In this document: in pieces, positions 1 through 64,000 of the stretch
Layout: every line of letters starts with the position of its first letter
Numbering within the stretch: the stretch's first letter is position 1
Assembly: GCA_002733765.1 (NCBI GenBank)
Contig: NVWU01000013.1
Coordinates: forward strand, 1-64,000
Length of the DNA: 64,000 nt
Direction of reading: 5' to 3'
Source of the DNA: Colwellia sp.
Lineage (GTDB): Bacteria > Pseudomonadota > Gammaproteobacteria > Enterobacterales > Alteromonadaceae
Notes under the pieces: generated by a model
The model's database searches: none
The model's input: only the letters and a program-made list of their open reading frames with translations
What the model was told of the DNA's origin: nothing
Position numbers and translations under genes: made by a program

Positions 1-284
1 TAAGCTTACTTACAAATGATTTAGTCTTCATTGCTAGTACCTTCAATCAGTTAGGTCTTATTTACAAGTATAGACAACAATTAGCTACAACAGAGCCTTA
101 TATTTGCATGTTTACTATGCTTTAAATGGTCAAAATTTCCAACTTTAATTGTTTTTACGTTTTTTGTAAGTTATTGAATTTATAGGTGGTAAATGAGTTG
201 ATTGTTTCCAACTCTAGGTGTTGCGATCACTAGTTGATGAGGATTGTTAATTAAGTTGGTTAACTTCCCCATAAAATAATTTAG
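1..284. other. Window-edge stretch without a confident gene
   Basis: No recognisable gene is seen. Frame 3 stays open from the window edge to a TAA ending at 125 (about 40 codons, last residues CMFTML), so the tail of a CDS starting outside the window is possible, but the stretch is short and matches no family I know. The rest is AT-rich non-coding sequence ending in the terminator hairpin at 285-316. Confidence 0.3.
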
Positions 285-316
285 AAAGGCGAATCAGAGA
301 TGATTCGCCTTTTTTT
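285..316 (+). terminator. Rho-independent terminator, probable intron target
   Basis: A perfect 11-bp stem (AAGGCGAATCA, loop GAGA, TGATTCGCCTT) is followed by a run of seven T. Group IIC introns are known to insert just downstream of such terminator hairpins, and intron-like sequence begins immediately after the T run, so this hairpin is probably the target as well as a terminator for whatever lies upstream. Confidence 0.75.
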
Positions 317-2460
317 GTTTGCCCAGCGAAGCTGGCAAACCCGTCCACTTGAAAGATAGTGGAGTCACCCTGACTAAGGGGAAGATAATCTGAATGGCAA
401 GGGCGTCACTGGCTAACGGTGGGGTCTGAAGGAAGTCATAAGAAGTTAGAGGTACACAACTAACCGTAACCTGTTTCGGCGGTATTGGTGGGTAAGCGTC
501 CAAAATAGCGCGACGCCCTATACTTAGTCAGGCCAAGACTGTGTTTGAGGGTGGAATTTCTAACAGGGAGCTAGTGCAGTAACTGGGGAAGCCTGGCATT
601 GTATCCAATCAAAATGACTTGTTCAGAAATGGTTGGACGTATTATTCAAGAGGCGACTCAAGAGTATTGCGAGTGTGAGGTGGCAGATGAACCCGTATTA
701 GTGAGTAAGGCTAGGCCGATGAAAGCCAGTAATGGTGTGGAGGGGAAAACCAAGCCGACTATCAACATTGCGTTTGATGGGGTCAATTTTAGTCAAAAGC
801 TTTCATTGATTGCGAAGGGGGGAAGTGATTTATAAATCATTAAAAAGTAGCGGGATTTATATCGGGTCTACGAGTTGCCTAATAAGGCAAGGTCTCCTTG
901 ATTGGCTAAGGGTGAAACCAAGGCTGATAATGGAACTGGGCACGGGGAGTAATTATTCTTCTTTACTAGAGGCAAAATAAAGGTGGTTAAGTACATTGCA
1001 ATATAGGGAGAAAATTCCCTCGCTAGAAGGCTTACCACGATAATGAAACAAACCTAACCGATGTAAAGGAAGCTAAACCTAAGTGATGTGAGACAATTAT
1101 TTGAGAGTGCACTTTAGCCTTTATGGGCGCATGTTATCACTGCAAGCGCTTTATGTGGCCTACAAACAAGTGAAAAATAATCGAGGCGCTGCGGGCATTG
1201 ACGGGCAGAGCATAGATGACTTTACACAAAATTTGGAAAAAGAACTTAATCAATTATTGCTTGAACTAAAAGAAAAGCGCTATCAAGCGCAACCAGTAAA
1301 GCGTGTTGAAATCGACAAAGACGATGGAGGCAAACGATTACTGGGTATTCCAACGGTTCGAGACCGAATTGTTCAACAATGTCTATCGAATATCATGACA
1401 CCTATTTTTGACCCTCAATTCCATCCATCCAGTTATGGGTACCGGGTTGGGCGAAGCTGTCATCAAGCTATCAGCAAAGCGACGCTATTTGTACGCAGGC
1501 ATAACAAGCGACACGTTGTTGATATGGATCTGTCTAAATGTTTTGATATGCTCAATCATGACTTGATTATCAAGTTTGTGAAAAAGCGGATCACAGACGG
1601 CAGTATCTTGAACTTGATTGAGATGTTTCTCAAAAGTGGAGTCATGGTAGGCTCAACGTGGCAGAATAGTGAATTGGGAAGCCCGCAAGGCGGCGTGATC
1701 AGTCCACTACTTGCCAACATCTACTTAGATGAGTTTGACCAAGAAATGATGAAGCGTAAGCACAGAATAGTACGTTATGCGGATGACATCTTGATCTTTT
1801 GCACCTCTAAATCAGGGGCAGACAATGCATTAAAAGTAGCGAGTCATATTTTAGAGGTAACATTAAAACTTAAAGTAAATGAGCGAAAAACCCATATAGC
1901 ACATAGCGATACGGGGATAAAATTCTTAGGCGTGGTAATTGGTAGCAATTACACACGCATCCAAGAAAAGAAACTCAACGCATTTAAAGTCAAAGTGAAG
2001 CAAATGACCAAACGTAACGGTGGAGGCAATTTAGCGATGGTGCTGAAGAAACTCAACCCAGTACTAAGGGGATTTGTAAACTACTTCAAGATAGCGAATA
2101 TAAGCTCAAAATTGAAAGGACTAGCAAGTTGGCTCAGGCGCAGGTTAAGAGGAGTGCAGCTGAAGTTGTGGAAAACGCCGGTTAAACTACACCGACGGCT
2201 AAAGCAATTAAAGTACAGACCGCCTTTTAAGTTCATGAAAATGAAATCATGGTGCAATAGTGGAAGTCCATTAGCACACTATGCCATGCCGAATAGATGG
2301 TTCCAAGATATTGGTTTATATCAGATAGATAAAGTGAAAACAGGTGTTCTTGCTTCTTATTACTGATAAAAGTAATAAAAAATAGTAAATTGCATGAGCC
2401 GTATACGAGGTCCGTACGTACGGTTCTGTGAGAGGGATGAGGCATGAGCCTCACCCTACT
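317..2460 (+). mobile_element. Group II intron (IIC-like) with internal RT ORF
   Basis: The element carries a group II intron reverse transcriptase (1101-2366) followed by a typical domain V at 2396-2427, where GAGCCGTA pairs with TACGGTTC, and a domain VI hairpin at about 2429-2457 (GAGGC/GCCTC and GGG/CCC) with a bulged A at 2453, the expected branch point 6-8 nt before the 3' end. The 5' end is placed just after the terminator at 285-316 because IIC introns insert there; it begins with a GC-rich hairpin (317-340). The 5' portion is about 780 nt, longer than usual for domains I-III, so the 5' boundary is uncertain. The 3' end is good to about 3 nt. Confidence 0.75.
1101..2366 (+). CDS. ltrA: Group II intron reverse transcriptase/maturase
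   Basis: Intron-encoded protein that reverse-transcribes the intron RNA and assists its splicing. The RT fold is complete: GAAGIDG near residue 29, the catalytic region VDMDLSKCFD (about 140-149), SPQGGVISPLLANIYL (about 194-209) and the active-site YADD at 226-229. After it comes the maturase-specific X domain (LNPVLRGFVNYF, then a basic WLRRRLRG helix). There is no C-terminal HNH endonuclease domain, as usual for class C introns that target hairpins. It lies in domain IV, ahead of domain V. The start is uncertain: TTG 1101, GTG 1107 and ATG 1131 are all in frame, with a stop just upstream. The frame is intact, so the intron may be active. Confidence 0.9.
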   Translation: MRVHFSLYGRMLSLQALYVAYKQVKNNRGAAGIDGQSIDDFTQNLEKELNQLLLELKEKRYQAQPVKRVEIDKDDGGKRLLGIPTVRDRIVQQCLSNIMTPIFDPQFHPSSYGYRVGRSCHQAISKATLFVRRHNKRHVVDMDLSKCFDMLNHDLIIKFVKKRITDGSILNLIEMFLKSGVMVGSTWQNSELGSPQGGVISPLLANIYLDEFDQEMMKRKHRIVRYADDILIFCTSKSGADNALKVASHILEVTLKLKVNERKTHIAHSDTGIKFLGVVIGSNYTRIQEKKLNAFKVKVKQMTKRNGGGNLAMVLKKLNPVLRGFVNYFKIANISSKLKGLASWLRRRLRGVQLKLWKTPVKLHRRLKQLKYRPPFKFMKMKSWCNSGSPLAHYAMPNRWFQDIGLYQIDKVKTGVLASYY

Positions 2461-2834
2461 CGATGTATTATTAGCTTAGCTTGGCTTAATTAAAATAAAG
2501 GAACTAATAGCCTACCCACGATCTGATTTTTTGACTAAAAAATATTAGAATCGTAAAGGAACAGCGAAGTGGCCCCGTTTAGTAATACGGGGGTAAAGTT
2601 TTTCCGGATTGCTTCTGTCAGCGTTATATACCAGTGCCTACAGCGATTTGTCAGTTTTAGTTTTGTTTTTTAGCGTAGCGTTAAGAAAAGCAATATGCAC
2701 TTGCGAGCGTAGCGAGTGCTCTTCTTCACTTCCGCTTTTATGAGCGAATGCACTAAGGTCTTTTATATCACGGTCGTGATTTAGAATGTTTTTTGTCGAA
2801 TCTTATCCAATCCAAGCGTGTTATATGATTTTTG
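2461..2834. other. Non-coding stretch between intron and ssrA
   Basis: No ORF is supported here. It contains several small hairpins, including ATTTTTT/AAAAAAT near 2525-2545 and a GC-rich one around the repeated agcgtagc words at about 2672-2720. It lies downstream of the ssrA 3' end, a frequent integration point for genomic islands, but no integrase is visible. Confidence 0.4.
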
Positions 2835-2880
2835 ATGGGACGTTAATGGGACGTTAATGGGACGTTAATGGGACGTTAAT
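2835..2880. repeat. 11-bp tandem repeat, four copies
   Basis: Four perfect head-to-tail copies of ATGGGACGTTA occupy 2835-2878, followed by the start of a fifth. They end two bases before the A-rich side of the ssrA terminator. There is no spacer between copies, so this is a simple tandem array. Confidence 0.9.
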
Positions 2881-2881
2881 G

Positions 2882-2915
2882 AAAAAACCCTTAGTAACCT
2901 GTTGATTACTAAGGG
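2882..2915 (-). terminator. ssrA terminator
   Basis: A 10-bp perfect stem (CCCTTAGTAA at 2888-2897, TTACTAAGGG at 2906-2915, 8-nt loop) is followed on the minus strand by a U run (A2882-A2887). It lies just past the 3' end of tmRNA. Confidence 0.9.
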
Positions 2916-2922
2916 CTTTATT

Positions 2923-3272
2923 TGGTGGAGCGGGGGGGAATCGAACCCCCGTCCAAAAAGCCTACATCCTCGGTACTACATGCTTAGTCGCTCATTTATT
3001 TAACCAATTAGACGCCAAGCGACAGGCTTCGTCATGGTGAGCTTGATACTATTTCGCGGTTCAGCCTCAAGCATGCTTCCCTCGCTAACCTATTTGGGGT
3101 GACCATCAATCCTCTAACCAATAGGTGAGATTTCAAGGTGATGGCTAGCCTAAGCGGCTAGTGCGAACGTATCGTCGTTAGCAATTATTGTTTTACGGCT
3201 TTTTACCAGGCAAACCGCCCCTGGGCATGCACCTTGGGTTTCGTGAATCTTGTCGAATCCTAGATCCGCCCC
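2923..3272 (-). ncRNA. ssrA: tmRNA (ssrA), tag ANDDTFALAA
   Basis: Transfer-messenger RNA that frees stalled ribosomes and adds a degradation tag. On the minus strand it begins GGGGCGGATCTAGGATTCGA and ends with the tRNA-like arm GTTCGATTCCCCCCGCTCC plus an encoded CCA, about 350 nt in all. The tag reading frame is at 3182-3150 (GCT AAC GAC GAT ACG TTC GCA CTA GCC GCT TAG), giving ANDDTFALAA. smpB, its protein partner, is the next gene upstream on the same strand. The mature ends are predicted from the tRNA-like acceptor pairing. Confidence 0.97.
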
Positions 3273-3377
3273 AAAGTTTTACTTTTATACTATAGACTAA
3301 ATATGCCTATAGAACGCATTATACAACGCTTAACTAGAATAGACAACGTGGTAATTTTTAACCACTTATCTAACAAA

Positions 3378-3866
3378 TTAACGATCCAAGTTCTTATTTT
3401 TCATTATACGCCCTTTATCAACAGCCCATTCTCTGTCTTTTATATCTGAACGTTTGTCATGATCTTTTTTACCTTTACCCAGATAAAACTCGAGTTTCAC
3501 CCAACATTGCTTCCAATACATAGCAGTTGCAATCAAAGAGTAACCGTCACGTTCAACAGCAGCAATGATTTTTTCTAGCTCTCTACGATTAAGTAGTAAT
3601 TTTCTATCACGGTTAGGATCACATACAACATGACTAGAGGCAGCATTAAGTGGCATTATTTCAGCACCTAATAAATAAGCTTCTTGATCTTTAATATGTA
3701 CATAACAATCAGAAATATTTACTTTACCGCTTCTGATACTTTTAATTTCCCAACCTTGTAAGCTCATTCCGCCTTCAAACTTGTCCGTTAAGCTATAGTT
3801 ATGCCTCGCTTTTTTATTTAAAGCGATAGTATTACTGTTGGAGCTTTTTGATTTTTTCTTAGCCAT
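3378..3866 (-). CDS. smpB: SsrA-binding protein SmpB
   Basis: Small basic protein that binds the tRNA-like domain of tmRNA and is needed for trans-translation. From the ATG at 3866 the product is 162 residues, the usual SmpB length, starting MAKKKSKSS. Family hallmarks include [16 protein letters not shown] and the basic C-terminal tail ending MKNKNLDR. An in-frame ATG at 3917 would add 17 residues; I prefer 3866 because family members begin with this MAKK-type stretch and a GGAAA Shine-Dalgarno lies just upstream. It is encoded beside ssrA on the same strand, as in many gammaproteobacteria. Confidence 0.95.
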
Positions 3867-4078
3867 TTTTTTTCCAAGTATCTCTATAAATAAGAGGTTT
3901 TGTTTTTTCTTTGTCATCTTTCATTGTAAAAGTGACACAGTAAACGGCAGTTATTATACGTAGAATGCTACGCATTTATATGAGAATTTTACCATTAACA
4001 GAAAAATTACTAGATTAATGCGTTTGGAGGCATGTTTTGGTATGATATCGCCAATTTATTACTGGGATAAAAAGTAGA

Positions 4079-4519
4079 ATGCCATCCATAAGTCGTAGTG
4101 CACTGGTTATGTACAGTGTTGAGCAAATGTATCAATTAATAAATGATGTTCCTGCTTACCCTCAATTTTTACCTGACTGTAGTAATAGTAAAATAATCTC
4201 TCAAGATGAAAGCTCTGTAACCGCATCACTATTGGTGTCTAAAGCAGGCTTGAAAAAATGGTTCACCACGAAAAACACTCTAGTGTCTAATCAGCAAATA
4301 ACTTTAGAGCTAGTTGATGGACCTTTTAATAAACTGCAAGGACATTGGTTACTAACGCCCCTATCATCAGAAGCATGTAAAGTTAGTTTAGAGCTTGAGT
4401 ATGAGTTTTCTAATAGAATGTTTGATCTTGCCTTTGGTCGTATTTTTAATAATATGACGAATAATATGGTTCAGGCATTTACTCAACGCGCTAAACAAGT
4501 ATATGGAGTGCATAGCTAA
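4079..4519 (+). CDS. ratA: RatA-family START-like protein
   Basis: Member of the RatA/PasT and Coq10 START-like (polyketide cyclase) family, 146 residues. In E. coli it is described as a ribosome-association toxin, while eukaryotic Coq10 homologues bind ubiquinone, so the true role may be lipid or quinone binding. Visible family features are VPAYPQFLPDC at about 24-34, LVDGPF at 79-84 and the C-terminal helix with the VQAFTQRAK stretch. It is divergent from smpB and one base from the ratB start, the standard smpB/ratA/ratB arrangement. Confidence 0.9.
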   Translation: MPSISRSALVMYSVEQMYQLINDVPAYPQFLPDCSNSKIISQDESSVTASLLVSKAGLKKWFTTKNTLVSNQQITLELVDGPFNKLQGHWLLTPLSSEACKVSLELEYEFSNRMFDLAFGRIFNNMTNNMVQAFTQRAKQVYGVHS

Positions 4520-4520
4520 A

Positions 4521-4883
4521 ATGGATAGCACACTAACAAATAACGCTAAAATTCAAATTGAAGTAGTTTATGGTTTAGCACATAAACAAAAACTATTATC
4601 TTTGCCCGTTAATATAGGAATAACGGTTGAGCAAGCTATTATTGAATCAGGAATTTTAACGCTTTTTTCTGAAATTGATCTAACCGAAAATAAAGTTGGT
4701 ATTTGGAATAAAGCGGTAAAGTTATCACAGCTTGTACAAGATTTAGATAGAATTGAAATTTATCGTCCATTAATTGCTGATCCCAAAGAAGTCAGAAAGC
4801 GTAGAGCTGAAAAGGCAAAAATTGAAGGCCGCGCCGATAAAACAACAGGTGGTAGAGTAAACCCTTTAGCTAAGAGGAATTAA
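4521..4883 (+). CDS. ratB: RnfH/RatB family ubiquitin-like protein
   Basis: Small protein with a ubiquitin-like beta-grasp fold (RnfH family) of unclear function, traditionally paired with RatA. The family core is plain: EVVYGL, TVEQAIIESGIL, the NKVGIW stretch and EIYRPLIADPKEVRKRRAEK. Start chosen at ATG 4521, one base after the ratA stop, with GGAG about 12 nt upstream; ATG 4503, overlapping ratA, is an alternative that adds six residues. The C-terminus is extended by about 20 residues relative to E. coli. A terminator follows at 4927. Confidence 0.88.
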   Translation: MDSTLTNNAKIQIEVVYGLAHKQKLLSLPVNIGITVEQAIIESGILTLFSEIDLTENKVGIWNKAVKLSQLVQDLDRIEIYRPLIADPKEVRKRRAEKAKIEGRADKTTGGRVNPLAKRN

Positions 4884-4926
4884 TATCACGGTGAATAGAG
4901 TAGTTTGAATGTATTTTGGTACAGCT

Positions 4927-4959
4927 AATAAAAAACGGCTTAATTGCCGTTTTTTATTA
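4927..4959. terminator. Bidirectional terminator between ratB and bamE
   Basis: TAATAAAAAACGGC and GCCGTTTTTTATTA form a 14-bp stem around a 5-nt loop, with A/U tracts on both sides, so it can end transcripts from ratB (plus) and bamE (minus), which converge here. Confidence 0.88.
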
Positions 4960-4982
4960 GTTGAATAATTTTAGTGCTGCAA

Positions 4983-5381
4983 TTACTTGGCACTGTTCTC
5001 TATTGATGGGTTTTTGTTACTGCTTTTATCAATAGGGGCATTAAATGGTGTATTAAAGTTTTCTGATAGTTCAAAATCACCGTCAGCCGAAATCAATTTA
5101 TTCTCTTCAAATTTTATCGTGAAACTTTTTTGCACATCTAATTTTTTACTAAGACCAGATTTTAAACGATAAATATAATTCCAAGTGTTGTTATCAAAAG
5201 TATCAACGACAACCGGACTCCCTAGAATAAATTTAACTTGTTCTTTCGTCATACCTATTTGTATTTTATCTATACTCTTTTGTTCAAGATAATTGCCTTG
5301 CGGGATATCAATACGGTAAACCCAACTTGAACAAGCAGAAAGCGATAGAGCAATAGTAATAATAGTGGTACGGAGCAACAT
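4983..5381 (-). CDS. bamE: Outer-membrane assembly lipoprotein BamE
   Basis: Lipoprotein subunit of the BAM complex that inserts beta-barrel proteins in the outer membrane. An N-terminal signal ends in the lipobox LSAC (Cys at residue 17). The SmpA/OmlA core follows: IQIGMTKEQVKFILGSP (about 41-57) and NTWNYIYRL. At 132 residues it is slightly longer than E. coli BamE, with an Asn/Ser-rich tail. It is downstream of recN on the same strand, as in E. coli. Confidence 0.93.
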   Translation of the reverse strand: MLLRTTIITIALSLSACSSWVYRIDIPQGNYLEQKSIDKIQIGMTKEQVKFILGSPVVVDTFDNNTWNYIYRLKSGLSKKLDVQKSFTIKFEENKLISADGDFELSENFNTPFNAPIDKSSNKNPSIENSAK

Positions 5382-5524
5382 GAAATTTTACTTTCCTTTA
5401 ATACAAGTTAATACAGCTTTAAAATTAACACTTAAAGTAATAGCACTTAAAGTGTGAGCAGGGATAATAACTAAGCATGGCTATAGATACAAAGCTATTT
5501 TTCATAATTTTGATATTACTTATT

Positions 5525-7225
5525 TTAGCTTGCTAATAATTCTTGGGCATTAGCTAAGCTATGTTCTGATATTTTATCACCTGCGAGTAAGCGAGCTATT
5601 TCTTGGATGCGATTTTGTTCACTTAGTTCCGTTACTTTTGTTTCAGTGTGCTCTCCATCGGTTAATTTACTAACAAATAGTTGTTGATGTCCTTTACAAG
5701 CAACCTGCGGTAAATGAGTAACACAAATTACCTGAGTACTTTTTGCCAATTGTTGTAATTTTTTGCCGACCATTGCAGCAGTCGGACCACTTATACCTAC
5801 GTCTACTTCATCAAAGATGAGGGTTGGGGTAACAACTTTGTCAGCTAAAATAACTTGCATGGCTAAGCTTATTCGAGATAATTCACCACCAGAAGCGACT
5901 TTATTCATTGCTTCTAACGCTTGTCCTGGATTTATACTGACTTGAAAATCAATTTTGTCAAAACCATTTGCGGAAATATTCATTAATGCATTATCTGAAT
6001 TGTTATCAACATCATTATTTTTTTGTTCAATGACAATATTAAATTGTCCATGGGGCATATTGAGTTCTTGCATACTTAGCGTTATGAGTTTACTTAAGGC
6101 GCTGGCGGCTTTAGTTCTTGATGATGATAAAGAAATTGCTGCATCGTGATAATATTGTTGAGTTTTTGAAATTTCATCTATTATTGAGTTTATTCTAGAG
6201 TCATCATCAGATATTGCGGTTAATTTTTGTGTTAACTCTTGATGAAAAGAAACGAGGTTTTCAGGAGGTAAACTGTGCTTTTTGGCAAGTTGTAAAGCAG
6301 TAGAATAGCGTTCTTCAATCAGGGAGTAAGCTTGTGGATCTAGCTCAAGTTCTTGATAATAATGCTTAAGATCTACACTTGCTTCTTCAAGCTGTAGTTG
6401 AGAATCATTAAGGATAGATGCTACATCGCTTAGTCTAGTATCAACTTTGGCTAAAGAGTTGATATTTTCGCTACATTGTCTTAGCAAGTCTAATACGTTA
6501 TAACGCTCATTTTCAGCCAATGTTTGTAATGACTCTAACGTGGTATCAAGTAAGTCTTGGGCATTGGCATGACGTTTATAATCACTCTCAAGTTCTTGAA
6601 ATTCATTTTCTTGTAAGGAAAATTCATCTAACTCTATTACTTGATATTGAAGTAGTTGTCGTTGCGCTTCACGTTGTTGTTTGTTTTGCTGTAATAAGGT
6701 TAGTTCTTTGTTTAGCTTATGCCATTGTTGGTAATAGTGTTTTACTTCATCAATAAGTGGTTTGTGGTTGGCGTATTCATCGACAAGTTTACATTGCTGA
6801 CTTGATTTTACTATCAGTTGGTGATCATGCTGTCCATGAATATTAATGAGTAACTGGCCTATTTCTTTAAGTTGTACCAAAGGAACCTGACTACCATTGA
6901 TATAGGCTTTAGAGCGCCCCTCAGCTGAAATTACTCGTCGTAATATACATTCACTACTCGATTCTAGTAATAAATCATGTTGAGATAACCATTGTTGTGC
7001 ACAAGTGTTTTTTTGTGTTTCAAAGGTAGCGGCTAGCTCTGCTTTTTTACTGTTAGGGCGAACTACATTAGTCGTTGCGCGTTCACCTAAGCAAAGGCCT
7101 AGGGCATCTATTGCTATTGATTTACCAGCGCCAGTTTCGCCAGTGATAGTGGTCATGCCCGATTGCCAATCAATATCTAGTGAACGCACAATGGCAAAGT
7201 TTTGAATATTTAATTGTAAAAGCAT
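5525..7225 (-). CDS. recN: DNA repair protein RecN
   Basis: SMC-like ATPase used in recombinational repair of double-strand breaks. Walker A GETGAGKS is at about residues 30-37; two long coiled-coil segments occupy about 150-370; the signature GGELSRISLAMQVI and Walker B LIFDEVDVGISG are in the C-terminal lobe. Length is 566, near the family norm of 553. It lies between nadK and bamE. A LexA box and an 18-bp inverted repeat lie directly upstream of the ATG, so SOS control is expected. Confidence 0.97.
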   Translation of the reverse strand: MLLQLNIQNFAIVRSLDIDWQSGMTTITGETGAGKSIAIDALGLCLGERATTNVVRPNSKKAELAATFETQKNTCAQQWLSQHDLLLESSSECILRRVISAEGRSKAYINGSQVPLVQLKEIGQLLINIHGQHDHQLIVKSSQQCKLVDEYANHKPLIDEVKHYYQQWHKLNKELTLLQQNKQQREAQRQLLQYQVIELDEFSLQENEFQELESDYKRHANAQDLLDTTLESLQTLAENERYNVLDLLRQCSENINSLAKVDTRLSDVASILNDSQLQLEEASVDLKHYYQELELDPQAYSLIEERYSTALQLAKKHSLPPENLVSFHQELTQKLTAISDDDSRINSIIDEISKTQQYYHDAAISLSSSRTKAASALSKLITLSMQELNMPHGQFNIVIEQKNNDVDNNSDNALMNISANGFDKIDFQVSINPGQALEAMNKVASGGELSRISLAMQVILADKVVTPTLIFDEVDVGISGPTAAMVGKKLQQLAKSTQVICVTHLPQVACKGHQQLFVSKLTDGEHTETKVTELSEQNRIQEIARLLAGDKISEHSLANAQELLAS

Positions 7226-7233
7226 AATGCGGC

Positions 7234-7283
7234 ACCAAATTACTGTATAAACAACTAGCTGTTAATTTATACAGTAATTTGGT
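7234..7283 (-). promoter_or_regulatory. LexA box within an 18-bp palindrome upstream of recN
   Basis: CTGTTAATTTATACAG at 7259-7274 fits the LexA consensus CTGT-N8-ACAG. It lies in a perfect inverted repeat: ACCAAATTACTGTATAAA (7234-7251) and its reverse complement (7266-7283), 14-nt loop. The left arm adds a second TACTGTATA half-site. The palindrome ends 8 nt before the recN ATG, so in RNA it could form a hairpin next to the ribosome-binding region. Confidence 0.8.
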
Positions 7284-7403
7284 TTTTTGCAAGGTTTTAT
7301 TAAAAAATAGTCTAGGTTGATTATTTGTTCATGAGCTATTTATACTGATTAACTTGTCGGTAATACCAATTTAATTAATGGCTTAACTTCTTTTTAATCT
7401 TAG

Positions 7404-7452
7404 TAATGAGAATAACAATAAAGTGCCGGGCGTTTTATTGTTATTCTCATTA
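7404..7452 (-). terminator. Long hairpin at the nadK 3' end
   Basis: TAATGAGAATAACAATAAA (7404-7422) pairs with the sequence at 7434-7452 around the GC-rich centre gtgccgggcgt. The right arm includes the nadK stop codon. There is no long U run, so it may be a weak terminator or a 3'-end stabiliser between nadK and recN. Confidence 0.5.
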
Positions 7453-8331
7453 ATAAAGTTTGTTACCCCAACTAAGTTTGTTACGTAATACGGTAAAATA
7501 ATTATGATCAAGGGGATGCACCAAACCAATTGTGCATTCACTTTTTTTGATGATAACTTCATCCCCAGGCATAACGGCTAAAATTACATGGCCATCACAG
7601 CTTACTTGTAAACTTTCTTGGTTTTCATTGGCTAATATCAACTTAATTTCACTATCGCCATCAACAACAATAGGGCGACTAGTTAACGTATGTGGAAACA
7701 TGGGAACCAAGGATAGCGCATTTAAATTGGGTGTTAAAATAGGGCCGCCAGCTGACATTGAATAAGCCGTTGAGCCAGTAGGGGTTGCAATAATTAAACC
7801 ATCTGAACGTTGGCTAAACATAAAACAGTCATCAATATAGACTTCAAACTCTATCATGCTAGCCACCTTGCCAGCATGTAGTACCGCTTCATTAACTGCA
7901 CTATTCGAGCTTTTTAGTTTACCATGTCGATAGACTTCAGCTTCAATAATAAAACGTTGTTCTGAGCGTGATTTACCCGCTAAAATTTTCGCTAACGGTT
8001 CAATGATGTCATCAGGTGAAAGATCGGTTAAAAAACCTAAATTGCCACGATTAACGCCAATAACTCCTATATTAAAACAAGCGAGAACTCTTGCTGCACC
8101 TAACATATAGCCATCACCACCTACTACAATAGCTAAGTCAGCTTGTTCGCCAATTTCAGTTAATGAGCAAAAGGTCATATTTTTAATTGCAATTGAACTA
8201 GCGACTGAATTTTCGACTAAGACTTGATAGTTATTATCAATTAAGTACTGGTGTAATGTGGTTATTGTAGCGCTAGCGCCTTGATGATTGGGCTTACCGA
8301 TAAGACCAATTGTTTTATAGTGTTGAGCCAT
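7450..8331 (-). CDS. nadK: NAD kinase
   Basis: Phosphorylates NAD to NADP in the cytoplasm. Visible motifs are [12 protein letters not shown] at the N-terminus, [13 protein letters not shown] (the GGDG nucleotide-binding signature, about 69-81), [13 protein letters not shown] (about 92-104), NEAVLHAG and [19 protein letters not shown]. Length 293, matching E. coli NadK. It is divergent from grpE and upstream of recN, as in E. coli. A second NAD-kinase-like gene is at 20496-21671. Confidence 0.97.
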
Positions 8332-8438
8332 AACAAATATTTCGTAGTTTTAATCTTTATATAGGGAAGTTTCCCCCTATTTGAATGGCTTGTAAAGTTC
8401 ACTTTTGATAAAATGTTTTAATTTAGTTTTAAATTCAG

Positions 8439-8466
8439 CTTGAATCAAACAAGCTAGACCCCATAA
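8439..8466 (+). promoter_or_regulatory. Sigma-32 (heat-shock) promoter of grpE
   Basis: CTTGAA (8439-8444), a 14-bp spacer and CCCCATAA (8459-8466) match the RpoH consensus CTTGAAA-N11-16-CCCCATNT. It lies about 45 bp before the grpE ATG. Confidence 0.88.
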
Positions 8467-8511
8467 TTAGCAACAATGTTAAAGTTTACCTAGATTGAAT
8501 CGGAGTTTTTC

Positions 8512-9147
8512 ATGACAACAGAGTCAAAAGCCAATAATGCAGACCAAGAGATCTCACCAGAGCAATTAGTTGATGAGATAGTACAACAAGCTGAAGAGCA
8601 AGTAGAAGAACAACATGAGCAAGCACATGAAGTGATTAGTGAAGAGCAAGAGCGCATTAATGAATTAGAGTTAGCTGTTGCCACGGCACAATCTACCGTT
8701 AGTGACCAAAAAGATTCAGTAATTCGTGCTAAAGCTGAAGTTGACAATATGCGTCGCCGTGCAGCACTAGATGTGGAAAAAGCGCGTAAGTTTGCGTTGG
8801 AAAAATTTGCGGCTGAAATGTTAACGACGGTTGATAACTTAGAACGTGCTTTGCAAAGTATTGATACCGAAGATGAAAGTAAAAAAAGTGTTATTGAGGG
8901 ACTTGAATTAACGCTACAAGGTTTAATTGCTTCATTAGATAAATTTGGTGTTAAAGCGGTCGATCCACAAGATCAACCGTTTAACCCTGAATTGCATCAA
9001 GCGATGTCAATGCAAGAAGTACCTGATGTTGCGCCAAACACTGTGATAGCGGTGATGCAAAAAGGTTATGAATTAAATGGCCGATTGATTCGTCCTGCCA
9101 TGGTTATGGTTTCTAAAGCTGCACCTGCGGTTGATACAACGGCATAA
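8512..9147 (+). CDS. grpE: Nucleotide exchange factor GrpE
   Basis: Releases ADP from DnaK in the Hsp70 cycle. Residues 1-50 are very acidic and glutamine-rich, followed by a long coiled-coil with [20 protein letters not shown] (about 72-91). The beta domain has [14 protein letters not shown] and the C-terminal [18 protein letters not shown]. Length 211 versus 197 in E. coli, the excess being in the N-terminal tail. A GGAG site precedes the ATG. It has its own sigma-32 promoter and terminator and lies upstream of dnaK. Confidence 0.97.
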
Positions 9148-9428
9148 TAGTTTACCTAAGCTATTTTTTATGACAGTTGAAACAGCGCATTGGTGATCTT
9201 TATGATGCTTTATTAAATATTTTAGGACTGACACCTGAAGTTTACTATAAAGTAATTTATGCCGTGATTACCCGATTTTAGTTGGGTAAATGCAATGACG
9301 ACTCATTCAATATGTGACAGGTAATGAAAAAAATTAATAATTAAATTCATTAATGAAAATTAGTGAATTTTTTTTTGTTTTTAATGTGTTGAATTTAGAA
9401 TAAAAACACTTTTATTTACATTTTTCTA
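9148..9428 (+). terminator. grpE-dnaK intergenic region with terminator
   Basis: No ORF is supported in this stretch. At 9343-9376 AAATTCATTAAT and ATTAGTGAATTT form a 12-bp stem (one G-U pair) around GAAA, followed by a T run, a likely grpE terminator. The dnaK promoter follows at 9429. Confidence 0.65.
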
Positions 9429-9452
9429 TTGAAAAGTAATTTGCTGACCCCA
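9429..9452 (+). promoter_or_regulatory. Sigma-32-type promoter of dnaK
   Basis: TTGAAA (9429-9434) and CCCCA (9448-9452) are separated by 13 bp, fitting the heat-shock consensus. The transcript leader would be about 80 nt, and GGAGC lies shortly before the dnaK ATG. Confidence 0.8.
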
Positions 9453-9541
9453 CTTACTATTTCAACAACAAATTAGATTTAACTTTTTACTTGAGCCGGA
9501 CAAACGGCGCAGTAATAAAACAATGAATAGGAGCTCCCAAG

Positions 9542-11455
9542 ATGGGTAAAATAATCGGTATTGACCTAGGAACAACTAACTCATGTGTAGCTGTTTTAGA
9601 TGGCGGCAAAGCACGTGTAATAGAAAATGCTGAAGGTGATCGTACAACCCCTTCAATTATTGCTTACACTGCTGAAGGTGAAACGTTAGTTGGACAGCCA
9701 GCTAAACGTCAATCTGTCACTAACCCTACAAATACATTATACGCGATTAAGCGTTTAATCGGTCGTCGTTTTGAAGACGAAGAAGTGCAACGTGATATTA
9801 AAATAATGCCATTTGGTATTGTTAAAGCCGATAACGGTGATGCTTGGGTTACAGCGCGTGATAAAAACGTTGCTCCACCACAAGTTTCTGCTGAAGTTTT
9901 AGCAAAAATGAAAAAAACAGCCGAAGATTATTTAGGTGAAGCAGTAACTGAAGCGGTAATTACTGTTCCTGCTTACTTTAATGATTCACAACGTCAAGCA
10001 ACTAAAGATGCGGGTCGTATTGCGGGCCTTGATGTTAAACGTATTATTAATGAACCAACGGCTGCGGCACTTGCTTACGGTATGGACAAGCAAGAAGGCG
10101 ATAAAGTTATTGCTGTTTACGATTTAGGCGGTGGTACATTTGATATTTCAATTATTGAAATTGATGAAATGGATGGCGAGCATACGTTTGAAGTATTAGC
10201 GACTAATGGTGATACGCATTTAGGTGGTGAAGATTTCGATAACCGTTTAATCAACTACCTTGTTGCTGAATTCAAAAAAGATCAAGGTATGGACTTAACG
10301 TCTGATCCATTAGCAATGCAACGTTTGAAAGAAGCCGCAGAAAAAGCCAAATGTGAGCTTTCTTCAGCGCAACAAACTGATGTTAACTTACCATACATTA
10401 CTGCGGATGCTTCAGGCCCTAAGCACATGAACATTAAAGTAACGCGTGCTAAATTAGAGTCGTTAGTTGAAGACATGGTTAAGGCAACGTTAGAGCCATT
10501 AAAAACTGCGCTTAAAGATGCTGACCTAAAAGTAAGTGACATTGATGATGTTATCTTAGTCGGTGGTCAATCACGTATGCCATTAGTACAAAAAGCGGTA
10601 ACAGACTTTTTTGGTAAAGAGCCACGTAAAGACGTTAACCCTGATGAAGCAGTAGCTGCAGGCGCAGCGATTCAAGCAGGTGTTCTTTCAGGTGATGTAA
10701 CTGACGTACTTCTTTTAGATGTAACGCCATTATCACTTGGTATTGAAACAATGGGTGGTGTGATGACTAAAGTTATCGACAAAAACACGACTATCCCAAC
10801 GAAACAATCTCAAACGTTCTCAACGGCTGATGATAACCAAGCGGCTGTTACTGTACATGTTTGTCAAGGTGAGCGTAAGCAAGCTTCGGCCAACAAATCT
10901 TTAGGTCAATTTAACCTTGAAGGTATCGATGCAGCACCACGCGGTACGCCGCAAATCGAAGTAACTTTCGATATAGATGCTGATGGTATCTTACATGTAA
11001 CTGCTAAAGATAAAAATACCGGTAAAGAGCAAAAAATTACCATTAAAGCGTCTTCAGGTTTATCTGATGAAGAAGTAGAGCAAATGGTAAATGACGCAGA
11101 AGCTAATGCCGATGCCGATGCTAAATTTGAAGAGTTAGTAACTGCACGTAATCAAGCTGATGGCATGATTCATTCTACTCGTAAGCAAGTTGAAGAAGCT
11201 GGTGATGATTTACCAAGCGACGATAAAGAAAAAATTGAAGCTGCAATAACTGAACTTGAAGATGCGGTTAAAGGTGATGATAAAGAAGCGATTGATGCAA
11301 AAACTCAAGCGTTAATGGAAGCATCAGCTAAGTTAATGGAAATTGCTCAAGCTAAGCAACAAGCTCAAGAAGCACCTGAAGGTTCAGCATCTGACGCTGC
11401 ATCTGCGGATGATGTAGTAGATGCTGAGTTTGAAGAGGTTAAAGACGACAAATAA
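9542..11455 (+). CDS. dnaK: Chaperone DnaK (Hsp70)
   Basis: Central Hsp70 chaperone, an ATPase that binds exposed hydrophobic peptides. The nucleotide-binding domain starts [13 protein letters not shown] and has [13 protein letters not shown] near 195; the linker [15 protein letters not shown] is near 390; the C-terminal tail ends [11 protein letters not shown], the EEVKD-type motif for co-chaperone contact. Length 637, essentially identical to E. coli (638). It is preceded by a sigma-32-like promoter and followed by dnaJ after 223 bp. Confidence 0.98.
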
Positions 11456-11603
11456 TTTTTCATTCACGCAGTTGTTATGCTATCGCTTAATTTCATGGTT
11501 AAGATACTCACGTATAGTCTACGTTTCGTACCTTTGCCTTGTACTCAAGCAACATAGTTTAACCTGAGTGATTAAAATATTGCTTGTTAGTTAAGTAAAA
11601 TAA

Positions 11604-11627
11604 AAGCGCTGATTATTATCGGCGCTT
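11604..11627 (+). terminator. Hairpin between dnaK and dnaJ
   Basis: AAGCGCTGAT and ATCGGCGCTT form a 10-bp stem (one G-U pair) with loop TATT. Only a short T-rich stretch follows, so it may give partial termination or attenuation between dnaK and dnaJ. Confidence 0.5.
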
Positions 11628-11678
11628 CTTACGTTATAGCTTTCGTTAAGTTAAGTGGTCAAATAAAAGAAGTCATTT

Positions 11679-12818
11679 ATGTCAAAACGTGATTATTATG
11701 AAACGCTTGGAGTTTCAAAAAGCGCTGAAGAAAAAGAAATAAAAAAAGCCTATAAAAAATTAGCGATGAAGTTTCATCCTGATCGTACCCAGGGTGATAA
11801 AGCAAAAGAAGAAACCTTTAAAGAAATTCAAGAAGCATATGAAATTTTAAAAGACGATCAAAAACGCGCTGCTTATGATCAATATGGTCATGCTGCTTTT
11901 GAACAGGGCGGTCATGGTGGTGGCGGTCATGGTGGTCATGGCGATTTTGGTGATGCATTTGGTGATATTTTTGGTGATATTTTTGGTGGTGGTCGTAGCC
12001 GAGGTGGTCGTCAATCACGTGCACAGCGAGGCTCTGATTTACGCTATAACGTAGAGTTAAGCTTAGAAGATGCTGTTAAAGGTAAAAGCTTAGAAATTAA
12101 AGTACCTACTTTTGTTAGTTGTGAACCGTGTGATGGCTCAGGAGCTAAAAAAGGAACGAGCGCTAAAACTTGTAGTACTTGTCATGGTCACGGGCAAGTA
12201 CAAATGCGTCAAGGACTATTCGCTGTTCAGCAAACCTGTCCAACTTGTAGTGGTAAAGGAAAAGTTATTGCTAGTCCTTGTCCCTCATGTCGTGGTCAAG
12301 GCCGAGTTGAAAAAACTAAAACCTTGTCAGTTAAAATTCCAGCAGGTGTAGATACGGGTGACAGAATTCGCTTATCTGGTGAAGGTGAAGCGGGTGAATA
12401 TGGCGCTGCATCGGGTGATTTGTACGTACAAGTCAATGTACGTGATCATGAAATTTTTGTACGTGATGAAAACCATTTATATTGTGAAGTGCCTATTAGT
12501 TTTGTTACTGCTGCGTTAGGTGGTGAAATTGAGGTGCCGACATTAGGCGGTAAAGTTAAACTTAAAGTACCAAAAGAAACACAAACGGGCAAAATGTTCC
12601 GTTTACGTGGTAAAGGTGTTAAATCAGTACGTAGTTCTACTACTGGTGATTTGATGTGTAAAGTAGTACTTGAAACGCCAATTAATTTATCTGGTGACCA
12701 AGCTGACTTATTACGTCAGTTAGAAGAAAAAATGAGTAAAAGTAGCAAAAAGCATAGCCCGAAAGAAACCGGTTTCTTTGATGGCGTAAAAAAGTTTTTT
12801 GATGATCTAAAAAGTTAA
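11679..12818 (+). CDS. dnaJ: Co-chaperone DnaJ (Hsp40)
   Basis: Stimulates DnaK ATPase and delivers substrates. The J domain carries the HPD motif (KFHPDRT, about 33). A Gly/Phe-rich linker with histidines follows (about 72-115), then a zinc-binding region with four CxxCxGxG repeats: [24 protein letters not shown] and CPSCRGQG, and the substrate-binding C-terminal domains. Length 379, as in E. coli (376). A strong terminator follows. Confidence 0.98.
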
Positions 12819-12847
12819 TAATTAATTTTTAGTTAATAATACATCCC

Positions 12848-12887
12848 AATAGCCACAAAAAGATCACTCTTCTTGTGGCTATTTTTT
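12848..12887 (+). terminator. dnaJ terminator
   Basis: AATAGCCACAA pairs with TTGTGGCTATT, followed by a T run ending at 12887. It also separates dnaJ from the convergent gene at 12890. Confidence 0.85.
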
Positions 12888-12889
12888 AT

Positions 12890-13723
12890 TTAAAAACCAA
12901 CCTTTCTATTTATTGTACGAACCACATAAATGGAGAGAAAAAGTAATAGTACGACAATTGAAAAACTTCCGCCGTGACTTATTTCAATAACCTCAATATA
13001 GGGTTCATTGTATGGTTCATCATAATCGGCACTTTCCAGTGATAAAGCGTACAATGCATTACTGTCGTCTGAACTAAAACTTGCCACAGTGTCGTTATAA
13101 CCTACTTGGTATAAATCAATTAATATATCGTAGTGATCAGTAGAGTAACCGGATAAAAAGGTAGTAATTACTTCATACTCATCCAAGTCAGTATCGCCTT
13201 CTATAATAAAGCTATCAGTGGTGTAATAGTGTGTCCAAGGGCCACCATTTTTGCTGATATATAATAAAGCATACACTTCAGCCCATTGACTCTCGGTATA
13301 ACTGATTATGTCAGCATCAAAACTAACACTAAATGTTTGATAAAAGCCATCACCGTCATAATCATCTTGCAATAGCGTTGTTGCACCATAAATAGTAAAA
13401 TCGGGATAGTGTGCATAGTTGCTGTAGCTTTTACTACGCACTAACGGTGTTATTTTTGATGGTTTATTGGTTTTACTTTTTAGTATTTCAGCTCTGGTTT
13501 TACCTGTCGCTTTGCCAATATCTTGGTCAACAATAGACGTCGCTGTATTTTCTTTGGCAATAGCGAGTCTACTATCAGTTGTAATGTTTTTAGATAATTG
13601 CCCGAATGAAATACTGGTGCGCTCTTCGGCAATTGCGTAGTTACTAACAATTGAGCTTGCTAGTAGTAATATGCCTACAACACTCTTGTTAATAAATTTT
13701 TTGATCATCACCTTAGTCATCAT
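12890..13723 (-). CDS. Choice-of-anchor H-like exported protein, GlyGly-CTERM type
   Basis: Exported protein of 277 residues. A signal peptide (about 1-33, ending NYAIA) is followed by a linker and a domain of about 140 residues rich in aromatic and acidic residues (DDYDGDGFYQTFSVSFDADI is its most conserved-looking part). The C-terminus is HGGS, a hydrophobic segment and a basic end (RTINRK), the layout of GlyGly-CTERM sorting signals cut by rhombosortase. This resembles the choice-of-anchor H family; the function is unknown. It is divergent from the PepSY gene and shares an intergenic region with two TTCAG-type operators, so control by the neighbouring two-component system is likely. Confidence 0.65.
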   Translation of the reverse strand: MMTKVMIKKFINKSVVGILLLASSIVSNYAIAEERTSISFGQLSKNITTDSRLAIAKENTATSIVDQDIGKATGKTRAEILKSKTNKPSKITPLVRSKSYSNYAHYPDFTIYGATTLLQDDYDGDGFYQTFSVSFDADIISYTESQWAEVYALLYISKNGGPWTHYYTTDSFIIEGDTDLDEYEVITTFLSGYSTDHYDILIDLYQVGYNDTVASFSSDDSNALYALSLESADYDEPYNEPYIEVIEISHGGSFSIVVLLLFLSIYVVRTINRKVGF

Positions 13724-13772
13724 ATAATCCTATGTAAGGTTTACTTGTTGTTAAGGCTATTAAAGCGTAATG

Positions 13773-13829
13773 AAGCTGAATGTAAGCTGAACATTTTAAT
13801 GAATCGTTATTATTCAGCTAATGTTCAGT
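13773..13829. promoter_or_regulatory. Two 11-bp-period operator sites in a divergent intergenic region
   Basis: GCTGAAT at 13775-13781 and GCTGAAC at 13786-13792 form a direct repeat with an 11-bp period on one strand. TTCAG at 13813-13817 and 13824-13828 form the same repeat in the other orientation. One helical-turn tandem repeats are typical of OmpR/PhoP-family response regulator boxes, and such a regulator is encoded at 14471. Confidence 0.65.
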
Positions 13830-13888
13830 TGCGAAGACGTATTATTTTAAATAAGCTATAGCCATTAATGACAGCATTCGGAAAAATA

Positions 13889-14200
13889 ATGAAACTTGTT
13901 TTATCTTTAATTATTATTTTACTCATTACTTTTATGAATACCTTTTCTGTGCCGGCTGTTGCTCAAGGAAGCTTCGCGGCAGCAATAAGTACAATGAAAG
14001 TTAATCAGCAAAGTAGTAAGCAGCAAGTACGGGTTAAAAACGCTAAACAGGCTGCTCAACTGGCTCAGAGCCGCTTTGGTGGTAAAGTGCTTAAAGTACA
14101 AGCACAAAAATCCGGCTATAGAGTTAAGCTGATTAAGAAAAATGGTCATATTATTGCTGTTTTTGTTGATGCCAACTCTGGCCGAATTAGTGGGCGGTAA
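13889..14200 (+). CDS. PepSY-domain exported protein
   Basis: Small exported protein of 103 residues from ATG 13889 (GGAA upstream; an in-frame ATG at 13868 adds seven residues). A signal peptide (about 1-26, ending AVAQG) is followed by a single PepSY-like unit with AAQLAQSRFGGKVLKVQ and VFVDANSGRISGR. PepSY proteins next to PhoP/PhoQ-type genes are commonly thought to modulate sensing or peptidase activity in the periplasm. It is upstream of the response regulator gene but separated from it by a repeat element of about 267 bp. Confidence 0.8.
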   Translation: MKLVLSLIIILLITFMNTFSVPAVAQGSFAAAISTMKVNQQSSKQQVRVKNAKQAAQLAQSRFGGKVLKVQAQKSGYRVKLIKKNGHIIAVFVDANSGRISGR

Positions 14201-14467
14201 GATACCCATGACACTTCAAGATGCGAGTTTCAGGATGTCTGAGCGACTCATGAATAAGGCGCATCTTTTTATTAATGGCTATTCCCTTAAAAATAGATGC
14301 AACGAAATGCATGATTTGCTCAGGCATCCCCACGGGGCTGGTTTAGAAACGCTTTATGCTACATTATTGATTTCGACAAGGGAGCAACCATTCTCTTCAA
14401 TCAATCTTTGCCTAAAGACGTTTCTAATTCCAGCTGAATCCTGCATATTGAAGTAACATGGGTATAG
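14201..14467. mobile_element. MITE-like palindromic repeat element
   Basis: The left end GATACCCATGACACTTCAAG and the reverse complement of the right end, TATACCCATGTTACTTCAAT, match at most positions, giving imperfect terminal inverted repeats of about 35 bp. Inside is a second inverted pair, GGTTTAGAAACG near 14340 and CGTTTCTAATTCC near 14419. No intact transposase is encoded. Size and architecture fit a non-autonomous MITE. It begins at the PepSY stop codon and ends 3 bp before the response regulator ATG. Confidence 0.7.
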
Positions 14468-14470
14468 ATT

Positions 14471-15145
14471 ATGCGTTTATTACTGATAGAAGATGATATT
14501 GTGCTGCAGACAAATTTAAAACAGCATTTATTAGCGGCAAACTATTTGGTTGATGTAGCCAGTGATGGCGAAACTGGATTATTTCAGGGGTTAGAGTACC
14601 CTTATGACGCCGCGGTAATTGATATTGGTTTACCCATTATTGATGGCATTAGTGTTATTAAAACGTTACGAGAAAAAAATAAAATCTTTCCCATTTTGGT
14701 GCTTACAGCACGTAACAGCTGGCAAGATAAAGTCGCTGGTTTAGATGCCGGTGCAGATGATTACCTGACGAAACCTTTCCATGGAGAGGAGTTACTTGCA
14801 CGCTTAAATGCGCTTATTCGTCGTTCGGCAGGACAAGCAAGTCCACTAATAAAAAATGGCCCGTTATCTATTAATACTAAAAGTCTACAGGTTGAAGTGA
14901 ATCACCAAGTAGTAAAACTAAGCGGTTCGGAATATAAATTGCTTGAATATATGATGCTGCACCTTGATGAAGTTACCTCGAAAGCGGTATTAACTGAACA
15001 TATTTATGATCAGGACTTTGATTTAGACTCTAACGTCATTGAAGTGTTTATTCGTCGGCTACGTAAGAAGCTAGATCCTAACAATGACCATGGTTTTATC
15101 GAAACGCTGCGCGGGCACGGTTATAAATTAAAGCGCTACTCTTAA
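14471..15145 (+). CDS. OmpR/PhoP-family response regulator
   Basis: Two-component DNA-binding regulator, 224 residues. The receiver domain has the acidic pair EDD (7-9), phospho-acceptor Asp51 (AVIDIGLP), and LTAR and DYLTKPF for the switch Thr and Lys. The C-terminal winged helix (about 125-224) ends with SNVIEVFIRRLRKKL and the hairpin GHGYKLKR. It is followed after 2 bp by its kinase. Tandem 11-bp-period repeats near this cluster are the likely binding sites. It is closest in type to PhoP/QseB; the stimulus is unknown. Confidence 0.92.
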   Translation: MRLLLIEDDIVLQTNLKQHLLAANYLVDVASDGETGLFQGLEYPYDAAVIDIGLPIIDGISVIKTLREKNKIFPILVLTARNSWQDKVAGLDAGADDYLTKPFHGEELLARLNALIRRSAGQASPLIKNGPLSINTKSLQVEVNHQVVKLSGSEYKLLEYMMLHLDEVTSKAVLTEHIYDQDFDLDSNVIEVFIRRLRKKLDPNNDHGFIETLRGHGYKLKRYS

Positions 15146-15147
15146 CG

Positions 15148-16539
15148 ATGAAAGCAATAATAAAAACAAAAGTGATTACTACTCCTTTTTGGCAAATAAA
15201 CTCATTAAAGGTTAGGGTATTGTTAAGTACTCTAGTGATGACTATTGTTATGTTGCCTGTTATTGGTCTGACGTTAACTAATGCTTTTGAACGACAATTA
15301 ACGGTTGCAATGAAAAATGAACTTATCGCCTATAGTTATTCCATTTTAACTGTTGCAGAAGTTGATGAGCGTCAGTTGTTAATGCCTGAATACTTGCTAG
15401 AAAATCAATTTAATATCAGTCGATCTGGCTTGTATGCACTGATAAATTCGCACTCTAAACAACATTTTTTAACTGAAAAGTTATGGCAATCACAGTCATT
15501 GTTAACGTTACCATTACAGGCGTTATCCGCTGAATTTATTCCGTCACCAAATATAGGCGAAAGTGAATTCTCTTCGGTTACAATTGAAGGAAGAAAGCAT
15601 TTACTTTATAGCTTTAGTGTTAGCTTTTCTGATAATGCTCAGCCATTCTCTATCACTTTACATTTACTTAAAGATCAAAAAGAATTTTTGCTTGCGCTAA
15701 ACGATTTCAAACAGCAATTATGGAGTTGGCTTATTATTTTAATGCTAGTGTTTATCGTCATTCAAGCCGCTTGGCTATTATGGACATTGAAGCCGTTAAA
15801 AGTGTTAGCGCATGAACTAACGCATATCGAGCAAGGTAGTAAAAATGCATTAGAGGCACATTATCCACTTGAGTTACAACAAGTTACTTCACAGCTAAAT
15901 ACCTTGTTATTAACTGAACAAAATCAACGTAAACGCTATCGTAATGCTTTATCTGATTTGGCGCACAGTTTAAAAAATCCACTGGCCGTTATGCAGAGCC
16001 AACCGGGTTTATCAACAGACGCACATCAGCAAATTAGTTTGATTAATAATATTATCGAACATCAGCTAAAGCGAGCGCAAAGTGCAGGTGAGTCTTCATG
16101 GCATTTAGGGGTAGCGGTGAAACCGTTATTAGATAAACTTATTTCCAGCTTGATGAAAATTTATCAAGAAAAGCAATTACGGTTTACTGTTGAGGTTGAT
16201 AATAATGTTTTATTTAAGGGCGATGAAGCTGATTTGATGGAAATACTAGGGAATGTTGTAGACAATGCCTGTAAAGCGGCAAAATCCGCAGTGACGGTTA
16301 CGGTAAAAGCAAACCATACACAATTAACCATAAAAATTGAAGACGATGGTGTAGGTATTGAACCATCACAACAACAAGCTATTCTAGCGCGTGGAACAAG
16401 AGCTGACACCTATCATGCAGGCCATGGTATTGGCTTAGCCATTGTGCGAGATTTAGTTAGTAGTTATCAAGGGCAATTATTGATTACTACTTCTACATCA
16501 CTTGGTGGTGCTGCTTTTCTACTAACTTTTCAATACTAA
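15148..16539 (+). CDS. PhoQ-like sensor histidine kinase
   Basis: Membrane sensor kinase, 463 residues. Two membrane segments (about 24-46 and 191-212) enclose a periplasmic domain of about 145 residues. Then come a HAMP-like linker, the H-box LAHSLKNPLA with His273, the N-box NVVDNACKAA, the G1 box EDDGVGI and a G2 region HGIGLAIVRDLV. The ILARGTRADT stretch between the G boxes resembles PhoQ. The partner is the adjacent response regulator. A TTCAG operator and the DUF3300 gene follow. Confidence 0.9.
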   Translation: MKAIIKTKVITTPFWQINSLKVRVLLSTLVMTIVMLPVIGLTLTNAFERQLTVAMKNELIAYSYSILTVAEVDERQLLMPEYLLENQFNISRSGLYALINSHSKQHFLTEKLWQSQSLLTLPLQALSAEFIPSPNIGESEFSSVTIEGRKHLLYSFSVSFSDNAQPFSITLHLLKDQKEFLLALNDFKQQLWSWLIILMLVFIVIQAAWLLWTLKPLKVLAHELTHIEQGSKNALEAHYPLELQQVTSQLNTLLLTEQNQRKRYRNALSDLAHSLKNPLAVMQSQPGLSTDAHQQISLINNIIEHQLKRAQSAGESSWHLGVAVKPLLDKLISSLMKIYQEKQLRFTVEVDNNVLFKGDEADLMEILGNVVDNACKAAKSAVTVTVKANHTQLTIKIEDDGVGIEPSQQQAILARGTRADTYHAGHGIGLAIVRDLVSSYQGQLLITTSTSLGGAAFLLTFQY

Positions 16540-16555
16540 TTCTCAATACTGACTG

Positions 16556-16571
16556 TTCAGCTTGCGTTCAG
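16556..16571 (+). promoter_or_regulatory. TTCAG-N6-TTCAG operator upstream of the DUF3300 gene
   Basis: TTCAG at 16556-16560 and 16567-16571 repeat with an 11-bp period, the same spacing and sequence as the sites at 13775-13792 and 13813-13828. It lies just after the sensor kinase stop and 50 bp before the DUF3300 start. Confidence 0.65.
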
Positions 16572-16583
16572 TTTCTTGTTGGT

Positions 16584-16614
16584 ATCCTTATAACCAGTTA
16601 ATGATTATAAGGAT
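16584..16614 (+). promoter_or_regulatory. Hairpin covering the Shine-Dalgarno of the DUF3300 gene
   Basis: ATCCTTATAA (16584-16593) and TTATAAGGAT (16605-16614) are perfect complements around an 11-nt loop. The right arm contains the AAGGA ribosome-binding site for ATG 16622, so the folded leader would hide it. Confidence 0.55.
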
Positions 16615-16621
16615 CGTCATA

Positions 16622-17854
16622 ATGAAAAACATTATATTTTATCTAGGCCTACTTGTTAGTACGTTGGTGAGTTTTACCACGACAGCTGAGCAAGAAGCGC
16701 AAACATTTAGCGATGCGGAGCTGGCGCAAATGCTAGCACCTATTGCGTTATACCCCGACAGTTTATTAACACATATTTTAATTGCTTCAACATACCCTAT
16801 CGAAATTATAGAGGCTCATCGTTGGTTGAAAAAAAATGACAACCTAGATACTGAGCAAAAAACTCAGTTATTAGAGGTTTTTGATTGGGATGCTAGTGTG
16901 AAAGCGTTAATTCCATTTGAACGGGTACTTAGTCGATTAAGTGAAGACTTAAGTTGGACACAAGCACTCGGTGATGCTTTTTTGCAAGATGAATCAGGGG
17001 TGTTGCTGAGTATTCAAACGTTGAGAAAACAAGCGAAGCAAGCGGGTAGTCTGAAAAAAATGGACAATATGGATATTCGTTACGAAGATAGTAATATACT
17101 TATTTTGCCGAGAGAAAAAGAGGTGGTTTATGTGCCTTACTATGATTCACGCGTAGTCTATGGTTCATGGTTTTGGGCCGCATACCCACCGGTTTATTGG
17201 CATTCTTACCACCGTGAATATGTAAGCCGCCATCGTCCTTTTTATTGGCATACAGGTGTTCATATTACGTTTAATTATTTCTTTAGTGCTTTTCATTGGC
17301 ATAATCGTCATGTGGTTGTTGTTGCTCCACATCGCGTTCATTACCGTAACTACTCTCAGCGTCCACGTCGTTTAATTGCTCATGGAGGTTACGCTAAACG
17401 CTGGTCTCACCAATCTTCTCATCGAAAAGGTGTAGCTTATCGAACTAAAAAAACCAGTGAAAAGTATTATAGTAAGCGTGTAGGTGTTCATCGTATTCAT
17501 AATCAATCAAACAAGAGTCATCATAACTTTAAGAAAAATTTACATCGTTATAATCATTTATCACATAAAGCAAAAGGGGATGTTAAGCATAAGGTAAAGC
17601 ACGATAAAGTGCAGGCTAACTCTGCCACTAAACAGTTTGCTTCACATCATAAGCCTCGCAATACAAGTACTCATCATTACAAGCAAAGTCGTAGAGTAAA
17701 TGAGCATTCGAGAAAATTAAAAACACATTTAAGTAAGCGTGATACTTTATCAATGAGAAAACAACATCCGCATAGAGCTAATAAATCTAATAGATCTGTA
17801 AGCCATAAAAGCGCGTCAACTAAAAGGCATTACTCGAACAGCTCGAAGAGATAA
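16622..17854 (+). CDS. DUF3300 domain protein
   Basis: Exported protein of unknown function, 410 residues from ATG 16622, chosen because AAGGA lies 9 nt upstream and a signal peptide (about 1-22) starts there. The DUF3300 domain runs from DAELAQMLAPIALYPDSLL to about residue 170 (EKEVVYVPYYDSRVVYGSW). The rest is an extremely His/Lys/Arg/Ser-rich tail, beginning with aromatic His-rich blocks and ending in low-complexity basic sequence, perhaps binding metals, anionic polymers or envelope components. It is probably controlled by the upstream two-component system through the operator at 16556. Confidence 0.8.
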   Translation: MKNIIFYLGLLVSTLVSFTTTAEQEAQTFSDAELAQMLAPIALYPDSLLTHILIASTYPIEIIEAHRWLKKNDNLDTEQKTQLLEVFDWDASVKALIPFERVLSRLSEDLSWTQALGDAFLQDESGVLLSIQTLRKQAKQAGSLKKMDNMDIRYEDSNILILPREKEVVYVPYYDSRVVYGSWFWAAYPPVYWHSYHREYVSRHRPFYWHTGVHITFNYFFSAFHWHNRHVVVVAPHRVHYRNYSQRPRRLIAHGGYAKRWSHQSSHRKGVAYRTKKTSEKYYSKRVGVHRIHNQSNKSHHNFKKNLHRYNHLSHKAKGDVKHKVKHDKVQANSATKQFASHHKPRNTSTHHYKQSRRVNEHSRKLKTHLSKRDTLSMRKQHPHRANKSNRSVSHKSASTKRHYSNSSKR

Positions 17855-17870
17855 AATAAATAATGGGGTA

Positions 17871-18341
17871 TTAGTCTTGTTGAAAGTCAGGTAATACACC
17901 ACTGCGGCTATGTTCAAATACTAATGAAGTTTCCACCGTGGTAACTTCATCTCGCGATGTGATCTTTTTAAAAACAAACTGGCGTAAATGTTCACTGTCT
18001 TGAACTGACATGTGAATGAAATAATCATAACTGCCACCCATATGATAAAGGTTTAATATCTCAGGGTATTTTAATAAATCATCTCTAAATTTATTCACAA
18101 TTTTTTCAGAATAAGGTTTCAAACGAATAGCCGCAATAGCTTCAATATTACCACCAATGGTTTTTAGGTTAACATCAATAAAGGCACCTTTTATCACCCC
18201 ATTTTGTTTAAGGCGTTTTACTCGCTCTAAACAGGTTGATGGGGCAATTCCTATTTTAGCGGCTAATTCTTTATTAGTGATATCCGCATCATTATACAAA
18301 AGTGTTAAAATGCGAAGGTCTATATTATCGAGTTTTTTCAT
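17871..18341 (-). CDS. Lrp/AsnC family regulator
   Basis: DNA-binding protein of 156 residues. The N-terminal helix-turn-helix contains LDNIDLRILTLLYNDADITN and the recognition region IGIAPSTCLERVKRL. The C-terminal RAM ligand-binding domain (about 65-150) has the MGGSYDYFIHM stretch. The ligand cannot be assigned; an amino acid is typical. It is convergent with the DUF3300 gene and divergent from nhaA. Confidence 0.93.
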   Translation of the reverse strand: MKKLDNIDLRILTLLYNDADITNKELAAKIGIAPSTCLERVKRLKQNGVIKGAFIDVNLKTIGGNIEAIAAIRLKPYSEKIVNKFRDDLLKYPEILNLYHMGGSYDYFIHMSVQDSEHLRQFVFKKITSRDEVTTVETSLVFEHSRSGVLPDFQQD

Positions 18342-18590
18342 TACTTACCTATAAAAATTACTACTAAAATTATTTGAATACTACACTTTCTTAACCTAAT
18401 TAGACTAATTATAAAGTAATTTTTTTGTATTTACTTCGTTTATATTGTACTTATCCGAATTTTTACTGAATTATACCTATTTTCAATTTAACAGTTGCCT
18501 TGATTATTGCATATGACATATTATGTCTAATATCATAGTATTTATTTAATTTGACTGTTTGTCTTAACAAAGATAAACAAAAGGAAAAAC

Positions 18591-19763
18591 ATGGCTATAA
18601 CAACGATAGAGACATTCTTAAAGAAAGAGTCGGCCAGTGGCATTATTTTGATGTTTGCTGCTGTCTTCGCAATGATTATTGCTAACTCTCCTTGGGTTAG
18701 TTGGTACAATTTATTGCTTGATGTACCAGTGGTTGTAGCTATTGGTAGCTTTGAAATTGCTAAACCATTATTGCTATGGATAAATGATGGTTTGATGGCG
18801 TTGTTTTTCTTTTTGGTTGGGCTAGAGCTGAAGCGTGAATTTTTAGAGGGTGATTTATCAAGGCCGGGGCAGGTGACTTTACCTGCGATTGGTGCGATTG
18901 GTGGCATGGCGATGCCTGCCATGATTTATGTTGCTTTTAACTATGACAACCCTAGCGCACTTAATGGCTGGGCTATTCCTACCGCAACTGATATCGCTTT
19001 TGCTTTAGGTATTTTAGCTATTATTGGCTCTAAAGTACCTTTACAGTTGAAAGTGTTTTTAACCTCATTGGCTATTTTTGATGATTTAGGTGCCATTATT
19101 ATTATTGCCCTATTTTACACCGAGCAGTTATCTATGCTATCGCTTGTGGTTGCTGCAAGTATGATAACTATTTTATTTATTCTTAACCGAAAAAATGTGA
19201 CGAGTACGTCCCCATATATATTTATTGGTATAGTCTTATGGACTGCGGTATTAAAGTCAGGGGTACATGCAACTTTAGCAGGTGTTATTTTAGCCTTTTT
19301 TATTCCGATAAAAGGTAAAGGTGATGAACCCTCGCCATTGAAATCGTTAGAGGATAACTTACATTCTACCGTTGCCTTTATTGTTTTACCTATTTTTGCT
19401 TTTGCTAATGCCGGTATTAGCTTTATCGATGTTGGTGTGGCACAAGTGATGTCACCTGTGCCGTTAGGTATTATTTTAGGTTTATTAGTTGGTAAACAAT
19501 TAGGCGTTTTTGGTTTTTGTTTTATCGCGATAAAGCTTGGTTTTGCTAAATTGCCAGACAATGTTAATTGGTCATTGTTGTATGGTGTGGCATTACTCTG
19601 TGGTGTCGGTTTTACCATGAGCTTATTTATTGGTTCTTTAGCGTTTGAACAAGTCACTGATATACCTTTATATAAAGACAGGTTAGGTATTGTTATTGGT
19701 TCATTGATATCAGGTGTTTTAGGCTATTTAGTTATTAATTACTCTGTTAAAAAGTCCAATTAA
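18591..19763 (+). CDS. nhaA: Na+/H+ antiporter NhaA
   Basis: Inner-membrane antiporter that exports Na+ in exchange for H+. Length 390 (E. coli 388), with about 12 hydrophobic helices. The ion-binding acidic pair is seen in SLAIFDDLGAIIIIALFYT (about 159-177). Other hallmarks are PTATDIAFALGIL and the C-terminal GVGFTMSLFIGSLAF. An AAGGAA site precedes the ATG. Expected in a marine bacterium. A terminator follows at 19784. Confidence 0.97.
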   Translation: MAITTIETFLKKESASGIILMFAAVFAMIIANSPWVSWYNLLLDVPVVVAIGSFEIAKPLLLWINDGLMALFFFLVGLELKREFLEGDLSRPGQVTLPAIGAIGGMAMPAMIYVAFNYDNPSALNGWAIPTATDIAFALGILAIIGSKVPLQLKVFLTSLAIFDDLGAIIIIALFYTEQLSMLSLVVAASMITILFILNRKNVTSTSPYIFIGIVLWTAVLKSGVHATLAGVILAFFIPIKGKGDEPSPLKSLEDNLHSTVAFIVLPIFAFANAGISFIDVGVAQVMSPVPLGIILGLLVGKQLGVFGFCFIAIKLGFAKLPDNVNWSLLYGVALLCGVGFTMSLFIGSLAFEQVTDIPLYKDRLGIVIGSLISGVLGYLVINYSVKKSN

Positions 19764-19783
19764 TTTAACAGAAATATGATTAA

Positions 19784-19837
19784 AAAAATGGTGTCTTATT
19801 TTCTGGCGATAGCTGGGTGAAATAGACGCCATTTTTC
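19784..19837 (+). terminator. nhaA terminator
   Basis: AAAATGGTGTCT and AGACGCCATTTTT pair, with small bulges and flanking TATTT/AAATA complementarity, around a 20-nt loop, ending in a T run. Confidence 0.75.
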
Positions 19838-19893
19838 GTTACAATGGCGAAATTTTCTTAGCTCTTATGTATTAAACAGAGTACAGGTTAAAT

Positions 19894-20508
19894 ATGCACT
19901 ATAAGTATCAAGATCTTATTCAACTGTTTAATGACACTTTTTTTGAAACGTTTAACACTCGCTTGATTAAAGGTGGTGATGAGCCGCTTTATTTACCAGC
20001 GAAGAGTTTACTGGCAAACAGTTTACCGACCAGCAACTTACTTGAAACCACAGCCTTAGTGAATGAGTTTTGTGAATATCATCAAGTAATATTTGCCCGT
20101 GGTTATTATGCGAGTGCTTTTCATGAGATATCTCATTGGTGCCAAGCGGGTAAAGCCAGGCGGCTATTAGAGGATTTTGGCTATTGGTATATACCTGATG
20201 GAAGAAATGAACTGCAACAGAAAAAATTTGAACAAGTTGAAATTATTCCACAAGCAATAGAGTGGGCGTTTAATGTCGCTGCACAAAGAAAATTTCATGT
20301 ATCTTCTGATAATCTAAGTGGTTTTGAAGCCGATGCACACAGTTTTCAAAAGAAAGTACTTCAACAAGTACAAGTGTTTTTAGCGGATGGCTTTCCTGTT
20401 AGAGCAAATCAGTTTATTACTGTGTTGGCTCAATTTTATAATACGCCATTACCATTAACGATTGAAAATTTTTCTAAAATTAAAGAAGAGAACGTATGTT
20501 TAAGTTAG
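19894..20508 (+). CDS. epmC: Elongation factor P hydroxylase EpmC
   Basis: Hydroxylates the beta-lysylated lysine of elongation factor P, the last step of EF-P maturation in gammaproteobacteria. The protein is 204 residues (E. coli YfcM about 180). The metal-binding region ASAFHEISHWCQAGKARR is at about 73-90, and FGYWYIPDGR follows. It overlaps the next gene by 13 bp, implying coupled translation; yfcL is also nearby, as in E. coli. Confidence 0.9.
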   Translation: MHYKYQDLIQLFNDTFFETFNTRLIKGGDEPLYLPAKSLLANSLPTSNLLETTALVNEFCEYHQVIFARGYYASAFHEISHWCQAGKARRLLEDFGYWYIPDGRNELQQKKFEQVEIIPQAIEWAFNVAAQRKFHVSSDNLSGFEADAHSFQKKVLQQVQVFLADGFPVRANQFITVLAQFYNTPLPLTIENFSKIKEENVCLS

Positions 20509-21671
20509 GTTTAATTATTAACCCTATTGCTGGCGTTGGTGGCAGTGTTGCTTTAAAAGGCAGTGATGGTATGACGATGCATGCATTAGCTTTAGGTGCT
20601 GAGCCAAAAGCTAATGCTCGCGCAGAAACTGCATTACAAGTCTTGCAACCTTATCAAAATGAAATCACGGTTTATACCGTGAATAATTTAATGGGTGAAC
20701 AAGCGGCCAAAGCGTTAGGTTTTCAGGTTAATTTGGTTTATAAAACCAAAGATGAAAATACGCAAGCAGACGACACAGAGCAAGCGGTTACAGCCTTACT
20801 TGCAGAACAAGTAGATATTATTCTTTTTGCTGGTGGTGACGGAACTGCCCGTAATATTGCTAAAATAGTGACAGAACATGCTACCCAAGGAAAACAAGCG
20901 CAAATACCTGTTTTGGGTATTCCCGCGGGTTGTAAAATTCACTCTGGCGTTTATGCCATTACCCCGATAGCTGCTGGACGTGTAGTAGAGTTAATGGTTA
21001 CTAAGCAGTTAGTCACTTTAACGACAGGTGATATTATGGATATTGATGAGTCCTTATTTCGCCAAGGTGTTGTTAAAGCAAAACGATTTGGTGAAGTGCA
21101 AATTCCTAGTGAATTACGATATGTACAAGCGGTGAAATCAGGTGGTATAGAGTCTGATGAACTGGTGTTGCACGATATTAGCGAAGACGTTATTGATAAA
21201 ATGAGTGAAGCAGATGATAGCTTATTTATCATTGGCTCAGGCTCAACAACTGCTTTTTTAATGACGGAGCTTAATCTTAAAAACACTTTACTTGGTGTAG
21301 ATTTGGTACAAAACAATGTATTAATTGCCAATGATGTTACCGAAGAACAGTTATGGAAACAGCTGATACAAACGCAAAAAAACAAGCAAAAAATACATTT
21401 AATCATTACTTTAATTGGCGGTCAAGGTCATCTGTTTGGGCGTGGTAATCAACAATTAAGTCCGCGTATCATTCGTACTATTATTGAGCAAAAGGGGGGT
21501 AAAGAAAATATTACTATTATCGCCACTAAAGCTAAATTAACCGCACTTGGCAATAGGCCATTAATTAGTGATACTGGTGATGTTACGTTAGATCAACGCT
21601 TTTCTGGCTTTATGCCTGTTACTACAGGTTATAGAGATCAAGTGTTATATCCGATTGCTAGCCCTATGTAG
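20496..21671 (+). CDS. ATP-NAD kinase family protein
   Basis: Second NAD-kinase-like protein, 391 residues. It starts LGLIINPIAGVGGSVALKGS and has FAGGDGTARNIA (about 109-120), the GGDGT signature, and VLGIPAGCKIHSGVYA. The C-terminal half has GSGSTTAFLM and IGGQGHLFGRGNQQLSP, typical of the long AcoX-related ATP-NAD kinase family rather than NadK. The substrate is unverified. Its start lies inside the end of epmC, so the two are translationally coupled. Confidence 0.82.
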   Translation: MFKLGLIINPIAGVGGSVALKGSDGMTMHALALGAEPKANARAETALQVLQPYQNEITVYTVNNLMGEQAAKALGFQVNLVYKTKDENTQADDTEQAVTALLAEQVDIILFAGGDGTARNIAKIVTEHATQGKQAQIPVLGIPAGCKIHSGVYAITPIAAGRVVELMVTKQLVTLTTGDIMDIDESLFRQGVVKAKRFGEVQIPSELRYVQAVKSGGIESDELVLHDISEDVIDKMSEADDSLFIIGSGSTTAFLMTELNLKNTLLGVDLVQNNVLIANDVTEEQLWKQLIQTQKNKQKIHLIITLIGGQGHLFGRGNQQLSPRIIRTIIEQKGGKENITIIATKAKLTALGNRPLISDTGDVTLDQRFSGFMPVTTGYRDQVLYPIASPM

Positions 21672-21764
21672 ATTAATTAACGTTTAAACGCTATTGCTCA
21701 ATTTATGCGTTAAATAATCACTTAATCAAATTAAATAAAACTTTAATAGCTCACAGAGAATTTC

Positions 21765-22043
21765 ATGATAAAAAATTTGCACACAATAGCTGATGTCTAT
21801 CAGCACTTAGATAATTTATTCGATCAAGATATTGATAGTGATACCTTATTTGCTAGTGGTTATTTACGTGGTTTGTTTTCGTCAGCAGTTTCACAATTTG
21901 CAGATGAAAAACAAGAAATATCGACAGCGATGATCCAAGAGGTAAGTGATAAATTAACCAAAGCAAAAACTGAACTTAGCCCACAAGATAATGCCATAGT
22001 GCAAAACTTTTGGTTGGCTTTACAGCATGGGATGTTAAATTAA
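21765..22043 (+). CDS. yfcL: YfcL family protein
   Basis: Small cytoplasmic protein of 92 residues and unknown function. It matches the YfcL type by length, by the SGYLRGLFSSAV stretch (about 32-43) and by conserved neighbourhood with epmC. No catalytic motif is visible. Confidence 0.75.
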   Translation: MIKNLHTIADVYQHLDNLFDQDIDSDTLFASGYLRGLFSSAVSQFADEKQEISTAMIQEVSDKLTKAKTELSPQDNAIVQNFWLALQHGMLN

Positions 22044-22119
22044 AATAGCTAAATAAGTGAAAGATATTTCATGGTATACGGTCTTTGTTTGTAGAAATTA
22101 TTAAGACAAGGATTAAGGC

Positions 22120-22632
22120 ATGTTAACTAGCCAGTTAGAAATTATTAAGCAAGGGCAAGATTATCTTAATATTCTAATTTATAACAACAATGATTCTACT
22201 TACCGTAACGTACTCTCACCGTTATTTATTAGCTCTGCAGGAGCTCATATGCGCCATATCATTGATCATTACTTAGCACTTATTGCCAGTCTACAATCAG
22301 GCAAGGTTGATTATGATGTTAGGCACCGCAACTCTAAAGTAGAGCAAGAGCCTCAGTTAGCCTTGGATAAATTAGTACAAATCTCAAATTGGCTTAAATC
22401 TTTAACAGGGACTGATTTAACGCGAGTGTTAATACTATACACCGAGGTTTCAGTGACTGAAAAAAAAGTACAGTCAGTGCCAACATCGTTAGCACGAGAG
22501 TTGGTTTTTTCGGGTAGTCATGCTGTGCACCATTATGCAATGATTGCGCAAATGGCTCAGCAACAAAAAATGGCGTTACCTAGTAGTTTTGGTATTGCCC
22601 CTGCTACGGCAACTTATCTTCGAAAAGCATAA
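22120..22632 (+). CDS. DinB-like four-helix protein
   Basis: Protein of 170 residues, predicted all-helical. Three histidine clusters (SSAGAHMRHIIDHY near 45, and GSHAVHHYAMIAQ near 132) suit the DinB/YfiT metal-binding four-helix bundle. The assignment is by pattern; the substrate is unknown. The gene is independent of yfcL, 76 bp away, with AAGGATTAAGGC upstream of the ATG. Confidence 0.6.
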   Translation: MLTSQLEIIKQGQDYLNILIYNNNDSTYRNVLSPLFISSAGAHMRHIIDHYLALIASLQSGKVDYDVRHRNSKVEQEPQLALDKLVQISNWLKSLTGTDLTRVLILYTEVSVTEKKVQSVPTSLARELVFSGSHAVHHYAMIAQMAQQQKMALPSSFGIAPATATYLRKA

Positions 22633-22648
22633 AATACTTGTAGTTAAG

Positions 22649-24457
22649 TTATTCTTTGTACGCTAGATACTCAGTCTTGTTATCGCCTAAATAGAGTTTT
22701 AATAATTTCTGAGGGGCGCTCGGGAAATGAACACTTAGCAGTAAACCGGGAGTTTGATTAAAGTTAGTGTCTATTGCCATACAATGAAAATTAGCACCAA
22801 GTTTATGATATTGTTTTAATAATACGGGAATACCTTTACCATCTTTCTCTATCGCGCTAATGATGACTGATAGCTCATCTAGTTCCACGGTATTGTTTTC
22901 TATAAACTGAGTTACTTCAGGATGTAGTTGTCCCGTAAAGGCTGTTTTTGCTGTTACCCCTGCGGATGCCTTCACCATCATTTTTTCTATTATGGCAACT
23001 GAGCGAGGGTCATATTGTTTGCTTAATGAAACAGTTCCGTAAAAAGTTCGGTACCTTGGGTTTTGACATACATAGGCGCCGATACCCTTCCAAAGTAATA
23101 ATAGGCTGTGATAACTTTTTTGTTCACGGGTAATAATAAACGAGCGTCCCATTTCTAAACAAGGCTCTTGCTGACTGATAAAGTCCTTATTGAAGTTAAA
23201 CATTTGTGATAGGTACAATTGCGCTAAACCATTTTGCTTTTGTAGTCTATCGGTTTGACCAATACGGTAAGCCCCTGTGATTTGTTTGTTATTATTATCA
23301 TAAATAAATAGATGCATATAAGTGGCATCAAACGTATCGGTGTCGTATGGTTCTCCGCTACCTTCATCTAAATCACGGAAAGTTAACTCACGTAAACGGG
23401 CTATTTCTTTTACACAGTTTGGTATTTGAGTTTGATAACCGTAGTAAACAACATAATATTTAAAAGTTAATAAATGTTGTTTTTTGGGCAGTTTATCTAG
23501 CTCAGCCTCTATCAAATTATACTCTGTTTTTTCAGCTACAGGGCTGAACGATGTTTTAATTTCGTCTTGAGGCCAAGGTTGAAAATACTGCTGATCATTT
23601 AAGTAACACTGTAGCCGTAATAAGTTATTTTTCATTTCACTGTTGTTAAATACTCTTAATTGCTTTGGTGTAATCAAGTTGTTGGCACTAAGCGTTATTT
23701 TATGATTTTGTAATTTAAACATTTCTCGCGCTAGCATCAATAAGCGAAAACGATAATAAATTCGTCCTAAACGATGAAAGAGTGTTGAATTTGTCCCAGA
23801 AATAAAAATGGGTAAAATAGGAGCTTGAGTTTTCTCTGCTATATTTACGGCTAAACGATTCCAATTTCCATCGGTAATTATTTTGTGTTCACTTTGATAA
23901 AATGATACTCGTCCGGCTGGAAATATCACCAACAAACCATCATTTTCTACATGCCGATAACATTGCTTTATGGCAGTACTATTAATTGCTGCTTGAGGTT
24001 TTAGTGGATTGGCAAAGATAAAATAATTGTTTATTTCTGTAAATACTTGCAAAGCAATGTTTGCCATCACTTTGGTGTCATTTCGGTAATCGGTTAAAAT
24101 CTTAGCAATAATCACTCCTTCGACCATGCCATAAGGGTGATTACAAATGACAATACACTTACCCGTTTTAGGGATTTTTGTAAGTACTTTATCGGTAGAT
24201 AAAATACTTACTCCTAGCGCAGCTAATAACTTTTCTGAAAAGTCTTGTTTGTCTAAGCCTGAAAATTTTTGTTCTAAATAAAGGCGGTTAAGCTTTTTTA
24301 TGCCGAGTAAACTATCTAATACTGGCGCGAAAAAATTTAATACTTTACCTAGGGTAGTGTTAGGTGAAAAAGCAGCAAGGCTGATGTGTGATAAAGGTTT
24401 ATTTTCGGTGCTAGATGCTATTGAACGTGATGTATTTTCAATTTGGCTATTACTCAT
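22649..24457 (-). CDS. olsF: OlsF-like bifunctional ornithine-lipid synthase
   Basis: 602-residue fusion. The N-terminal half is a PlsC/OlsA-type acyltransferase with CNHPYGMVEGVI (His107), FPAGRVS and PIFISGTNS. The C-terminal half (about 320-600) is an OlsB-like N-acyltransferase/GNAT domain with ELTFRDLDEGSG, YDTDTFDATY, CLEMGRSFI and GIGAYV. In Serratia OlsF the N-terminal half does O-acylation and the C-terminal half N-acylation of ornithine, giving a phosphorus-free membrane lipid often induced by phosphate limitation. A generic acyltransferase/acetyltransferase fusion is the alternative. It stands alone, on the minus strand, convergent with the DinB-like gene. Confidence 0.75.
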   Translation of the reverse strand: MSNSQIENTSRSIASSTENKPLSHISLAAFSPNTTLGKVLNFFAPVLDSLLGIKKLNRLYLEQKFSGLDKQDFSEKLLAALGVSILSTDKVLTKIPKTGKCIVICNHPYGMVEGVIIAKILTDYRNDTKVMANIALQVFTEINNYFIFANPLKPQAAINSTAIKQCYRHVENDGLLVIFPAGRVSFYQSEHKIITDGNWNRLAVNIAEKTQAPILPIFISGTNSTLFHRLGRIYYRFRLLMLAREMFKLQNHKITLSANNLITPKQLRVFNNSEMKNNLLRLQCYLNDQQYFQPWPQDEIKTSFSPVAEKTEYNLIEAELDKLPKKQHLLTFKYYVVYYGYQTQIPNCVKEIARLRELTFRDLDEGSGEPYDTDTFDATYMHLFIYDNNNKQITGAYRIGQTDRLQKQNGLAQLYLSQMFNFNKDFISQQEPCLEMGRSFIITREQKSYHSLLLLWKGIGAYVCQNPRYRTFYGTVSLSKQYDPRSVAIIEKMMVKASAGVTAKTAFTGQLHPEVTQFIENNTVELDELSVIISAIEKDGKGIPVLLKQYHKLGANFHCMAIDTNFNQTPGLLLSVHFPSAPQKLLKLYLGDNKTEYLAYKE

Positions 24458-24713
24458 ATTATTTTCCCTATTACATTAAGTTAGCATTGAGGTTTAATAC
24501 AATCTATAACACTTGGATGATATTAAGTAAGTAAAGGTTACATTTTTTCTTTTTGTTGAGAGGTAGCTCATTATTGATTGTTACCGTAGTGGGCTGTTAA
24601 TCAAGGGGATAGTGTTTAATCAGTAAGATTATGTAGTAATTGAAGTGATTAAATCATATTATTTACTGACTAAAAGCGGTTCAATAGCTATCAACATGTT
24701 ACTTTTTATTTGG
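24458..24713. other. AT-rich upstream region of olsF-like gene
   Basis: No ORF is supported. This presumably holds the promoter for the OlsF-like gene, but no clear -35/-10 pair or known operator stands out. Confidence 0.4.
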
Positions 24714-24881
24714 TTATTTTTTCGTCAGTATATAATTTTTATTGTTACTCGCAACACCTTTATTTTTATGATTAGTGAGTTTACGAACACTCGCATGAAC
24801 TAGGTTGTGACCAGCCACATAACAATTAAGGCCAATGGTACAAAAAACGCAGGGGAGTATTTTGTATTCGAGTTTTTTCAT
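24714..24881 (-). CDS. Small hypothetical protein, 55 residues
   Basis: An open frame of 55 codons from ATG 24881 to TAA 24714. It begins MKKLEYKILPCVFCTIGLNC, with Cys11, Cys14 and Cys20, and ends in a basic, Asn/Lys-rich tail (ILTKK). It could be a tiny exported or metal-binding protein. The Shine-Dalgarno is weak. It lies downstream of mnmC on the same strand. No family recognised; it may be a chance ORF. Confidence 0.4.
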   Translation of the reverse strand: MKKLEYKILPCVFCTIGLNCYVAGHNLVHASVRKLTNHKNKGVASNNKNYILTKK

Positions 24882-24951
24882 AGAGTCATCTTTTTTATTA
24901 ACTTATATATTAATAATAAGACCGTTATTAAGTTTTTATATTTCATCCATT

Positions 24952-26355
24952 TTATTTGTTATATTTTCGTCTAATGATATCGCGAATAACAAAACGATTA
25001 GGACTTAAGTTAAATAACATTTCTTTATTTACGGGGTAGGGTGTGCCACATAAATCAGCCGTTAAAATATCTGCTGCTAGTGGTGCAGAACATAAACCAC
25101 GCGCACCAAACCCCATCATGACATAAAGGTTATTGATCACAGGCGCCGCTTGATTGTATTTCCAGTTTTTATCTTTTGCTAAATGAGGGTATGTCTTTAT
25201 ATGTTTTTGGATATCAGGCATTGCGCCTACCATCGGTATATGATCAGGCGTCATGCAACGTAGCCTTGCTTTACTGGCTGATATATCTTGCTCTGTCCAA
25301 TTTATTTTCTTAGCTAGCTCAGGTAAGCAGCTAGATAGCATGTTTAAATTGAACTCATCATCTGCTTTTGTCGCGATAGTGCTAGTGTTATTTTTTTTAA
25401 ACGTTGCGCCTATACAATGAATACCTTGGTGTTGAGAAGTGCTACTACTAGGGGTTAAATAACCTTTATGACAAATAACCGTAGATAATGCGTTAATTTT
25501 ACTGTTAGTTTTCATTGAGGTTATTTGCCCTTGTACTGAGGTAAAGGGTAGCTGCTTAATAAAGTCGATATTAATCACTTCTGCACCACCACACACCACT
25601 AAAACACGGGCATAAAAATCACCTTTGTTAGTGAGTAATCGCCAGTGATTTTTTTCTTTTTTAGTTATATCGTTTGAAGTTTGCTCTTTAATGGCTTGTA
25701 CCTGTTCTATTTTATTCACCAAAACATTCGTCTTAACGGTTAACTTACCCGTAGCTTTAGCAGCATTAATCATTTGCTTTACAAGTAAAGGAGGGGATAT
25801 CCAACCCGCATTTGGCATAAAAAGGCCGCCATTATTTAATGTGATATTGGCAATTTTACTGGCCTGTTTTGCATTGATTTTATGAATAAGTGTAGCTGGC
25901 CAAGTGGCAAGTTTTGCAAACTTTTCTTGGCGTTTTTCTAATGATTCTTTATAGGCTATTTCTAGTAAACCACACCAACTATGGGGGAAATCGAATCCTT
26001 GCTGAGACACTTCAGTATAAAGCGCTTTAGCTCGCCAAAAAGCTTGTTGATAAAATAAACTAATGTCATCCTCTTGCTGGTGTAATAAAGGATATAAAGC
26101 ACCGATAGCATTGCTTGATGCACCTTGGGCTAACGAGCTATCTTTACAGTATAAAGTGACTTTTATGCCTTGTTTAGTTAATGCATAAGCAGCACAAGCA
26201 GAAGCAATGCCACCACCAATAATACTGACGTGCTGCGGTTTTACTATTTTTGGCCTTAATTTATAGCCTGATTCACTACCTAAATTAATATCATTAAATT
26301 GTTCTGAATAGGTTGTGTCATCAGGTTTGAAACTTGATTTTCGTTTGTTATTCAT
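24952..26355 (-). CDS. mnmC: MnmC2-type FAD-dependent tRNA oxidoreductase (stand-alone)
   Basis: FAD oxidoreductase that converts the carboxymethylaminomethyl group of wobble U34 to aminomethyl in tRNA. After a 40-residue leader the FAD fold starts at [20 protein letters not shown] (about 43-62), then [36 protein letters not shown] and [17 protein letters not shown], all matching the C-terminal half of E. coli MnmC. At 467 residues it lacks the N-terminal methyltransferase domain (MnmC1) of the usual 668-residue enzyme. There is no room for it upstream, because fabB starts 245 bp away on the other strand. Confidence 0.85.
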
Positions 26356-26479
26356 GTGTTTAGTTCGTTCTTTTTAGCTTTTATCAAGATATTTTACGAT
26401 AATTGTTGACTGAGGTCAGTGATATTCACTTCTTTTTTAGTTAAAGTGCGTAGATATTTTTTTATTAAAAATATAGTAT

Positions 26480-26497
26480 AGCGTACATGTGTACGCT
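26480..26497. promoter_or_regulatory. FabR-type operator upstream of fabB
   Basis: AGCGTACATGTGTACGCT has perfect 8-bp inverted arms (AGCGTACA/TGTACGCT) and matches the FabR operators known before E. coli fabA and fabB. It adjoins a -10-like TATAGT at 26473-26478, so binding would block fabB transcription in response to unsaturated acyl thioesters. Confidence 0.75.
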
Positions 26498-26600
26498 GAT
26501 TCATTAGGTTAGCTAACTAGTAAATCAGTTTGGGGGCTAAGTTAAGTCTAATAATATGCCCGATTTTTGAAATTTTCTTATTATAATAATGGTTATTTAA

Positions 26601-27815
26601 ATGAAACGTGTAGTGATCACCGGTATCGGTATAGTCTCAAGTATTGGTAATAATGCAGAAGAAGTTTTAGCTTCATTAAAATCAGGTAAATCAGGTATAA
26701 CTTATTCGGAAAACTTTGCTGAGCAAGGTTTGAAAAGTAATGTATGGGGCAAGCCTGATATTAATATTAAAGATCACATTGACCGTAAAGCATTACGTTT
26801 TATGGGTGATGCAGCCGGTTATGCTTATATCTCTATGGCACAAGCTATCAGTGATGCAAAGTTAACCGATGAACAAGTATCTGATTTTCGTACAGGTATT
26901 GTTGCTGGCTCTGGTGGCGCCTCTTCAGCGAATATTGTTGCATCAACTGATACTCTTCGTAGCCGTGGTATTCGTCGTGTAGGCCCTTATGCTGTTCCTA
27001 AAACCATGAGTAGTACAGTGTCGGCATGTCTAGCAACACCGTTTAAAATTAAAGGTGTTAATTACTCTATCAGTTCAGCGTGTGCCACTAGTGCTCATTG
27101 TATTGGTAATGCCATGGAGCTTATTCAACTAGGTAAACAAGATATTGTTTTTGCTGGTGGTGGTGAAGAAGTTGATTGGTCATTAGCGATGATGTTTGAT
27201 GGTATGGGTGCATTATCTGCGGGTCGTAATGATACCCCAGAACTAGCTTCACGTACTTATGATGCTGACAGAGACGGTTTTGTTATTTCTGGCGGCGGCG
27301 GTATGGTTGTTGTTGAAGAGCTAGAACACGCACTTGCTCGTGGTGCACACATTTATGCCGAAATTGTTGGTTATGGCGCAACCTCTGATGGTTACGACAT
27401 GGTAGCACCAAGTGGTGAAGGCGCAGTACGTTGTATGCAACAAGCGATGCAAGGTGTCACGGGCGAAATCGATTATCTAAATACTCATGGTACTTCTACT
27501 CCGGTAGGTGATGTTAAAGAACTTGGCGCTATTCAAGAACTGTTTGGTGAAAAATCACCTGCTATTAGTGCAACGAAGGCTATGACTGGTCATGCATTAG
27601 GTGCTGCGGGTGTTCATGAAGCTATTTATTCAATTTTAATGATGGAAAACAATTTTGTTGCCCCGTCAATTAATATTGAAAACTTAGATGAGCAAGCCAA
27701 AGGTTTAGATATTGTGACTGAAAAACGTGATGTTGAACTTAATTTAGTTATGTCTAATAGTTTTGGTTTTGGTGGCACTAACGCGACGTTAGTAATGCAG
27801 AAGTATAAAGCTTAG
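26601..27815 (+). CDS. fabB: 3-oxoacyl-ACP synthase I (FabB)
   Basis: Condensing enzyme needed for unsaturated fatty-acid elongation. Catalytic Cys in [17 protein letters not shown] (about 159-175), active-site His in [11 protein letters not shown] (about 297) and [18 protein letters not shown] (about 327-344). Length 404, as in E. coli (406). Preceded by a FabR-type palindrome and followed by a terminator. Confidence 0.97.
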
Positions 27816-27886
27816 TAATATTTTGTTAGCGTTGAATTTTGAACGTTAATTTAAGTACACTAAATTTCAAGTTAAGGTTTCAAATT

Positions 27887-27924
27887 AAGCCATGTGAGAT
27901 AAATTGATCCACATGGCTTTTTTA
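27887..27924 (+). terminator. fabB terminator
   Basis: AAGCCATGTG pairs with CACATGGCTT around a 14-nt loop, followed by a T run. Confidence 0.85.
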
Positions 27925-27985
27925 TAATAAGTAAACTGAGTATAATACGTGAAATTTTTCAATCATCTAATATATTCAAGTATCA

Positions 27986-29119
27986 ATGAAAATACTTTTC
28001 GATGAAAATATGCCTTACGCTAAAGAATTCTTTAGTGGACTTGTCGGCAGAGATACCGAGTTAATATCTTTTGCGGGTCGAGATTTATCTCCTGAGCAAG
28101 CCTTAGATGCTGATGTGTTATTGGTACGCTCAATTACTCAGGTTGATGAAACACTATTAAGTCAAAACCAAAAACTTAGTTTTGTTGGTACTGCTACGAT
28201 AGGCACAGATCACATAGATCAGGAGTATCTTGCCAAACGTGATATTACTTTTCATTCAGCTCCAGGTTGTAATGCAGTTTCAGTTGCTGAATATGTTCTT
28301 AGTGCTTTAGTTATTTTAGCCGAGCGGTATTTATTTGATTTAACTAAACTTAGTGTTGGTATTGTTGGTGGCGGTAATACCGGTACTCGTTTAAGTGAAA
28401 AATTATCGGCATTAGGTATTCAATACAAAATCTGTGATCCATTGCTGGCAGATGATACAAGTGACAACAGGGAGTTTTTCTCATTAGAAGAAGTACTTCA
28501 ATGTGATGTTATTTCATTACATGTTCCTAAAATTATTGATGGTGAATACCCTACTTATCATTTGCTTGATAAGGCTCGATTAAATAACTTAAAAGAAAGC
28601 CAAATATTGATCAGTGCTTGTCGTGGTGAAGTCATAGACAATCAAGCTTTACTTGAACTAAAAAAATCAGGCCATGGACTGAAGTTAGTATTAGATGTTT
28701 GGGAAGGTGAGCCTGAGGTTTTAACATCGTTAATAAACTATACTGAAATAGCGACAGCTCATATAGCAGGTTATAGCTTAGAAGGAAAAGCTCGTGGTAC
28801 AGAAATGTTATATCAGGCATTATGCCAACATATTAATATTGAGCCTACATGTCAGTTAAAAACACTTTTACCTGCAGCTAGCATTTCATCTGTAGAATTA
28901 AATCAAGAATTTAATGAAATAGTGCTAAACCAGTTAGTAAAAATGGTTTACGATGTCAGGCGTGATGATGCAATTTTTCGTCAACAATTATCAAGTCAAG
29001 GTTTCGATGCTCTGAGAAAAAGCTACCCAATTCGCAGGGAATTTTCAGCAGTACAAGTTACTTTGTCATTTAACGCCTGTAGCGATGTGCCACACCGCTT
29101 AGGCTTCAGTAAGGCTTAG
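27986..29119 (+). CDS. pdxB: Erythronate-4-phosphate dehydrogenase
   Basis: Second step of the DXP-dependent pyridoxal 5'-phosphate pathway. N-terminal KILFDENMPYAKEFF and GTATIGTDHID are PdxB hallmarks. The NAD-binding segment is VGIVGGGNTGTRL (about 124-136), followed by SACRGEVIDNQALL and TAHIAGYSLEGKARGTEM with the catalytic His. The C-terminal dimerisation domain is present. Length 377 (E. coli 378). First gene of the conserved pdxB-asd-fimV-truA block. Confidence 0.96.
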   Translation: MKILFDENMPYAKEFFSGLVGRDTELISFAGRDLSPEQALDADVLLVRSITQVDETLLSQNQKLSFVGTATIGTDHIDQEYLAKRDITFHSAPGCNAVSVAEYVLSALVILAERYLFDLTKLSVGIVGGGNTGTRLSEKLSALGIQYKICDPLLADDTSDNREFFSLEEVLQCDVISLHVPKIIDGEYPTYHLLDKARLNNLKESQILISACRGEVIDNQALLELKKSGHGLKLVLDVWEGEPEVLTSLINYTEIATAHIAGYSLEGKARGTEMLYQALCQHINIEPTCQLKTLLPAASISSVELNQEFNEIVLNQLVKMVYDVRRDDAIFRQQLSSQGFDALRKSYPIRREFSAVQVTLSFNACSDVPHRLGFSKA

Positions 29120-29168
29120 ATTTTAATGAAAAGCCATTTAATTTAAACAAGAATAAAGAGAGAGGATC

Positions 29169-30188
29169 ATGGCACAAAAATTTGATGTATGCATACTTGG
29201 CGCAACAGGGCTAGTTGGCAAAACCATTATGGAAATCTTAGCAGAAAGAGATTTTCCAATTAATAAACTATACCCATTAGCAAGTGCTCGCTCTGCTGGT
29301 GAATTTATTGAATTTAATGGCGAAAGCATTGAAGTACTGGATGCAGATCATTTTGATTGGAGCCAAGCACAAATTGGTTTCTTCTCTGCTGGTGGCGCTA
29401 CCTCCGCAAAATATGCTCCTATTGCTGGTGAAGCTGGTTGTATTGTTATTGATAATACCTCAGAGTTTCGTTATGACGACGATATTCCATTAGTGGTACC
29501 GGAAGTAAATCCACAAGCATTAGGTGAATACCGTAATCGCAATATTATTGCTAACCCTAATTGTTCTACCATTCAAATGATGGTGGCATTAAAGCCTATT
29601 TATGATGCGGTAGGTATTAACCGTGTAAATGTGTGTACTTATCAGTCAGTTTCTGGTGGTGGTAAAGCCGCAATGGATGAGTTAGCCAAGCAAACTGCTG
29701 ATTTGTTAAGTGGCAAGCCAGTTGAAGCAAAAAACTTTTCACGTCAAATAGCTTTTAACGTTATCCCACAAATTGATGTATTTCTTGATAATGGTTACAC
29801 CAAAGAAGAAATGAAAATGGTATGGGAAACGAAGAAAATATTATGCGATGATAATGTTTTGGTAAACCCTACAGCGGTTCGTGTGCCAGTGTTTTTTGGT
29901 CATGGTGAAGCGCTACATATTGAAACTAATTCACCTATTTCTGCTGAAGAAGTTAAAGAGTTATTAGCACAGGCCCCGGGTTTAGTTGTTTGTCATAAAG
30001 ACGAAGACTTCCCGACACAAATTAGTGACGCCAGTGGTAAAGATGAAACTTTTGTTGGCCGTATACGTGAAGATATTAGTCATAATTGTGGCATAAATAT
30101 GTGGATAGTGGCCGATAACGTGCGTAAAGGTGCGGCAACAAATAGTGTTCAAATTGCTGAGTTATTAATTAAAGATCACTTAAGCTAA
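29169..30188 (+). CDS. asd: Aspartate-semialdehyde dehydrogenase
   Basis: NADPH-dependent enzyme making aspartate semialdehyde for lysine, threonine and methionine synthesis. The Rossmann start is ILGATGLVGKTIMEIL; the catalytic Cys lies in ANPNCSTIQ (about 128-136); the active-site His is in FFGHGEALHIE (about 241). It occupies the slot held in E. coli by usg, a homologue generally regarded as non-catalytic, but here the key residues are present. AGAGAGGA precedes the ATG. A terminator follows. Confidence 0.93.
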   Translation: MAQKFDVCILGATGLVGKTIMEILAERDFPINKLYPLASARSAGEFIEFNGESIEVLDADHFDWSQAQIGFFSAGGATSAKYAPIAGEAGCIVIDNTSEFRYDDDIPLVVPEVNPQALGEYRNRNIIANPNCSTIQMMVALKPIYDAVGINRVNVCTYQSVSGGGKAAMDELAKQTADLLSGKPVEAKNFSRQIAFNVIPQIDVFLDNGYTKEEMKMVWETKKILCDDNVLVNPTAVRVPVFFGHGEALHIETNSPISAEEVKELLAQAPGLVVCHKDEDFPTQISDASGKDETFVGRIREDISHNCGINMWIVADNVRKGAATNSVQIAELLIKDHLS

Positions 30189-30226
30189 CTAGCTAAATCA
30201 ATTAATTAATAAAGTTTAATCAGTTT

Positions 30227-30274
30227 TAAAACTCGCCGTTAGCATAAGTAAACATGTTAATGGCGAGTTTTTTT
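30227..30274 (+). terminator. asd terminator
   Basis: AAAACTCGCC pairs with GGCGAGTTTT, with GTTA/TTAA inner complementarity, followed by seven T. It separates asd from fimV. Confidence 0.85.
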
Positions 30275-30589
30275 GTTTTATTTCTCAAAAAAATGAGTAA
30301 TCTCTTTTGAATTTGGTATTATTATTTATTCGCTAATTTTAGAAGTCCCACTTTCATTAAGTTTGTGCTCTTGTTGTGTATAGAGAACGTAAATTAGGGC
30401 AAGGCACTCAATTGAACAATAAACTGGCCATTGAAATTAAGGGTAATGCTGCTTTGGCGTCTTTAATCAGTATAAATGGGTCATAATTTAATGAAATTGG
30501 TATTATCTAAGATGGAATGAATTTTGCTTAAATTTGTAAAGTTATCTATCGCCTTAATATTGTCAAATAACTGACAAATAGCTAATTTT
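30275..30589. other. asd-fimV intergenic region
   Basis: No ORF is supported. At 30488-30505 it carries, in inverse orientation, an 18-bp word that matches 17/18 with 7361-7378 (TAATACCAATTTAATTAA), perhaps the end of a dispersed repeat. A promoter for fimV is expected here but not clear. Confidence 0.4.
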
Positions 30590-30619
30590 GTGAAAAATAT
30601 AATAACTGGGAAAACGTCA

Positions 30620-33600
30620 ATGCAAAAATTATTTAGCCTGTGCCTATGGCAGGTTGTTCTTGGTATATTCACTGTTAGTCTCTTCTCTATTAGTATGCTT
30701 TATACAAGCGGACCGGCTTTTTCACAAGAAGTACAGGCACAAGAACGTGGCATTCGTATGCGCGGGCCTAAAAGTACAGATGTATTCCCCTATGATAGGT
30801 ATGGACCTATAACTCAAAGAGATACACTATGGAAAATAGCATTGACAGTTCGTCCTGATAGCCGTTTAAGTATTTATCAAGTAATGGAAGCCTTGTATCA
30901 AGCCAACCCCAATTCATTTGTTAATAGTAATTTTAACCACTTGATTGAAGGACGATACTTAAAAATCCCATCATTTGATCTAATGATGTCTGTGAATAGT
31001 ACTGTTGCAAAACAGAAGTCTCGACAAAATGATAAAGATTGGCAGAAAAAACAACCTAAAAAGATAGTTGAAAAAGTTATAATACCGCAAGAACCTAGCG
31101 TTAATAAAAAAGACTTAGATACGATAAAAGTTGAAATAAATGACCAACTTCAAAAAATAGATCATGAACAACAAAAACGTTTAGCAAACATTCAAAATGA
31201 TGTTTTAGATTCTATTGATGGTTTACAAGCTATTTTAAAAGAAAACGAAGCATTACGTCAAAGGCTAACATCATTTAACAACCAATTGAATACTATGCAA
31301 AAAGAGGTTGCTAAAGGGAAAGAAATCAAGCTAAAAATGGATGACATGATTAGGCTACAACAAGCATTATTAGAAAAAGCACAAGCGAGAGAACAAGAGT
31401 TATTGTTAGAAAAGCAGCAAGCTGCATTAGAAAAAGATAATGTTTTTTCAAGCTTATGGTTTATTGTTTTAATGGCAACATTACCTGCTATTTTAATATT
31501 ATTAGTGGTTGCGCTTATTTTCAAACGACGTAAAACCGAGACAATTACAGCTGAAAGTAAGCCTGAGAAAAAATCTAAGGCAAAATCTGAAGACGTATCA
31601 AAAGAGCTGAAAGCTGATATAGACGAAATAGATGAACTGACCCTTGATGATGAATTATCTTTAGATGATGATCTTGACAGTGAACTTTCTCTTGAGGATG
31701 ACTTATCAATTGATTTACTTGAGGAAGATGATGATGTTATTCATCTTGATGACGACGATGACGACAACCTTGATGATTTAGAGGATATTTTATTAGATGA
31801 TGATAATGATGAACTTGAAGGAGGGGAATTAGGACAAGATGTACTTGATTCTTTGCTAATGGAAGATGATGCTATTGAAAAACCATCGGTAATAGAAAAG
31901 CAAGAAGATGAAAAAAATGAAGCATTAGTTGATGCTCAACTTGATCAAAGTGATCTTGATGATTTACTTGGTGGTGATGAATTAATTGTTGAAGATGAAG
32001 AACTTTCAAGCATAGAGGAAGTGGATATTGATGATGTATTGATGGCTGTTGATTTAGAAGACGAACCATTAATCGATGATAGTGCTCAAACAGAAATATC
32101 TGATCCTGATGATATCGATGCCTTGCTTGACTCGATGGCGATAGATGAAGAGCCAATAGGAGAAAATAAGCCGTTAACTGATGATAGTGCTCAAGCAGAA
32201 ATGTCTGATCCTGATGATATTGATGCCTTGCTTGACTCGATGATGCTAGATGAAGAGCCTATAGTCGAAGACAAACCGTTAACTGATGATAATGCTCCAG
32301 CAGAAATGTCTGATCCCGATGATATCGATGCCTTACTTGATTCGATGGCGATAGATGAAACGCCAATAGGAGAAAATAAGCCGTTAACTGATGATAATAC
32401 TCAAGCAGAAATATCTGATCCTGATGATATCGATGCCTTACTTGACTCAATGGCGATAGATGAAGAGCCTATAGGAGAAGATAAGCCGTTAACTGATGAT
32501 GATGCTCAAACAGAAATGTCTGATCCCGATGATATCGATGCCTTGCTTGATTCAATGACGCTAAATGAAGAGCCTATAGGAGAAGATAAGCCGTTAACTG
32601 ATGATAATGCTCAAACAGAAATATCTGATCCTGATGATATCGATGCCTTACTTGATTCAATGGCGATAGATGAAACGCCTGTAGTCGAAGACAAACCGTT
32701 AACTGATGATAATGCTCAAACAGAAATATCTGATCCTGATGATATCGATGCCTTGCTTGATTCAATGACGCTAGATGAAGAGCCTATAGGAGAAGATAAG
32801 CCGTTAACTGATGATAATGCTCAAACAGAAATATCTGATCCCGATGATATCGATGCTCTACTAGCTTCGATGGATATTGATGGCTTGGATCATGATGATA
32901 ATACTGAAGAGAAAGCTGCTGATAAAGAAAAGGTACAACAAGAGGAAAACTCAAATAAGGCTAAAATTGAAAGTTTAACTGAAGAATATGTTGCACCTCT
33001 TTTAGCCGCTGATTTTAGTGACATCTTAATAAAACCGAAAGAGACAGATCTCATTGAAGCTGATATATCACAAGAATATTTAGCTGATGATTTTGATATT
33101 GATGCTCTTCTTGCGGATGTTGAAAATGATACCACCGAGAAAAACACGACAAAAGAAACTGAATTTGATATTGGCGATGATTTGGCTGAGGGTGCATTTG
33201 ATGAAGCAACGCTTGCTAAGTTATTAAGTGATCAAGCGACAGAGCATGATATTGAATTAACACCTGACTTTTCTGATCAGAATGTGCTCGCAGATTTACT
33301 TAATGATAACGATGCAAGCAATGATAATAGTCAAGTATCAGAAGCAAGTGAAATAAATGATATACAAGAGTTAGACAATTTAGACTTTGATGAACTCTTA
33401 GCCAATATTGAAGATGAGTCTACTATTGCTAGCCAGTCAGTTGACTTCAATGACCCTTTAGATGTTGGTGATGATGTTTCTCTTGCAGATTTTGACAATA
33501 TTACCTCAAGTATTTCTCCGAATGATAACAAGCAGAATACTGAAAATGAGCAAAGCTTTGTCTCTGTAAATTCTTTACTGTCGGAAAGTCAAGATGAAAT

Positions 33601-33850
33601 AAATCATCATGAACCTTATGATAAAGCTAATATTGATGTTGGTTTAAATGAATTTCCAGAATTTACCGATGGGGTTAATAAGGTTGATGTAGATATTGAT
33701 GAAAATGGTATGGCGGCAAAACTTGATTTAGCTAAAGTTTATATTGAGATTGGTGATCAAGATAATGCTCAAGTGATCTTACAAGAGGTTGTCAAGCAAG
33801 GAGATACTCAACAACAAGTTGTAGCACAAGAATTGTTAGATAACTTATAG
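30620..33850 (+). CDS. fimV: FimV/HubP-type polar landmark protein
   Basis: Large inner-membrane protein that organises the cell pole and type IV pili in related bacteria. From ATG 30620 there is a signal-like segment (1-35), a FimV N-terminal region with a LysM-like fold (about 55-115), a coiled coil (about 170-275), a membrane helix (about 285-305) and then a highly acidic cytoplasmic region of about 700 residues. The latter holds eight near-identical 35-residue repeats with core SDPDDIDALLDSM. The extreme C-terminus (KLDLAKVYIEIGDQDNAQVI) is the conserved FimV TPR-like domain. GTG 30590 is an alternative start. Position between asd and truA is conserved. Confidence 0.9.
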   Translation: MQKLFSLCLWQVVLGIFTVSLFSISMLYTSGPAFSQEVQAQERGIRMRGPKSTDVFPYDRYGPITQRDTLWKIALTVRPDSRLSIYQVMEALYQANPNSFVNSNFNHLIEGRYLKIPSFDLMMSVNSTVAKQKSRQNDKDWQKKQPKKIVEKVIIPQEPSVNKKDLDTIKVEINDQLQKIDHEQQKRLANIQNDVLDSIDGLQAILKENEALRQRLTSFNNQLNTMQKEVAKGKEIKLKMDDMIRLQQALLEKAQAREQELLLEKQQAALEKDNVFSSLWFIVLMATLPAILILLVVALIFKRRKTETITAESKPEKKSKAKSEDVSKELKADIDEIDELTLDDELSLDDDLDSELSLEDDLSIDLLEEDDDVIHLDDDDDDNLDDLEDILLDDDNDELEGGELGQDVLDSLLMEDDAIEKPSVIEKQEDEKNEALVDAQLDQSDLDDLLGGDELIVEDEELSSIEEVDIDDVLMAVDLEDEPLIDDSAQTEISDPDDIDALLDSMAIDEEPIGENKPLTDDSAQAEMSDPDDIDALLDSMMLDEEPIVEDKPLTDDNAPAEMSDPDDIDALLDSMAIDETPIGENKPLTDDNTQAEISDPDDIDALLDSMAIDEEPIGEDKPLTDDDAQTEMSDPDDIDALLDSMTLNEEPIGEDKPLTDDNAQTEISDPDDIDALLDSMAIDETPVVEDKPLTDDNAQTEISDPDDIDALLDSMTLDEEPIGEDKPLTDDNAQTEISDPDDIDALLASMDIDGLDHDDNTEEKAADKEKVQQEENSNKAKIESLTEEYVAPLLAADFSDILIKPKETDLIEADISQEYLADDFDIDALLADVENDTTEKNTTKETEFDIGDDLAEGAFDEATLAKLLSDQATEHDIELTPDFSDQNVLADLLNDNDASNDNSQVSEASEINDIQELDNLDFDELLANIEDESTIASQSVDFNDPLDVGDDVSLADFDNITSSISPNDNKQNTENEQSFVSVNSLLSESQDEINHHEPYDKANIDVGLNEFPEFTDGVNKVDVDIDENGMAAKLDLAKVYIEIGDQDNAQVILQEVVKQGDTQQQVVAQELLDNL
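32075..32884 (+). repeat. Eight 105-bp in-frame tandem repeats in fimV
   Basis: Units of 105 bp start at 32075, 32180 and every 105 bp thereafter, each opening with GATGAT and encoding DD-x2-Q-x-E-x-SDPDDIDALLDSM followed by a variable DE-x-PI linker. Copies are nearly identical at DNA level; the last one decays after DSMDIDG. Copy number is likely to vary between strains. Confidence 0.9.
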
Positions 33851-34198
33851 TTATATTTAAAATTATTTAAAAATTAAATTTCATGGTGTTAGAGTGAATT
33901 TAGACCTGTGAATATATTTTTAGCAGAATCATTCTGACAGCGTTATTGCCTTTTTATGTCGAACAGACACATGACAAAGGTTTTGCCTTGTGCAACTACC
34001 CAAGCAAATAGTGGTAAAAGTCATCTCGGACGATCAATCGACTCTAATTGAAATAATCAATCATAAAGTGGGAGTTGATTAATTCAATTAGAGTAAACTC
34101 AACAAGCGTTGGCATAGCGTAGTAAAATAATAGATAATGCGCCACCTAATATATAGATTGGATGTAAATCCATCAGAGCTGCATTTGAAGAGGTTTAC
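33851..34198. other. fimV-truA intergenic region with long inverted repeat
   Basis: No ORF is supported. Positions 34041-34060 and 34075-34094 form a 20-bp inverted repeat with one mismatch (CTCTAATTGAA ... TTCAATTAGAG) around a 14-nt loop. No T run follows, so it could be a processing site, an attenuator or a small repeat element. AGAGG precedes the truA ATG. Confidence 0.55.
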
Positions 34199-34981
34199 AT
34201 GCGTTATGCGTTAGGTATTGAATATGATGGTCGAAATTACTGTGGCTGGCAGCGGCAAAAAAATGTTATTGGTGTTCAGCAAAAGGTTGAGCAAGCGCTC
34301 TCAAAAATTGCGAATGAATCTATCGAAGTTATTTGTGCTGGCCGTACAGATACCGGTGTAAATGCTACCAACCAGGTTGTTCATTTTGATACCAGTAAAG
34401 TTCGTAAAGATACCGCGTGGACGCTAGGCGTAAATACTCATCTACCCAGTGATATTGCAGTCACTTGGGTTAAAGTTGTTAATGAAGAATTTCATGCACG
34501 CTTTAGCGCTACAGCCAGGCGTTATCGTTATATTATTTATAATCATAAATTACGTCCTGCTATTTTAAGTTACGGTATTAGCCATCACCATTTTCCGCTC
34601 GATGAGAAATTAATGTATCAAGGGGCACAATATCTTATTGGGAAAAATGACTTTACCTCATTTCGTACGGTTCATTGCCAATCTCATTCACCAATACGTA
34701 CCATTATTCATTGTGACGTAACTCGTCAAGGCAATTATATTATCGTTGATATTAAGGCGAATGCTTTTTTACACCATATGGTACGAAATATCGTTGGAAG
34801 TTTGATGAAAGTAGGGCAAGCGCAAGAAAACCCTGCTTGGATGAGAGAAGTACTTGAACTTAAAAACCGTTGTTTAGCTGGTGTAACAGCACCTCCTGAG
34901 GGGTTGTATTTTGTGGAGGTTGATTATCCGCAACAATTTAACTTACCTAAAAGGCCTTTTGGGCCACTCTTTTTAAGTTAA
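34199..34981 (+). CDS. truA: tRNA pseudouridine synthase A
   Basis: Makes pseudouridine at positions 38-40 of tRNA anticodon arms. It begins [20 protein letters not shown]; the catalytic Asp is in [14 protein letters not shown] (about 48-61). [14 protein letters not shown] and [14 protein letters not shown] are further family motifs. Length 260 (E. coli 270). Confidence 0.97.
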
Positions 34982-35155
34982 TTTAAACTTTCAGGTATTT
35001 AAATCACAAGCCAGACCAGTTTTTTATATAAAACATAGGTTAAAGTGTGTTCTAATTAACTGTTAAATTAGCATTCTTTTTTAAATTGACTATTGAAGTG
35101 ATTATTTTCACTAAAAAGTTGATTTGTATTCGTTGCAATAGGCAAAAATAAAATT

Positions 35156-36019
35156 ATGAGCTGGATAGAAAAAATTCTCCCAAAAGCAAAATCTACTCAA
35201 AAACGCAATATTCCTGAAGGCGTTTGGAGTAAATGCTCTGCATGTAATGCAGTATTATATAAAGTTGAACTAGAGCGCCAAATCTCTGTTTGTCCAAAGT
35301 GTGATCATCATATGCGTATTAGTGCTCGTAAGCGCATTGATAGCTTCCTTGATCAAGACAACAGACAAGAACTTGGTGAAGAGTTTGAAGCACAAGATAT
35401 TTTAAAATTTAAAGATTCAAAGCGTTATAAAGATAGATTAAATACCGCTCGTAAAAATACGGGTGAAAAAGATGCATTAGTCGTAATGAAAGGTGAACTT
35501 CATGGTATGCCTGTGGTAGTTGCTGCTTTTGAATTCTCATTTTTAGGCGGCTCAATGGCTTCTGTTGTTGGTGCACGTTTTGTCAAAGGTGTTGAATACT
35601 GTCTAGAGCATAATATACCTTTTATTTGCTTCTCGGCCAGTGGTGGCGCGCGTATGCAAGAAGCTCTATTTTCGCTAATGCAAATGGCTAAAACGAGTGC
35701 TGCGTTAGCTAAAATGAGCGAAAAAGGTTTACCTTACGTGTCTGTGTTGACCGATCCTACTATGGGTGGCGTTTCGGCAAGTTTAGCTATGCTAGGTGAT
35801 ATTAACGTTGCTGAGCCTAAAGCGTTAATTGGTTTTGCTGGACCTCGTGTAATAGAGCAAACAGTACGTGAAAAGTTACCTGAAGGGTTTCAACGTAGTG
35901 AGTTTTTACTCGAAAAAGGTGCGATTGATATGATTGTTGATCGCCGTAACATGCGTGAAACTTTAGCACGCATGTTAGGGAAGTTTATGGGACAAACAAG
36001 CCCATTTTCGGAAAGCTAA
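35156..36019 (+). CDS. accD: Acetyl-CoA carboxylase carboxyltransferase subunit beta
   Basis: Beta subunit of the carboxyltransferase making malonyl-CoA. The N-terminal zinc ribbon has CSAC (about 27-30) and CPKC (about 46-49). The catalytic core includes [20 protein letters not shown] and [17 protein letters not shown], with [19 protein letters not shown] near 220. Length 287 (E. coli 304). It is followed by folC in the usual order. Confidence 0.97.
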
Positions 36020-36084
36020 GTGAATAACATAGCTATGTTTCGTATATTGCTATGTTAAATAAAACACAAAAAATAGAGCAATAA

Positions 36085-37452
36085 ATGCCAAAAAACACTT
36101 CAAGCCACTCTAAAGGTTGTAAAAACCTTAACGAGTGGCTTTGTTATTTAGAGACACTTCATAATACCGAAATTGACTTGGGTTTATCTCGCATCGGAAA
36201 AGTTGCTAAACGGTTAAATATTAACTTTAGTTTCGCTCGTGTTATTACTGTGGCGGGTACTAATGGCAAAGGAACTACCTGTGCTTTTTTAGAAAATGCT
36301 TTACTTGAAGAAAATCTTAATGAACAACGATTAACTGTTGCTGTGTATTCTTCACCTCATATTGAATATTTTAATGAAAGGCTGCGAGTAAATAAAATCG
36401 ATGTTGATGATCAAGCTTTTATCACTGCTTTTGAGCAGATAGAACTAGCAAGGGCTGATATATCACTAAGCTATTATGAATTTACTACTTTAGCTGCTTT
36501 TCTTATCTTGATGGTGTTGAAGCCAAATATTATTATTCTCGAAGTAGGGCTTGGCGGCCGTCTTGATGCAACTAATATTATTGATGCTGATGTTGCGGTG
36601 GTTACCACTATTGATCTGGACCACCAAGCCTTTTTAGGAAATGACAGAGAAACTATTGGCTTTGAAAAAGCGGGTGTTTTTCGAGCTAACCAACATATTA
36701 TTATTGGTGATACTGATGCGCCTAATTCTGTCATTAATTATGCTGAAGAGGTAAATCATTCTGTTACTAATATACTGACTAAAGAAGTAAGAAGCAGAAT
36801 AAAAATACGCGAAAAAGACTTTACACTGATTGAACAAGGGATTGGCAAAAATCAAGGTTTATGGCAATGGCAGTACACAAATCATAATGATGAAACTATT
36901 TGTTTGAAAAACTTGGTTAATACGCATGTTCCTCGAGATAATGTTGCCACAGCACTTATGGTGTTAAAACAACTTGGTGTGACGTTAACAACAGATAAAA
37001 TTAATGCGTTAATAGCAAAAACTAAAGTTGCTGGCCGAACTGAATTATTTATCGGTAATAAAATAGATGATTGTGATGTTATGCTTGATGTTGGCCATAA
37101 CCCCCATGCAGGACGGTATTTAGCAAAAAAATTAGCTCAGTTAAAGCAGCAGAATAAATATCAACGTATAACTGCTGTTGTAGCTATGTTATCAGATAAA
37201 GATATCAGTAATACCTTACAGCCTTTTCATGACGTGATTGATGATTGGTATATAGCGCAGTTAAATGCACCAAGAGCTGCATCAATTAAGGTGATGTCTG
37301 CAGAACTAGCTAACTTTACTAATTCAGTCAATTGCTTTGACAATATTACTCAAGCATTTAAAATAGCGAATAAAGAAGCGCAGTTAACTGACTTGATCCT
37401 TGTTTTTGGTTCTTTTTATACTGTTGCTGAAATTAGGCGATTATTGGTTTAA
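36085..37452 (+). CDS. folC: Bifunctional folylpolyglutamate/dihydrofolate synthase
   Basis: Adds glutamate to dihydropteroate and folates. The P-loop is VAGTNGKGTTCAFLE (about 57-71). Other motifs are YSSPHIEYFNERLRVN, EVGLGGRLDATNIIDADVAV, GFEKAGVFR and the ligase C-terminal domain with LDVGHNPHAGRYLA. Length 455 (E. coli 422). Lies in the accD-folC-dedD-cvpA-purF cluster. Confidence 0.96.
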   Translation: MPKNTSSHSKGCKNLNEWLCYLETLHNTEIDLGLSRIGKVAKRLNINFSFARVITVAGTNGKGTTCAFLENALLEENLNEQRLTVAVYSSPHIEYFNERLRVNKIDVDDQAFITAFEQIELARADISLSYYEFTTLAAFLILMVLKPNIIILEVGLGGRLDATNIIDADVAVVTTIDLDHQAFLGNDRETIGFEKAGVFRANQHIIIGDTDAPNSVINYAEEVNHSVTNILTKEVRSRIKIREKDFTLIEQGIGKNQGLWQWQYTNHNDETICLKNLVNTHVPRDNVATALMVLKQLGVTLTTDKINALIAKTKVAGRTELFIGNKIDDCDVMLDVGHNPHAGRYLAKKLAQLKQQNKYQRITAVVAMLSDKDISNTLQPFHDVIDDWYIAQLNAPRAASIKVMSAELANFTNSVNCFDNITQAFKIANKEAQLTDLILVFGSFYTVAEIRRLLV

Positions 37453-37491
37453 GTTAACTTTAGCACAACCCTTATTTCTCTGGAGTATCAC

Positions 37492-38178
37492 TTGTCTACA
37501 CCGTTTCAAAACCGTATTGTTGGGACTGTCATCGTTGCTGCTGCTGTCATCATTTTTTTACCTAACTTACTTGATGGCAAAAAGAAATCGAATCAAACAG
37601 ATTTTGAGAAAATCCCTCAAACTCCCACTTTTACGGGAGAAATGATTAAAAAACCTTTTCCAGAGCAAAAACTAGTAAGAAAAGATAAGACAACAGTTTT
37701 GAATGAACAAGCGCAAGATGATCTATTGCAAATAAACACTATCACTCAGAGTGATAAACAAAGTAACAGTAAAACTAAAGCAGTGAAAGACCAGGTGACA
37801 AAAGCGAATGTTGAAAAAATAAAAGTTACTCCAGCGATCAAAGTTAAAAAAATTGTTGCTAACACACCATTAAAGCCTAAACCAGTAATCACTAAGCCTG
37901 TGCTAGGTAAACAGCCACCGAAATCAGTTAATAAAGAAGCATGGGTGATTCAACTTGGTAGTTTTAGGCACAAAAGTAATGTGGCTGAACTAATGAGTAA
38001 ATTGAAACGTAATGGTTATACCGCATTTACCAAGCCAATTAAAACAAAACAAGGTACTTTGACTAAGGTATTTGTTGGACCAGAATTGATTAAAGTGTCA
38101 TTAATGAAAAAAATAGCCGCGCTGAAAAAATTAACTAATGTACAAGGAAAAATAGCGCGTTTTTCCCCGACAAAATAA
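37492..38178 (+). CDS. dedD: SPOR-domain protein DedD
   Basis: Cell-division protein with one N-terminal membrane helix (about 8-24) and a C-terminal SPOR domain (about 150-225, AWVIQLGSFRHKSNVAEL), which binds denuded septal peptidoglycan. The middle is a Lys/Thr/Pro-rich periplasmic linker. The start is a TTG at 37492 with GGAG about 7 nt upstream; the first residues (STPFQNRIVGTVIVAA) match the family. Length 228. Confidence 0.9.
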   Translation: MSTPFQNRIVGTVIVAAAVIIFLPNLLDGKKKSNQTDFEKIPQTPTFTGEMIKKPFPEQKLVRKDKTTVLNEQAQDDLLQINTITQSDKQSNSKTKAVKDQVTKANVEKIKVTPAIKVKKIVANTPLKPKPVITKPVLGKQPPKSVNKEAWVIQLGSFRHKSNVAELMSKLKRNGYTAFTKPIKTKQGTLTKVFVGPELIKVSLMKKIAALKKLTNVQGKIARFSPTK

Positions 38179-38259
38179 TTTATTTATGTTAAAAAAGGTA
38201 AGTATTTTTATTTTTATTCTGGTAGAATGCGCGCCTCTAATCAATGAGAAACTCAAAAC

Positions 38260-38742
38260 ATGGTCTGGATAGATTACGCCATTTTGGCTGTTATAGGTAT
38301 ATCAACGTTAATTAGTTTGGTACGCGGCTTTGTTAAAGAAGCTGTATCACTAGTTATTTGGATCAGTGCTTTTTTTATTGCCAGTACTTTTTATGCCAAT
38401 CTAGCTAACCTTCTTACCACTTTTACCGATCAATTTGTGCGAAATGCTGCTGCCATTGCGATCTTGTTTATTACAACCTTAATACTGGGTGCACTGGTTA
38501 ATTACCTTATAGGTCAATTAGTCAGTAAAACTGGTTTGTCAGGTACAGATCGTATGCTAGGGCTAGTTTTTGGAGCTTTACGTGGCGTATTAATTATCAG
38601 CGCTGTGCTATTCTTTATGGATGCATTTACGGGAGCTGCAACAAGTGGTTGGTGGAAAAGTTCACAATTAATACCTGAATTTAGGTTAGTTGTTGAGTGG
38701 TTTTTTGAGTATCTTAAACAATCATCAAGTTTTCTAGCTTAG
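38260..38742 (+). CDS. cvpA: CvpA family membrane protein
   Basis: Inner-membrane protein (160 residues) with four hydrophobic segments, typical of CvpA, linked to envelope homeostasis and colicin V production in E. coli. It begins [20 protein letters not shown] and contains [13 protein letters not shown] and [17 protein letters not shown]. It lies directly before purF. A -10-like TAGAAT at about 38223 with a GC-rich discriminator suggests a promoter for cvpA-purF. Confidence 0.95.
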
Positions 38743-38790
38743 TCTATTTATTTGATTAAACTTAACTAAGTTTCAAACGGAGAAAAATTC

Positions 38791-40308
38791 ATGTGTGGTA
38801 TTGTTGGTATTGTCGGTAAGACCCCGGTTAATCAATATTTGTATGACGGATTAACAGTGTTACAGCATCGAGGACAAGATGCTGCCGGTATTGTAACTAT
38901 TCATAACAATACGTTTCGTCTTAGAAAGGGTAATGGTTTAGTCAAAGATGTTTTTCATACGCGCCATATGTTGCGTTTACAGGGGAATGTTGGTATTGGT
39001 CATGTACGCTACCCAACAGCGGGTACGTCAAGCTCATCTGAGGCACAGCCTTTCTATGCTAACTCACCTTACGGAATATCTTTAGCTCATAATGGCAACT
39101 TAACGAATGCAGACGAATTAAAAGTTTGGTTGAATACTAAAGCTCGCCGTCATGTAAATACAACATCTGATTCTGAGATATTATTAAATATTTTGGGTCA
39201 TGAGCTACAACAAAGCACCCAAGTAACATTATCGCCAGATGATGTTTTTACTGCCATTGCTAATGTGCATAAACGTGTGAGAGGTGCTTACGCTACAGTA
39301 GCATTAATTATTGGCTATGGCATGGTCGCTTTTCGTGATCCAAACGGTATTCGTCCATTGGTTTTTGGTAAGCGTGAAACTAAAAGTGGTATTGAATACA
39401 TGATTGCTTCAGAGTCAGTCGCCCTTGATGCTTGTTCATTTGAATTTGTGCGTGATGTTGCTCCAGGTGAGGCGATATTTTTCACTGAAGATGGTCAGAT
39501 TCATAGCCGACAGTGTTCAGAAAACCCTGTCTATAGCCCTTGTATTTTTGAATTTGTTTATTTTGCTCGCCCCGATTCAACGATTGATAAAATGTCGGTT
39601 TATGCCTCTCGTGTTGAAATGGGTACTAAACTGGGAGAAAAAATTTCTCAAGAATGGAGTGATGTGGATATTGATGTGGTTATTCCTATCCCTGAAACAT
39701 CATGCGATATCGCTTTACAAATAGCACATCAATTAAAACTACCTTACAGACAAGGCTTTGTGAAAAACCGTTATATTGGTCGTACTTTTATTATGCCAGG
39801 CCAAGAGCAACGTAAAAAATCTGTACGCCAAAAACTTAATGCTATTGGAACAGAGTTCAAAGGTAAAAATGTACTACTTGTTGATGACTCTGTAGTACGC
39901 GGGACAACATCAGAACAGATTATTGAAATGGCACGTACTGCTGGCGCTAAAAAAGTTTATTTTGCCTCAGCAGCCCCTGAAGTGCGCTTTCCTAATGTTT
40001 ATGGTATAGACATGCCAAGCGCTAATGAATTAATTGCTCATGGGCGTGATGTTGATGACATATGTAGTTTAATTGGTGCGGATAAACTTATTTTTCAATC
40101 CCTTGATGACTTGGTTATTGCCGTTGGTTCAGGAAATCCAGATATAAAATGTTTTGATACCTCGGTATTTAATGGCCACTATATTACCAATGATATTGAT
40201 AGTGCTTATTTAGAAAAACTGGATGCTATGCGAAATAATAGTACTAAGGAAGCATCAGATAAAGACGCTGATTCTGTTATTGATATGTACAACGAAGGGG
40301 CAGAATAA
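38791..40308 (+). CDS. purF: Amidophosphoribosyltransferase
   Basis: First committed step of purine synthesis: PRPP plus glutamine to phosphoribosylamine. The N-terminal glutaminase starts MCGIVGIVG with catalytic Cys2 exposed after Met removal. Glutaminase motifs include [20 protein letters not shown] and LAHNGNL. The PRPP loop is [14 protein letters not shown] (about 365-378). Length 505 as in E. coli. GGAG precedes the ATG; a terminator follows. Confidence 0.98.
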
Positions 40309-40354
40309 CGCGATTTAGTGATGCGTTAACAATGGTTGTTTTATTTTAGATAAA

Positions 40355-40386
40355 ACTAGCGAGTTATTTTCTTACTCGCTATTTTA
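40355..40386 (+). terminator. purF terminator
   Basis: TAGCGAGT pairs with ACTCGCTA around a 9-nt loop, followed by TTTTAAA. It lies between convergent purF and the Yip1-family gene. Confidence 0.75.
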
Positions 40387-40416
40387 AAATTAATTAATTA
40401 ATTATATATATATTAG

Positions 40417-41016
40417 TTAAGATACGTATTCAGGGCCAAAACCCATGGTCCAGAATATTGCACTTAATGCCATAATAGCAACCAGTAGCACTAAACCACA
40501 AGTTACTACTGAACTTGAATAGATAAAGCCTTTCTCTTCTGGAATATTCATCATAATAGGTACACCAGAATATAATAGATAGACTGAATAACTCACTGCG
40601 ACTAATCCGGCTAGAGTAACAAACCAAAGCACAGGGAAAAGCGCCGTTATACCAACCATTAACATAGGTGTTGCCGTATAAGCTGCCAACTCCAGTGATT
40701 GAATAAAGCTAGGTTTTGAATCAAAGGTTTTTGCCATCCATTGAATTAAATAAGCCAGTGCAAATACGCCTACAACTAAGGCTATATACAGAGAAATCGC
40801 CATCATTTGTGCACTTGACTGGCTTATTTTTATTGGGTCGCCAACGCCGATAGTCCAACCGATATGCGCTGCAGCATAATAGCTACATATTGCGGGAATT
40901 AATGCTACCACTAAAATATGCATAAGGCTGTACATTAAACTTTCATGACGTTTTTCAATTGTTTGCCATTCATCTTTTGGATGAGCGTATAATCCCCAAA
41001 TATGATTTAATATCAT
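40417..41016 (-). CDS. Yip1 family membrane protein
   Basis: Inner-membrane protein of 199 residues with five hydrophobic helices. N-terminal LYAHPKDEWQTIEKRHES is characteristic of the bacterial Yip1/YohC (DUF1282) family. Function is unknown. It is transcribed alone, convergent with purF. The 269 bp upstream (41017-41285) show no gene. Confidence 0.85.
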   Translation of the reverse strand: MILNHIWGLYAHPKDEWQTIEKRHESLMYSLMHILVVALIPAICSYYAAAHIGWTIGVGDPIKISQSSAQMMAISLYIALVVGVFALAYLIQWMAKTFDSKPSFIQSLELAAYTATPMLMVGITALFPVLWFVTLAGLVAVSYSVYLLYSGVPIMMNIPEEKGFIYSSSVVTCGLVLLVAIMALSAIFWTMGFGPEYVS

Positions 41017-41285
41017 AATAACTTCCTCTTACAATCCCCAATAAATTATTTAGTTTCGTTATTATTGTTCGCTAAATAAACGTTCGGTAGTAATAATTAT
41101 TTTATACCGATACCTTATTTATGGGAGATAGCTGAGCATTCGTCAAGATTTGTTTGAAAAACAAGGGTAAAAACATGAAAATAAGTTGTTTTTATATTCA
41201 AAATAAACTAATAAAATACTTGTTATAATTTATTAGTATAAAAATAATAATTATTGGTCTTTAGCTCTGATACTTTATATCAGAG

Positions 41286-41657
41286 TTAAGCCACTTTTAT
41301 TCGTACTATTTTCATAATTTCAATATCAAAACCTGCAACTTTTTCACTATCTGGATAGTAAGTAATATTAACCCTGTAATCTTTAAGGTTTTTGTAGCGT
41401 TTTTTTCGTTTATATTTAAAAGGTACATCAACGCCGTCAAGCATTAATGTATTAAGTTGCCAATCATCAGATTCGCGTTGTACATGAGATATTACCTTGA
41501 TATTTTCTGTATGAATCAACTTTGGGTGGCGCAGGATAAGCTTAGTGGCTATATTATTTTTTTTAGATGTCGTCATACTTTGATCTGTGTCAATAAAGGC
41601 TAAAAGAGTAATACACGCTATAATAATTCTAAGGGTGTAAATAGGATACAATAGCAA
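41286..41657 (-). CDS. Small exported hypothetical protein
   Basis: The frame is open back to an ATG at 41822, but that would overlap the divergent GGDEF/EAL gene by 92 bp. A start at TTG 41657 (or 41651) gives about 123 residues with a signal-like N-terminus (TLRIIIACITLLAFIDTDQS). The mature part is rich in Lys, Arg and Tyr, with FKYKRKKRYKNLKDYRVNI near the C-terminus. No family recognised; no strong Shine-Dalgarno seen. Perhaps a small periplasmic protein linked to the adjacent phosphodiesterase. Confidence 0.5.
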   Translation of the reverse strand: MLLYPIYTLRIIIACITLLAFIDTDQSMTTSKKNNIATKLILRHPKLIHTENIKVISHVQRESDDWQLNTLMLDGVDVPFKYKRKKRYKNLKDYRVNITYYPDSEKVAGFDIEIMKIVRIKVA

Positions 41658-41730
41658 AATTGCGAGAGTTTCACTATGTGTATAATTATACGTGTGATTA
41701 GGTAGCGTTTTCCTAAGGAAATTAAAAACA

Positions 41731-43872
41731 GTGGTTGAAGAAAAAGTTAAATCTATAATTGACAGTTTATCCAATTCAGCATCGGATAATTTTACCGATA
41801 CTATTTGCTTATCTTTAGCCAAAGCAATAAAGGCTGACTACGTTTTTATTGCAAAATTAAATTCTGAACACACGGTTGCAACGACTATATCATTAACTAT
41901 TGATGGTGTTATCAATGACAATTTCTCTTATGATTTACAAGCGACGCCATGTCAGGATATTAGCGAAGGGAATGTGTGCTGTCATACTTCTCATGCGCAA
42001 CAAGCATACCCTGACGATCAACTCTTAATTGATATGAATATAGTGGGTTATGTTGGTGTTCCTCTAAAAAATAGTAAAAAGGAAACTGATGCTATTTTAG
42101 TTGCTCTGTATCGCCTTCCTATTGAAAGTGAAGTTGAGGTCGTCTCTCTGTTTATGCTGTTTAGTGGCATGATTATAAAAGAAATAGAAAAACAGGAACT
42201 GATTGATGAATTACGCACAAGAAACAAAATTATAGAAGAAAGTAGTGATGCCATCATTGTTTGTGATAAGAACTACAAGATAACAAGTGTCAATAAGGCT
42301 TTTAGCCGGATTACAGGCTATAGCTTTAGAGAGGTTGAAGGGAAAAATCCAAATGTTTTGGGCGCAGGCTTAAATGATAAATACTTCTTTAAACAAATGT
42401 GGGAGGACATTATTCAGAATGGTGCTTGGTCAGGTGAAATATGGAATAAAAAGAAAAACGGTGAAATTTTCCCTGAGTATTTATCGATTAATGTTATTTT
42501 TGATGAACATAATAATGTTGCTCATTACGTTGCTTTTTTTATTGACATAACAAAACAAAAACAAGCGGAAGAAAAAATATATCGACAAGCGCATTTTGAT
42601 TTATTGACGGGTATTGCTAATCGTTCTTTTTTTATGGATAAACTGTCGCTAGCTGTTCATACACTTAATGATAATGAAAAATCGGCATTATTGTTTATGG
42701 ATCTTGATTTATTTAAAGAAATTAATGATGTTCATGGGCATAATTTTGGTGATGAGCTATTAATAAAGGCATCATGTCGCTTACAGGCATTAATTAAGAG
42801 TACAGATATTGTTGCGCGTGTTAGTGGTGATGGTTTTGCTATCTTATTAAATAATGTTGTTAGTAATGAAATAATCGATAATATAATTGCTAGGGTGTTT
42901 GCCGGTTTTCGTGAACCTTTTGTCATACATGATACTTCTATTCGGTGTACGCTTAGTATGGGCGTAATATCTTTTAGCGATGATAGCGATGATGCCAGTA
43001 CGTTAATTAAAAAAGCTGAACATGCAATGTGTCATGCGAAAGATAATGGGAGAAATTCATTTAGTTACTTTACTCAAAATATGCAAAATAAAGTGCATCG
43101 GCAACTATTTTTGAAAAAGGCGTTATCTGCAGCATTAACCAGTAACTCACTTAGTGTGGTCTTTCAGCCGATAGTGGCAATTAAAGAGCAAAAAATCAAT
43201 AAATTTGAAGCGTTAGTACGCTGGAAAAATGAAGGCCAATGGATCTCGCCGGAAGAATTTATTCCTATTGCAGAAGAGTTTTCATTGATTAAACCATTAG
43301 GTGAGTTCGTTTTAGATGAAGCCTGTCGCCAACTAAAAATATTAAAGTCTCAAGGTTATAATGATATTGTTTTTAATGTAAATCGTTCTGTGTATGAGAT
43401 CCCCTTAAATAAAAGTGAAAATGATCAATGGCTGATGGTAATTAAGCAGCATGGACTTAAGCCTAGCGATATTTGTTTTGAATTAACAGAAAGTGCGTTA
43501 GCACCGGATAAACGAAATAACGAAGGTCTTTTTAATCAGCTAAGAATAGCAGGTTGTACTATTGCACTGGATGATTTCGGGACTGGTTATTCATCGTTAA
43601 GCTATTTGCGTCGTATCCCTGTTGATTACATAAAAATTGACCAATCATTTATTAGGGAAATGAGCACAAATAAAGATGATAATATTTTAGTTTCTACTAT
43701 CATTGCTATGTCTAAATCGTTAGGGAAAAAAGTTGTTGCTGAAGGTGTTGAAACGAAAGAACAATTACAACAACTGACTGAATTAGGTTGTGATCTTATT
43801 CAAGGTTATTATTTTTCTAAGCCTTTAGCTAGCGAGAGTTTAGTTAGCTATTTAACTGATTTTAAATATTAG
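41731..43872 (+). CDS. GAF-PAS-GGDEF-EAL protein, probable c-di-GMP phosphodiesterase
   Basis: Cytoplasmic signalling protein of 713 residues. Order: GAF-like domain (about 5-155), PAS (about 165-285, IIEESSDAIIVCDKNYKITS), GGDEF (about 290-450) and EAL (about 465-710). The GGDEF signature is degenerate, RVSGDGFAILL, so cyclase activity is unlikely. The EAL site looks intact: FEALVRWKN, FELTESAL, LDDFGTGYSSLSYL and VDYIKIDQSFI, so c-di-GMP hydrolysis is predicted. Start GTG 41731 with AAGGAA about 10 nt upstream. Confidence 0.92.
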   Translation: MVEEKVKSIIDSLSNSASDNFTDTICLSLAKAIKADYVFIAKLNSEHTVATTISLTIDGVINDNFSYDLQATPCQDISEGNVCCHTSHAQQAYPDDQLLIDMNIVGYVGVPLKNSKKETDAILVALYRLPIESEVEVVSLFMLFSGMIIKEIEKQELIDELRTRNKIIEESSDAIIVCDKNYKITSVNKAFSRITGYSFREVEGKNPNVLGAGLNDKYFFKQMWEDIIQNGAWSGEIWNKKKNGEIFPEYLSINVIFDEHNNVAHYVAFFIDITKQKQAEEKIYRQAHFDLLTGIANRSFFMDKLSLAVHTLNDNEKSALLFMDLDLFKEINDVHGHNFGDELLIKASCRLQALIKSTDIVARVSGDGFAILLNNVVSNEIIDNIIARVFAGFREPFVIHDTSIRCTLSMGVISFSDDSDDASTLIKKAEHAMCHAKDNGRNSFSYFTQNMQNKVHRQLFLKKALSAALTSNSLSVVFQPIVAIKEQKINKFEALVRWKNEGQWISPEEFIPIAEEFSLIKPLGEFVLDEACRQLKILKSQGYNDIVFNVNRSVYEIPLNKSENDQWLMVIKQHGLKPSDICFELTESALAPDKRNNEGLFNQLRIAGCTIALDDFGTGYSSLSYLRRIPVDYIKIDQSFIREMSTNKDDNILVSTIIAMSKSLGKKVVAEGVETKEQLQQLTELGCDLIQGYYFSKPLASESLVSYLTDFKY

Positions 43873-43906
43873 AATTTTAATCAAGAAAATTCACTTGGCA
43901 GTAAAA

Positions 43907-44374
43907 ATGAGATTTACAATTGGTTTTAGAAACGTAAAGCATGAAGACATTGATTTTTTACTCAGTCTGCGAAAAAAATCAATGTCTTCACATTTAGCTA
44001 AAGCTAACATAAAATTAACTAATGAGCAGCATCTTGATCGAATTAAAGCGCATTACTATGATTCGCATATTATCTTACGAGATCGTAAACCTATTGGCGT
44101 GTTAAAAATGGGGGTGATTGCGGTAAATGGTCCAAAAAAAAGTCTCCATATTCGACAATTGCAAATATTACCAGAATTTCAAGGGATGGGAATTGGTAGT
44201 AAAATTTTAATGGTTGTAAAAAAAAGAGCATTGCAACTTCAATTACCAATAACCCTTAATGTTTTATTGAGAAACCCTGCTAGAGGGCTTTATTTGCGCC
44301 ATGGTTTTCAGATTGAAGGAAAAAACAAACTAGAGTTCCAAATGCGTTGTCCACTTGAAGTCATTGCGGCCTAA
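43907..44374 (+). CDS. GNAT family N-acetyltransferase
   Basis: Acetyltransferase of about 155 residues. The acetyl-CoA loop is RQLQILPEFQGMGIGSKIL (Q/R-x2-G-x-G type), followed by NPARGLYLRHGFQIEG. The acceptor is unknown. ATG 43907 is used; TTG 43895, four codons earlier with AAGAA upstream, is possible. It starts 22-34 bp after the phosphodiesterase stop, so probably co-transcribed. Confidence 0.85.
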   Translation: MRFTIGFRNVKHEDIDFLLSLRKKSMSSHLAKANIKLTNEQHLDRIKAHYYDSHIILRDRKPIGVLKMGVIAVNGPKKSLHIRQLQILPEFQGMGIGSKILMVVKKRALQLQLPITLNVLLRNPARGLYLRHGFQIEGKNKLEFQMRCPLEVIAA

Positions 44375-44402
44375 GTTCTTTCTAATCATCCCATTCCATC
44401 TG

Positions 44403-44430
44403 ACCCTGTATCTTTAAGTGGTACAGGTTT
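44403..44430. terminator. Weak hairpin between convergent genes
   Basis: CCTGTA and TACAGG pair around a 12-nt loop, between the GNAT gene and the convergent peptidase gene. No long T run, so termination is only possible. Confidence 0.4.
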
Positions 44431-44432
44431 CA

Positions 44433-45809
44433 TTAGAATATAAGTCCTTGCCCTTTTAGTAAATTTTTATTAATGCGTGACGGAGTAATACTGCCATCCA
44501 CTAAAGGCTGAGTTGCCGTCGCAAGCATTTTAATAACCTGATGAAGTGATGTTAAATTTAATGACGATAGATCGTCGCTAGCTTGATGGTAGTGCTGATC
44601 TTTATCAAGTTGGGTACTGCTAAAGCTATGAGCGGGTACTCCTAACCTTGCCAACGTTGCATTATCTGAGCGATAGAATAAACCTTGCTCAGGATAAGGG
44701 TCTTTATATATTTTTTTACCTGACTTGGCTAACACTGTATTTAATTGTTCACCTAAATCAGAACGGTCCATACCCGTCATCCATATAGTGCCAGTACCAA
44801 ATTTTGACGGTTTACCAATCATTTCAATATTTATCATTGCTGTGATTGTTTGTGGCTCAAGTTGTTTCGAAAAATAACGAGAACCAAAGCCGCCAATTTC
44901 CTCTGCGCTAAAGGCAGCAAACATAAGTGTACGCGCATTATTTCCTTGTTTGGCAAAATATTGGGCTAAGTTAATAATGGCGGTTGTGCCTGAAGCATTA
45001 TCGTCAGCACCATTATAAATAACATTTTCTTCACCTGCTTTTACGCCTAAGTGATCGTAATGAGCAGAATAAAGTACAATTTCCTCTGGTTTCGTTTTTC
45101 CGGGTATTATCGCTACTACGTTCATTAGTTCATTTTTACGTTTAGTGCTCATGCCTGAAACGCTCAAGGTTTTTATTTTTTCAGCTATTATGGTTGATAA
45201 TGCAATAACGATAACGCCATCTAAAGATTTACTGATATTTTCTTGCGTTAGTCTTGTGGTGCCCTGTTCAAAATAATGTTGATAACGTTCAAATAATACC
45301 TTATGAACAGGGTTCAACAAAACAAGATGCTTTCCTCCTCTAGCATTTAGTGTACTAAGGATGGCTTGCATATCATCGCTTTTACCAACATTATGTATCG
45401 TAAACTCGGTATTTTTAGTTTGGTTGTCAATTGCCCATGAAAAATTAGTTATCGTGCTAGCCATTGCTAAACTTTCTGAAGGAATATTCTGTCCATTAAT
45501 CGTTAAATTGAGTGTTTTGGGAGTAGTTTTAGTTACTTGATACTTTTGAAGAAAATCTGCTCCAGATATAGCATCTACAGCGACTAAGCCATTTTCTTGA
45601 AAGCGTTTAGCAATATAGTCAGCAGCTAAACGAATTTCTGGTGAATAGTTATCACGACCTTTTAATTCGTCACTTGCTAGATAAGAAATATCTTTAGTGA
45701 CTTGCATTAAAGATATTTTATTGGTTCCTGCCCAAGCAAAGCTTACTATGGTTAAGCTTGTTATCAGTACACAAAATTTTATTAACAAAGTAGAACGACT
45801 GTTAGTCAT
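44433..45809 (-). CDS. M28 family zinc aminopeptidase
   Basis: Exported metallopeptidase, 458 residues, with a signal peptide (about 1-28, ending SFAWAG). The protease-associated-like insert (about 120-200) precedes the M28 core: YSAHYDHLG (first His ligand), NGADDNASGT (bridging Asp), FAAFSAEEIGGFGS (catalytic and metal Glu), INIEMIG and, near the C-terminus, HSFSSTQLDKDQHYHQASDD. Expected to release N-terminal amino acids in the periplasm or outside. The next gene upstream on this strand is yaeQ. Confidence 0.92.
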   Translation of the reverse strand: MTNSRSTLLIKFCVLITSLTIVSFAWAGTNKISLMQVTKDISYLASDELKGRDNYSPEIRLAADYIAKRFQENGLVAVDAISGADFLQKYQVTKTTPKTLNLTINGQNIPSESLAMASTITNFSWAIDNQTKNTEFTIHNVGKSDDMQAILSTLNARGGKHLVLLNPVHKVLFERYQHYFEQGTTRLTQENISKSLDGVIVIALSTIIAEKIKTLSVSGMSTKRKNELMNVVAIIPGKTKPEEIVLYSAHYDHLGVKAGEENVIYNGADDNASGTTAIINLAQYFAKQGNNARTLMFAAFSAEEIGGFGSRYFSKQLEPQTITAMINIEMIGKPSKFGTGTIWMTGMDRSDLGEQLNTVLAKSGKKIYKDPYPEQGLFYRSDNATLARLGVPAHSFSSTQLDKDQHYHQASDDLSSLNLTSLHQVIKMLATATQPLVDGSITPSRINKNLLKGQGLIF

Positions 45810-45856
45810 ATTATTCTCGTTGAATATGATTAGTTCTTTGATGAGGGTGTTGATTT

Positions 45857-46393
45857 TTATGACTTTAAGGTGTTTGTTTCTATCAATAATGTTTCATCAC
45901 CACAGCTTAGCCATAGTTGATCGTCTTGAATACTACATTGAAACTCCATGTTTCTACTTAGTAATTTTACTAACGCATTGATTGTTGTTGTATCAAACTG
46001 TTCAATGCTAAGTTTAGGAAACTTTTGTAATGTGTTTTGTGCTTGTGACCACCAAGTCTTCACGCTTGAGCCATAGCAATACAGTTTTACTTTTGCTGCT
46101 TTATTACACGCTTTTTTTATACGCTTTTCATCTAATTGACCTAACTCAATCCAGAGCGAAATTTCATCGCTATAATTTATTTGCCAAATAGCGGCTTGAT
46201 CTTCATCACTAACCCCTTTACCAAACTGTAAGTCTGGATGAGCATTTAATATATAACAGATCAAACGCACCATAAGCCGTTGAGCTGTTTCTGACGGGTG
46301 TTGGGCTAGTGTAAGCTGTAATGAATCATAATAATTACGATCCATATTTGCTAGCTCAATATTTACTTTATAAATTGTTGCTTTTAGTGCCAT
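45857..46393 (-). CDS. yaeQ: YaeQ family protein
   Basis: Cytoplasmic protein of 178 residues with a PD-(D/E)XK-related fold and unclear function. It begins MALKATIYKVNIELANMDRN, matching E. coli YaeQ, with HPSETAQRLMVRLICYILNA, GKGVSDEDQAAIW and LWIELGQLDEKRIKKA. Length as in E. coli (181). Confidence 0.93.
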   Translation of the reverse strand: MALKATIYKVNIELANMDRNYYDSLQLTLAQHPSETAQRLMVRLICYILNAHPDLQFGKGVSDEDQAAIWQINYSDEISLWIELGQLDEKRIKKACNKAAKVKLYCYGSSVKTWWSQAQNTLQKFPKLSIEQFDTTTINALVKLLSRNMEFQCSIQDDQLWLSCGDETLLIETNTLKS

Positions 46394-46583
46394 AAGTCGT
46401 GTTTCACCTTAGCTATTTGCTATCAGTAAATTTAATAAAAAGAATGATAACAATAAGTAGCGTGCTTGCCACTACATTTATGAAATGAATAACTAGGATA
46501 ACAACTATTAATTAAGTAAATAGTTTAATTAATGATATGGTATCCGTATCCTTAGCCAAACCATCTTAATATGTGAGCTTATT

Positions 46584-47705
46584 ATGCCAATTCAATCTTT
46601 TATCCCACCACAACGTACATTAATGGGCCCCGGTCCTTCTGATGTTAGCCCTCGTGTATTATCAGCTTTAGCAAGACCAACAGTGGGCCATTTAGATCCT
46701 ACTTTCATTGGTATGATGGATGAAGTTAAGTCATTACTACAATATGCATTTCAAACTAAAAATACTTATACCATGGCTATTTCTGCCCCGGGCTCTGCCG
46801 GTATGGAAGCATGTTTTGTTAATTTAATTACACCAAATGATACAGTAGTTGTGTGCCGTAATGGCGTTTTTGGTGCGCGTATGATTGAAAATGTACAGCG
46901 TATCGGTGCTAATGTAGTGATTGTAGAAGGCACATGGGGCAGAGCGGTTGACCCACAAGCATTAGAAGATACTTTAAAACAGACACCTCAAGCAACTTTT
47001 GTCGCTTTTGTTCATGCTGAAACATCAACCGGTGCATTGTCTGATGCCAAAACGCTATGCGAAATTGCGCGTAAGCATAACTGTTTAACTATTGTTGATG
47101 CTGTTACGTCACTTGGCGGGGTTGAATTAAGAGTTGATGAGTGGGGTATCGACGCAGTGTATTCTGGCAGTCAAAAGTGTTTATCTTGCGTACCAGGTTT
47201 ATCACCGGTGAGTTTTAGCGAACAAGCAGCAGCGGTAATTAAAAATAGAGAAATACCGGTGCAGAGTTGGTTTTTAGATCAATCACTTGTGATGGGGTAT
47301 TGGGCTGGTGAAGGTAAGCGTAGTTATCACCATACCGCGCCAGTAAATTCTTTATATGCGCTACATGAGTCATTATTAATGTTGCAAAATGAAGGATTAG
47401 AAAATAGCTGGGCTCGCCATAAAGCACAACATGAAAAATTGGCTTCTGGTTTAGAGGCATTAGGAATAAGTTTTGTTGTGCCTGAAAATGAAAGGTTGCC
47501 ACAGTTAAATACGGTTCATATTCCTGAAGGTGTTGATGATGCAAAAGTACGTCAATTCTTATTAAATGAATATAACTTGGAAATAGGTGCGGGCTTAGGG
47601 CAGTTTGCTGGTAATGCTTGGCGTATTGGATTAATGGGCTACGCGGCTCGTAATGAAAATGTACTTTTATGTTTAGCTGCGCTTAAAGAGGCGTTGGCTC
47701 AATAA
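46584..47705 (+). CDS. Class V aminotransferase (alanine/serine-glyoxylate type)
   Basis: PLP enzyme of 373 residues, similar to alanine-glyoxylate and serine-pyruvate aminotransferases. N-terminal LMGPGPSDVSPRVLSAL and HLDPTFIGMMDE; SAPGSAGMEACFVNL; PLP Asp in TIVDAVTSLGGVELRVDEWG; Schiff-base Lys in YSGSQKCLSCVPGLSP (about 198). The substrate pair is inferred from the family. No operon partners; a hairpin or IS end follows. Confidence 0.9.
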   Translation: MPIQSFIPPQRTLMGPGPSDVSPRVLSALARPTVGHLDPTFIGMMDEVKSLLQYAFQTKNTYTMAISAPGSAGMEACFVNLITPNDTVVVCRNGVFGARMIENVQRIGANVVIVEGTWGRAVDPQALEDTLKQTPQATFVAFVHAETSTGALSDAKTLCEIARKHNCLTIVDAVTSLGGVELRVDEWGIDAVYSGSQKCLSCVPGLSPVSFSEQAAAVIKNREIPVQSWFLDQSLVMGYWAGEGKRSYHHTAPVNSLYALHESLLMLQNEGLENSWARHKAQHEKLASGLEALGISFVVPENERLPQLNTVHIPEGVDDAKVRQFLLNEYNLEIGAGLGQFAGNAWRIGLMGYAARNENVLLCLAALKEALAQ

Positions 47706-47739
47706 ACACTTTTACTGTTAAAATATTGATGCTTAAATA

Positions 47740-48081
47740 AGCACTACCAAGAGCTATAATTCTCCATGCTTAACGTGGTTCTTGGAGTGCTAGTACAGTC
47801 CCTTTTTGTGAAACGATAAAGGCAGTAATTCAGAAAATTGGATATGATTATGATATTGATATAGTAGAGCTTGAAATACTAGGGAATCATATGCTAATGG
47901 TTATTATAAGCACACCAAGGCAATCACCAAGTAATCTGATGCAAGTAATAAAAAGTATTATAGCTTGCGAATTTTTCAGGATTTATCCTGATATTAAGAA
48001 AAAGTATTTTTTGGTGGAACGTTATGGACCCAAAGTTATTTTGTTGAAATGATTGGTAATGTAAAAGAAGCAATAAAGTGA
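47740..48081 (+). pseudogene. IS200/IS605-family tnpA remnant
   Basis: A decayed transposase. The frame from about 47808 reads ETIKAVIQKIGYDYDIDIVE, then LEILGNHMLMVI and SPSNLMQVIKSIIACEFF, resembling Y1 transposases. After a frameshift near 47999-48004 it continues FFGGTLWTQSYFVEMIGN to a stop at 48081. The HUH motif has decayed to NHMLM. Upstream, AGCACTACCAAGA and TCTTGGAGTGCT (47740-47791) form a hairpin that could be the element's left end, or a terminator for the aminotransferase. The N-terminus is missing. Confidence 0.7.
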
Positions 48082-48182
48082 AAGTCATAAAATTCAATAT
48101 GTATCAAGTCAACCTCCTTGCTTAATAATTAAAGAGACTAGAAGTAGGTCTTTATTAGTGAAATACGTTATGAGAAAAATAT

Positions 48183-48992
48183 TTAGATATGTAATTTATA
48201 ACCAACGCCTTTAATTGTTATGATCCAATGGGGGTTATTTGGATCAAGTTCGACTTTTTTTCTTAATAAATGCATGTATTGATAAAGGTCTGATTTATTT
48301 GCACGTCCTCTATTCGGCCATAAGTGAGTGATCAATTTTTTGGTAGAACACACACGTTCAGGATCTTCAGCTAAGAACTTAAAAAGCTTAAATTCCGTAG
48401 TAGTAAGCTCTAAGTTTCTTCCTTTTAAATAAACATTTTGACAATTTTTGTCTATTTTAAAAAAACCTAATAATTCGAGATCCACATCTGGATTAAGTAA
48501 CCTAGCGGCACCATTAAGTTGCTTGGATGAAAAAGAGTTAATTGTGTCTAATAATATACGTCGGTCAGTGCCTAATCTACGATTGTAATTTCTTCGTTCA
48601 TCAAAAATATGGGTGAAATCGATAATATATTTATTAATATAATCATCAAGTTTTTCAATAAATGTTTCGTCTTTATAATAATTGAGCCAAGGTAGCAGTA
48701 GGTGAAGTGGTATTCTATTTCTGTTATGTATGGCACAAATAGGAATGGAATACTGGTGGTGAATATTGTTTAACGATTCTAAATGATCTTCAATCAAAGA
48801 GGGCGTTAGTTCACGTAAATCAATAATAATTAATTTAAATTTAGGGTGATTAGTATTACTGTATAGTGGCTTAGAGCGCGATATGCATTTAAGAGTGAAA
48901 TGATTAGCAACACAATATCCCGTTAATAAGCCAATAATAAAGCTATCATTTGAAATTATTAGCATACTATTCTCATGCTGAAAACACGGCAT
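48183..48992 (-). CDS. Winged-helix regulator with degenerate receiver domain
   Basis: 269 residues. The N-terminal part (about 10-125) has receiver-like alternation (MLIISNDSF, LIIIDLRELTP) but lacks the acidic pair and the conserved Lys, so phosphorylation is doubtful. A basic linker with NYNRRLGTDRR follows. The C-terminal OmpR-type winged helix (about 170-269) has LTTTEFKLFKFLAEDPERVC, LITHLWPN and KGVGYKLHI. AAAGGA precedes ATG 48992. It is divergent from the SDN-repeat operon and probably controls it. Confidence 0.8.
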   Translation of the reverse strand: MPCFQHENSMLIISNDSFIIGLLTGYCVANHFTLKCISRSKPLYSNTNHPKFKLIIIDLRELTPSLIEDHLESLNNIHHQYSIPICAIHNRNRIPLHLLLPWLNYYKDETFIEKLDDYINKYIIDFTHIFDERRNYNRRLGTDRRILLDTINSFSSKQLNGAARLLNPDVDLELLGFFKIDKNCQNVYLKGRNLELTTTEFKLFKFLAEDPERVCSTKKLITHLWPNRGRANKSDLYQYMHLLRKKVELDPNNPHWIITIKGVGYKLHI

Positions 48993-49608
48993 ATTTAAGT
49001 CCTTTTTTAATTTTAAATGACAAAAACAACCTGATGATTTATCTTACTAGGGAATAATATTGAGCGCCTGCATAGAAAGTCCACAGGAAACGTTAATTCA
49101 TTGTTAAAAAATCATGTTTATCATAGCGTTTGAAAATCAAGCAATATTTACGCCTAAAATAATTTATATTATTAATACAATCGCTTAATTGATTTATTTT
49201 ATAATACTGATGGCGAAACAGTATTAAGTGTAAAAAATGCTGACAACAAAACTAAGCTTAAATCCAACTTACCTCAATTATATTTTATAGTGAAAAATTC
49301 AGTAATACCTTATCGTTAGTGTTTATAAATTTAATAAAATCATCATTTCTTAATTAAGTAATTTAGATTACTTTTTTAAGTGTTTTTTGATGTACCTTTA
49401 ATGGAATTTTAAGTTAGCCGTGAACTACTATTCACAGTGAATACAAAGCCGCTGCATTCAGATATATGTTAACGCAGATATAGGTTAACGTTTTTTATCT
49501 AGGTATACACGCTTTATATGGATGTTTAAAGTGTCACTATTTTTCTTATAGTGTTAGATGTTTCAATTAGATTAATAGTTACTAAATAAATTTAGTGGAG
49601 TATAAAAT
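48993..49608. promoter_or_regulatory. Regulatory region of the SDN-repeat operon
   Basis: 616 bp without a gene between the divergent regulator and the SDN operon. It contains a perfect palindrome TATTCACAGTGAATA at 49429-49443 and a direct repeat GATATATGTTAACG (49461-49474) / GATATAGGTTAACG (49477-49490), 13/14 identical with a 16-bp period. Both are good candidate operators. GTGGAG precedes ATG 49609. The long leader suggests complex regulation. Confidence 0.6.
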
Positions 49609-51096
49609 ATGAAATTTTTTAACAAAAAAATACTTGCAGTAAGTATTGCTCTAATACTTAGTTCTGCAGCCAGTTTAGCATTGGCAAATGAAGCGGACAA
49701 TGGCTCATCCGCAGCAAATGAAAGCTCAACTGCAACTACTGACAATTCAGATAATAGTAATGATTTAGATGTTGGTGGTATAGCAGACTCAGGCAATAAC
49801 AGCTCTGATAATAGCGATAACAGTGATAACAGTAATGATCTAGCTATTTCAGACAATGGTAATGATATGTCTGACAACACAAACAACTCAGATAATAGTG
49901 ATAGTTCTAATAATTCTGATAACAGTGATAACAGTAATGATTTAGATGTTGCCATTTCAGACAATGGTAATGATATGTCTGACAACACAAACAATTCAGA
50001 TAACAGTGATAACTCTAATAATTCTGATAACAGTGATAACAGTAATGATCTAGCTATTTCAGACAATGGTAATGATATGTCTGACAACACAAACAATTCA
50101 GATAACAGTGATAGTTCTAATAATTCGGATAACAGTGATAACAGTAATGACCTAGCCATTTCAGACAATGGTAATGATATGTCTGACAATACAAATAATT
50201 CAGATAACAGTGATAGTTCTAATAATTCTGATAACAGTGATAACAGTAATGATTTAGACGTTGCCATTTCAGATAACGGTAATAATAACTCCGATAATAC
50301 TAATAATTCTGATAATAGTGATAGCTCTAATAATTCTGACAACAGTGATAACAGTAATGATTTAGATGTTGTGATTTCAGATAATGGTAATGATATGTCC
50401 AATAGCTCCGATAATAGCGATAACTCGGACAACTCTGATAACAGTACTGATGTAGACTTAGCTATTTCAGATAACGGTAATGATATGTCAAATAACTCCG
50501 ACAATAGTGATAACTCGGATAGCTCTGATAATAGCGCTGATTTAGACCTTACTATTTCAGATAGCGGTAATGACTACTCAGACAACAGTGATAATTCTGA
50601 TAATTCAGACAGTTCTGATAATAGTACTGATTTTGACCTAGCTGTTTCAGATAGTGGTAATGACAATTCAGATCATTCTGATAACAGTAATAATTCGGAT
50701 AACTCTGATAGTAGCATGGCTAAGGCAAGTGCCATGGGGTCTGCAGCTGCCAACAATGGTGGAGTAGCGACCGTTGATAACTCAGATAACAGTAACAATA
50801 GTGATAATAGCGATAACAGTGGTGCTTGGGCTGATGGGTGGGGAACATCTTCAGCAAATAATGGCGGCACAGCTACTACAACCTATAGTGTTAATGAATC
50901 TGTATTAACGGGTACTGTAACTGCTAATAGTGTGGCCTACAATTTCAACGGTGGATCTACAATAGCAACTAGTAACAATATGACAGATACTTTTAATGGT
51001 ACTGCTGGCATTAACCAGAATGTGCAAAATATTGGCAATAATGCTTTAACACAACAACAAGTGTCATTTCAAGGGAATGTTAATGTAAACCAATAA
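49609..51096 (+). CDS. Secreted Ser-Asp-Asn repeat protein
   Basis: 495 residues. A signal peptide (about 1-26, ending ASLALAN) is followed by a low-complexity domain (45-370) built of SDN/NSD triplets. Longer units of 34-36 residues alternate DLAIS and DLDVAIS openings with SDNGNDMSDNTNNSDNSD. The C-terminal 110 residues are not repetitive and end GINQNVQNIGNNALTQQQ plus a short tail. This last motif recurs in the next protein. No cysteine or known enzyme domain is seen. The strongly acidic, Asn-rich repeat suggests an extracellular fibre, matrix or Ca-binding protein. Function unknown; likely structural subunit of the locus. Confidence 0.85.
   Translation: MKFFNKKILAVSIALILSSAASLALANEADNGSSAANESSTATTDNSDNSNDLDVGGIADSGNNSSDNSDNSDNSNDLAISDNGNDMSDNTNNSDNSDSSNNSDNSDNSNDLDVAISDNGNDMSDNTNNSDNSDNSNNSDNSDNSNDLAISDNGNDMSDNTNNSDNSDSSNNSDNSDNSNDLAISDNGNDMSDNTNNSDNSDSSNNSDNSDNSNDLDVAISDNGNNNSDNTNNSDNSDSSNNSDNSDNSNDLDVVISDNGNDMSNSSDNSDNSDNSDNSTDVDLAISDNGNDMSNNSDNSDNSDSSDNSADLDLTISDSGNDYSDNSDNSDNSDSSDNSTDFDLAVSDSGNDNSDHSDNSNNSDNSDSSMAKASAMGSAAANNGGVATVDNSDNSNNSDNSDNSGAWADGWGTSSANNGGTATTTYSVNESVLTGTVTANSVAYNFNGGSTIATSNNMTDTFNGTAGINQNVQNIGNNALTQQQVSFQGNVNVNQ
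49741..50715 (+). repeat. SDN-coding repeat region
   Basis: In-frame repeats at two scales: 9-bp SDN-type triplets, and units of about 102-108 bp starting at aspartate-leucine blocks near 49840, 49938, 50047, 50149, 50251 and 50359. Units are more alike at the start and drift toward the 3' end (after about 50400). A shorter SDN block recurs at 50776-50820. Confidence 0.85.
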
Positions 51097-51184
51097 TGGT
51101 GAGCACATCATTTAAGGTTTATATGAAATAACGTTAAAAAGTTGCTGATATTATTGTCAGCAACTTCCTATAAGGATAAGGGCT

Positions 51185-51547
51185 ATGAAAAAGCTATATC
51201 AAAGTATTCGTTTATTAATATTATTTACCTTGTTCATTATAATAAGTAACAAAATTTCTGCCGAAAATGTTGTTGTAGATATTGCTATAATTGATATTGC
51301 GCCTGTAATATTCGAAGATTTAGATCAAGTACGAGGCCTTGGTGGAGTCGTTGATGTTACTAACCATGCGAATTTAGAAGCCGTGCTTACCAATAATAAT
51401 GCTAGCGATAGTGTGACTGGATATAACATCATAGATCAAAGCTCATTTAATGACGCAAGTGGTGTATTTTCAATTATTCAAAATACTGGTAATAACGTCA
51501 TTATTCAAGACTCGACTATTATTACTATTACAATATCTCCTAATTAA
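51185..51547 (+). CDS. Small secreted protein sharing a C-terminal motif with the SDN protein
   Basis: 120 residues with a signal peptide (about 1-26, ending ISAEN). Then come FEDLDQVRGLGGVVDVTN (Gly-Gly at 53-54) and an Asn-rich stretch. The C-terminus SFNDASGVFSIIQNTGNN followed by VIIQ and a beta-rich tail aligns with the SDN protein end (F-N-x3-G-x5-QN-x-GNN-x3-Q). It lies 88 bp after the SDN gene and 11 bp before the peptidase gene, with AAGGATAAGG upstream of the ATG. Perhaps a minor or nucleating subunit. Confidence 0.75.
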   Translation: MKKLYQSIRLLILFTLFIIISNKISAENVVVDIAIIDIAPVIFEDLDQVRGLGGVVDVTNHANLEAVLTNNNASDSVTGYNIIDQSSFNDASGVFSIIQNTGNNVIIQDSTIITITISPN

Positions 51548-51558
51548 AGGTAAACATT

Positions 51559-52251
51559 ATGAGTAAAATATTTACGATATTTTTACCGCTAATACTACTA
51601 ATGCTTCCTGCACATGCTGGCACAGTTACTTTAGGCGGAGGTTTCAGTGGAGGTGATTTTTCAATAAAGGTTTCAAGTATCATAGAGCAGCGTTTCAAAA
51701 CTATCTATAAACAACAATATGACTTTAGTTGTGGCTCTGCCACTTTGGCCAGTTTATTGTCTTTTCATTATGACGATGTAGTAGATGAATTAATGGTTTT
51801 TAAAGATATGTATCGCTATGGAAATCAACAGAAAATACAACAAAAAGGCTTCTCATTATTAGATATGAAACTCTATTTATCACGTCGAGGTTATAGATCT
51901 AATGGCTTTAAAATTGGTTTGAAAGAGCTTGCAAAAGCTGAAATTCCGGCCATAACTATTATTAATAATAAAGGTTATATGCACTTTGTTATTATTAAAG
52001 GCAGTGATGAAAAGGAAGTATTAGTTGGTGATCCTGCCATAGGCATTAAAGTTTATAGCAGAGCTGAATTTGAAAAAATGTGGAACAAACAGATTTTTTT
52101 TGTTATTCAAGACAAAAAGGATATAGCATCTAATCATTACCAAACTCAGACAGAATGGAAGTTACGAGTGAAGGCCCATTTAGGACTCGCCGTTGATCAT
52201 TCTAGTTTAGCATTATTTAATATGCTCCAACCTTCAGCAATTGATTTTTGA
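51559..52251 (+). CDS. Exported C39-family cysteine peptidase (FapD-like)
   Basis: 230 residues with a signal peptide (about 1-20, ending LPAHAG). The papain-like C39 domain has catalytic Cys58 (YDFSCGSATLASLL), His142 (GYMHFVIIKG) and Asp158 (VLVGDPAIG), with GFSLLDMKLYLSRRGY between. All three are intact. C39 peptidases classically cut after Gly-Gly; stand-alone exported ones include FapD of the Pseudomonas Fap amyloid operon. Probable substrates are the neighbouring secreted proteins. Tightly spaced with both neighbours (11 and 21 bp). Confidence 0.85.
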   Translation: MSKIFTIFLPLILLMLPAHAGTVTLGGGFSGGDFSIKVSSIIEQRFKTIYKQQYDFSCGSATLASLLSFHYDDVVDELMVFKDMYRYGNQQKIQQKGFSLLDMKLYLSRRGYRSNGFKIGLKELAKAEIPAITIINNKGYMHFVIIKGSDEKEVLVGDPAIGIKVYSRAEFEKMWNKQIFFVIQDKKDIASNHYQTQTEWKLRVKAHLGLAVDHSSLALFNMLQPSAIDF

Positions 52252-52272
52252 TTTAAATTTTAGGACATTTAC

Positions 52273-52764
52273 ATGAATATAAACGCAGTCATGCTTTTAA
52301 AAAATCTATGCATAATGGTGGTATTTATAATAATTATGGGATCAGGTTTAGTTTTAGCTAGAAACGGAGAAAATATAACTTTTGAACAATCTTTAGCTAT
52401 AGAAAAATGGCTTAAGGTATCGGATACAAGGTTAGCTTATTCACGAGGAGGGTTTGTATTACCTAATGGTGTAATTGTTGATATCAGTTTTGAAAAACGT
52501 ATATTTCGAAATGGTGAAGAAATCTCTAGCTCTTATTTTCAAACACCAAATAACTTGAGCTTAGTTAAAAATGGAAAATTAAATATACCAGGATTATCTA
52601 ATACCTTATTTCAGTCAATTATCCAAAATGATCTCGACAATCAAACACTACAAACTATCAATAATATCAACATTGATATTAAAAATTTAAATAATATCAA
52701 CTTAACCCCAAGTAATAACCAATTTTATAATTTACACTCATTGTCTACAACTATTAACTATTAA
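52273..52764 (+). CDS. Small exported protein of the SDN operon
   Basis: 163 residues. The N-terminal hydrophobic segment (about 12-29) is a signal peptide or anchor. The centre has LAYSRGGFVLPNGVIVDISF (Gly-Gly at 59-60), KRIFRNGEEISSSYFQTPN, then an Asn-rich C-terminus with repeated NNIN/NNIDI. No family I can name. It is 21 bp after the peptidase and the last gene of the operon; perhaps an accessory or chaperone-like factor. Confidence 0.7.
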   Translation: MNINAVMLLKNLCIMVVFIIIMGSGLVLARNGENITFEQSLAIEKWLKVSDTRLAYSRGGFVLPNGVIVDISFEKRIFRNGEEISSSYFQTPNNLSLVKNGKLNIPGLSNTLFQSIIQNDLDNQTLQTINNINIDIKNLNNINLTPSNNQFYNLHSLSTTINY

Positions 52765-52879
52765 CCACAAAGTTAACTCACTTATCGTTATGGTGCTATT
52801 GTCTAGGACATAGATTATGCTTTAGTTGATTTTTTAAGTCTTATGAATGTAATCATGCTCGGAGTTATAGCTGTATATC

Positions 52880-53539
52880 CTATTCTGTTTTATCTTTAAA
52901 ATCACATAAATCCTCAATTATACATGAGCCACATTTAGGTTTACGTGCAGTACAGGTATAACGGCCATGTAAGATAAACCAATGGTGTAAATTGAACATA
53001 AACTCTTTTTTATTTGGTGTGTTTTTTATTATGGCTTGTTCTGTTTGTTCAACTGTTTTACCTTTGGCGTATCCTGTACGGTTGGCAAGGCGCTGGATAT
53101 GAGTATCAACTGCTAAAAAATATCTACCTTCATTATCTTTTAGCCAGCCAAAGGCTGTATTTAACACTACGTTGGCAGTTTTTCTGCCAACGCCAGGTAA
53201 CGCTTCTAATGCTGCTCTGTTTTCGGGTACTTCACCACCATGTAAATCCACTAACATTTGGCATGTTTTAATAGTATTTGCGGCTTTAGTATTAAATAAG
53301 CCGATGGTTTTTATATAAGATTTCAAGCCTTCTAAACCTAAGTCTAATATTGTTTGTGGGGTATTGGCTACAGGGTATAGCTTATCGGTTGCTTTATTAA
53401 CGCTAACATCGGTCGCTTGAGCTGAAAGTAATACGGCAATCAGTAATTCAAATGGTGAGCTAAAGTTTAATTCTGTGGTGGGCTCAGGGTCATTGTCACG
53501 AAGTCTGGTTAATATTTCTAAACGTTTTTCTTTGTTCAT
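52880..53539 (-). CDS. nth: Endonuclease III
   Basis: Bifunctional DNA glycosylase/AP lyase for oxidised pyrimidines. The helix-hairpin-helix LEALPGVGRKTANVVLNTAFG contains the catalytic Lys (about 120), and the catalytic Asp is in VDTHIQRLANR (about 138). The 4Fe-4S cluster motif is near the C-terminus: CTARKPKCGSCIIEDLC. Length 219 (E. coli 211). It follows rsxE, as in E. coli. Confidence 0.97.
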   Translation of the reverse strand: MNKEKRLEILTRLRDNDPEPTTELNFSSPFELLIAVLLSAQATDVSVNKATDKLYPVANTPQTILDLGLEGLKSYIKTIGLFNTKAANTIKTCQMLVDLHGGEVPENRAALEALPGVGRKTANVVLNTAFGWLKDNEGRYFLAVDTHIQRLANRTGYAKGKTVEQTEQAIIKNTPNKKEFMFNLHHWFILHGRYTCTARKPKCGSCIIEDLCDFKDKTE

Positions 53540-53640
53540 TTTTATTTTTCACTATTTTGTTTTCGCCACTAGTCTTTAGCTCTTCGTAACTCGTCTTTTA
53601 GCTTCTTGTAACTCGAAACTAATCTATCACAACTGAGTTG

Positions 53641-54435
53641 CTATGAATCAAAGTTTACTCTTACACGCTCGATGGCTTTGTCTGCTTCTTTAGGCTGGCG
53701 CTGTTTAATATAGGTGTCAATGGTATTTTTAAGAGCAATGATAAAGCCCATAGCAATAAAGGCACCAGGTGGCAAAATAGCCAGTAAAAATTGACTGTCT
53801 AAGTGCATAACTTCAATGCGTAAAACGGTTGCCCAATCACCTAGCAATAAATTTGCGCCGTCAAAAAGTGTTCCTTGCCCTAAAATTTCGCGTATGGCAC
53901 CGAGTACTATAAGTACTAAAGCGAAACCTAACCCCATCATCAAGCCATCAAAACTTGCTTGTTTTATTGGGTTCTTAGAAGCATAGGCTTCAGCACGACC
54001 GATAATCGCGCAGTTGGTAACGATTAAAGGTAAGAATATTCCTAGTGATTGGTAGATGCCATAAGTATAAGCATTCATTAATAATTGCACACAAGTCACG
54101 AAAGCGGCGATGATCAAAACAAAAATTGGGATACGAATTTCTTTAGGGACCCAGTGACGAATAGCCGATACTGTGGCATTTGAACACACAAGTACCAATA
54201 GGGTAGCAAGCCCTAAGCCTAAAGCATTAGTCACAGTAGCTGTTACCGCTAATAACGGGCAAAGTCCTAATAATTGTACTAATCCAGGATTGTTTTTCCA
54301 TAATCCTTGTTTCGCCAGTTCTTTATATTCTTCTCTACTGGCTTGTTTAATTAAGGCAATAGCGGCTTCATCATGCGCTACTGTGTCAGTTAACTCAGGA
54401 TTATCATTGATTGTTGGCTCTGTGTTAGTGCTCAT
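53641..54435 (-). CDS. rsxE: Rsx/Rnf electron-transport subunit RsxE
   Basis: Inner-membrane subunit of the Rnf/Rsx complex. About six membrane helices; family segments [20 protein letters not shown] and [20 protein letters not shown]. The hydrophilic N-terminus is longer than in E. coli (265 versus 231 residues). ATG 54435 is chosen over ATG 54447; it overlaps the end of rsxG by 11 bp, typical of this operon. Confidence 0.95.
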
Positions 54436-55141
54436 TATTTGCCTCACTTACCGTTTGATCTCTTTCATTTTCTTTAAGACAAACATTAGGGCGCGTTAAC
54501 AGAGAATGTTTGTTATCTTTAAAGTAAAGTAATGTTTTTTTCACGGCTTTAACAACCGCACGTGGCGTAATAGTGGCGCCAGTAAATTGATCAAATATGC
54601 CATTATCTTTTATTACAGCCCAACGATTATCGTTTTCAGATAATAGTTTTTTATCAGTAAAGGTAGTGATCCAATTACTTTTTCTTAATTCAACTTTGTC
54701 ACCTAAACCTGGTGTTTCTTGATGTTTTAATACGCGTACGCCACTGACACTATCATCCATATTTATGGCAATAATTAGTTCTATATTACCATTATAACCA
54801 TCAGGTGCGGTGCTAGTCATAGCAATTGCTATTGCTTGGTTATCTTGTCGAGCAATGTAAGCTGTTTGTATTTTCTTGTCGTTTGTTGAGTTGCCCAGTA
54901 GCGGAGAACTCAGACTGACACAATCTTGAGTAATATCATTATTATAACGGCTAGGTTTAATTATACTGTGTAAGGTAGTTAATAGTTGTAATTGTTCTTG
55001 GGCTTTAATTTCATCTTTTGTCAGTTCATGAACTAAGCCAACAATAGCGGTACAAATAATTGCGAATATAGCAAGTATTTGACTATTTTTTTGCATAGGT
55101 AAGCGAAAGCTAGCACTATCTTGCGGGGATTTTGTGGCCAT
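54425..55141 (-). CDS. rsxG: Rsx/Rnf subunit RsxG (FMN-binding)
   Basis: Single-span periplasmic flavoprotein with a membrane helix near 20-40. The covalent FMN site is [11 protein letters not shown] (Thr near 190), matching the S/T-G-A-T-x-T consensus. [11 protein letters not shown] (about 140-150) is also conserved. Length 238 (E. coli 206). It overlaps rsxD by one base and rsxE by 11. Confidence 0.95.
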
Positions 55142-56220
55142 TATTTAACTTCCCCTTGTTTGGTATTTGCTTGATGACCATAAGTACGGGGCCGAGTGTA
55201 TTGGTCAATTAATGGTGCTGCCATATTGCATAATAAAACGGCAAAAGCGATACCATCAGGGTAGCCACCAAAGGTTCTGATTAAATAAACTAGCAAGCCT
55301 GCTAAAGCACCAATGACCAATCTACCTTTAGTACTGGTAGCACCGGTTACCGGGTCGGTTAAAATAAAGAAAGCACCTAACATGCAACCGCCAGTTAACC
55401 AATGAAACATTGTGGATGCACTACTATCAGGGCTAATGCTATAAGCGATAAATGAGCAAATAAATAAGCTTAATAAAAAGCTCAAGGGTGTTTGCCATGC
55501 AATGGCGTTTTTAGCAATTAATACTAAACCACCAATGATAAAAGCGAAATTAACCCATTCCCAACCTAAAGCGAAATGTTCTCCAAAAATACTCTTTTCC
55601 ATACTTTCAAATACTGTAAGGCCTAAACCAGTATCTGTTTTCAACGTATCTAATGGTGTGGCCATAGTAAAACCGTCAATACTGGTGCGTAATTGTTCTA
55701 CTGAATAACCTTCTTTAGTAAAGTCAGTAAAAATAACACTTAAAGTATTAGCTAAGTCTAAGTCTATCGTCATTAACGCTAGCGGCGGTTGCCATGAAGT
55801 CATTTGTAAAGGAAATGAAATCAAAAGCATTACATAGGCAGCCATGGCCGGATTGAATGGGTTATTTCCTAAGCCACCATAAAGTTGCTTAACCACCACG
55901 ACAGCAAATGCAGCACCAATGATTGAAATCCACCACGGAGCGATAGCGGGTAAACAAATCCCAAGTAATATTGCCGTTAGTATGGCACTGCCATCAAAAA
56001 GTTGTTTGCGGATGTTTTTTTTATTTCGTAATGATAATACAATAAACTCACAAAATAATGCGGTGGTAACACCGAGTAGAATATGAATAATATTCCCCCA
56101 GCCAAAGAAGTACCACTGAGCAAGAATGCCAGGTAATACCGCATATATAACCAAACGCATCAAAGCGGATGTTTCTGCTTTGCTGTGATTATGAGGTGAG
56201 CTTGCTATCCAAAATGCCAT
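55141..56220 (-). CDS. rsxD: Rsx/Rnf subunit RsxD
   Basis: Integral membrane subunit carrying covalent FMN. About ten membrane segments. The FMN-attachment region is FTMATPLDTLK (about 181-191). LYGGLGNNPFNPAMAAYVML and TGGCMLGAFFILTDPVTGAT are typical of NqrB/RnfD proteins. Length 359 (E. coli 352). It starts 2 bp after rsxC ends. Confidence 0.96.
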   Translation of the reverse strand: MAFWIASSPHNHSKAETSALMRLVIYAVLPGILAQWYFFGWGNIIHILLGVTTALFCEFIVLSLRNKKNIRKQLFDGSAILTAILLGICLPAIAPWWISIIGAAFAVVVVKQLYGGLGNNPFNPAMAAYVMLLISFPLQMTSWQPPLALMTIDLDLANTLSVIFTDFTKEGYSVEQLRTSIDGFTMATPLDTLKTDTGLGLTVFESMEKSIFGEHFALGWEWVNFAFIIGGLVLIAKNAIAWQTPLSFLLSLFICSFIAYSISPDSSASTMFHWLTGGCMLGAFFILTDPVTGATSTKGRLVIGALAGLLVYLIRTFGGYPDGIAFAVLLCNMAAPLIDQYTRPRTYGHQANTKQGEVK

Positions 56221-56222
56221 AA

Positions 56223-58280
56223 TTATGTCGATTCTTTACTATTAGTTGTAGATGCTTGTTGAGCTTTATCTATTCTTTTAAGTTTAGCCTTTGCCACGGC
56301 TGCTGCTATTCGAGCCTTTTTTTCTTCGGCTGCAGTTGTTGTATTTTGTACTTTTTCACCTGTTTTTTCTTGTTTTATTTCTGTTGAAAATTCACTTTTT
56401 TCTGTAGAGGACTTATTTGCTTGAACTTTTTTCGCCTTTGCCTTCGCAATAGCTATTGCTATTCGAGCCTTCTTATCATCAATAATATTATTTTGAGTAC
56501 TGTCATTGGTAACTGATTGTTTTTGAATTACTTCTTTTTTAGTTGTTACAGATGATTCAGCATTCGTCTCTCTAGCGAGCCTTTTGGCTTTTGCTCTTGC
56601 AATAGCAGCCTTAACTGGTGATATTTCAGCTTGATCATTGTCATTCTGTTTTTCACTGCCGATTACGGGGAACTCAGTATTTTTGTTTTTAGCCGCTTTT
56701 TTTGCTTTTACTCGGGCCAGCGCTGCAGCTACTGCAGAACTTGCTGTTCCACCATCAGCTGATTTTTTATTCATTGTTGCTTTGCGTGCGGCAGCGGCTT
56801 TTTCATGTTTTACTTGTCGCGCTATTTTTTCTTGCTCTAAGCGAAATTTTCTTGCTTCAAAACGTGCTTTTGCTTTTTCTGCTTTGATGTCAAGTTGCTG
56901 TTGTTGGCGTATTTCAGCCTTGGCAACGCGATAATACTGTACTAAAGGAATTTGACTAGGGCATACATAGGCACAAGCACCACAGTCAATACAATCAAAT
57001 AAATTAAGTTGAGCTAACTGTTGGTGATCTTTTGCTTTCGCACTCCATTGTAACTCTTGAGGTAACAACTGACTTGGGCATACATCAGCACATTGACCAC
57101 AGCGAATACACTCAACCTCATTAGAGTTATGGTCAAAAGCACTAGGCATTTCCACTTTACTTGGCGCTAAAATGCAGTTGCTGGTTTTTATAATAGGCAC
57201 TTGCTCATTTAAAATGCTAAAACCCATTAATGGCCCACCCATAATCACTGGGGGCTGTGCCGAATTAGGAGTAGATTTTTTCTCGCTAACCTCACTGACA
57301 AAACCTGCTTGATAAAGTAAATAGCTAACCTGTGTTCCTAATAAAACCCAAAAATTTTGAGGCTTTGATAAAGCGTTACCTGTTAAGGTTACTACACGGC
57401 GAATAAGTGGAATGTCATTGATGACCGCATCGCTAATAGCAAAACAGGTTGCAACATTTTGTACTACAATACCCGAGTTAATAGGTAATGTGCCGCTGTT
57501 AACTTCTTTGCCTGTTAAAATCTTTATTAACTGTTTTTCACCACCCGTGGGATATTTAGTGGGTAAAACACAGACTTTTATTTTTGCATTGTGTTTAGTC
57601 GCTTGCTGTAACGCTTTTATTGCTTGTGGTTTATTATCTTCAATACCGATCAAAATAAAAGTGGGGGTAAGTAATTGATCGAGTATTTTTATACCATCCA
57701 CAATGGCTTCACTTTGTTCACGCATTAATAAGTCATCGGCAGTAATGTAGGGTTCACATTCAGCCGCATTGATTATTAGAAAGTCGATACCTGGTTTTGT
57801 ATTCACTTTAATGTGCGTAGGAAAACCAGCTCCACCCATACCTGCAATACCAGCCTCGGCAATTTTTTTAATAATTTCTTGATTATTTAACTTGGAGAAA
57901 TCTTGACAAATTTCACGTTTTTTCCAAGTGTCTTCACCATCTACATCAATAAATAAGCATAATTCACTCAAACCTGAAGGGTGAGCAATAACAGATTTTT
58001 TAATTGCCGTAATTGTTCCACTCGTTGGTGCATGCACAGGAACCGCCATAGGGTTAGCACTTTGAGTGAGTGCCTGACCTTTAAGTACTTTGTCGCCAAC
58101 CTTAACAAGTAAGTCACCTTGACGACCAATATGTTGTTGTAAGGGTAAAATTAATTGTTTTGGTAATGCTAATTGTTTAATGGGTTTAGCAGAGGTTATT
58201 GCCTTTTGCTCTGGTGGATGAATACCGCCATGAAAATGCCAGAATTTACCTTGGTTGATACGCTCAATAATAGAATCCAT
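56223..58280 (-). CDS. rsxC: Rsx/Rnf subunit RsxC
   Basis: Peripheral NADH-facing subunit with FMN/NADH-binding and SLBB folds. GMGGAGFPTHIK (about 147-158) and INAAECEPYITADD are visible. Two 4Fe-4S motifs are CIRCGQCADVCPSQ (about 390) and CIDCGACAYVCPSQ (about 430). After about residue 470 there is a long Ala/Lys-rich tail with repeated ARIAxAxAKAKxK helices, as in E. coli RsxC (740 residues) but shorter. Confidence 0.96.
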   Translation of the reverse strand: MDSIIERINQGKFWHFHGGIHPPEQKAITSAKPIKQLALPKQLILPLQQHIGRQGDLLVKVGDKVLKGQALTQSANPMAVPVHAPTSGTITAIKKSVIAHPSGLSELCLFIDVDGEDTWKKREICQDFSKLNNQEIIKKIAEAGIAGMGGAGFPTHIKVNTKPGIDFLIINAAECEPYITADDLLMREQSEAIVDGIKILDQLLTPTFILIGIEDNKPQAIKALQQATKHNAKIKVCVLPTKYPTGGEKQLIKILTGKEVNSGTLPINSGIVVQNVATCFAISDAVINDIPLIRRVVTLTGNALSKPQNFWVLLGTQVSYLLYQAGFVSEVSEKKSTPNSAQPPVIMGGPLMGFSILNEQVPIIKTSNCILAPSKVEMPSAFDHNSNEVECIRCGQCADVCPSQLLPQELQWSAKAKDHQQLAQLNLFDCIDCGACAYVCPSQIPLVQYYRVAKAEIRQQQQLDIKAEKAKARFEARKFRLEQEKIARQVKHEKAAAARKATMNKKSADGGTASSAVAAALARVKAKKAAKNKNTEFPVIGSEKQNDNDQAEISPVKAAIARAKAKRLARETNAESSVTTKKEVIQKQSVTNDSTQNNIIDDKKARIAIAIAKAKAKKVQANKSSTEKSEFSTEIKQEKTGEKVQNTTTAAEEKKARIAAAVAKAKLKRIDKAQQASTTNSKEST

Positions 58281-58294
58281 AGGGTTATATTTTC

Positions 58295-58864
58295 CTAATC
58301 TATTTGCTTCACAGCAATTTTATTCAAATCCCACTGCCAATTCTGAATGGTTTCAGGAGTTGGGCGCATTTCAATACAATCAACAGGACAAGGAGCCACA
58401 CATAAGTCACAGCCCGTACATTCATCGATAATTATGGTGTGCATCTGTTTAGCCGCACCTAATATTGCATCAACAGGACAAGCTTGGATGCATTTAGTAC
58501 AGCCAATACAATCTTCTTCAATGATAAAGGCTACTTTGGGTCTATTACTTTGTGAGGAATCATCTTGTTCATGATTTTCATCTACAGGCTGAACATCGAC
58601 ACCAAGCAAGTCAGCAATTTTTTTAATGGTATCTTCTCCGCCGGGGGCACATTTATTAATGGCCTCACCATTGGCAACTGCTTCAGCATAAGGTTTACAA
58701 CCAGGATAACCACATTGACCACATTGTGTTTGTGGCAGTAATGCATCAAGCTGTTCAACAATAGGATCACCGTCAACATGAAAGCGTATTGAAGCGTAAC
58801 CAAGTAAAGCACCAAATAATGCGGCAATAGCGCCTAAAACGAGTATGGCAATTAAAATATTCAT
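58295..58864 (-). CDS. rsxB: Rsx/Rnf subunit RsxB
   Basis: Iron-sulphur subunit. One N-terminal membrane helix (about 3-25), the GX cluster domain [15 protein letters not shown] (about 48-62) and a double ferredoxin: [16 protein letters not shown] (about 118) and [17 protein letters not shown] (about 148). Length 189, as in E. coli (192). Confidence 0.97.
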
Positions 58865-58880
58865 GAGTGTCTTTTCTGCC

Positions 58881-59462
58881 CTAAATTTTAACTAAACCTG
58901 CAAAGCCCATAAAGGCTAAAGACATTAAGCCAGCAGTGATCATTGCAATAGCTGCTCCTTTAAAAGGTGTCGGTACGTCAGCATTAGCCAATTTTTCTCT
59001 CATGGCTGAAAACATAATAAGCACCAAAGAAAAGCCAACAGCAGCACCAAACCCATAAATAATTGATTCAAAAAAATTATGTTGTAATCTAAGATTTAAT
59101 AAAGCAACACCAAGTACAGCACAATTGGTGGTGATTAATGGAAGAAAAATGCCTAATAAACGATAAAGGCTATTACTTGTTTTATGCACCACCATTTCAG
59201 TAAATTGTACCACGACAGCTATCACTAAAATGAAACTCATTGTGGTTAAATATTCAAGATCTAAAGGTACTAAGATGTAGGTGGTAACTAGGTAACTGAG
59301 CAAAGAGGCTAAGGTCATTACAAAGGTAGTTGCAAATGACATACCTATGGCTGTTTCAGTACGTGAAGATACCCCCATAAAAGGGCATAAGCCAAGAAAT
59401 TGCACTAGTACAAAGTTGTTCACCAGTACAGTGCCAATAAGCAGTAGGGCGTAATCAGTCAT
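58881..59462 (-). CDS. rsxA: Rsx/Rnf subunit RsxA
   Basis: Integral membrane subunit with six helices that binds an Fe-S cluster in the membrane with Rsx[21 protein letters not shown] and [20 protein letters not shown] carry the cluster cysteines. Length 193, as in E. coli. First gene of the rsxABCDGE-nth run. The 172 bp upstream presumably hold the promoter; no clear operator seen. Confidence 0.97.
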
Positions 59463-59634
59463 TTGTGTTATATGTCAAGATGTTAATTATTTAAAAGCTA
59501 TGAGTATTATCCTTTTTTTTCTTACATATAACAACACTAGTATGAATAGGGATATTATTTTCATCTACTTTACTTAAACAAAGCGAGTATTTAACATTGT
59601 TTGAATTTGAAAATGAATAGTATTTGTTAGCTGG

Positions 59635-61548
59635 CTATAATGGTGCTGGTTTACCAATATAAAACCCTTGGCAACCATCAATAAACAGTTTGTCTAAAGT
59701 ATGCTTTTCTTCTTGGCTTTCAACACTCTCAGCCAGTACGTTGATACTTAATCTATGAGCTAAATCGACCATTAGACGTAAGAAGTATTGATTATTTTTA
59801 TCATCGTCAATATCTCGGGTGTAAGAGCTATCCATTTTTATATAATCAGGCGTTAAATCTCTAAAAAATTTAAATGAGGTTAAACCGACGCCAAAGCGCT
59901 CAACGGTAATTCGTGAGCCAACACGGTGCAGCATATTAATTAGACGTTTACTGGTTTTAATATTTTGTTGTAAACCGTACTCAGTTATTTCAAAAATTAA
60001 TCTCGGTGCAACTTGGGGCTCACGCAATAGTTTACGTTCTAGCCAAATCATAAAGTGCTCATCACTAATACTTCGCGCGCTAATGTTTATACCAAAACTA
60101 TGATTAAACATATTTTTGCTAATAATTTCTTTAATGGTTGTTTCAATAATAAGCTTATCTACAGCAATAATTTTATCTAGTTTTTCAGCCATAGCGATAA
60201 AAGAGGCAGTAGGCAACATTTCATTATTTGAATTAAGAAAACGTGCTAATATTTCACCATAAACTTTACTATTTCTACCGCTAGGCTGAATAGGTTGTAG
60301 TAATAAAGTAACTCGTTGGTTCTCTAATACACTATCTATTTCTTGACGCCAATTTTGGTTGCCATAATTAGCGCTATTTTTTTGTAAAATATCAGTATCT
60401 CTTTGTGAATACCAAGCATTTGAGCTTTGAGTTTGGGCAACACTCACCCCTGTATCAGCTAAAGCGAGTAATTCACCTAAAGGTTTAGATTTATCAAAGT
60501 GTACTAGGCCAGAATAGGCGACAGAATCCAGATCAGATGCTTGCTGATACTCATTAAATTGAATCGTTAATTCTTTGGTAAATTTTTCTGCCTCTTTTAA
60601 CTCAATATTAGGTAAAATGCAGGCGAAGTCTGAACTGTTTAATCTAAATACATTTCCATCTGAGTATGCTGAGAGCGTTTTTGTAATAAGTTTAGCAACA
60701 TGAGATATATAATTATCACCCTCTTTATAACCATGAATTTGATTTATGGTTTGTAACTCTGAGCAGCGGGTTATAATTAACACACCAAACTGTACAGGGC
60801 TTTCTTGAACAATTTTGTTTTCATAAAACTGCACAAAGCGGTTACGGTTATCAAGTTTGGTTAAATGATCAATGTAAGCTTCTTTTTCTAAATTAAGGGT
60901 GTTTTCTAATTGTTTTGCCATCAATTCTTTAATATCACTAATACCCTGCTTAAGCTCAGGTATTTCTAATATGTCATTATTAGCGCCTGATTGTTCAATG
61001 TCGGATGTATTGGTGTGATTAACTAAAGCAAGATCACTTTTTATTTGCTGGTTAATTATTTTAAATACTGTTTTATGCCTTTTTATACTCATCGTTGCAG
61101 CAAAAAAGACTAAAGAAAATGAGAGAACAAGAGAAGATAAAATAAAGTTAATAACTAAAGTCTGTTCACCTGAAAAATTAAGTTGATATTCGATACTTAC
61201 ACTTAGTTGCTTGGCTATATATTTTTTGGGCTTTGGTGAAGTCAAAGGCAAAGTTAAACCTATATCCGTATTTTTATAATTAAATAACTCCTCACCAGCT
61301 TGATTAGTTATTATTAAAACGTTGTAAGTTGTGGTTTGCTGAAGTGCTTCCGCAAGCCTTTTAATCGTGTCTATTTCCTTATTTGTTGTTACAGACGGCT
61401 TAGTCAATAAACTAATCACTTGGCTGTGTTGCGTCGCTTTACCTTCAAGTAATGAAGAAAGCAGTGATAAAGAAATGGCACTGACAGATAGAATGAAAAT
61501 CAATGATAGTAGCGTGTTTCTTAATAATAATTGAGGAAATGTATACAT
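59635..61548 (-). CDS. csrD: CsrD-like protein with degenerate GGDEF and EAL domains
   Basis: 637-residue membrane protein. Two hydrophobic helices (about 12-32 and 130-152) enclose a small periplasmic domain. The GGDEF domain (about 235-385) has NSSDF in place of GGDEF. The EAL domain (about 395-635) has EILARF in place of EALxR and VERFGVG in place of the DDFGTG loop, so neither cyclase nor phosphodiesterase activity is expected. This layout and length (E. coli CsrD 646) match the factor that targets CsrB/C small RNAs for RNase E decay. Assignment is by architecture. Confidence 0.7.
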   Translation of the reverse strand: MYTFPQLLLRNTLLSLIFILSVSAISLSLLSSLLEGKATQHSQVISLLTKPSVTTNKEIDTIKRLAEALQQTTTYNVLIITNQAGEELFNYKNTDIGLTLPLTSPKPKKYIAKQLSVSIEYQLNFSGEQTLVINFILSSLVLSFSLVFFAATMSIKRHKTVFKIINQQIKSDLALVNHTNTSDIEQSGANNDILEIPELKQGISDIKELMAKQLENTLNLEKEAYIDHLTKLDNRNRFVQFYENKIVQESPVQFGVLIITRCSELQTINQIHGYKEGDNYISHVAKLITKTLSAYSDGNVFRLNSSDFACILPNIELKEAEKFTKELTIQFNEYQQASDLDSVAYSGLVHFDKSKPLGELLALADTGVSVAQTQSSNAWYSQRDTDILQKNSANYGNQNWRQEIDSVLENQRVTLLLQPIQPSGRNSKVYGEILARFLNSNNEMLPTASFIAMAEKLDKIIAVDKLIIETTIKEIISKNMFNHSFGINISARSISDEHFMIWLERKLLREPQVAPRLIFEITEYGLQQNIKTSKRLINMLHRVGSRITVERFGVGLTSFKFFRDLTPDYIKMDSSYTRDIDDDKNNQYFLRLMVDLAHRLSINVLAESVESQEEKHTLDKLFIDGCQGFYIGKPAPL

Positions 61549-61737
61549 ATCGAGTTAAATTGCTCCGCAAGAAATTAACCGCACTAATTGAATTAATGCA
61601 TGCACAGATGAAGTATTTATAATGTCATTTTTAGACCTATAGTAACTGATTGTAAAGCATAAATTAATTTTTTCCATTAATTCTCAGTTTTAGAACGCAC
61701 AATTTACTTATTCTTTAATTATATTGTTTATTCAAGC

Positions 61738-61766
61738 TTGCGCTTATGCCTTTATCGCTATATAAT
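61738..61766 (+). promoter_or_regulatory. Strong sigma-70 promoter of the rimP-nusA leader
   Basis: TTGCGC (61738-61743), a 17-bp spacer and a perfect TATAAT (61761-61766), followed by a GC-rich discriminator CGCGG, resembling stable-RNA promoters. Start expected near 61773, about 330 nt before rimP. Confidence 0.8.
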
Positions 61767-61772
61767 TCGCGG

Positions 61773-62102
61773 TGCTAAATTTATGCCTGTAGGCAAATTG
61801 AGTATGTAGCAAGATGTCACTGAGGAATTATCTATTTAAATATAAATGGGTAACTCTATTCTTGTTACAAGTACTGGTAGTCACTTTATCGGGTGATACT
61901 GCTAGTATGGGGTCAGTGATATAGGCCCCAGTTATGGGGCTTTTTTGTTTATGGTGTTAAGTTTAAACCCACTATAAGTATTATATACAGCAAAAACGCT
62001 GGGCTAATAAGCCCTTTTTTTGTATCTAAAATTTTATTTTAAAAGAAATAGTTAACTAATTTTTAGCTCTTTCTTCATCCTAACACTAACAGGAGAAAAC
62101 GA
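61773..62102 (+). ncRNA. Structured leader or small RNA with two tandem terminators, upstream of rimP
   Basis: No tRNA is recognised here, although many gammaproteobacteria have tRNA-fMet at this site. A hairpin lies at about 61872-61905. The first terminator is at 61924-61946 (GCCCCA/TGGGGC then six T), the second at 62001-62021 (GGGCT/AGCCC then seven T). GGGG at 61909-61912 could instead pair with the CCCC of the first terminator, forming an antiterminator. It may be a short RNA or an attenuated operon leader. Confidence 0.55.
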
Positions 62103-62558
62103 TTGGCTAAATTTGAACAAAAATTAACTGACATGCTTCGCCCCGCTGTGGCCGAAACAGGTAAAGAATTACTCGGTGTTGAGTATATTAGTGCGGGTAA
62201 TAATTCAGTTTTACGTTTGTTTATTGACCATGAAAATGGCATCAATGTTGATGATTGCGCAGAAGTAAGTCGTCAAGTTGGCGCTATTTTAGATGTAGAA
62301 GATCCAATAAGTAGTGAATATAGTTTAGAAGTTTCATCCCCAGGCGTAGATAGACCGTTATTTGAATTAGCGCATTTTCAAACTGTGGTTGGTGAAACGG
62401 TCAATGTTAAATTATCGATGCCATTAAATGGTCGTCGAAAATTTAAAGGCACTTTAGTTGCTATAGAAAATGACACATTAATAGTAACTGTCGATGGCAT
62501 AGATTACGAACTTGTTATCAATAATGTAGACAAAGCAAACCTTGTCGCGAAACTTTAG
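62103..62558 (+). CDS. rimP: Ribosome maturation factor RimP
   Basis: Assists 30S subunit assembly. Start TTG 62103 with AGGAG about 8 nt upstream. N-terminal domain includes LGVEYISAGNNSVLRLFID and the conserved VDDCAEVSRQVGAILDVEDP; SLEVSSPGVDRPLF (about 79-92) is the family signature; the C-terminal SH3-like domain follows. Length 151 (E. coli 150). First gene of rimP-nusA. Confidence 0.96.
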   Translation: MAKFEQKLTDMLRPAVAETGKELLGVEYISAGNNSVLRLFIDHENGINVDDCAEVSRQVGAILDVEDPISSEYSLEVSSPGVDRPLFELAHFQTVVGETVNVKLSMPLNGRRKFKGTLVAIENDTLIVTVDGIDYELVINNVDKANLVAKL

Positions 62559-62740
62559 AAAAAATTAAGTAAAAAATATATATTTAAGTTTAATAGCAGT
62601 AGCTATTTAGCTCCTAGTTGTATAGTTCAATTTAGAGAAAATTACAGGCTTGACTTTAGTTGAAATGTAACTTTGAAAAAATAAGTTGGCTTATAGAACA
62701 ACAAGATAAATAACTACCTAAAAATTAAGGCTAAAAAAAC

Positions 62741-64000
62741 ATGAGTAAAGAGATATTACTGGTTGTTGATGCTGTATCAAATGAAAAGGCATTACCACGT
62801 GAAAGTATTTTTGAAGCAATGGAAACTGCTTTAGAAACAGCGACCAAGAAAAAATATGATGGCGATATTATCGTTCGTGTTTGTATTGACCGTATTACCG
62901 GTGAATTTGACACTTATCGTCGTTGGTTAATCGTTGCAGAGAGCGATGAGCCTATGGAAAATCCTTACGCTGAAATTAGTTTAGCGGCGGCTCAATATGA
63001 TGAACCAGAATTAAATGTTGGTGATTACGTAGAAGATCAAATTGAATCAGTTACTTTTGATCGCGTTACCACGCAAACGGCGAAGCAAGTTATTGTACAG
63101 AAAATTCGTGAAGCTGAACGTGCCTTAGTCGTTGAAGCATATCAAGACCAAGTCGGAGAGTTAGTTACCGGTGTAGTAAAAAAATCTAGTCGTGAAAGCG
63201 TTATTTTAGATTTAGGTAATAATGCTGAAGCAATTATTTATCGTGATGACATGTTACCACGCGAAACATTTCGCCCTGGTGATAGAGTACGTGGTTTATT
63301 ATATGATATTAAACCTGAAGCCCGTGGCGCACAATTATTGGTGAGCCGTACTAAACCTGAAATGTTAATTGAACTATTTCGTGTTGAAGTGCCAGAAATT
63401 GGCGAAGAAATGCTAGAGATAAAAGGTGCAGCACGCGATCCTGGTTCACGAGCTAAAATTGCGGTTAAAAGCAACGACAAGCGCATTGACCCCGTGGGCG
63501 CTTGTGTAGGAATGCGTGGTTCACGCGTACAAGCAGTTTCTGGTGAGTTAGGCGGCGAGCGTGTTGATATTGTGTTATATGACGATAATGTTGCTCAATA
63601 TGTAATTAATGCTATGTCTCCAGCAGAAGTTGCTTCAATTATTGTCGATGAAGACAAAGGCACAATGGATATTGCCGTTGAAGAAGGTAACTTAGCTATG
63701 GCCATCGGTCGTAGTGGTCAAAATATTCGTTTAGCAAGCCAGTTAACTGGCTGGGAACTAAACGTAATGACTGTTGAAGACATGAAAGAAAAGCATCAAG
63801 CTGAAAATGATAAAGTATTAAGTTTATTTATCGACAAACTAGACCTTGATGAAGACTTCGCTACATTGCTATCTGATGAAGGTTTTACTTCTTTAGAGGA
63901 AATAGCCTATGTTCCCGCAGAGGAAATGCTTGAAATTGATGGCTTGACTGAAGAAATTGTTGAAGAGCTAAGAGAACGAGCCAAAGAAGCATTAACAACA
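62741..64000 (+). CDS. nusA: Transcription factor NusA (truncated by window end)
   Basis: Transcription elongation, termination and antitermination factor. 420 codons are present from ATG 62741; E. coli NusA has 495, so the stop lies outside. N-terminal RNA-polymerase domain ([20 protein letters not shown]), S1 domain (about 135-200), KH1 with [19 protein letters not shown]2 with [18 protein letters not shown] (about 322-339) and the first acidic repeat domain ([16 protein letters not shown]). It follows rimP by 182 bp; infB is expected next. Confidence 0.97.

Follow-up and report, generated by a model that had tools for sequence, protein, structure and literature searches.

Does a cluster of exported proteins around a C39 peptidase in a Colwellia sp. 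genome belong to the Fap amyloid systems known from Pseudomonas, or is it a separate system that resembles them? The cluster lies at positions 48183..52764 of contig NVWU01000013.1 (assembly GCA_002733765.1), and the window analysed here is the stretch from position 1 to 64,000 of the forward strand of that contig. A sequence-only reading had described a four-gene operon with a divergent winged-helix regulator. We found all five open reading frames where they had been predicted, the regulator on the minus strand and divergent from four plus-strand genes, and they are conserved. Each of the four plus-strand genes has a signal-peptide-like start (judged by eye). The features are as follows, together with a pore gene elsewhere in the same genome.

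48183..48992, minus strand: divergent OmpR/PhoB-type winged-helix regulator, 269 aa (PF00486)
49375..49608, no strand: conserved non-coding block 5' of the SDN gene, near-identical in 4 aligned Colwellia loci
49609..51096, plus strand: SDN-repeat protein, 495 aa, with signal peptide, acidic S/D/N linker and conserved C-terminal domain
50980..51093, plus strand: C-terminal Fap-type repeat of the SDN protein, a single copy (MTDTFNGTAGINQNVQNIGNNALTQQQVSFQGNVNVNQ), from profile comparison
51185..51547, plus strand: small exported subunit, 120 aa, with signal peptide, leader-like motif and one Fap-type repeat
51305..51340, plus strand: leader-like motif of the 120-aa protein (VIFEDLDQVRGL)
51559..52251, plus strand: exported C39 peptidase, FapD-like, 230 aa (PF03412, E 9e-20)
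52273..52764, plus strand: small exported protein of 163 aa, FapE-like in its N-terminal region, with signal peptide, double-glycine leader motif and repeat-like C-terminus
52417..52452, plus strand: putative C39 leader in the 163-aa protein, VSDTRLAYSRGG followed by F, cut after residue 60
G000:C11:37281-38540 (contig C11 of this genome): FapF-like pore gene

Our main reading, to which we give a probability of about 0.7, is that the locus and the pore gene on contig C11 together form a divergent branch of the Fap-type systems that secrete functional amyloid. As far as sequences can establish it, the peptidase and pore are homologous to those of Fap, the gene set and order are kept, Fap-type repeats are present (by profile comparison), a leader motif occurs, and the block has been displaced from the pore. 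The suggestion of a system akin to Fap and yet distinct holds in so far as this is a secretion- or fibre-type locus, related to Fap, and not a canonical fap operon.

The peptidase is, by profile scores, a distant relative of FapD. Its Cys58, His142 and Asp158 had been named correctly as the catalytic triad; together with Gln52 they are invariant across 18 aligned rows, so that the C39 triad and the oxyanion Gln are both present. The NCBIfam FapD model matched it with 139 bits (E 1e-40), well short of the curated cut-off of 330, and the FilB model with 125 bits, under the cut-off of 475. The FapD cut-off is a narrow one: two canonical-type FapD proteins from outside Pseudomonas also scored below it (L078, 281 bits; L083, 260 bits), and a Pseudomonas-like one reached 442 bits. 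The closest solved structure was 6mpz, a double-glycine protease domain (E 2e-12).

The sequence-only reading had stated that no FapF-like pore was encoded, that an export pore might be borrowed from elsewhere, and that co-occurrence and a barrel elsewhere in the genome should be looked for. Of 39 genomes of the genus Colwellia, 8 held the C39 peptidase, and a FapF-like pore was found in the same 8. In seven of these eight the pore gene adjoined the operon, and in the present genome it was found on contig C11. The absence of a pore is thus true of the genes that adjoin the operon in the window and untrue of the genome. The pore of this genome is 82% identical to the Colwellia demingiae pore, which lies beside the operon, and it stands on a separate contig because the block of regulator and operon sits elsewhere. 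The co-occurrence, the usual adjacency and the relocated block indicate that the pore, rightly placed elsewhere, is not borrowed; it is a FapF homologue that belongs to this system and has been displaced. Conservation is not confined to a single genome, and no established unrelated function emerged.

The pore itself is a distant relative of FapF. The FapF model matched the C. demingiae pore at residues 19-429 (E 2e-46); it gave 155-159 bits for three relatives and 151 bits (E 3e-44) for the pore of this genome, all well short of the curated cut-off of 700, which canonical-like pores outside Pseudomonas also failed to reach (307-456 bits). Compared by sequence only, the pore matched the solved FapF structures 5o65, 5o67 and 5o68 over positions 132/133-429 (E 2e-41 to 4e-40). 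The FilC model gave 65-68 bits for the pores, under its cut-off of 630.

Relatives share a recurring gene order, 120-aa-type protein, C39 peptidase, 163-aa-type protein and pore. In the midpoint-rooted peptidase tree such loci formed a clade of 23 rows, separate from canonical Fap. In the pore tree, L061 and L064 fell apart because their domains were badly cut (17% and 13% of columns), and L093 was omitted. Among 369 gammaproteobacterial genomes, this one included, we counted 17 pores of this clade and 16 canonical-like ones; the clade is roughly as frequent there as canonical-like Fap.

The SDN protein is the probable major fibre subunit. Its repetitive tract proved genuine both in composition (27% N, 26% S and 24% D over residues 41-380, with 82 acidic D/E and 1 basic K/R) and as a DNA-level array with a unit of about 102-108 nt in 5.6-5.7 copies, 86-88% matching. 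In an alignment of 7 rows, the signal region and the C-terminal ~70 residues were conserved and the tract varied in length; the tract is a variable linker between conserved ends. A chance low-complexity reading frame was also considered for this gene and rejected, since the C-terminus is conserved and synteny is kept. No family in Pfam or NCBIfam matched the SDN protein. In profile-profile comparison, its C-terminal repeat was related to the canonical FapB/FapC repeats with 71% probability (at most 2.5% in 30 column-shuffles). The corresponding subunit carries four repeats at L060 and L069, which belong to the same clade.

The repeat of the 120-aa protein was likewise related to canonical Fap repeats (81%; at most 3.6% in 30 shuffles), and L46, G93, I98, Q99, N100, G102 and Q108 were invariant in its alignment of 21 rows. 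The Fap-type repeats of both proteins are detectable only by profile-profile comparison. The canonical Fap-repeat model by itself misses the Colwellia subunits, and neither protein matched NCBIfam at E up to 10, though FapB and FapC models exist there; the 120-aa and 163-aa proteins gave nothing above cut-off in Pfam or NCBIfam. Hence the description of the repeat as different in type fits the SDN tract, which is linker, and fails for the SDN C-terminus and the 120-aa protein, with one Fap-type repeat each. The iterative profile of the 120-aa family drifted, matching FapB, FapC and the 163-aa family too, and its locus counts were excluded as evidence.

The 163-aa protein has a FapE-like N-terminal region. 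Over 67 N-terminal columns, its family matched FapE with 93% probability in profile-profile comparison (at most 2% in 20 shuffles), and with 86% when signal peptides were removed. The residues R58, G60, Q118 and N119 were invariant in 20 rows, and the C-terminus was related to the repeat by comparison with the 120-aa family. The NCBI FapE model NF058559 matched neither this protein nor its 20 relatives, and no bacteriocin-leader family of NCBIfam matched those relatives. Bacteriocin export was rejected, as the five genes hold no ABC transporter and the peptidase and its substrates bear signal peptides.

After the signal-peptide region, the motif L/M-x3-R-G/A-G was present at 34/34 loci (23/23 in the first set and 11/11 further loci with this reading frame), and the pattern [LIVM]x4[LM]x3R[GA]G occurred in 3 of 920 control reading frames. 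The consensus recognised by C39 peptidases is Leu(-12)-x3-Glu(-8)-Leu(-7) ahead of Gly-Gly, according to a passage of PMC6363468. Across the 23 loci, a hydrophobic residue stood at -12 in 22 and at -7 in 23, with a spacing to Gly-Gly that fits this consensus; the counts at -7, -3 and -1 are set by the anchor pattern, so what counts as a result is the presence of the pattern in every one of the 23 members selected by profile. Glu at -8 was found in 9/23 and a hydrophobic residue at -4 in 15/23, and the leader in the window departs from the consensus there, with Arg at -8 and Ser at -4. In the 120-aa family, RGG stands at the leader-like site in 8 of the 11 phylum-sample loci whose gene set is intact and in 2 of the 22 earlier loci, but in Colwellia the site reads RGL; at L060 and L071 the pattern landed on the signal peptide. 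At -1, where C39 sites favour small residues, the Colwellia 120-aa protein has L and FapE has R/K.

FapE carries L/M-x3-R-G-R/K at the matching place, with a predicted cut at residue 39-55 (10 reading frames). The motif was present in 10/10 FapE reading frames of a Pseudomonas-like genus collected by profile. A further 14 canonical FapE reading frames were picked by a pattern requiring [LM]x3RG[RK][YF], so 14/14 is circular for those residues; a looser pattern also lists them. Of three examined with the NCBI FapE model, L124 and L128 passed the cut-off and L080 matched below it. A plasmid search for FapE returned one Acidithiobacillus record. We propose from these sequences that the RGG motif of the 163-aa protein may be a cleavage site of the peptidase and may point to that of FapD.

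Residues 191-267 of the regulator matched PF00486 (E 5e-19), a C-terminal winged helix; a domain search for a receiver domain gave no match, and no domain was assigned to the part before residue ~190. The regulator was also present at L013, L016, L017, L018 and L019; the sequences of L012, L014 and L015 start too near the operon to reveal it. The non-coding block that precedes the SDN gene, a candidate operator, contains the inverted repeat ATTCAC-A-GTGAAT (49430-49442) and a 16-bp tandem pair, CAGATATATGTTAACG (49459-49474) and CAGATATAGGTTAACG (49475-49490). Rfam gave no match over 46500-53700. The regions upstream of the SDN and pore genes of this genome had no common word of 12 or 14 bases, so this comparison lends no support to shared regulation of the two genes.

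For regulation, cleavage, the export route, fibre or amyloid formation and the roles of the individual subunits, we infer the following course. The regulator would turn on the operon, and Sec would export all four products. In the periplasm, the C39 peptidase would strip a second, Gly-Gly-ending leader from the 163-aa FapE-like protein, and would probably act on the 120-aa protein too. Leader removal may license passage through the trimeric, FapF-like barrel. Once outside the cell, the Fap-type repeats of the 120-aa (nucleator-like), 163-aa (anchor- or initiator-like) and SDN (bulk) proteins could stack to build a fibre in which the acidic SDN tract acts as a hydrated tether. A bolder form of this idea, which we hold at roughly even odds, is that such loci make up a widespread, unrecognised second Fap-type class with tandem Sec and double-glycine leaders, in which a cut by the periplasmic stand-alone C39 peptidase frees a FapE-like initiator and opens the pore, and that the canonical FapE site (L/M-x3-R-G-R/K, cut before Y/F) is the missing FapD substrate.

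The cleavage step has a doubtful but serious competitor, in which RGG is a structural or pore-targeting element and the peptidase cuts elsewhere, for example in the pore linker. Cleavage of FapF by FapD at GG/GA near the start of the barrel is discussed in a passage of PMC5557850. The 120-aa family also lacks a fixed residue at -1, FapE has R/K there, and positions -8 and -4 fit the C39 consensus partly. However, the hydrophobic positions -12 and -7 are spaced from Gly-Gly as the consensus requires, and the motif follows the signal-peptide region in proteins whose genes flank the peptidase gene. Evidence from Pseudomonas bears on the same point: a passage on mass spectrometry in PMC5557850 reports FapE alone as lacking N-terminal peptides, for about 70 residues, which is further than the predicted FapE cut at residue 39-55, and a passage of a 2025 review has FapD 'thought' to process FapE and FapF (PMC12822426).

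It is also conceivable, but unlikely, that no amyloid is formed. A soluble or gel-like SDN polymer, serving as an adhesive, hydration or cold-protective matrix and possibly binding calcium, would then leave by way of the FapF-like pore, to which the repeats would do no more than target subunits. The strong acidity of the SDN tract disfavours stacking, and the Colwellia subunits have one repeat each, against the three nearly always present in canonical FapB and FapC according to a passage of the 2025 review (PMC12822426). Against this, relatives of the clade at L060 and L069 have four repeats, and in the alignment the variation lies in the linkers and not in the repeats. It seems very improbable that the locus belongs not to Fap but to Fil, the 'putative pilus' system of Acinetobacter type. 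The FilB and FilC models do match, and in the midpoint-rooted tree five outlying peptidase loci, including the FilB-like L076, fall on the side of this clade and not of canonical Fap. But FapD and FapF outscore FilB and FilC; L076, the only FilB-like one of the five, reaches 237 bits with FilB against 117-125 for three peptidases of the clade; and all five loci lie outside the 23 rows and have no 163-aa or 120-aa relative.

The Fap-type reading matters for Pseudomonas, where a passage of PMC5557850 describes FapD protease activity as essential for FapC secretion and its target as 'unclear'; the present locus hints at a cut site. Since the FapE relative here has a plain Gly-Gly site, single residue changes can test the cleavage idea in both systems. 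In the clade, repeats number from one to four and linkers differ greatly, whereas Fap is termed evolutionarily 'fixed', with three, in a passage of the review (PMC12822426). Judging by our own repeat model, searches based on the Fap repeat would miss most of the clade.

Among known systems, curli (CsgA/CsgG) shares Q/N-rich amyloid-type repeats and an outer-membrane pore. Its pore and helper proteins are from other families, and curli and Fap are unrelated (PMC6173800). Peptidase-containing transporters (PCAT; LahT, ComA) share the peptidase homology and a leader with hydrophobic -12 and -7 before Gly-Gly, but here the peptidase is stand-alone and has a signal peptide. Since its substrates also bear signal peptides, their double-glycine leader would act as a second leader, in the periplasm. 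Fil (NCBIfam FilB, FilC) shares a C39 peptidase and a barrel partner and differs in the scores and the outlying position given above. Fap itself (fapABCDEF), from which fapA is often absent according to a passage of PMC3792158, shares the homologous peptidase and pore, Fap-type repeats (by profile comparison), an L/M-x3-R-G protein 3' of the peptidase like FapE and, in relatives, the order subunits, D, E and F. Unlike Fap, the locus gives distant scores and leaves the NCBI FapB, FapC and FapE models unmatched; its subunits have single repeats and an SDN linker; a 120-aa protein with a leader-like motif stands between main subunit and peptidase; its regulator is of OmpR type; and its leader ends in GG, where FapE has GR or GK.

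The five open reading frames predicted by the sequence-only reading were borne out, in position and in described character:

48183-48992 (-), winged-helix regulator
49609-51096 (+), SDN protein
51185-51547 (+), 120-aa protein
51559-52251 (+), C39 peptidase
52273-52764 (+), 163-aa protein

The C-terminal winged helix of the regulator matched PF00486 (E 5e-19); the domain search recognised no domain in its N-terminus. Four Colwellia loci share a conserved block that includes, at 49430-49490, the inverted repeat ATTCAC-A-GTGAAT and a tandem pair of 16-bp repeats, a candidate operator of this divergent regulator. The peptidase matched PF03412 (E 9e-20), and its triad (Cys58/His142/Asp158), intact as claimed, was invariant across 18 aligned relatives. 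Residues 41-380 of the SDN protein contain 27% Asn, 26% Ser, and 24% Asp, and the DNA of this tract is an array with a unit of ~102-108 nt. A second winged-helix regulator ORF in the window, at 14471-15145 (+), matched the locus-regulator profile (E 3e-37).

In the genus sample, the peptidase gave strong matches (E < 1e-127) in 8 of 39 genomes and weak partial matches in three more, within open frames of 739, 713, and 411 aa. Its named relatives are from Colwellia demingiae, C. psychrerythraea (two records), C. ponticola, two Colwellia MAGs, Paraglaciecola mesophila, and Methylobacter luteus. In C. demingiae, P. mesophila, and M. luteus, the regulator is followed by an SDN or SDN-like protein, a 120-aa-type protein, the peptidase, a 163-aa-type protein, and finally a protein of 429-445 aa with an N-terminal charged helix-like stretch and a barrel-like remainder. 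In these three species, this last protein matched the NCBI FapF model (E 2e-46 to 3e-45), and a pore profile of eight rows matched the solved FapF chains 5o65, 5o67, and 5o68 (E 2e-41 to 4e-40). The pore was found in exactly the eight genus genomes with the peptidase, lying in seven of them ~0.6-1.2 kb from the peptidase gene on one contig. Co-occurrence extends beyond one genome, with relatives also in P. mesophila and M. luteus.

The absence of a FapF-like pore holds beside the operon in the window, but not for the genome. As the suggestion of a barrel elsewhere had anticipated, a pore gene occurs at 37281-38540 of another contig (C11), in the interior of its 50 kb, and its product shares 82% identity with the pore protein of C. 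demingiae. Gene names being read from translations, the C. demingiae order is gltX, helicase, the block of regulator and four-gene operon, pore, and a glutamate-synthase-like gene. On C11 the series is gltX, helicase, pore, and glutamate-synthase-like gene; helicase and pore are 272 bases apart, and BLAST found this contig collinear with C. demingiae on both flanks. In the window, the block lies between an aminotransferase gene and nth. Among seven nth regions from other genus genomes, these two genes are neighbours in five, 0.55-1.5 kb apart; two regions gave no aminotransferase match, and none of the seven matched the block. On the simplest interpretation, the block moved away and the pore stayed in place. 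Passages of an earlier Fap survey (PMC3792158) report fapF separated from the operon in 4 of 16 genera. An IS200-like transposase remnant (Y1_Tnp, E 7e-9) lies just outside the block at 47822-48049 (+), and it may be linked to the move.

The NCBI FapF model matched 69 of 369 gammaproteobacterial genomes. The higher scores formed two groups with a gap between them: a canonical-like group of 16 genomes at 307-456 bits and a second of 17, the genome of the window among them, at 125-171 bits; one genome, G050, had scores in both groups, and the remaining matches reached at most 111 bits. Loci were compared from 14 of the high-scoring genomes (without G196 and G401) and all 17 low-scoring ones. A C39 gene adjoins the low-scoring pore in 14 of the 17; the genome of the window is split, and in two the pore lies at the end of its contig, and the portion examined contains no C39 gene. 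In the peptidase tree (42 rows), 23 new-type rows formed one clade (95/90) and 14 canonical rows another (99/99). Under midpoint rooting, five outlying rows fell on the side of the new-type clade (L076 alone among them is FilB-like, Fil being a putative pilus system), so the tree does not establish that clade as the sister of Fap. In the pore tree, 23 new-type rows formed one clade (99/99), the canonical rows grouped only weakly (29/0), and two further rows with badly cut domains were placed elsewhere. Outside Pseudomonas, canonical-type FapD scored 260-281 bits (two tested, L078 and L083) against the NCBI cut-off of 330, and canonical-like FapF 307-456 bits against 700; annotation pipelines may therefore leave such loci unnamed. 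G050 carries both a canonical-like and a new-type locus (L065 and L084), which suggests separate roles.

The 163-aa family profile matched 14 of the 369 genomes, all among the 17 with low-scoring pores, and 16 of 398 genomes in the phylum sample. Three of the 16 were already known; another, G520, belongs to a genus that we infer to be Pseudomonas, where FapF passes the NCBI cut-off in 10 of 13 genomes. In all 12 others, the peptidase, a 120-aa relative, and the pore were matched close by. At L142 (5424-9870) the 120-aa, C39, and 163-aa gene set is duplicated in tandem, with the same E-values for both copies. L144, one of these 12, is a new-type locus with apparently shortened genes for the pore, the peptidase, and the small proteins; it yielded no 163-aa ORF.

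The repeat had been thought different in type from that of Fap, and this stands for the SDN tract itself but, by profile comparison, not for the C-terminus of the SDN protein or for the 120-aa protein. A 34-position repeat model was built from canonical loci (77 repeats in 27 proteins, three apiece in 22). Used alone, it found none of the Colwellia proteins but did match relatives at L069 (E 3e-6 and 0.002) and at L073 (E 0.003); the NCBI FapB and FapC models likewise did not match the window proteins. In profile-profile comparison, the C-terminal repeat of SDN-type subunits matched the canonical repeat at 71% and the 120-aa family repeat matched it at 81%, both in register (30 column shuffles for each gave at most 2.5% and 3.6%, respectively), and the two matched each other at 96%. 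Four repeats occur, without an SDN tract, in some relatives (L060, L069). The tract is therefore a linker variable in length and composition, and what the SDN-protein family alignment conserves is the signal region, together with the C-terminal domain.

Among 20 aligned members of the 163-aa family, the only invariant columns were R58, G60, Q118, and N119, and the nearly invariant ones include L54, G59, and F61. Taken together with L54 and V49, R58-G59-G60|F61 looks like a C39 leader, which is described in PMC6363468 as Leu(-12)-x3-Glu(-8)-Leu(-7) before Gly-Gly, a hydrophobic groove holding residues -4, -7, and -12. The pattern [LM]x3R[GA]G[FILV] occurred in 23/23 loci, and L/M-x3-RGG-F in all 11 further loci with a 163-aa ORF. 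Across the 23 loci, hydrophobic residues stood at -12 in 22 and at -4 in 15, E stood at -8 in nine, and G occupied -2 in 22, the remaining one having A. In the window protein, -8 is R and -4 is S. [LIVM]x4[LM]x3R[GA]G was found in 22/23 family members versus 3/920 control ORFs from the same loci. The 120-aa family has L-x3-[RS]-[GA] across 21 aligned rows, reading RGG at the leader place in 8 of 11 phylum-sample loci and RGL in Colwellia. At L092, a 94-aa protein whose ORF starts 384 bases before an outlying C39 gene carries LTEAQMDQVSAG, a putative further double-glycine-type leader; C39-leader pairing may extend beyond Fap-like systems.

Among the listed literature matches under open licence (titles, abstract openings, and passages), no description of this operon type or leader was found, which does not prove that none exists. 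Among Fap surveys, PMC6173800 places fapD and fapF homologues together in five additional phyla, and PMC12822426 calls >90% of 1602 clusters canonical, with three repeats almost invariable. According to passages of PMC5557850, the active cysteine of FapD is required for FapC secretion, its target 'remains unclear', canonical C39 sequences are absent from Fap proteins, and only for FapE were peptides from the first ~70 residues missing. The chief value of the system described here is a testable proposal for the cleavage target of a FapD-type protease. Canonical FapE carried L/M-x3-RG(R/K)-(Y/F) in 14/14 loci, a partly circular count because the ORFs were chosen by a pattern requiring it, and FapE of a Pseudomonas-like genus carried it in 10/10 loci found by profile (two of these ten ORFs, the two checked, passed the NCBI FapE cut-off). 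The new clade has Gly-Gly where FapE has G-R/K. The 163-aa and FapE profiles aligned in the leader region at 93% (86% with signal peptides removed), and the NCBI FapE model did not match the 163-aa family. Two points speak against a simple carry-over of the cut site to FapE: C39 cleavage next to a basic -1 residue would be unusual, and the cut predicted for FapE falls at ORF residue 39-55 rather than 70. The sequence-only reading of a distinct system recalling Fap is partly supported: the locus has its own clade and architecture, but its pore is not borrowed, being the system's own FapF homologue, and its repeats are not wholly of another type. The locus is real and conserved and, on sequence comparison, encodes a secretion system that is related to Fap, as a variant of the same kind, and has an architecture of its own.
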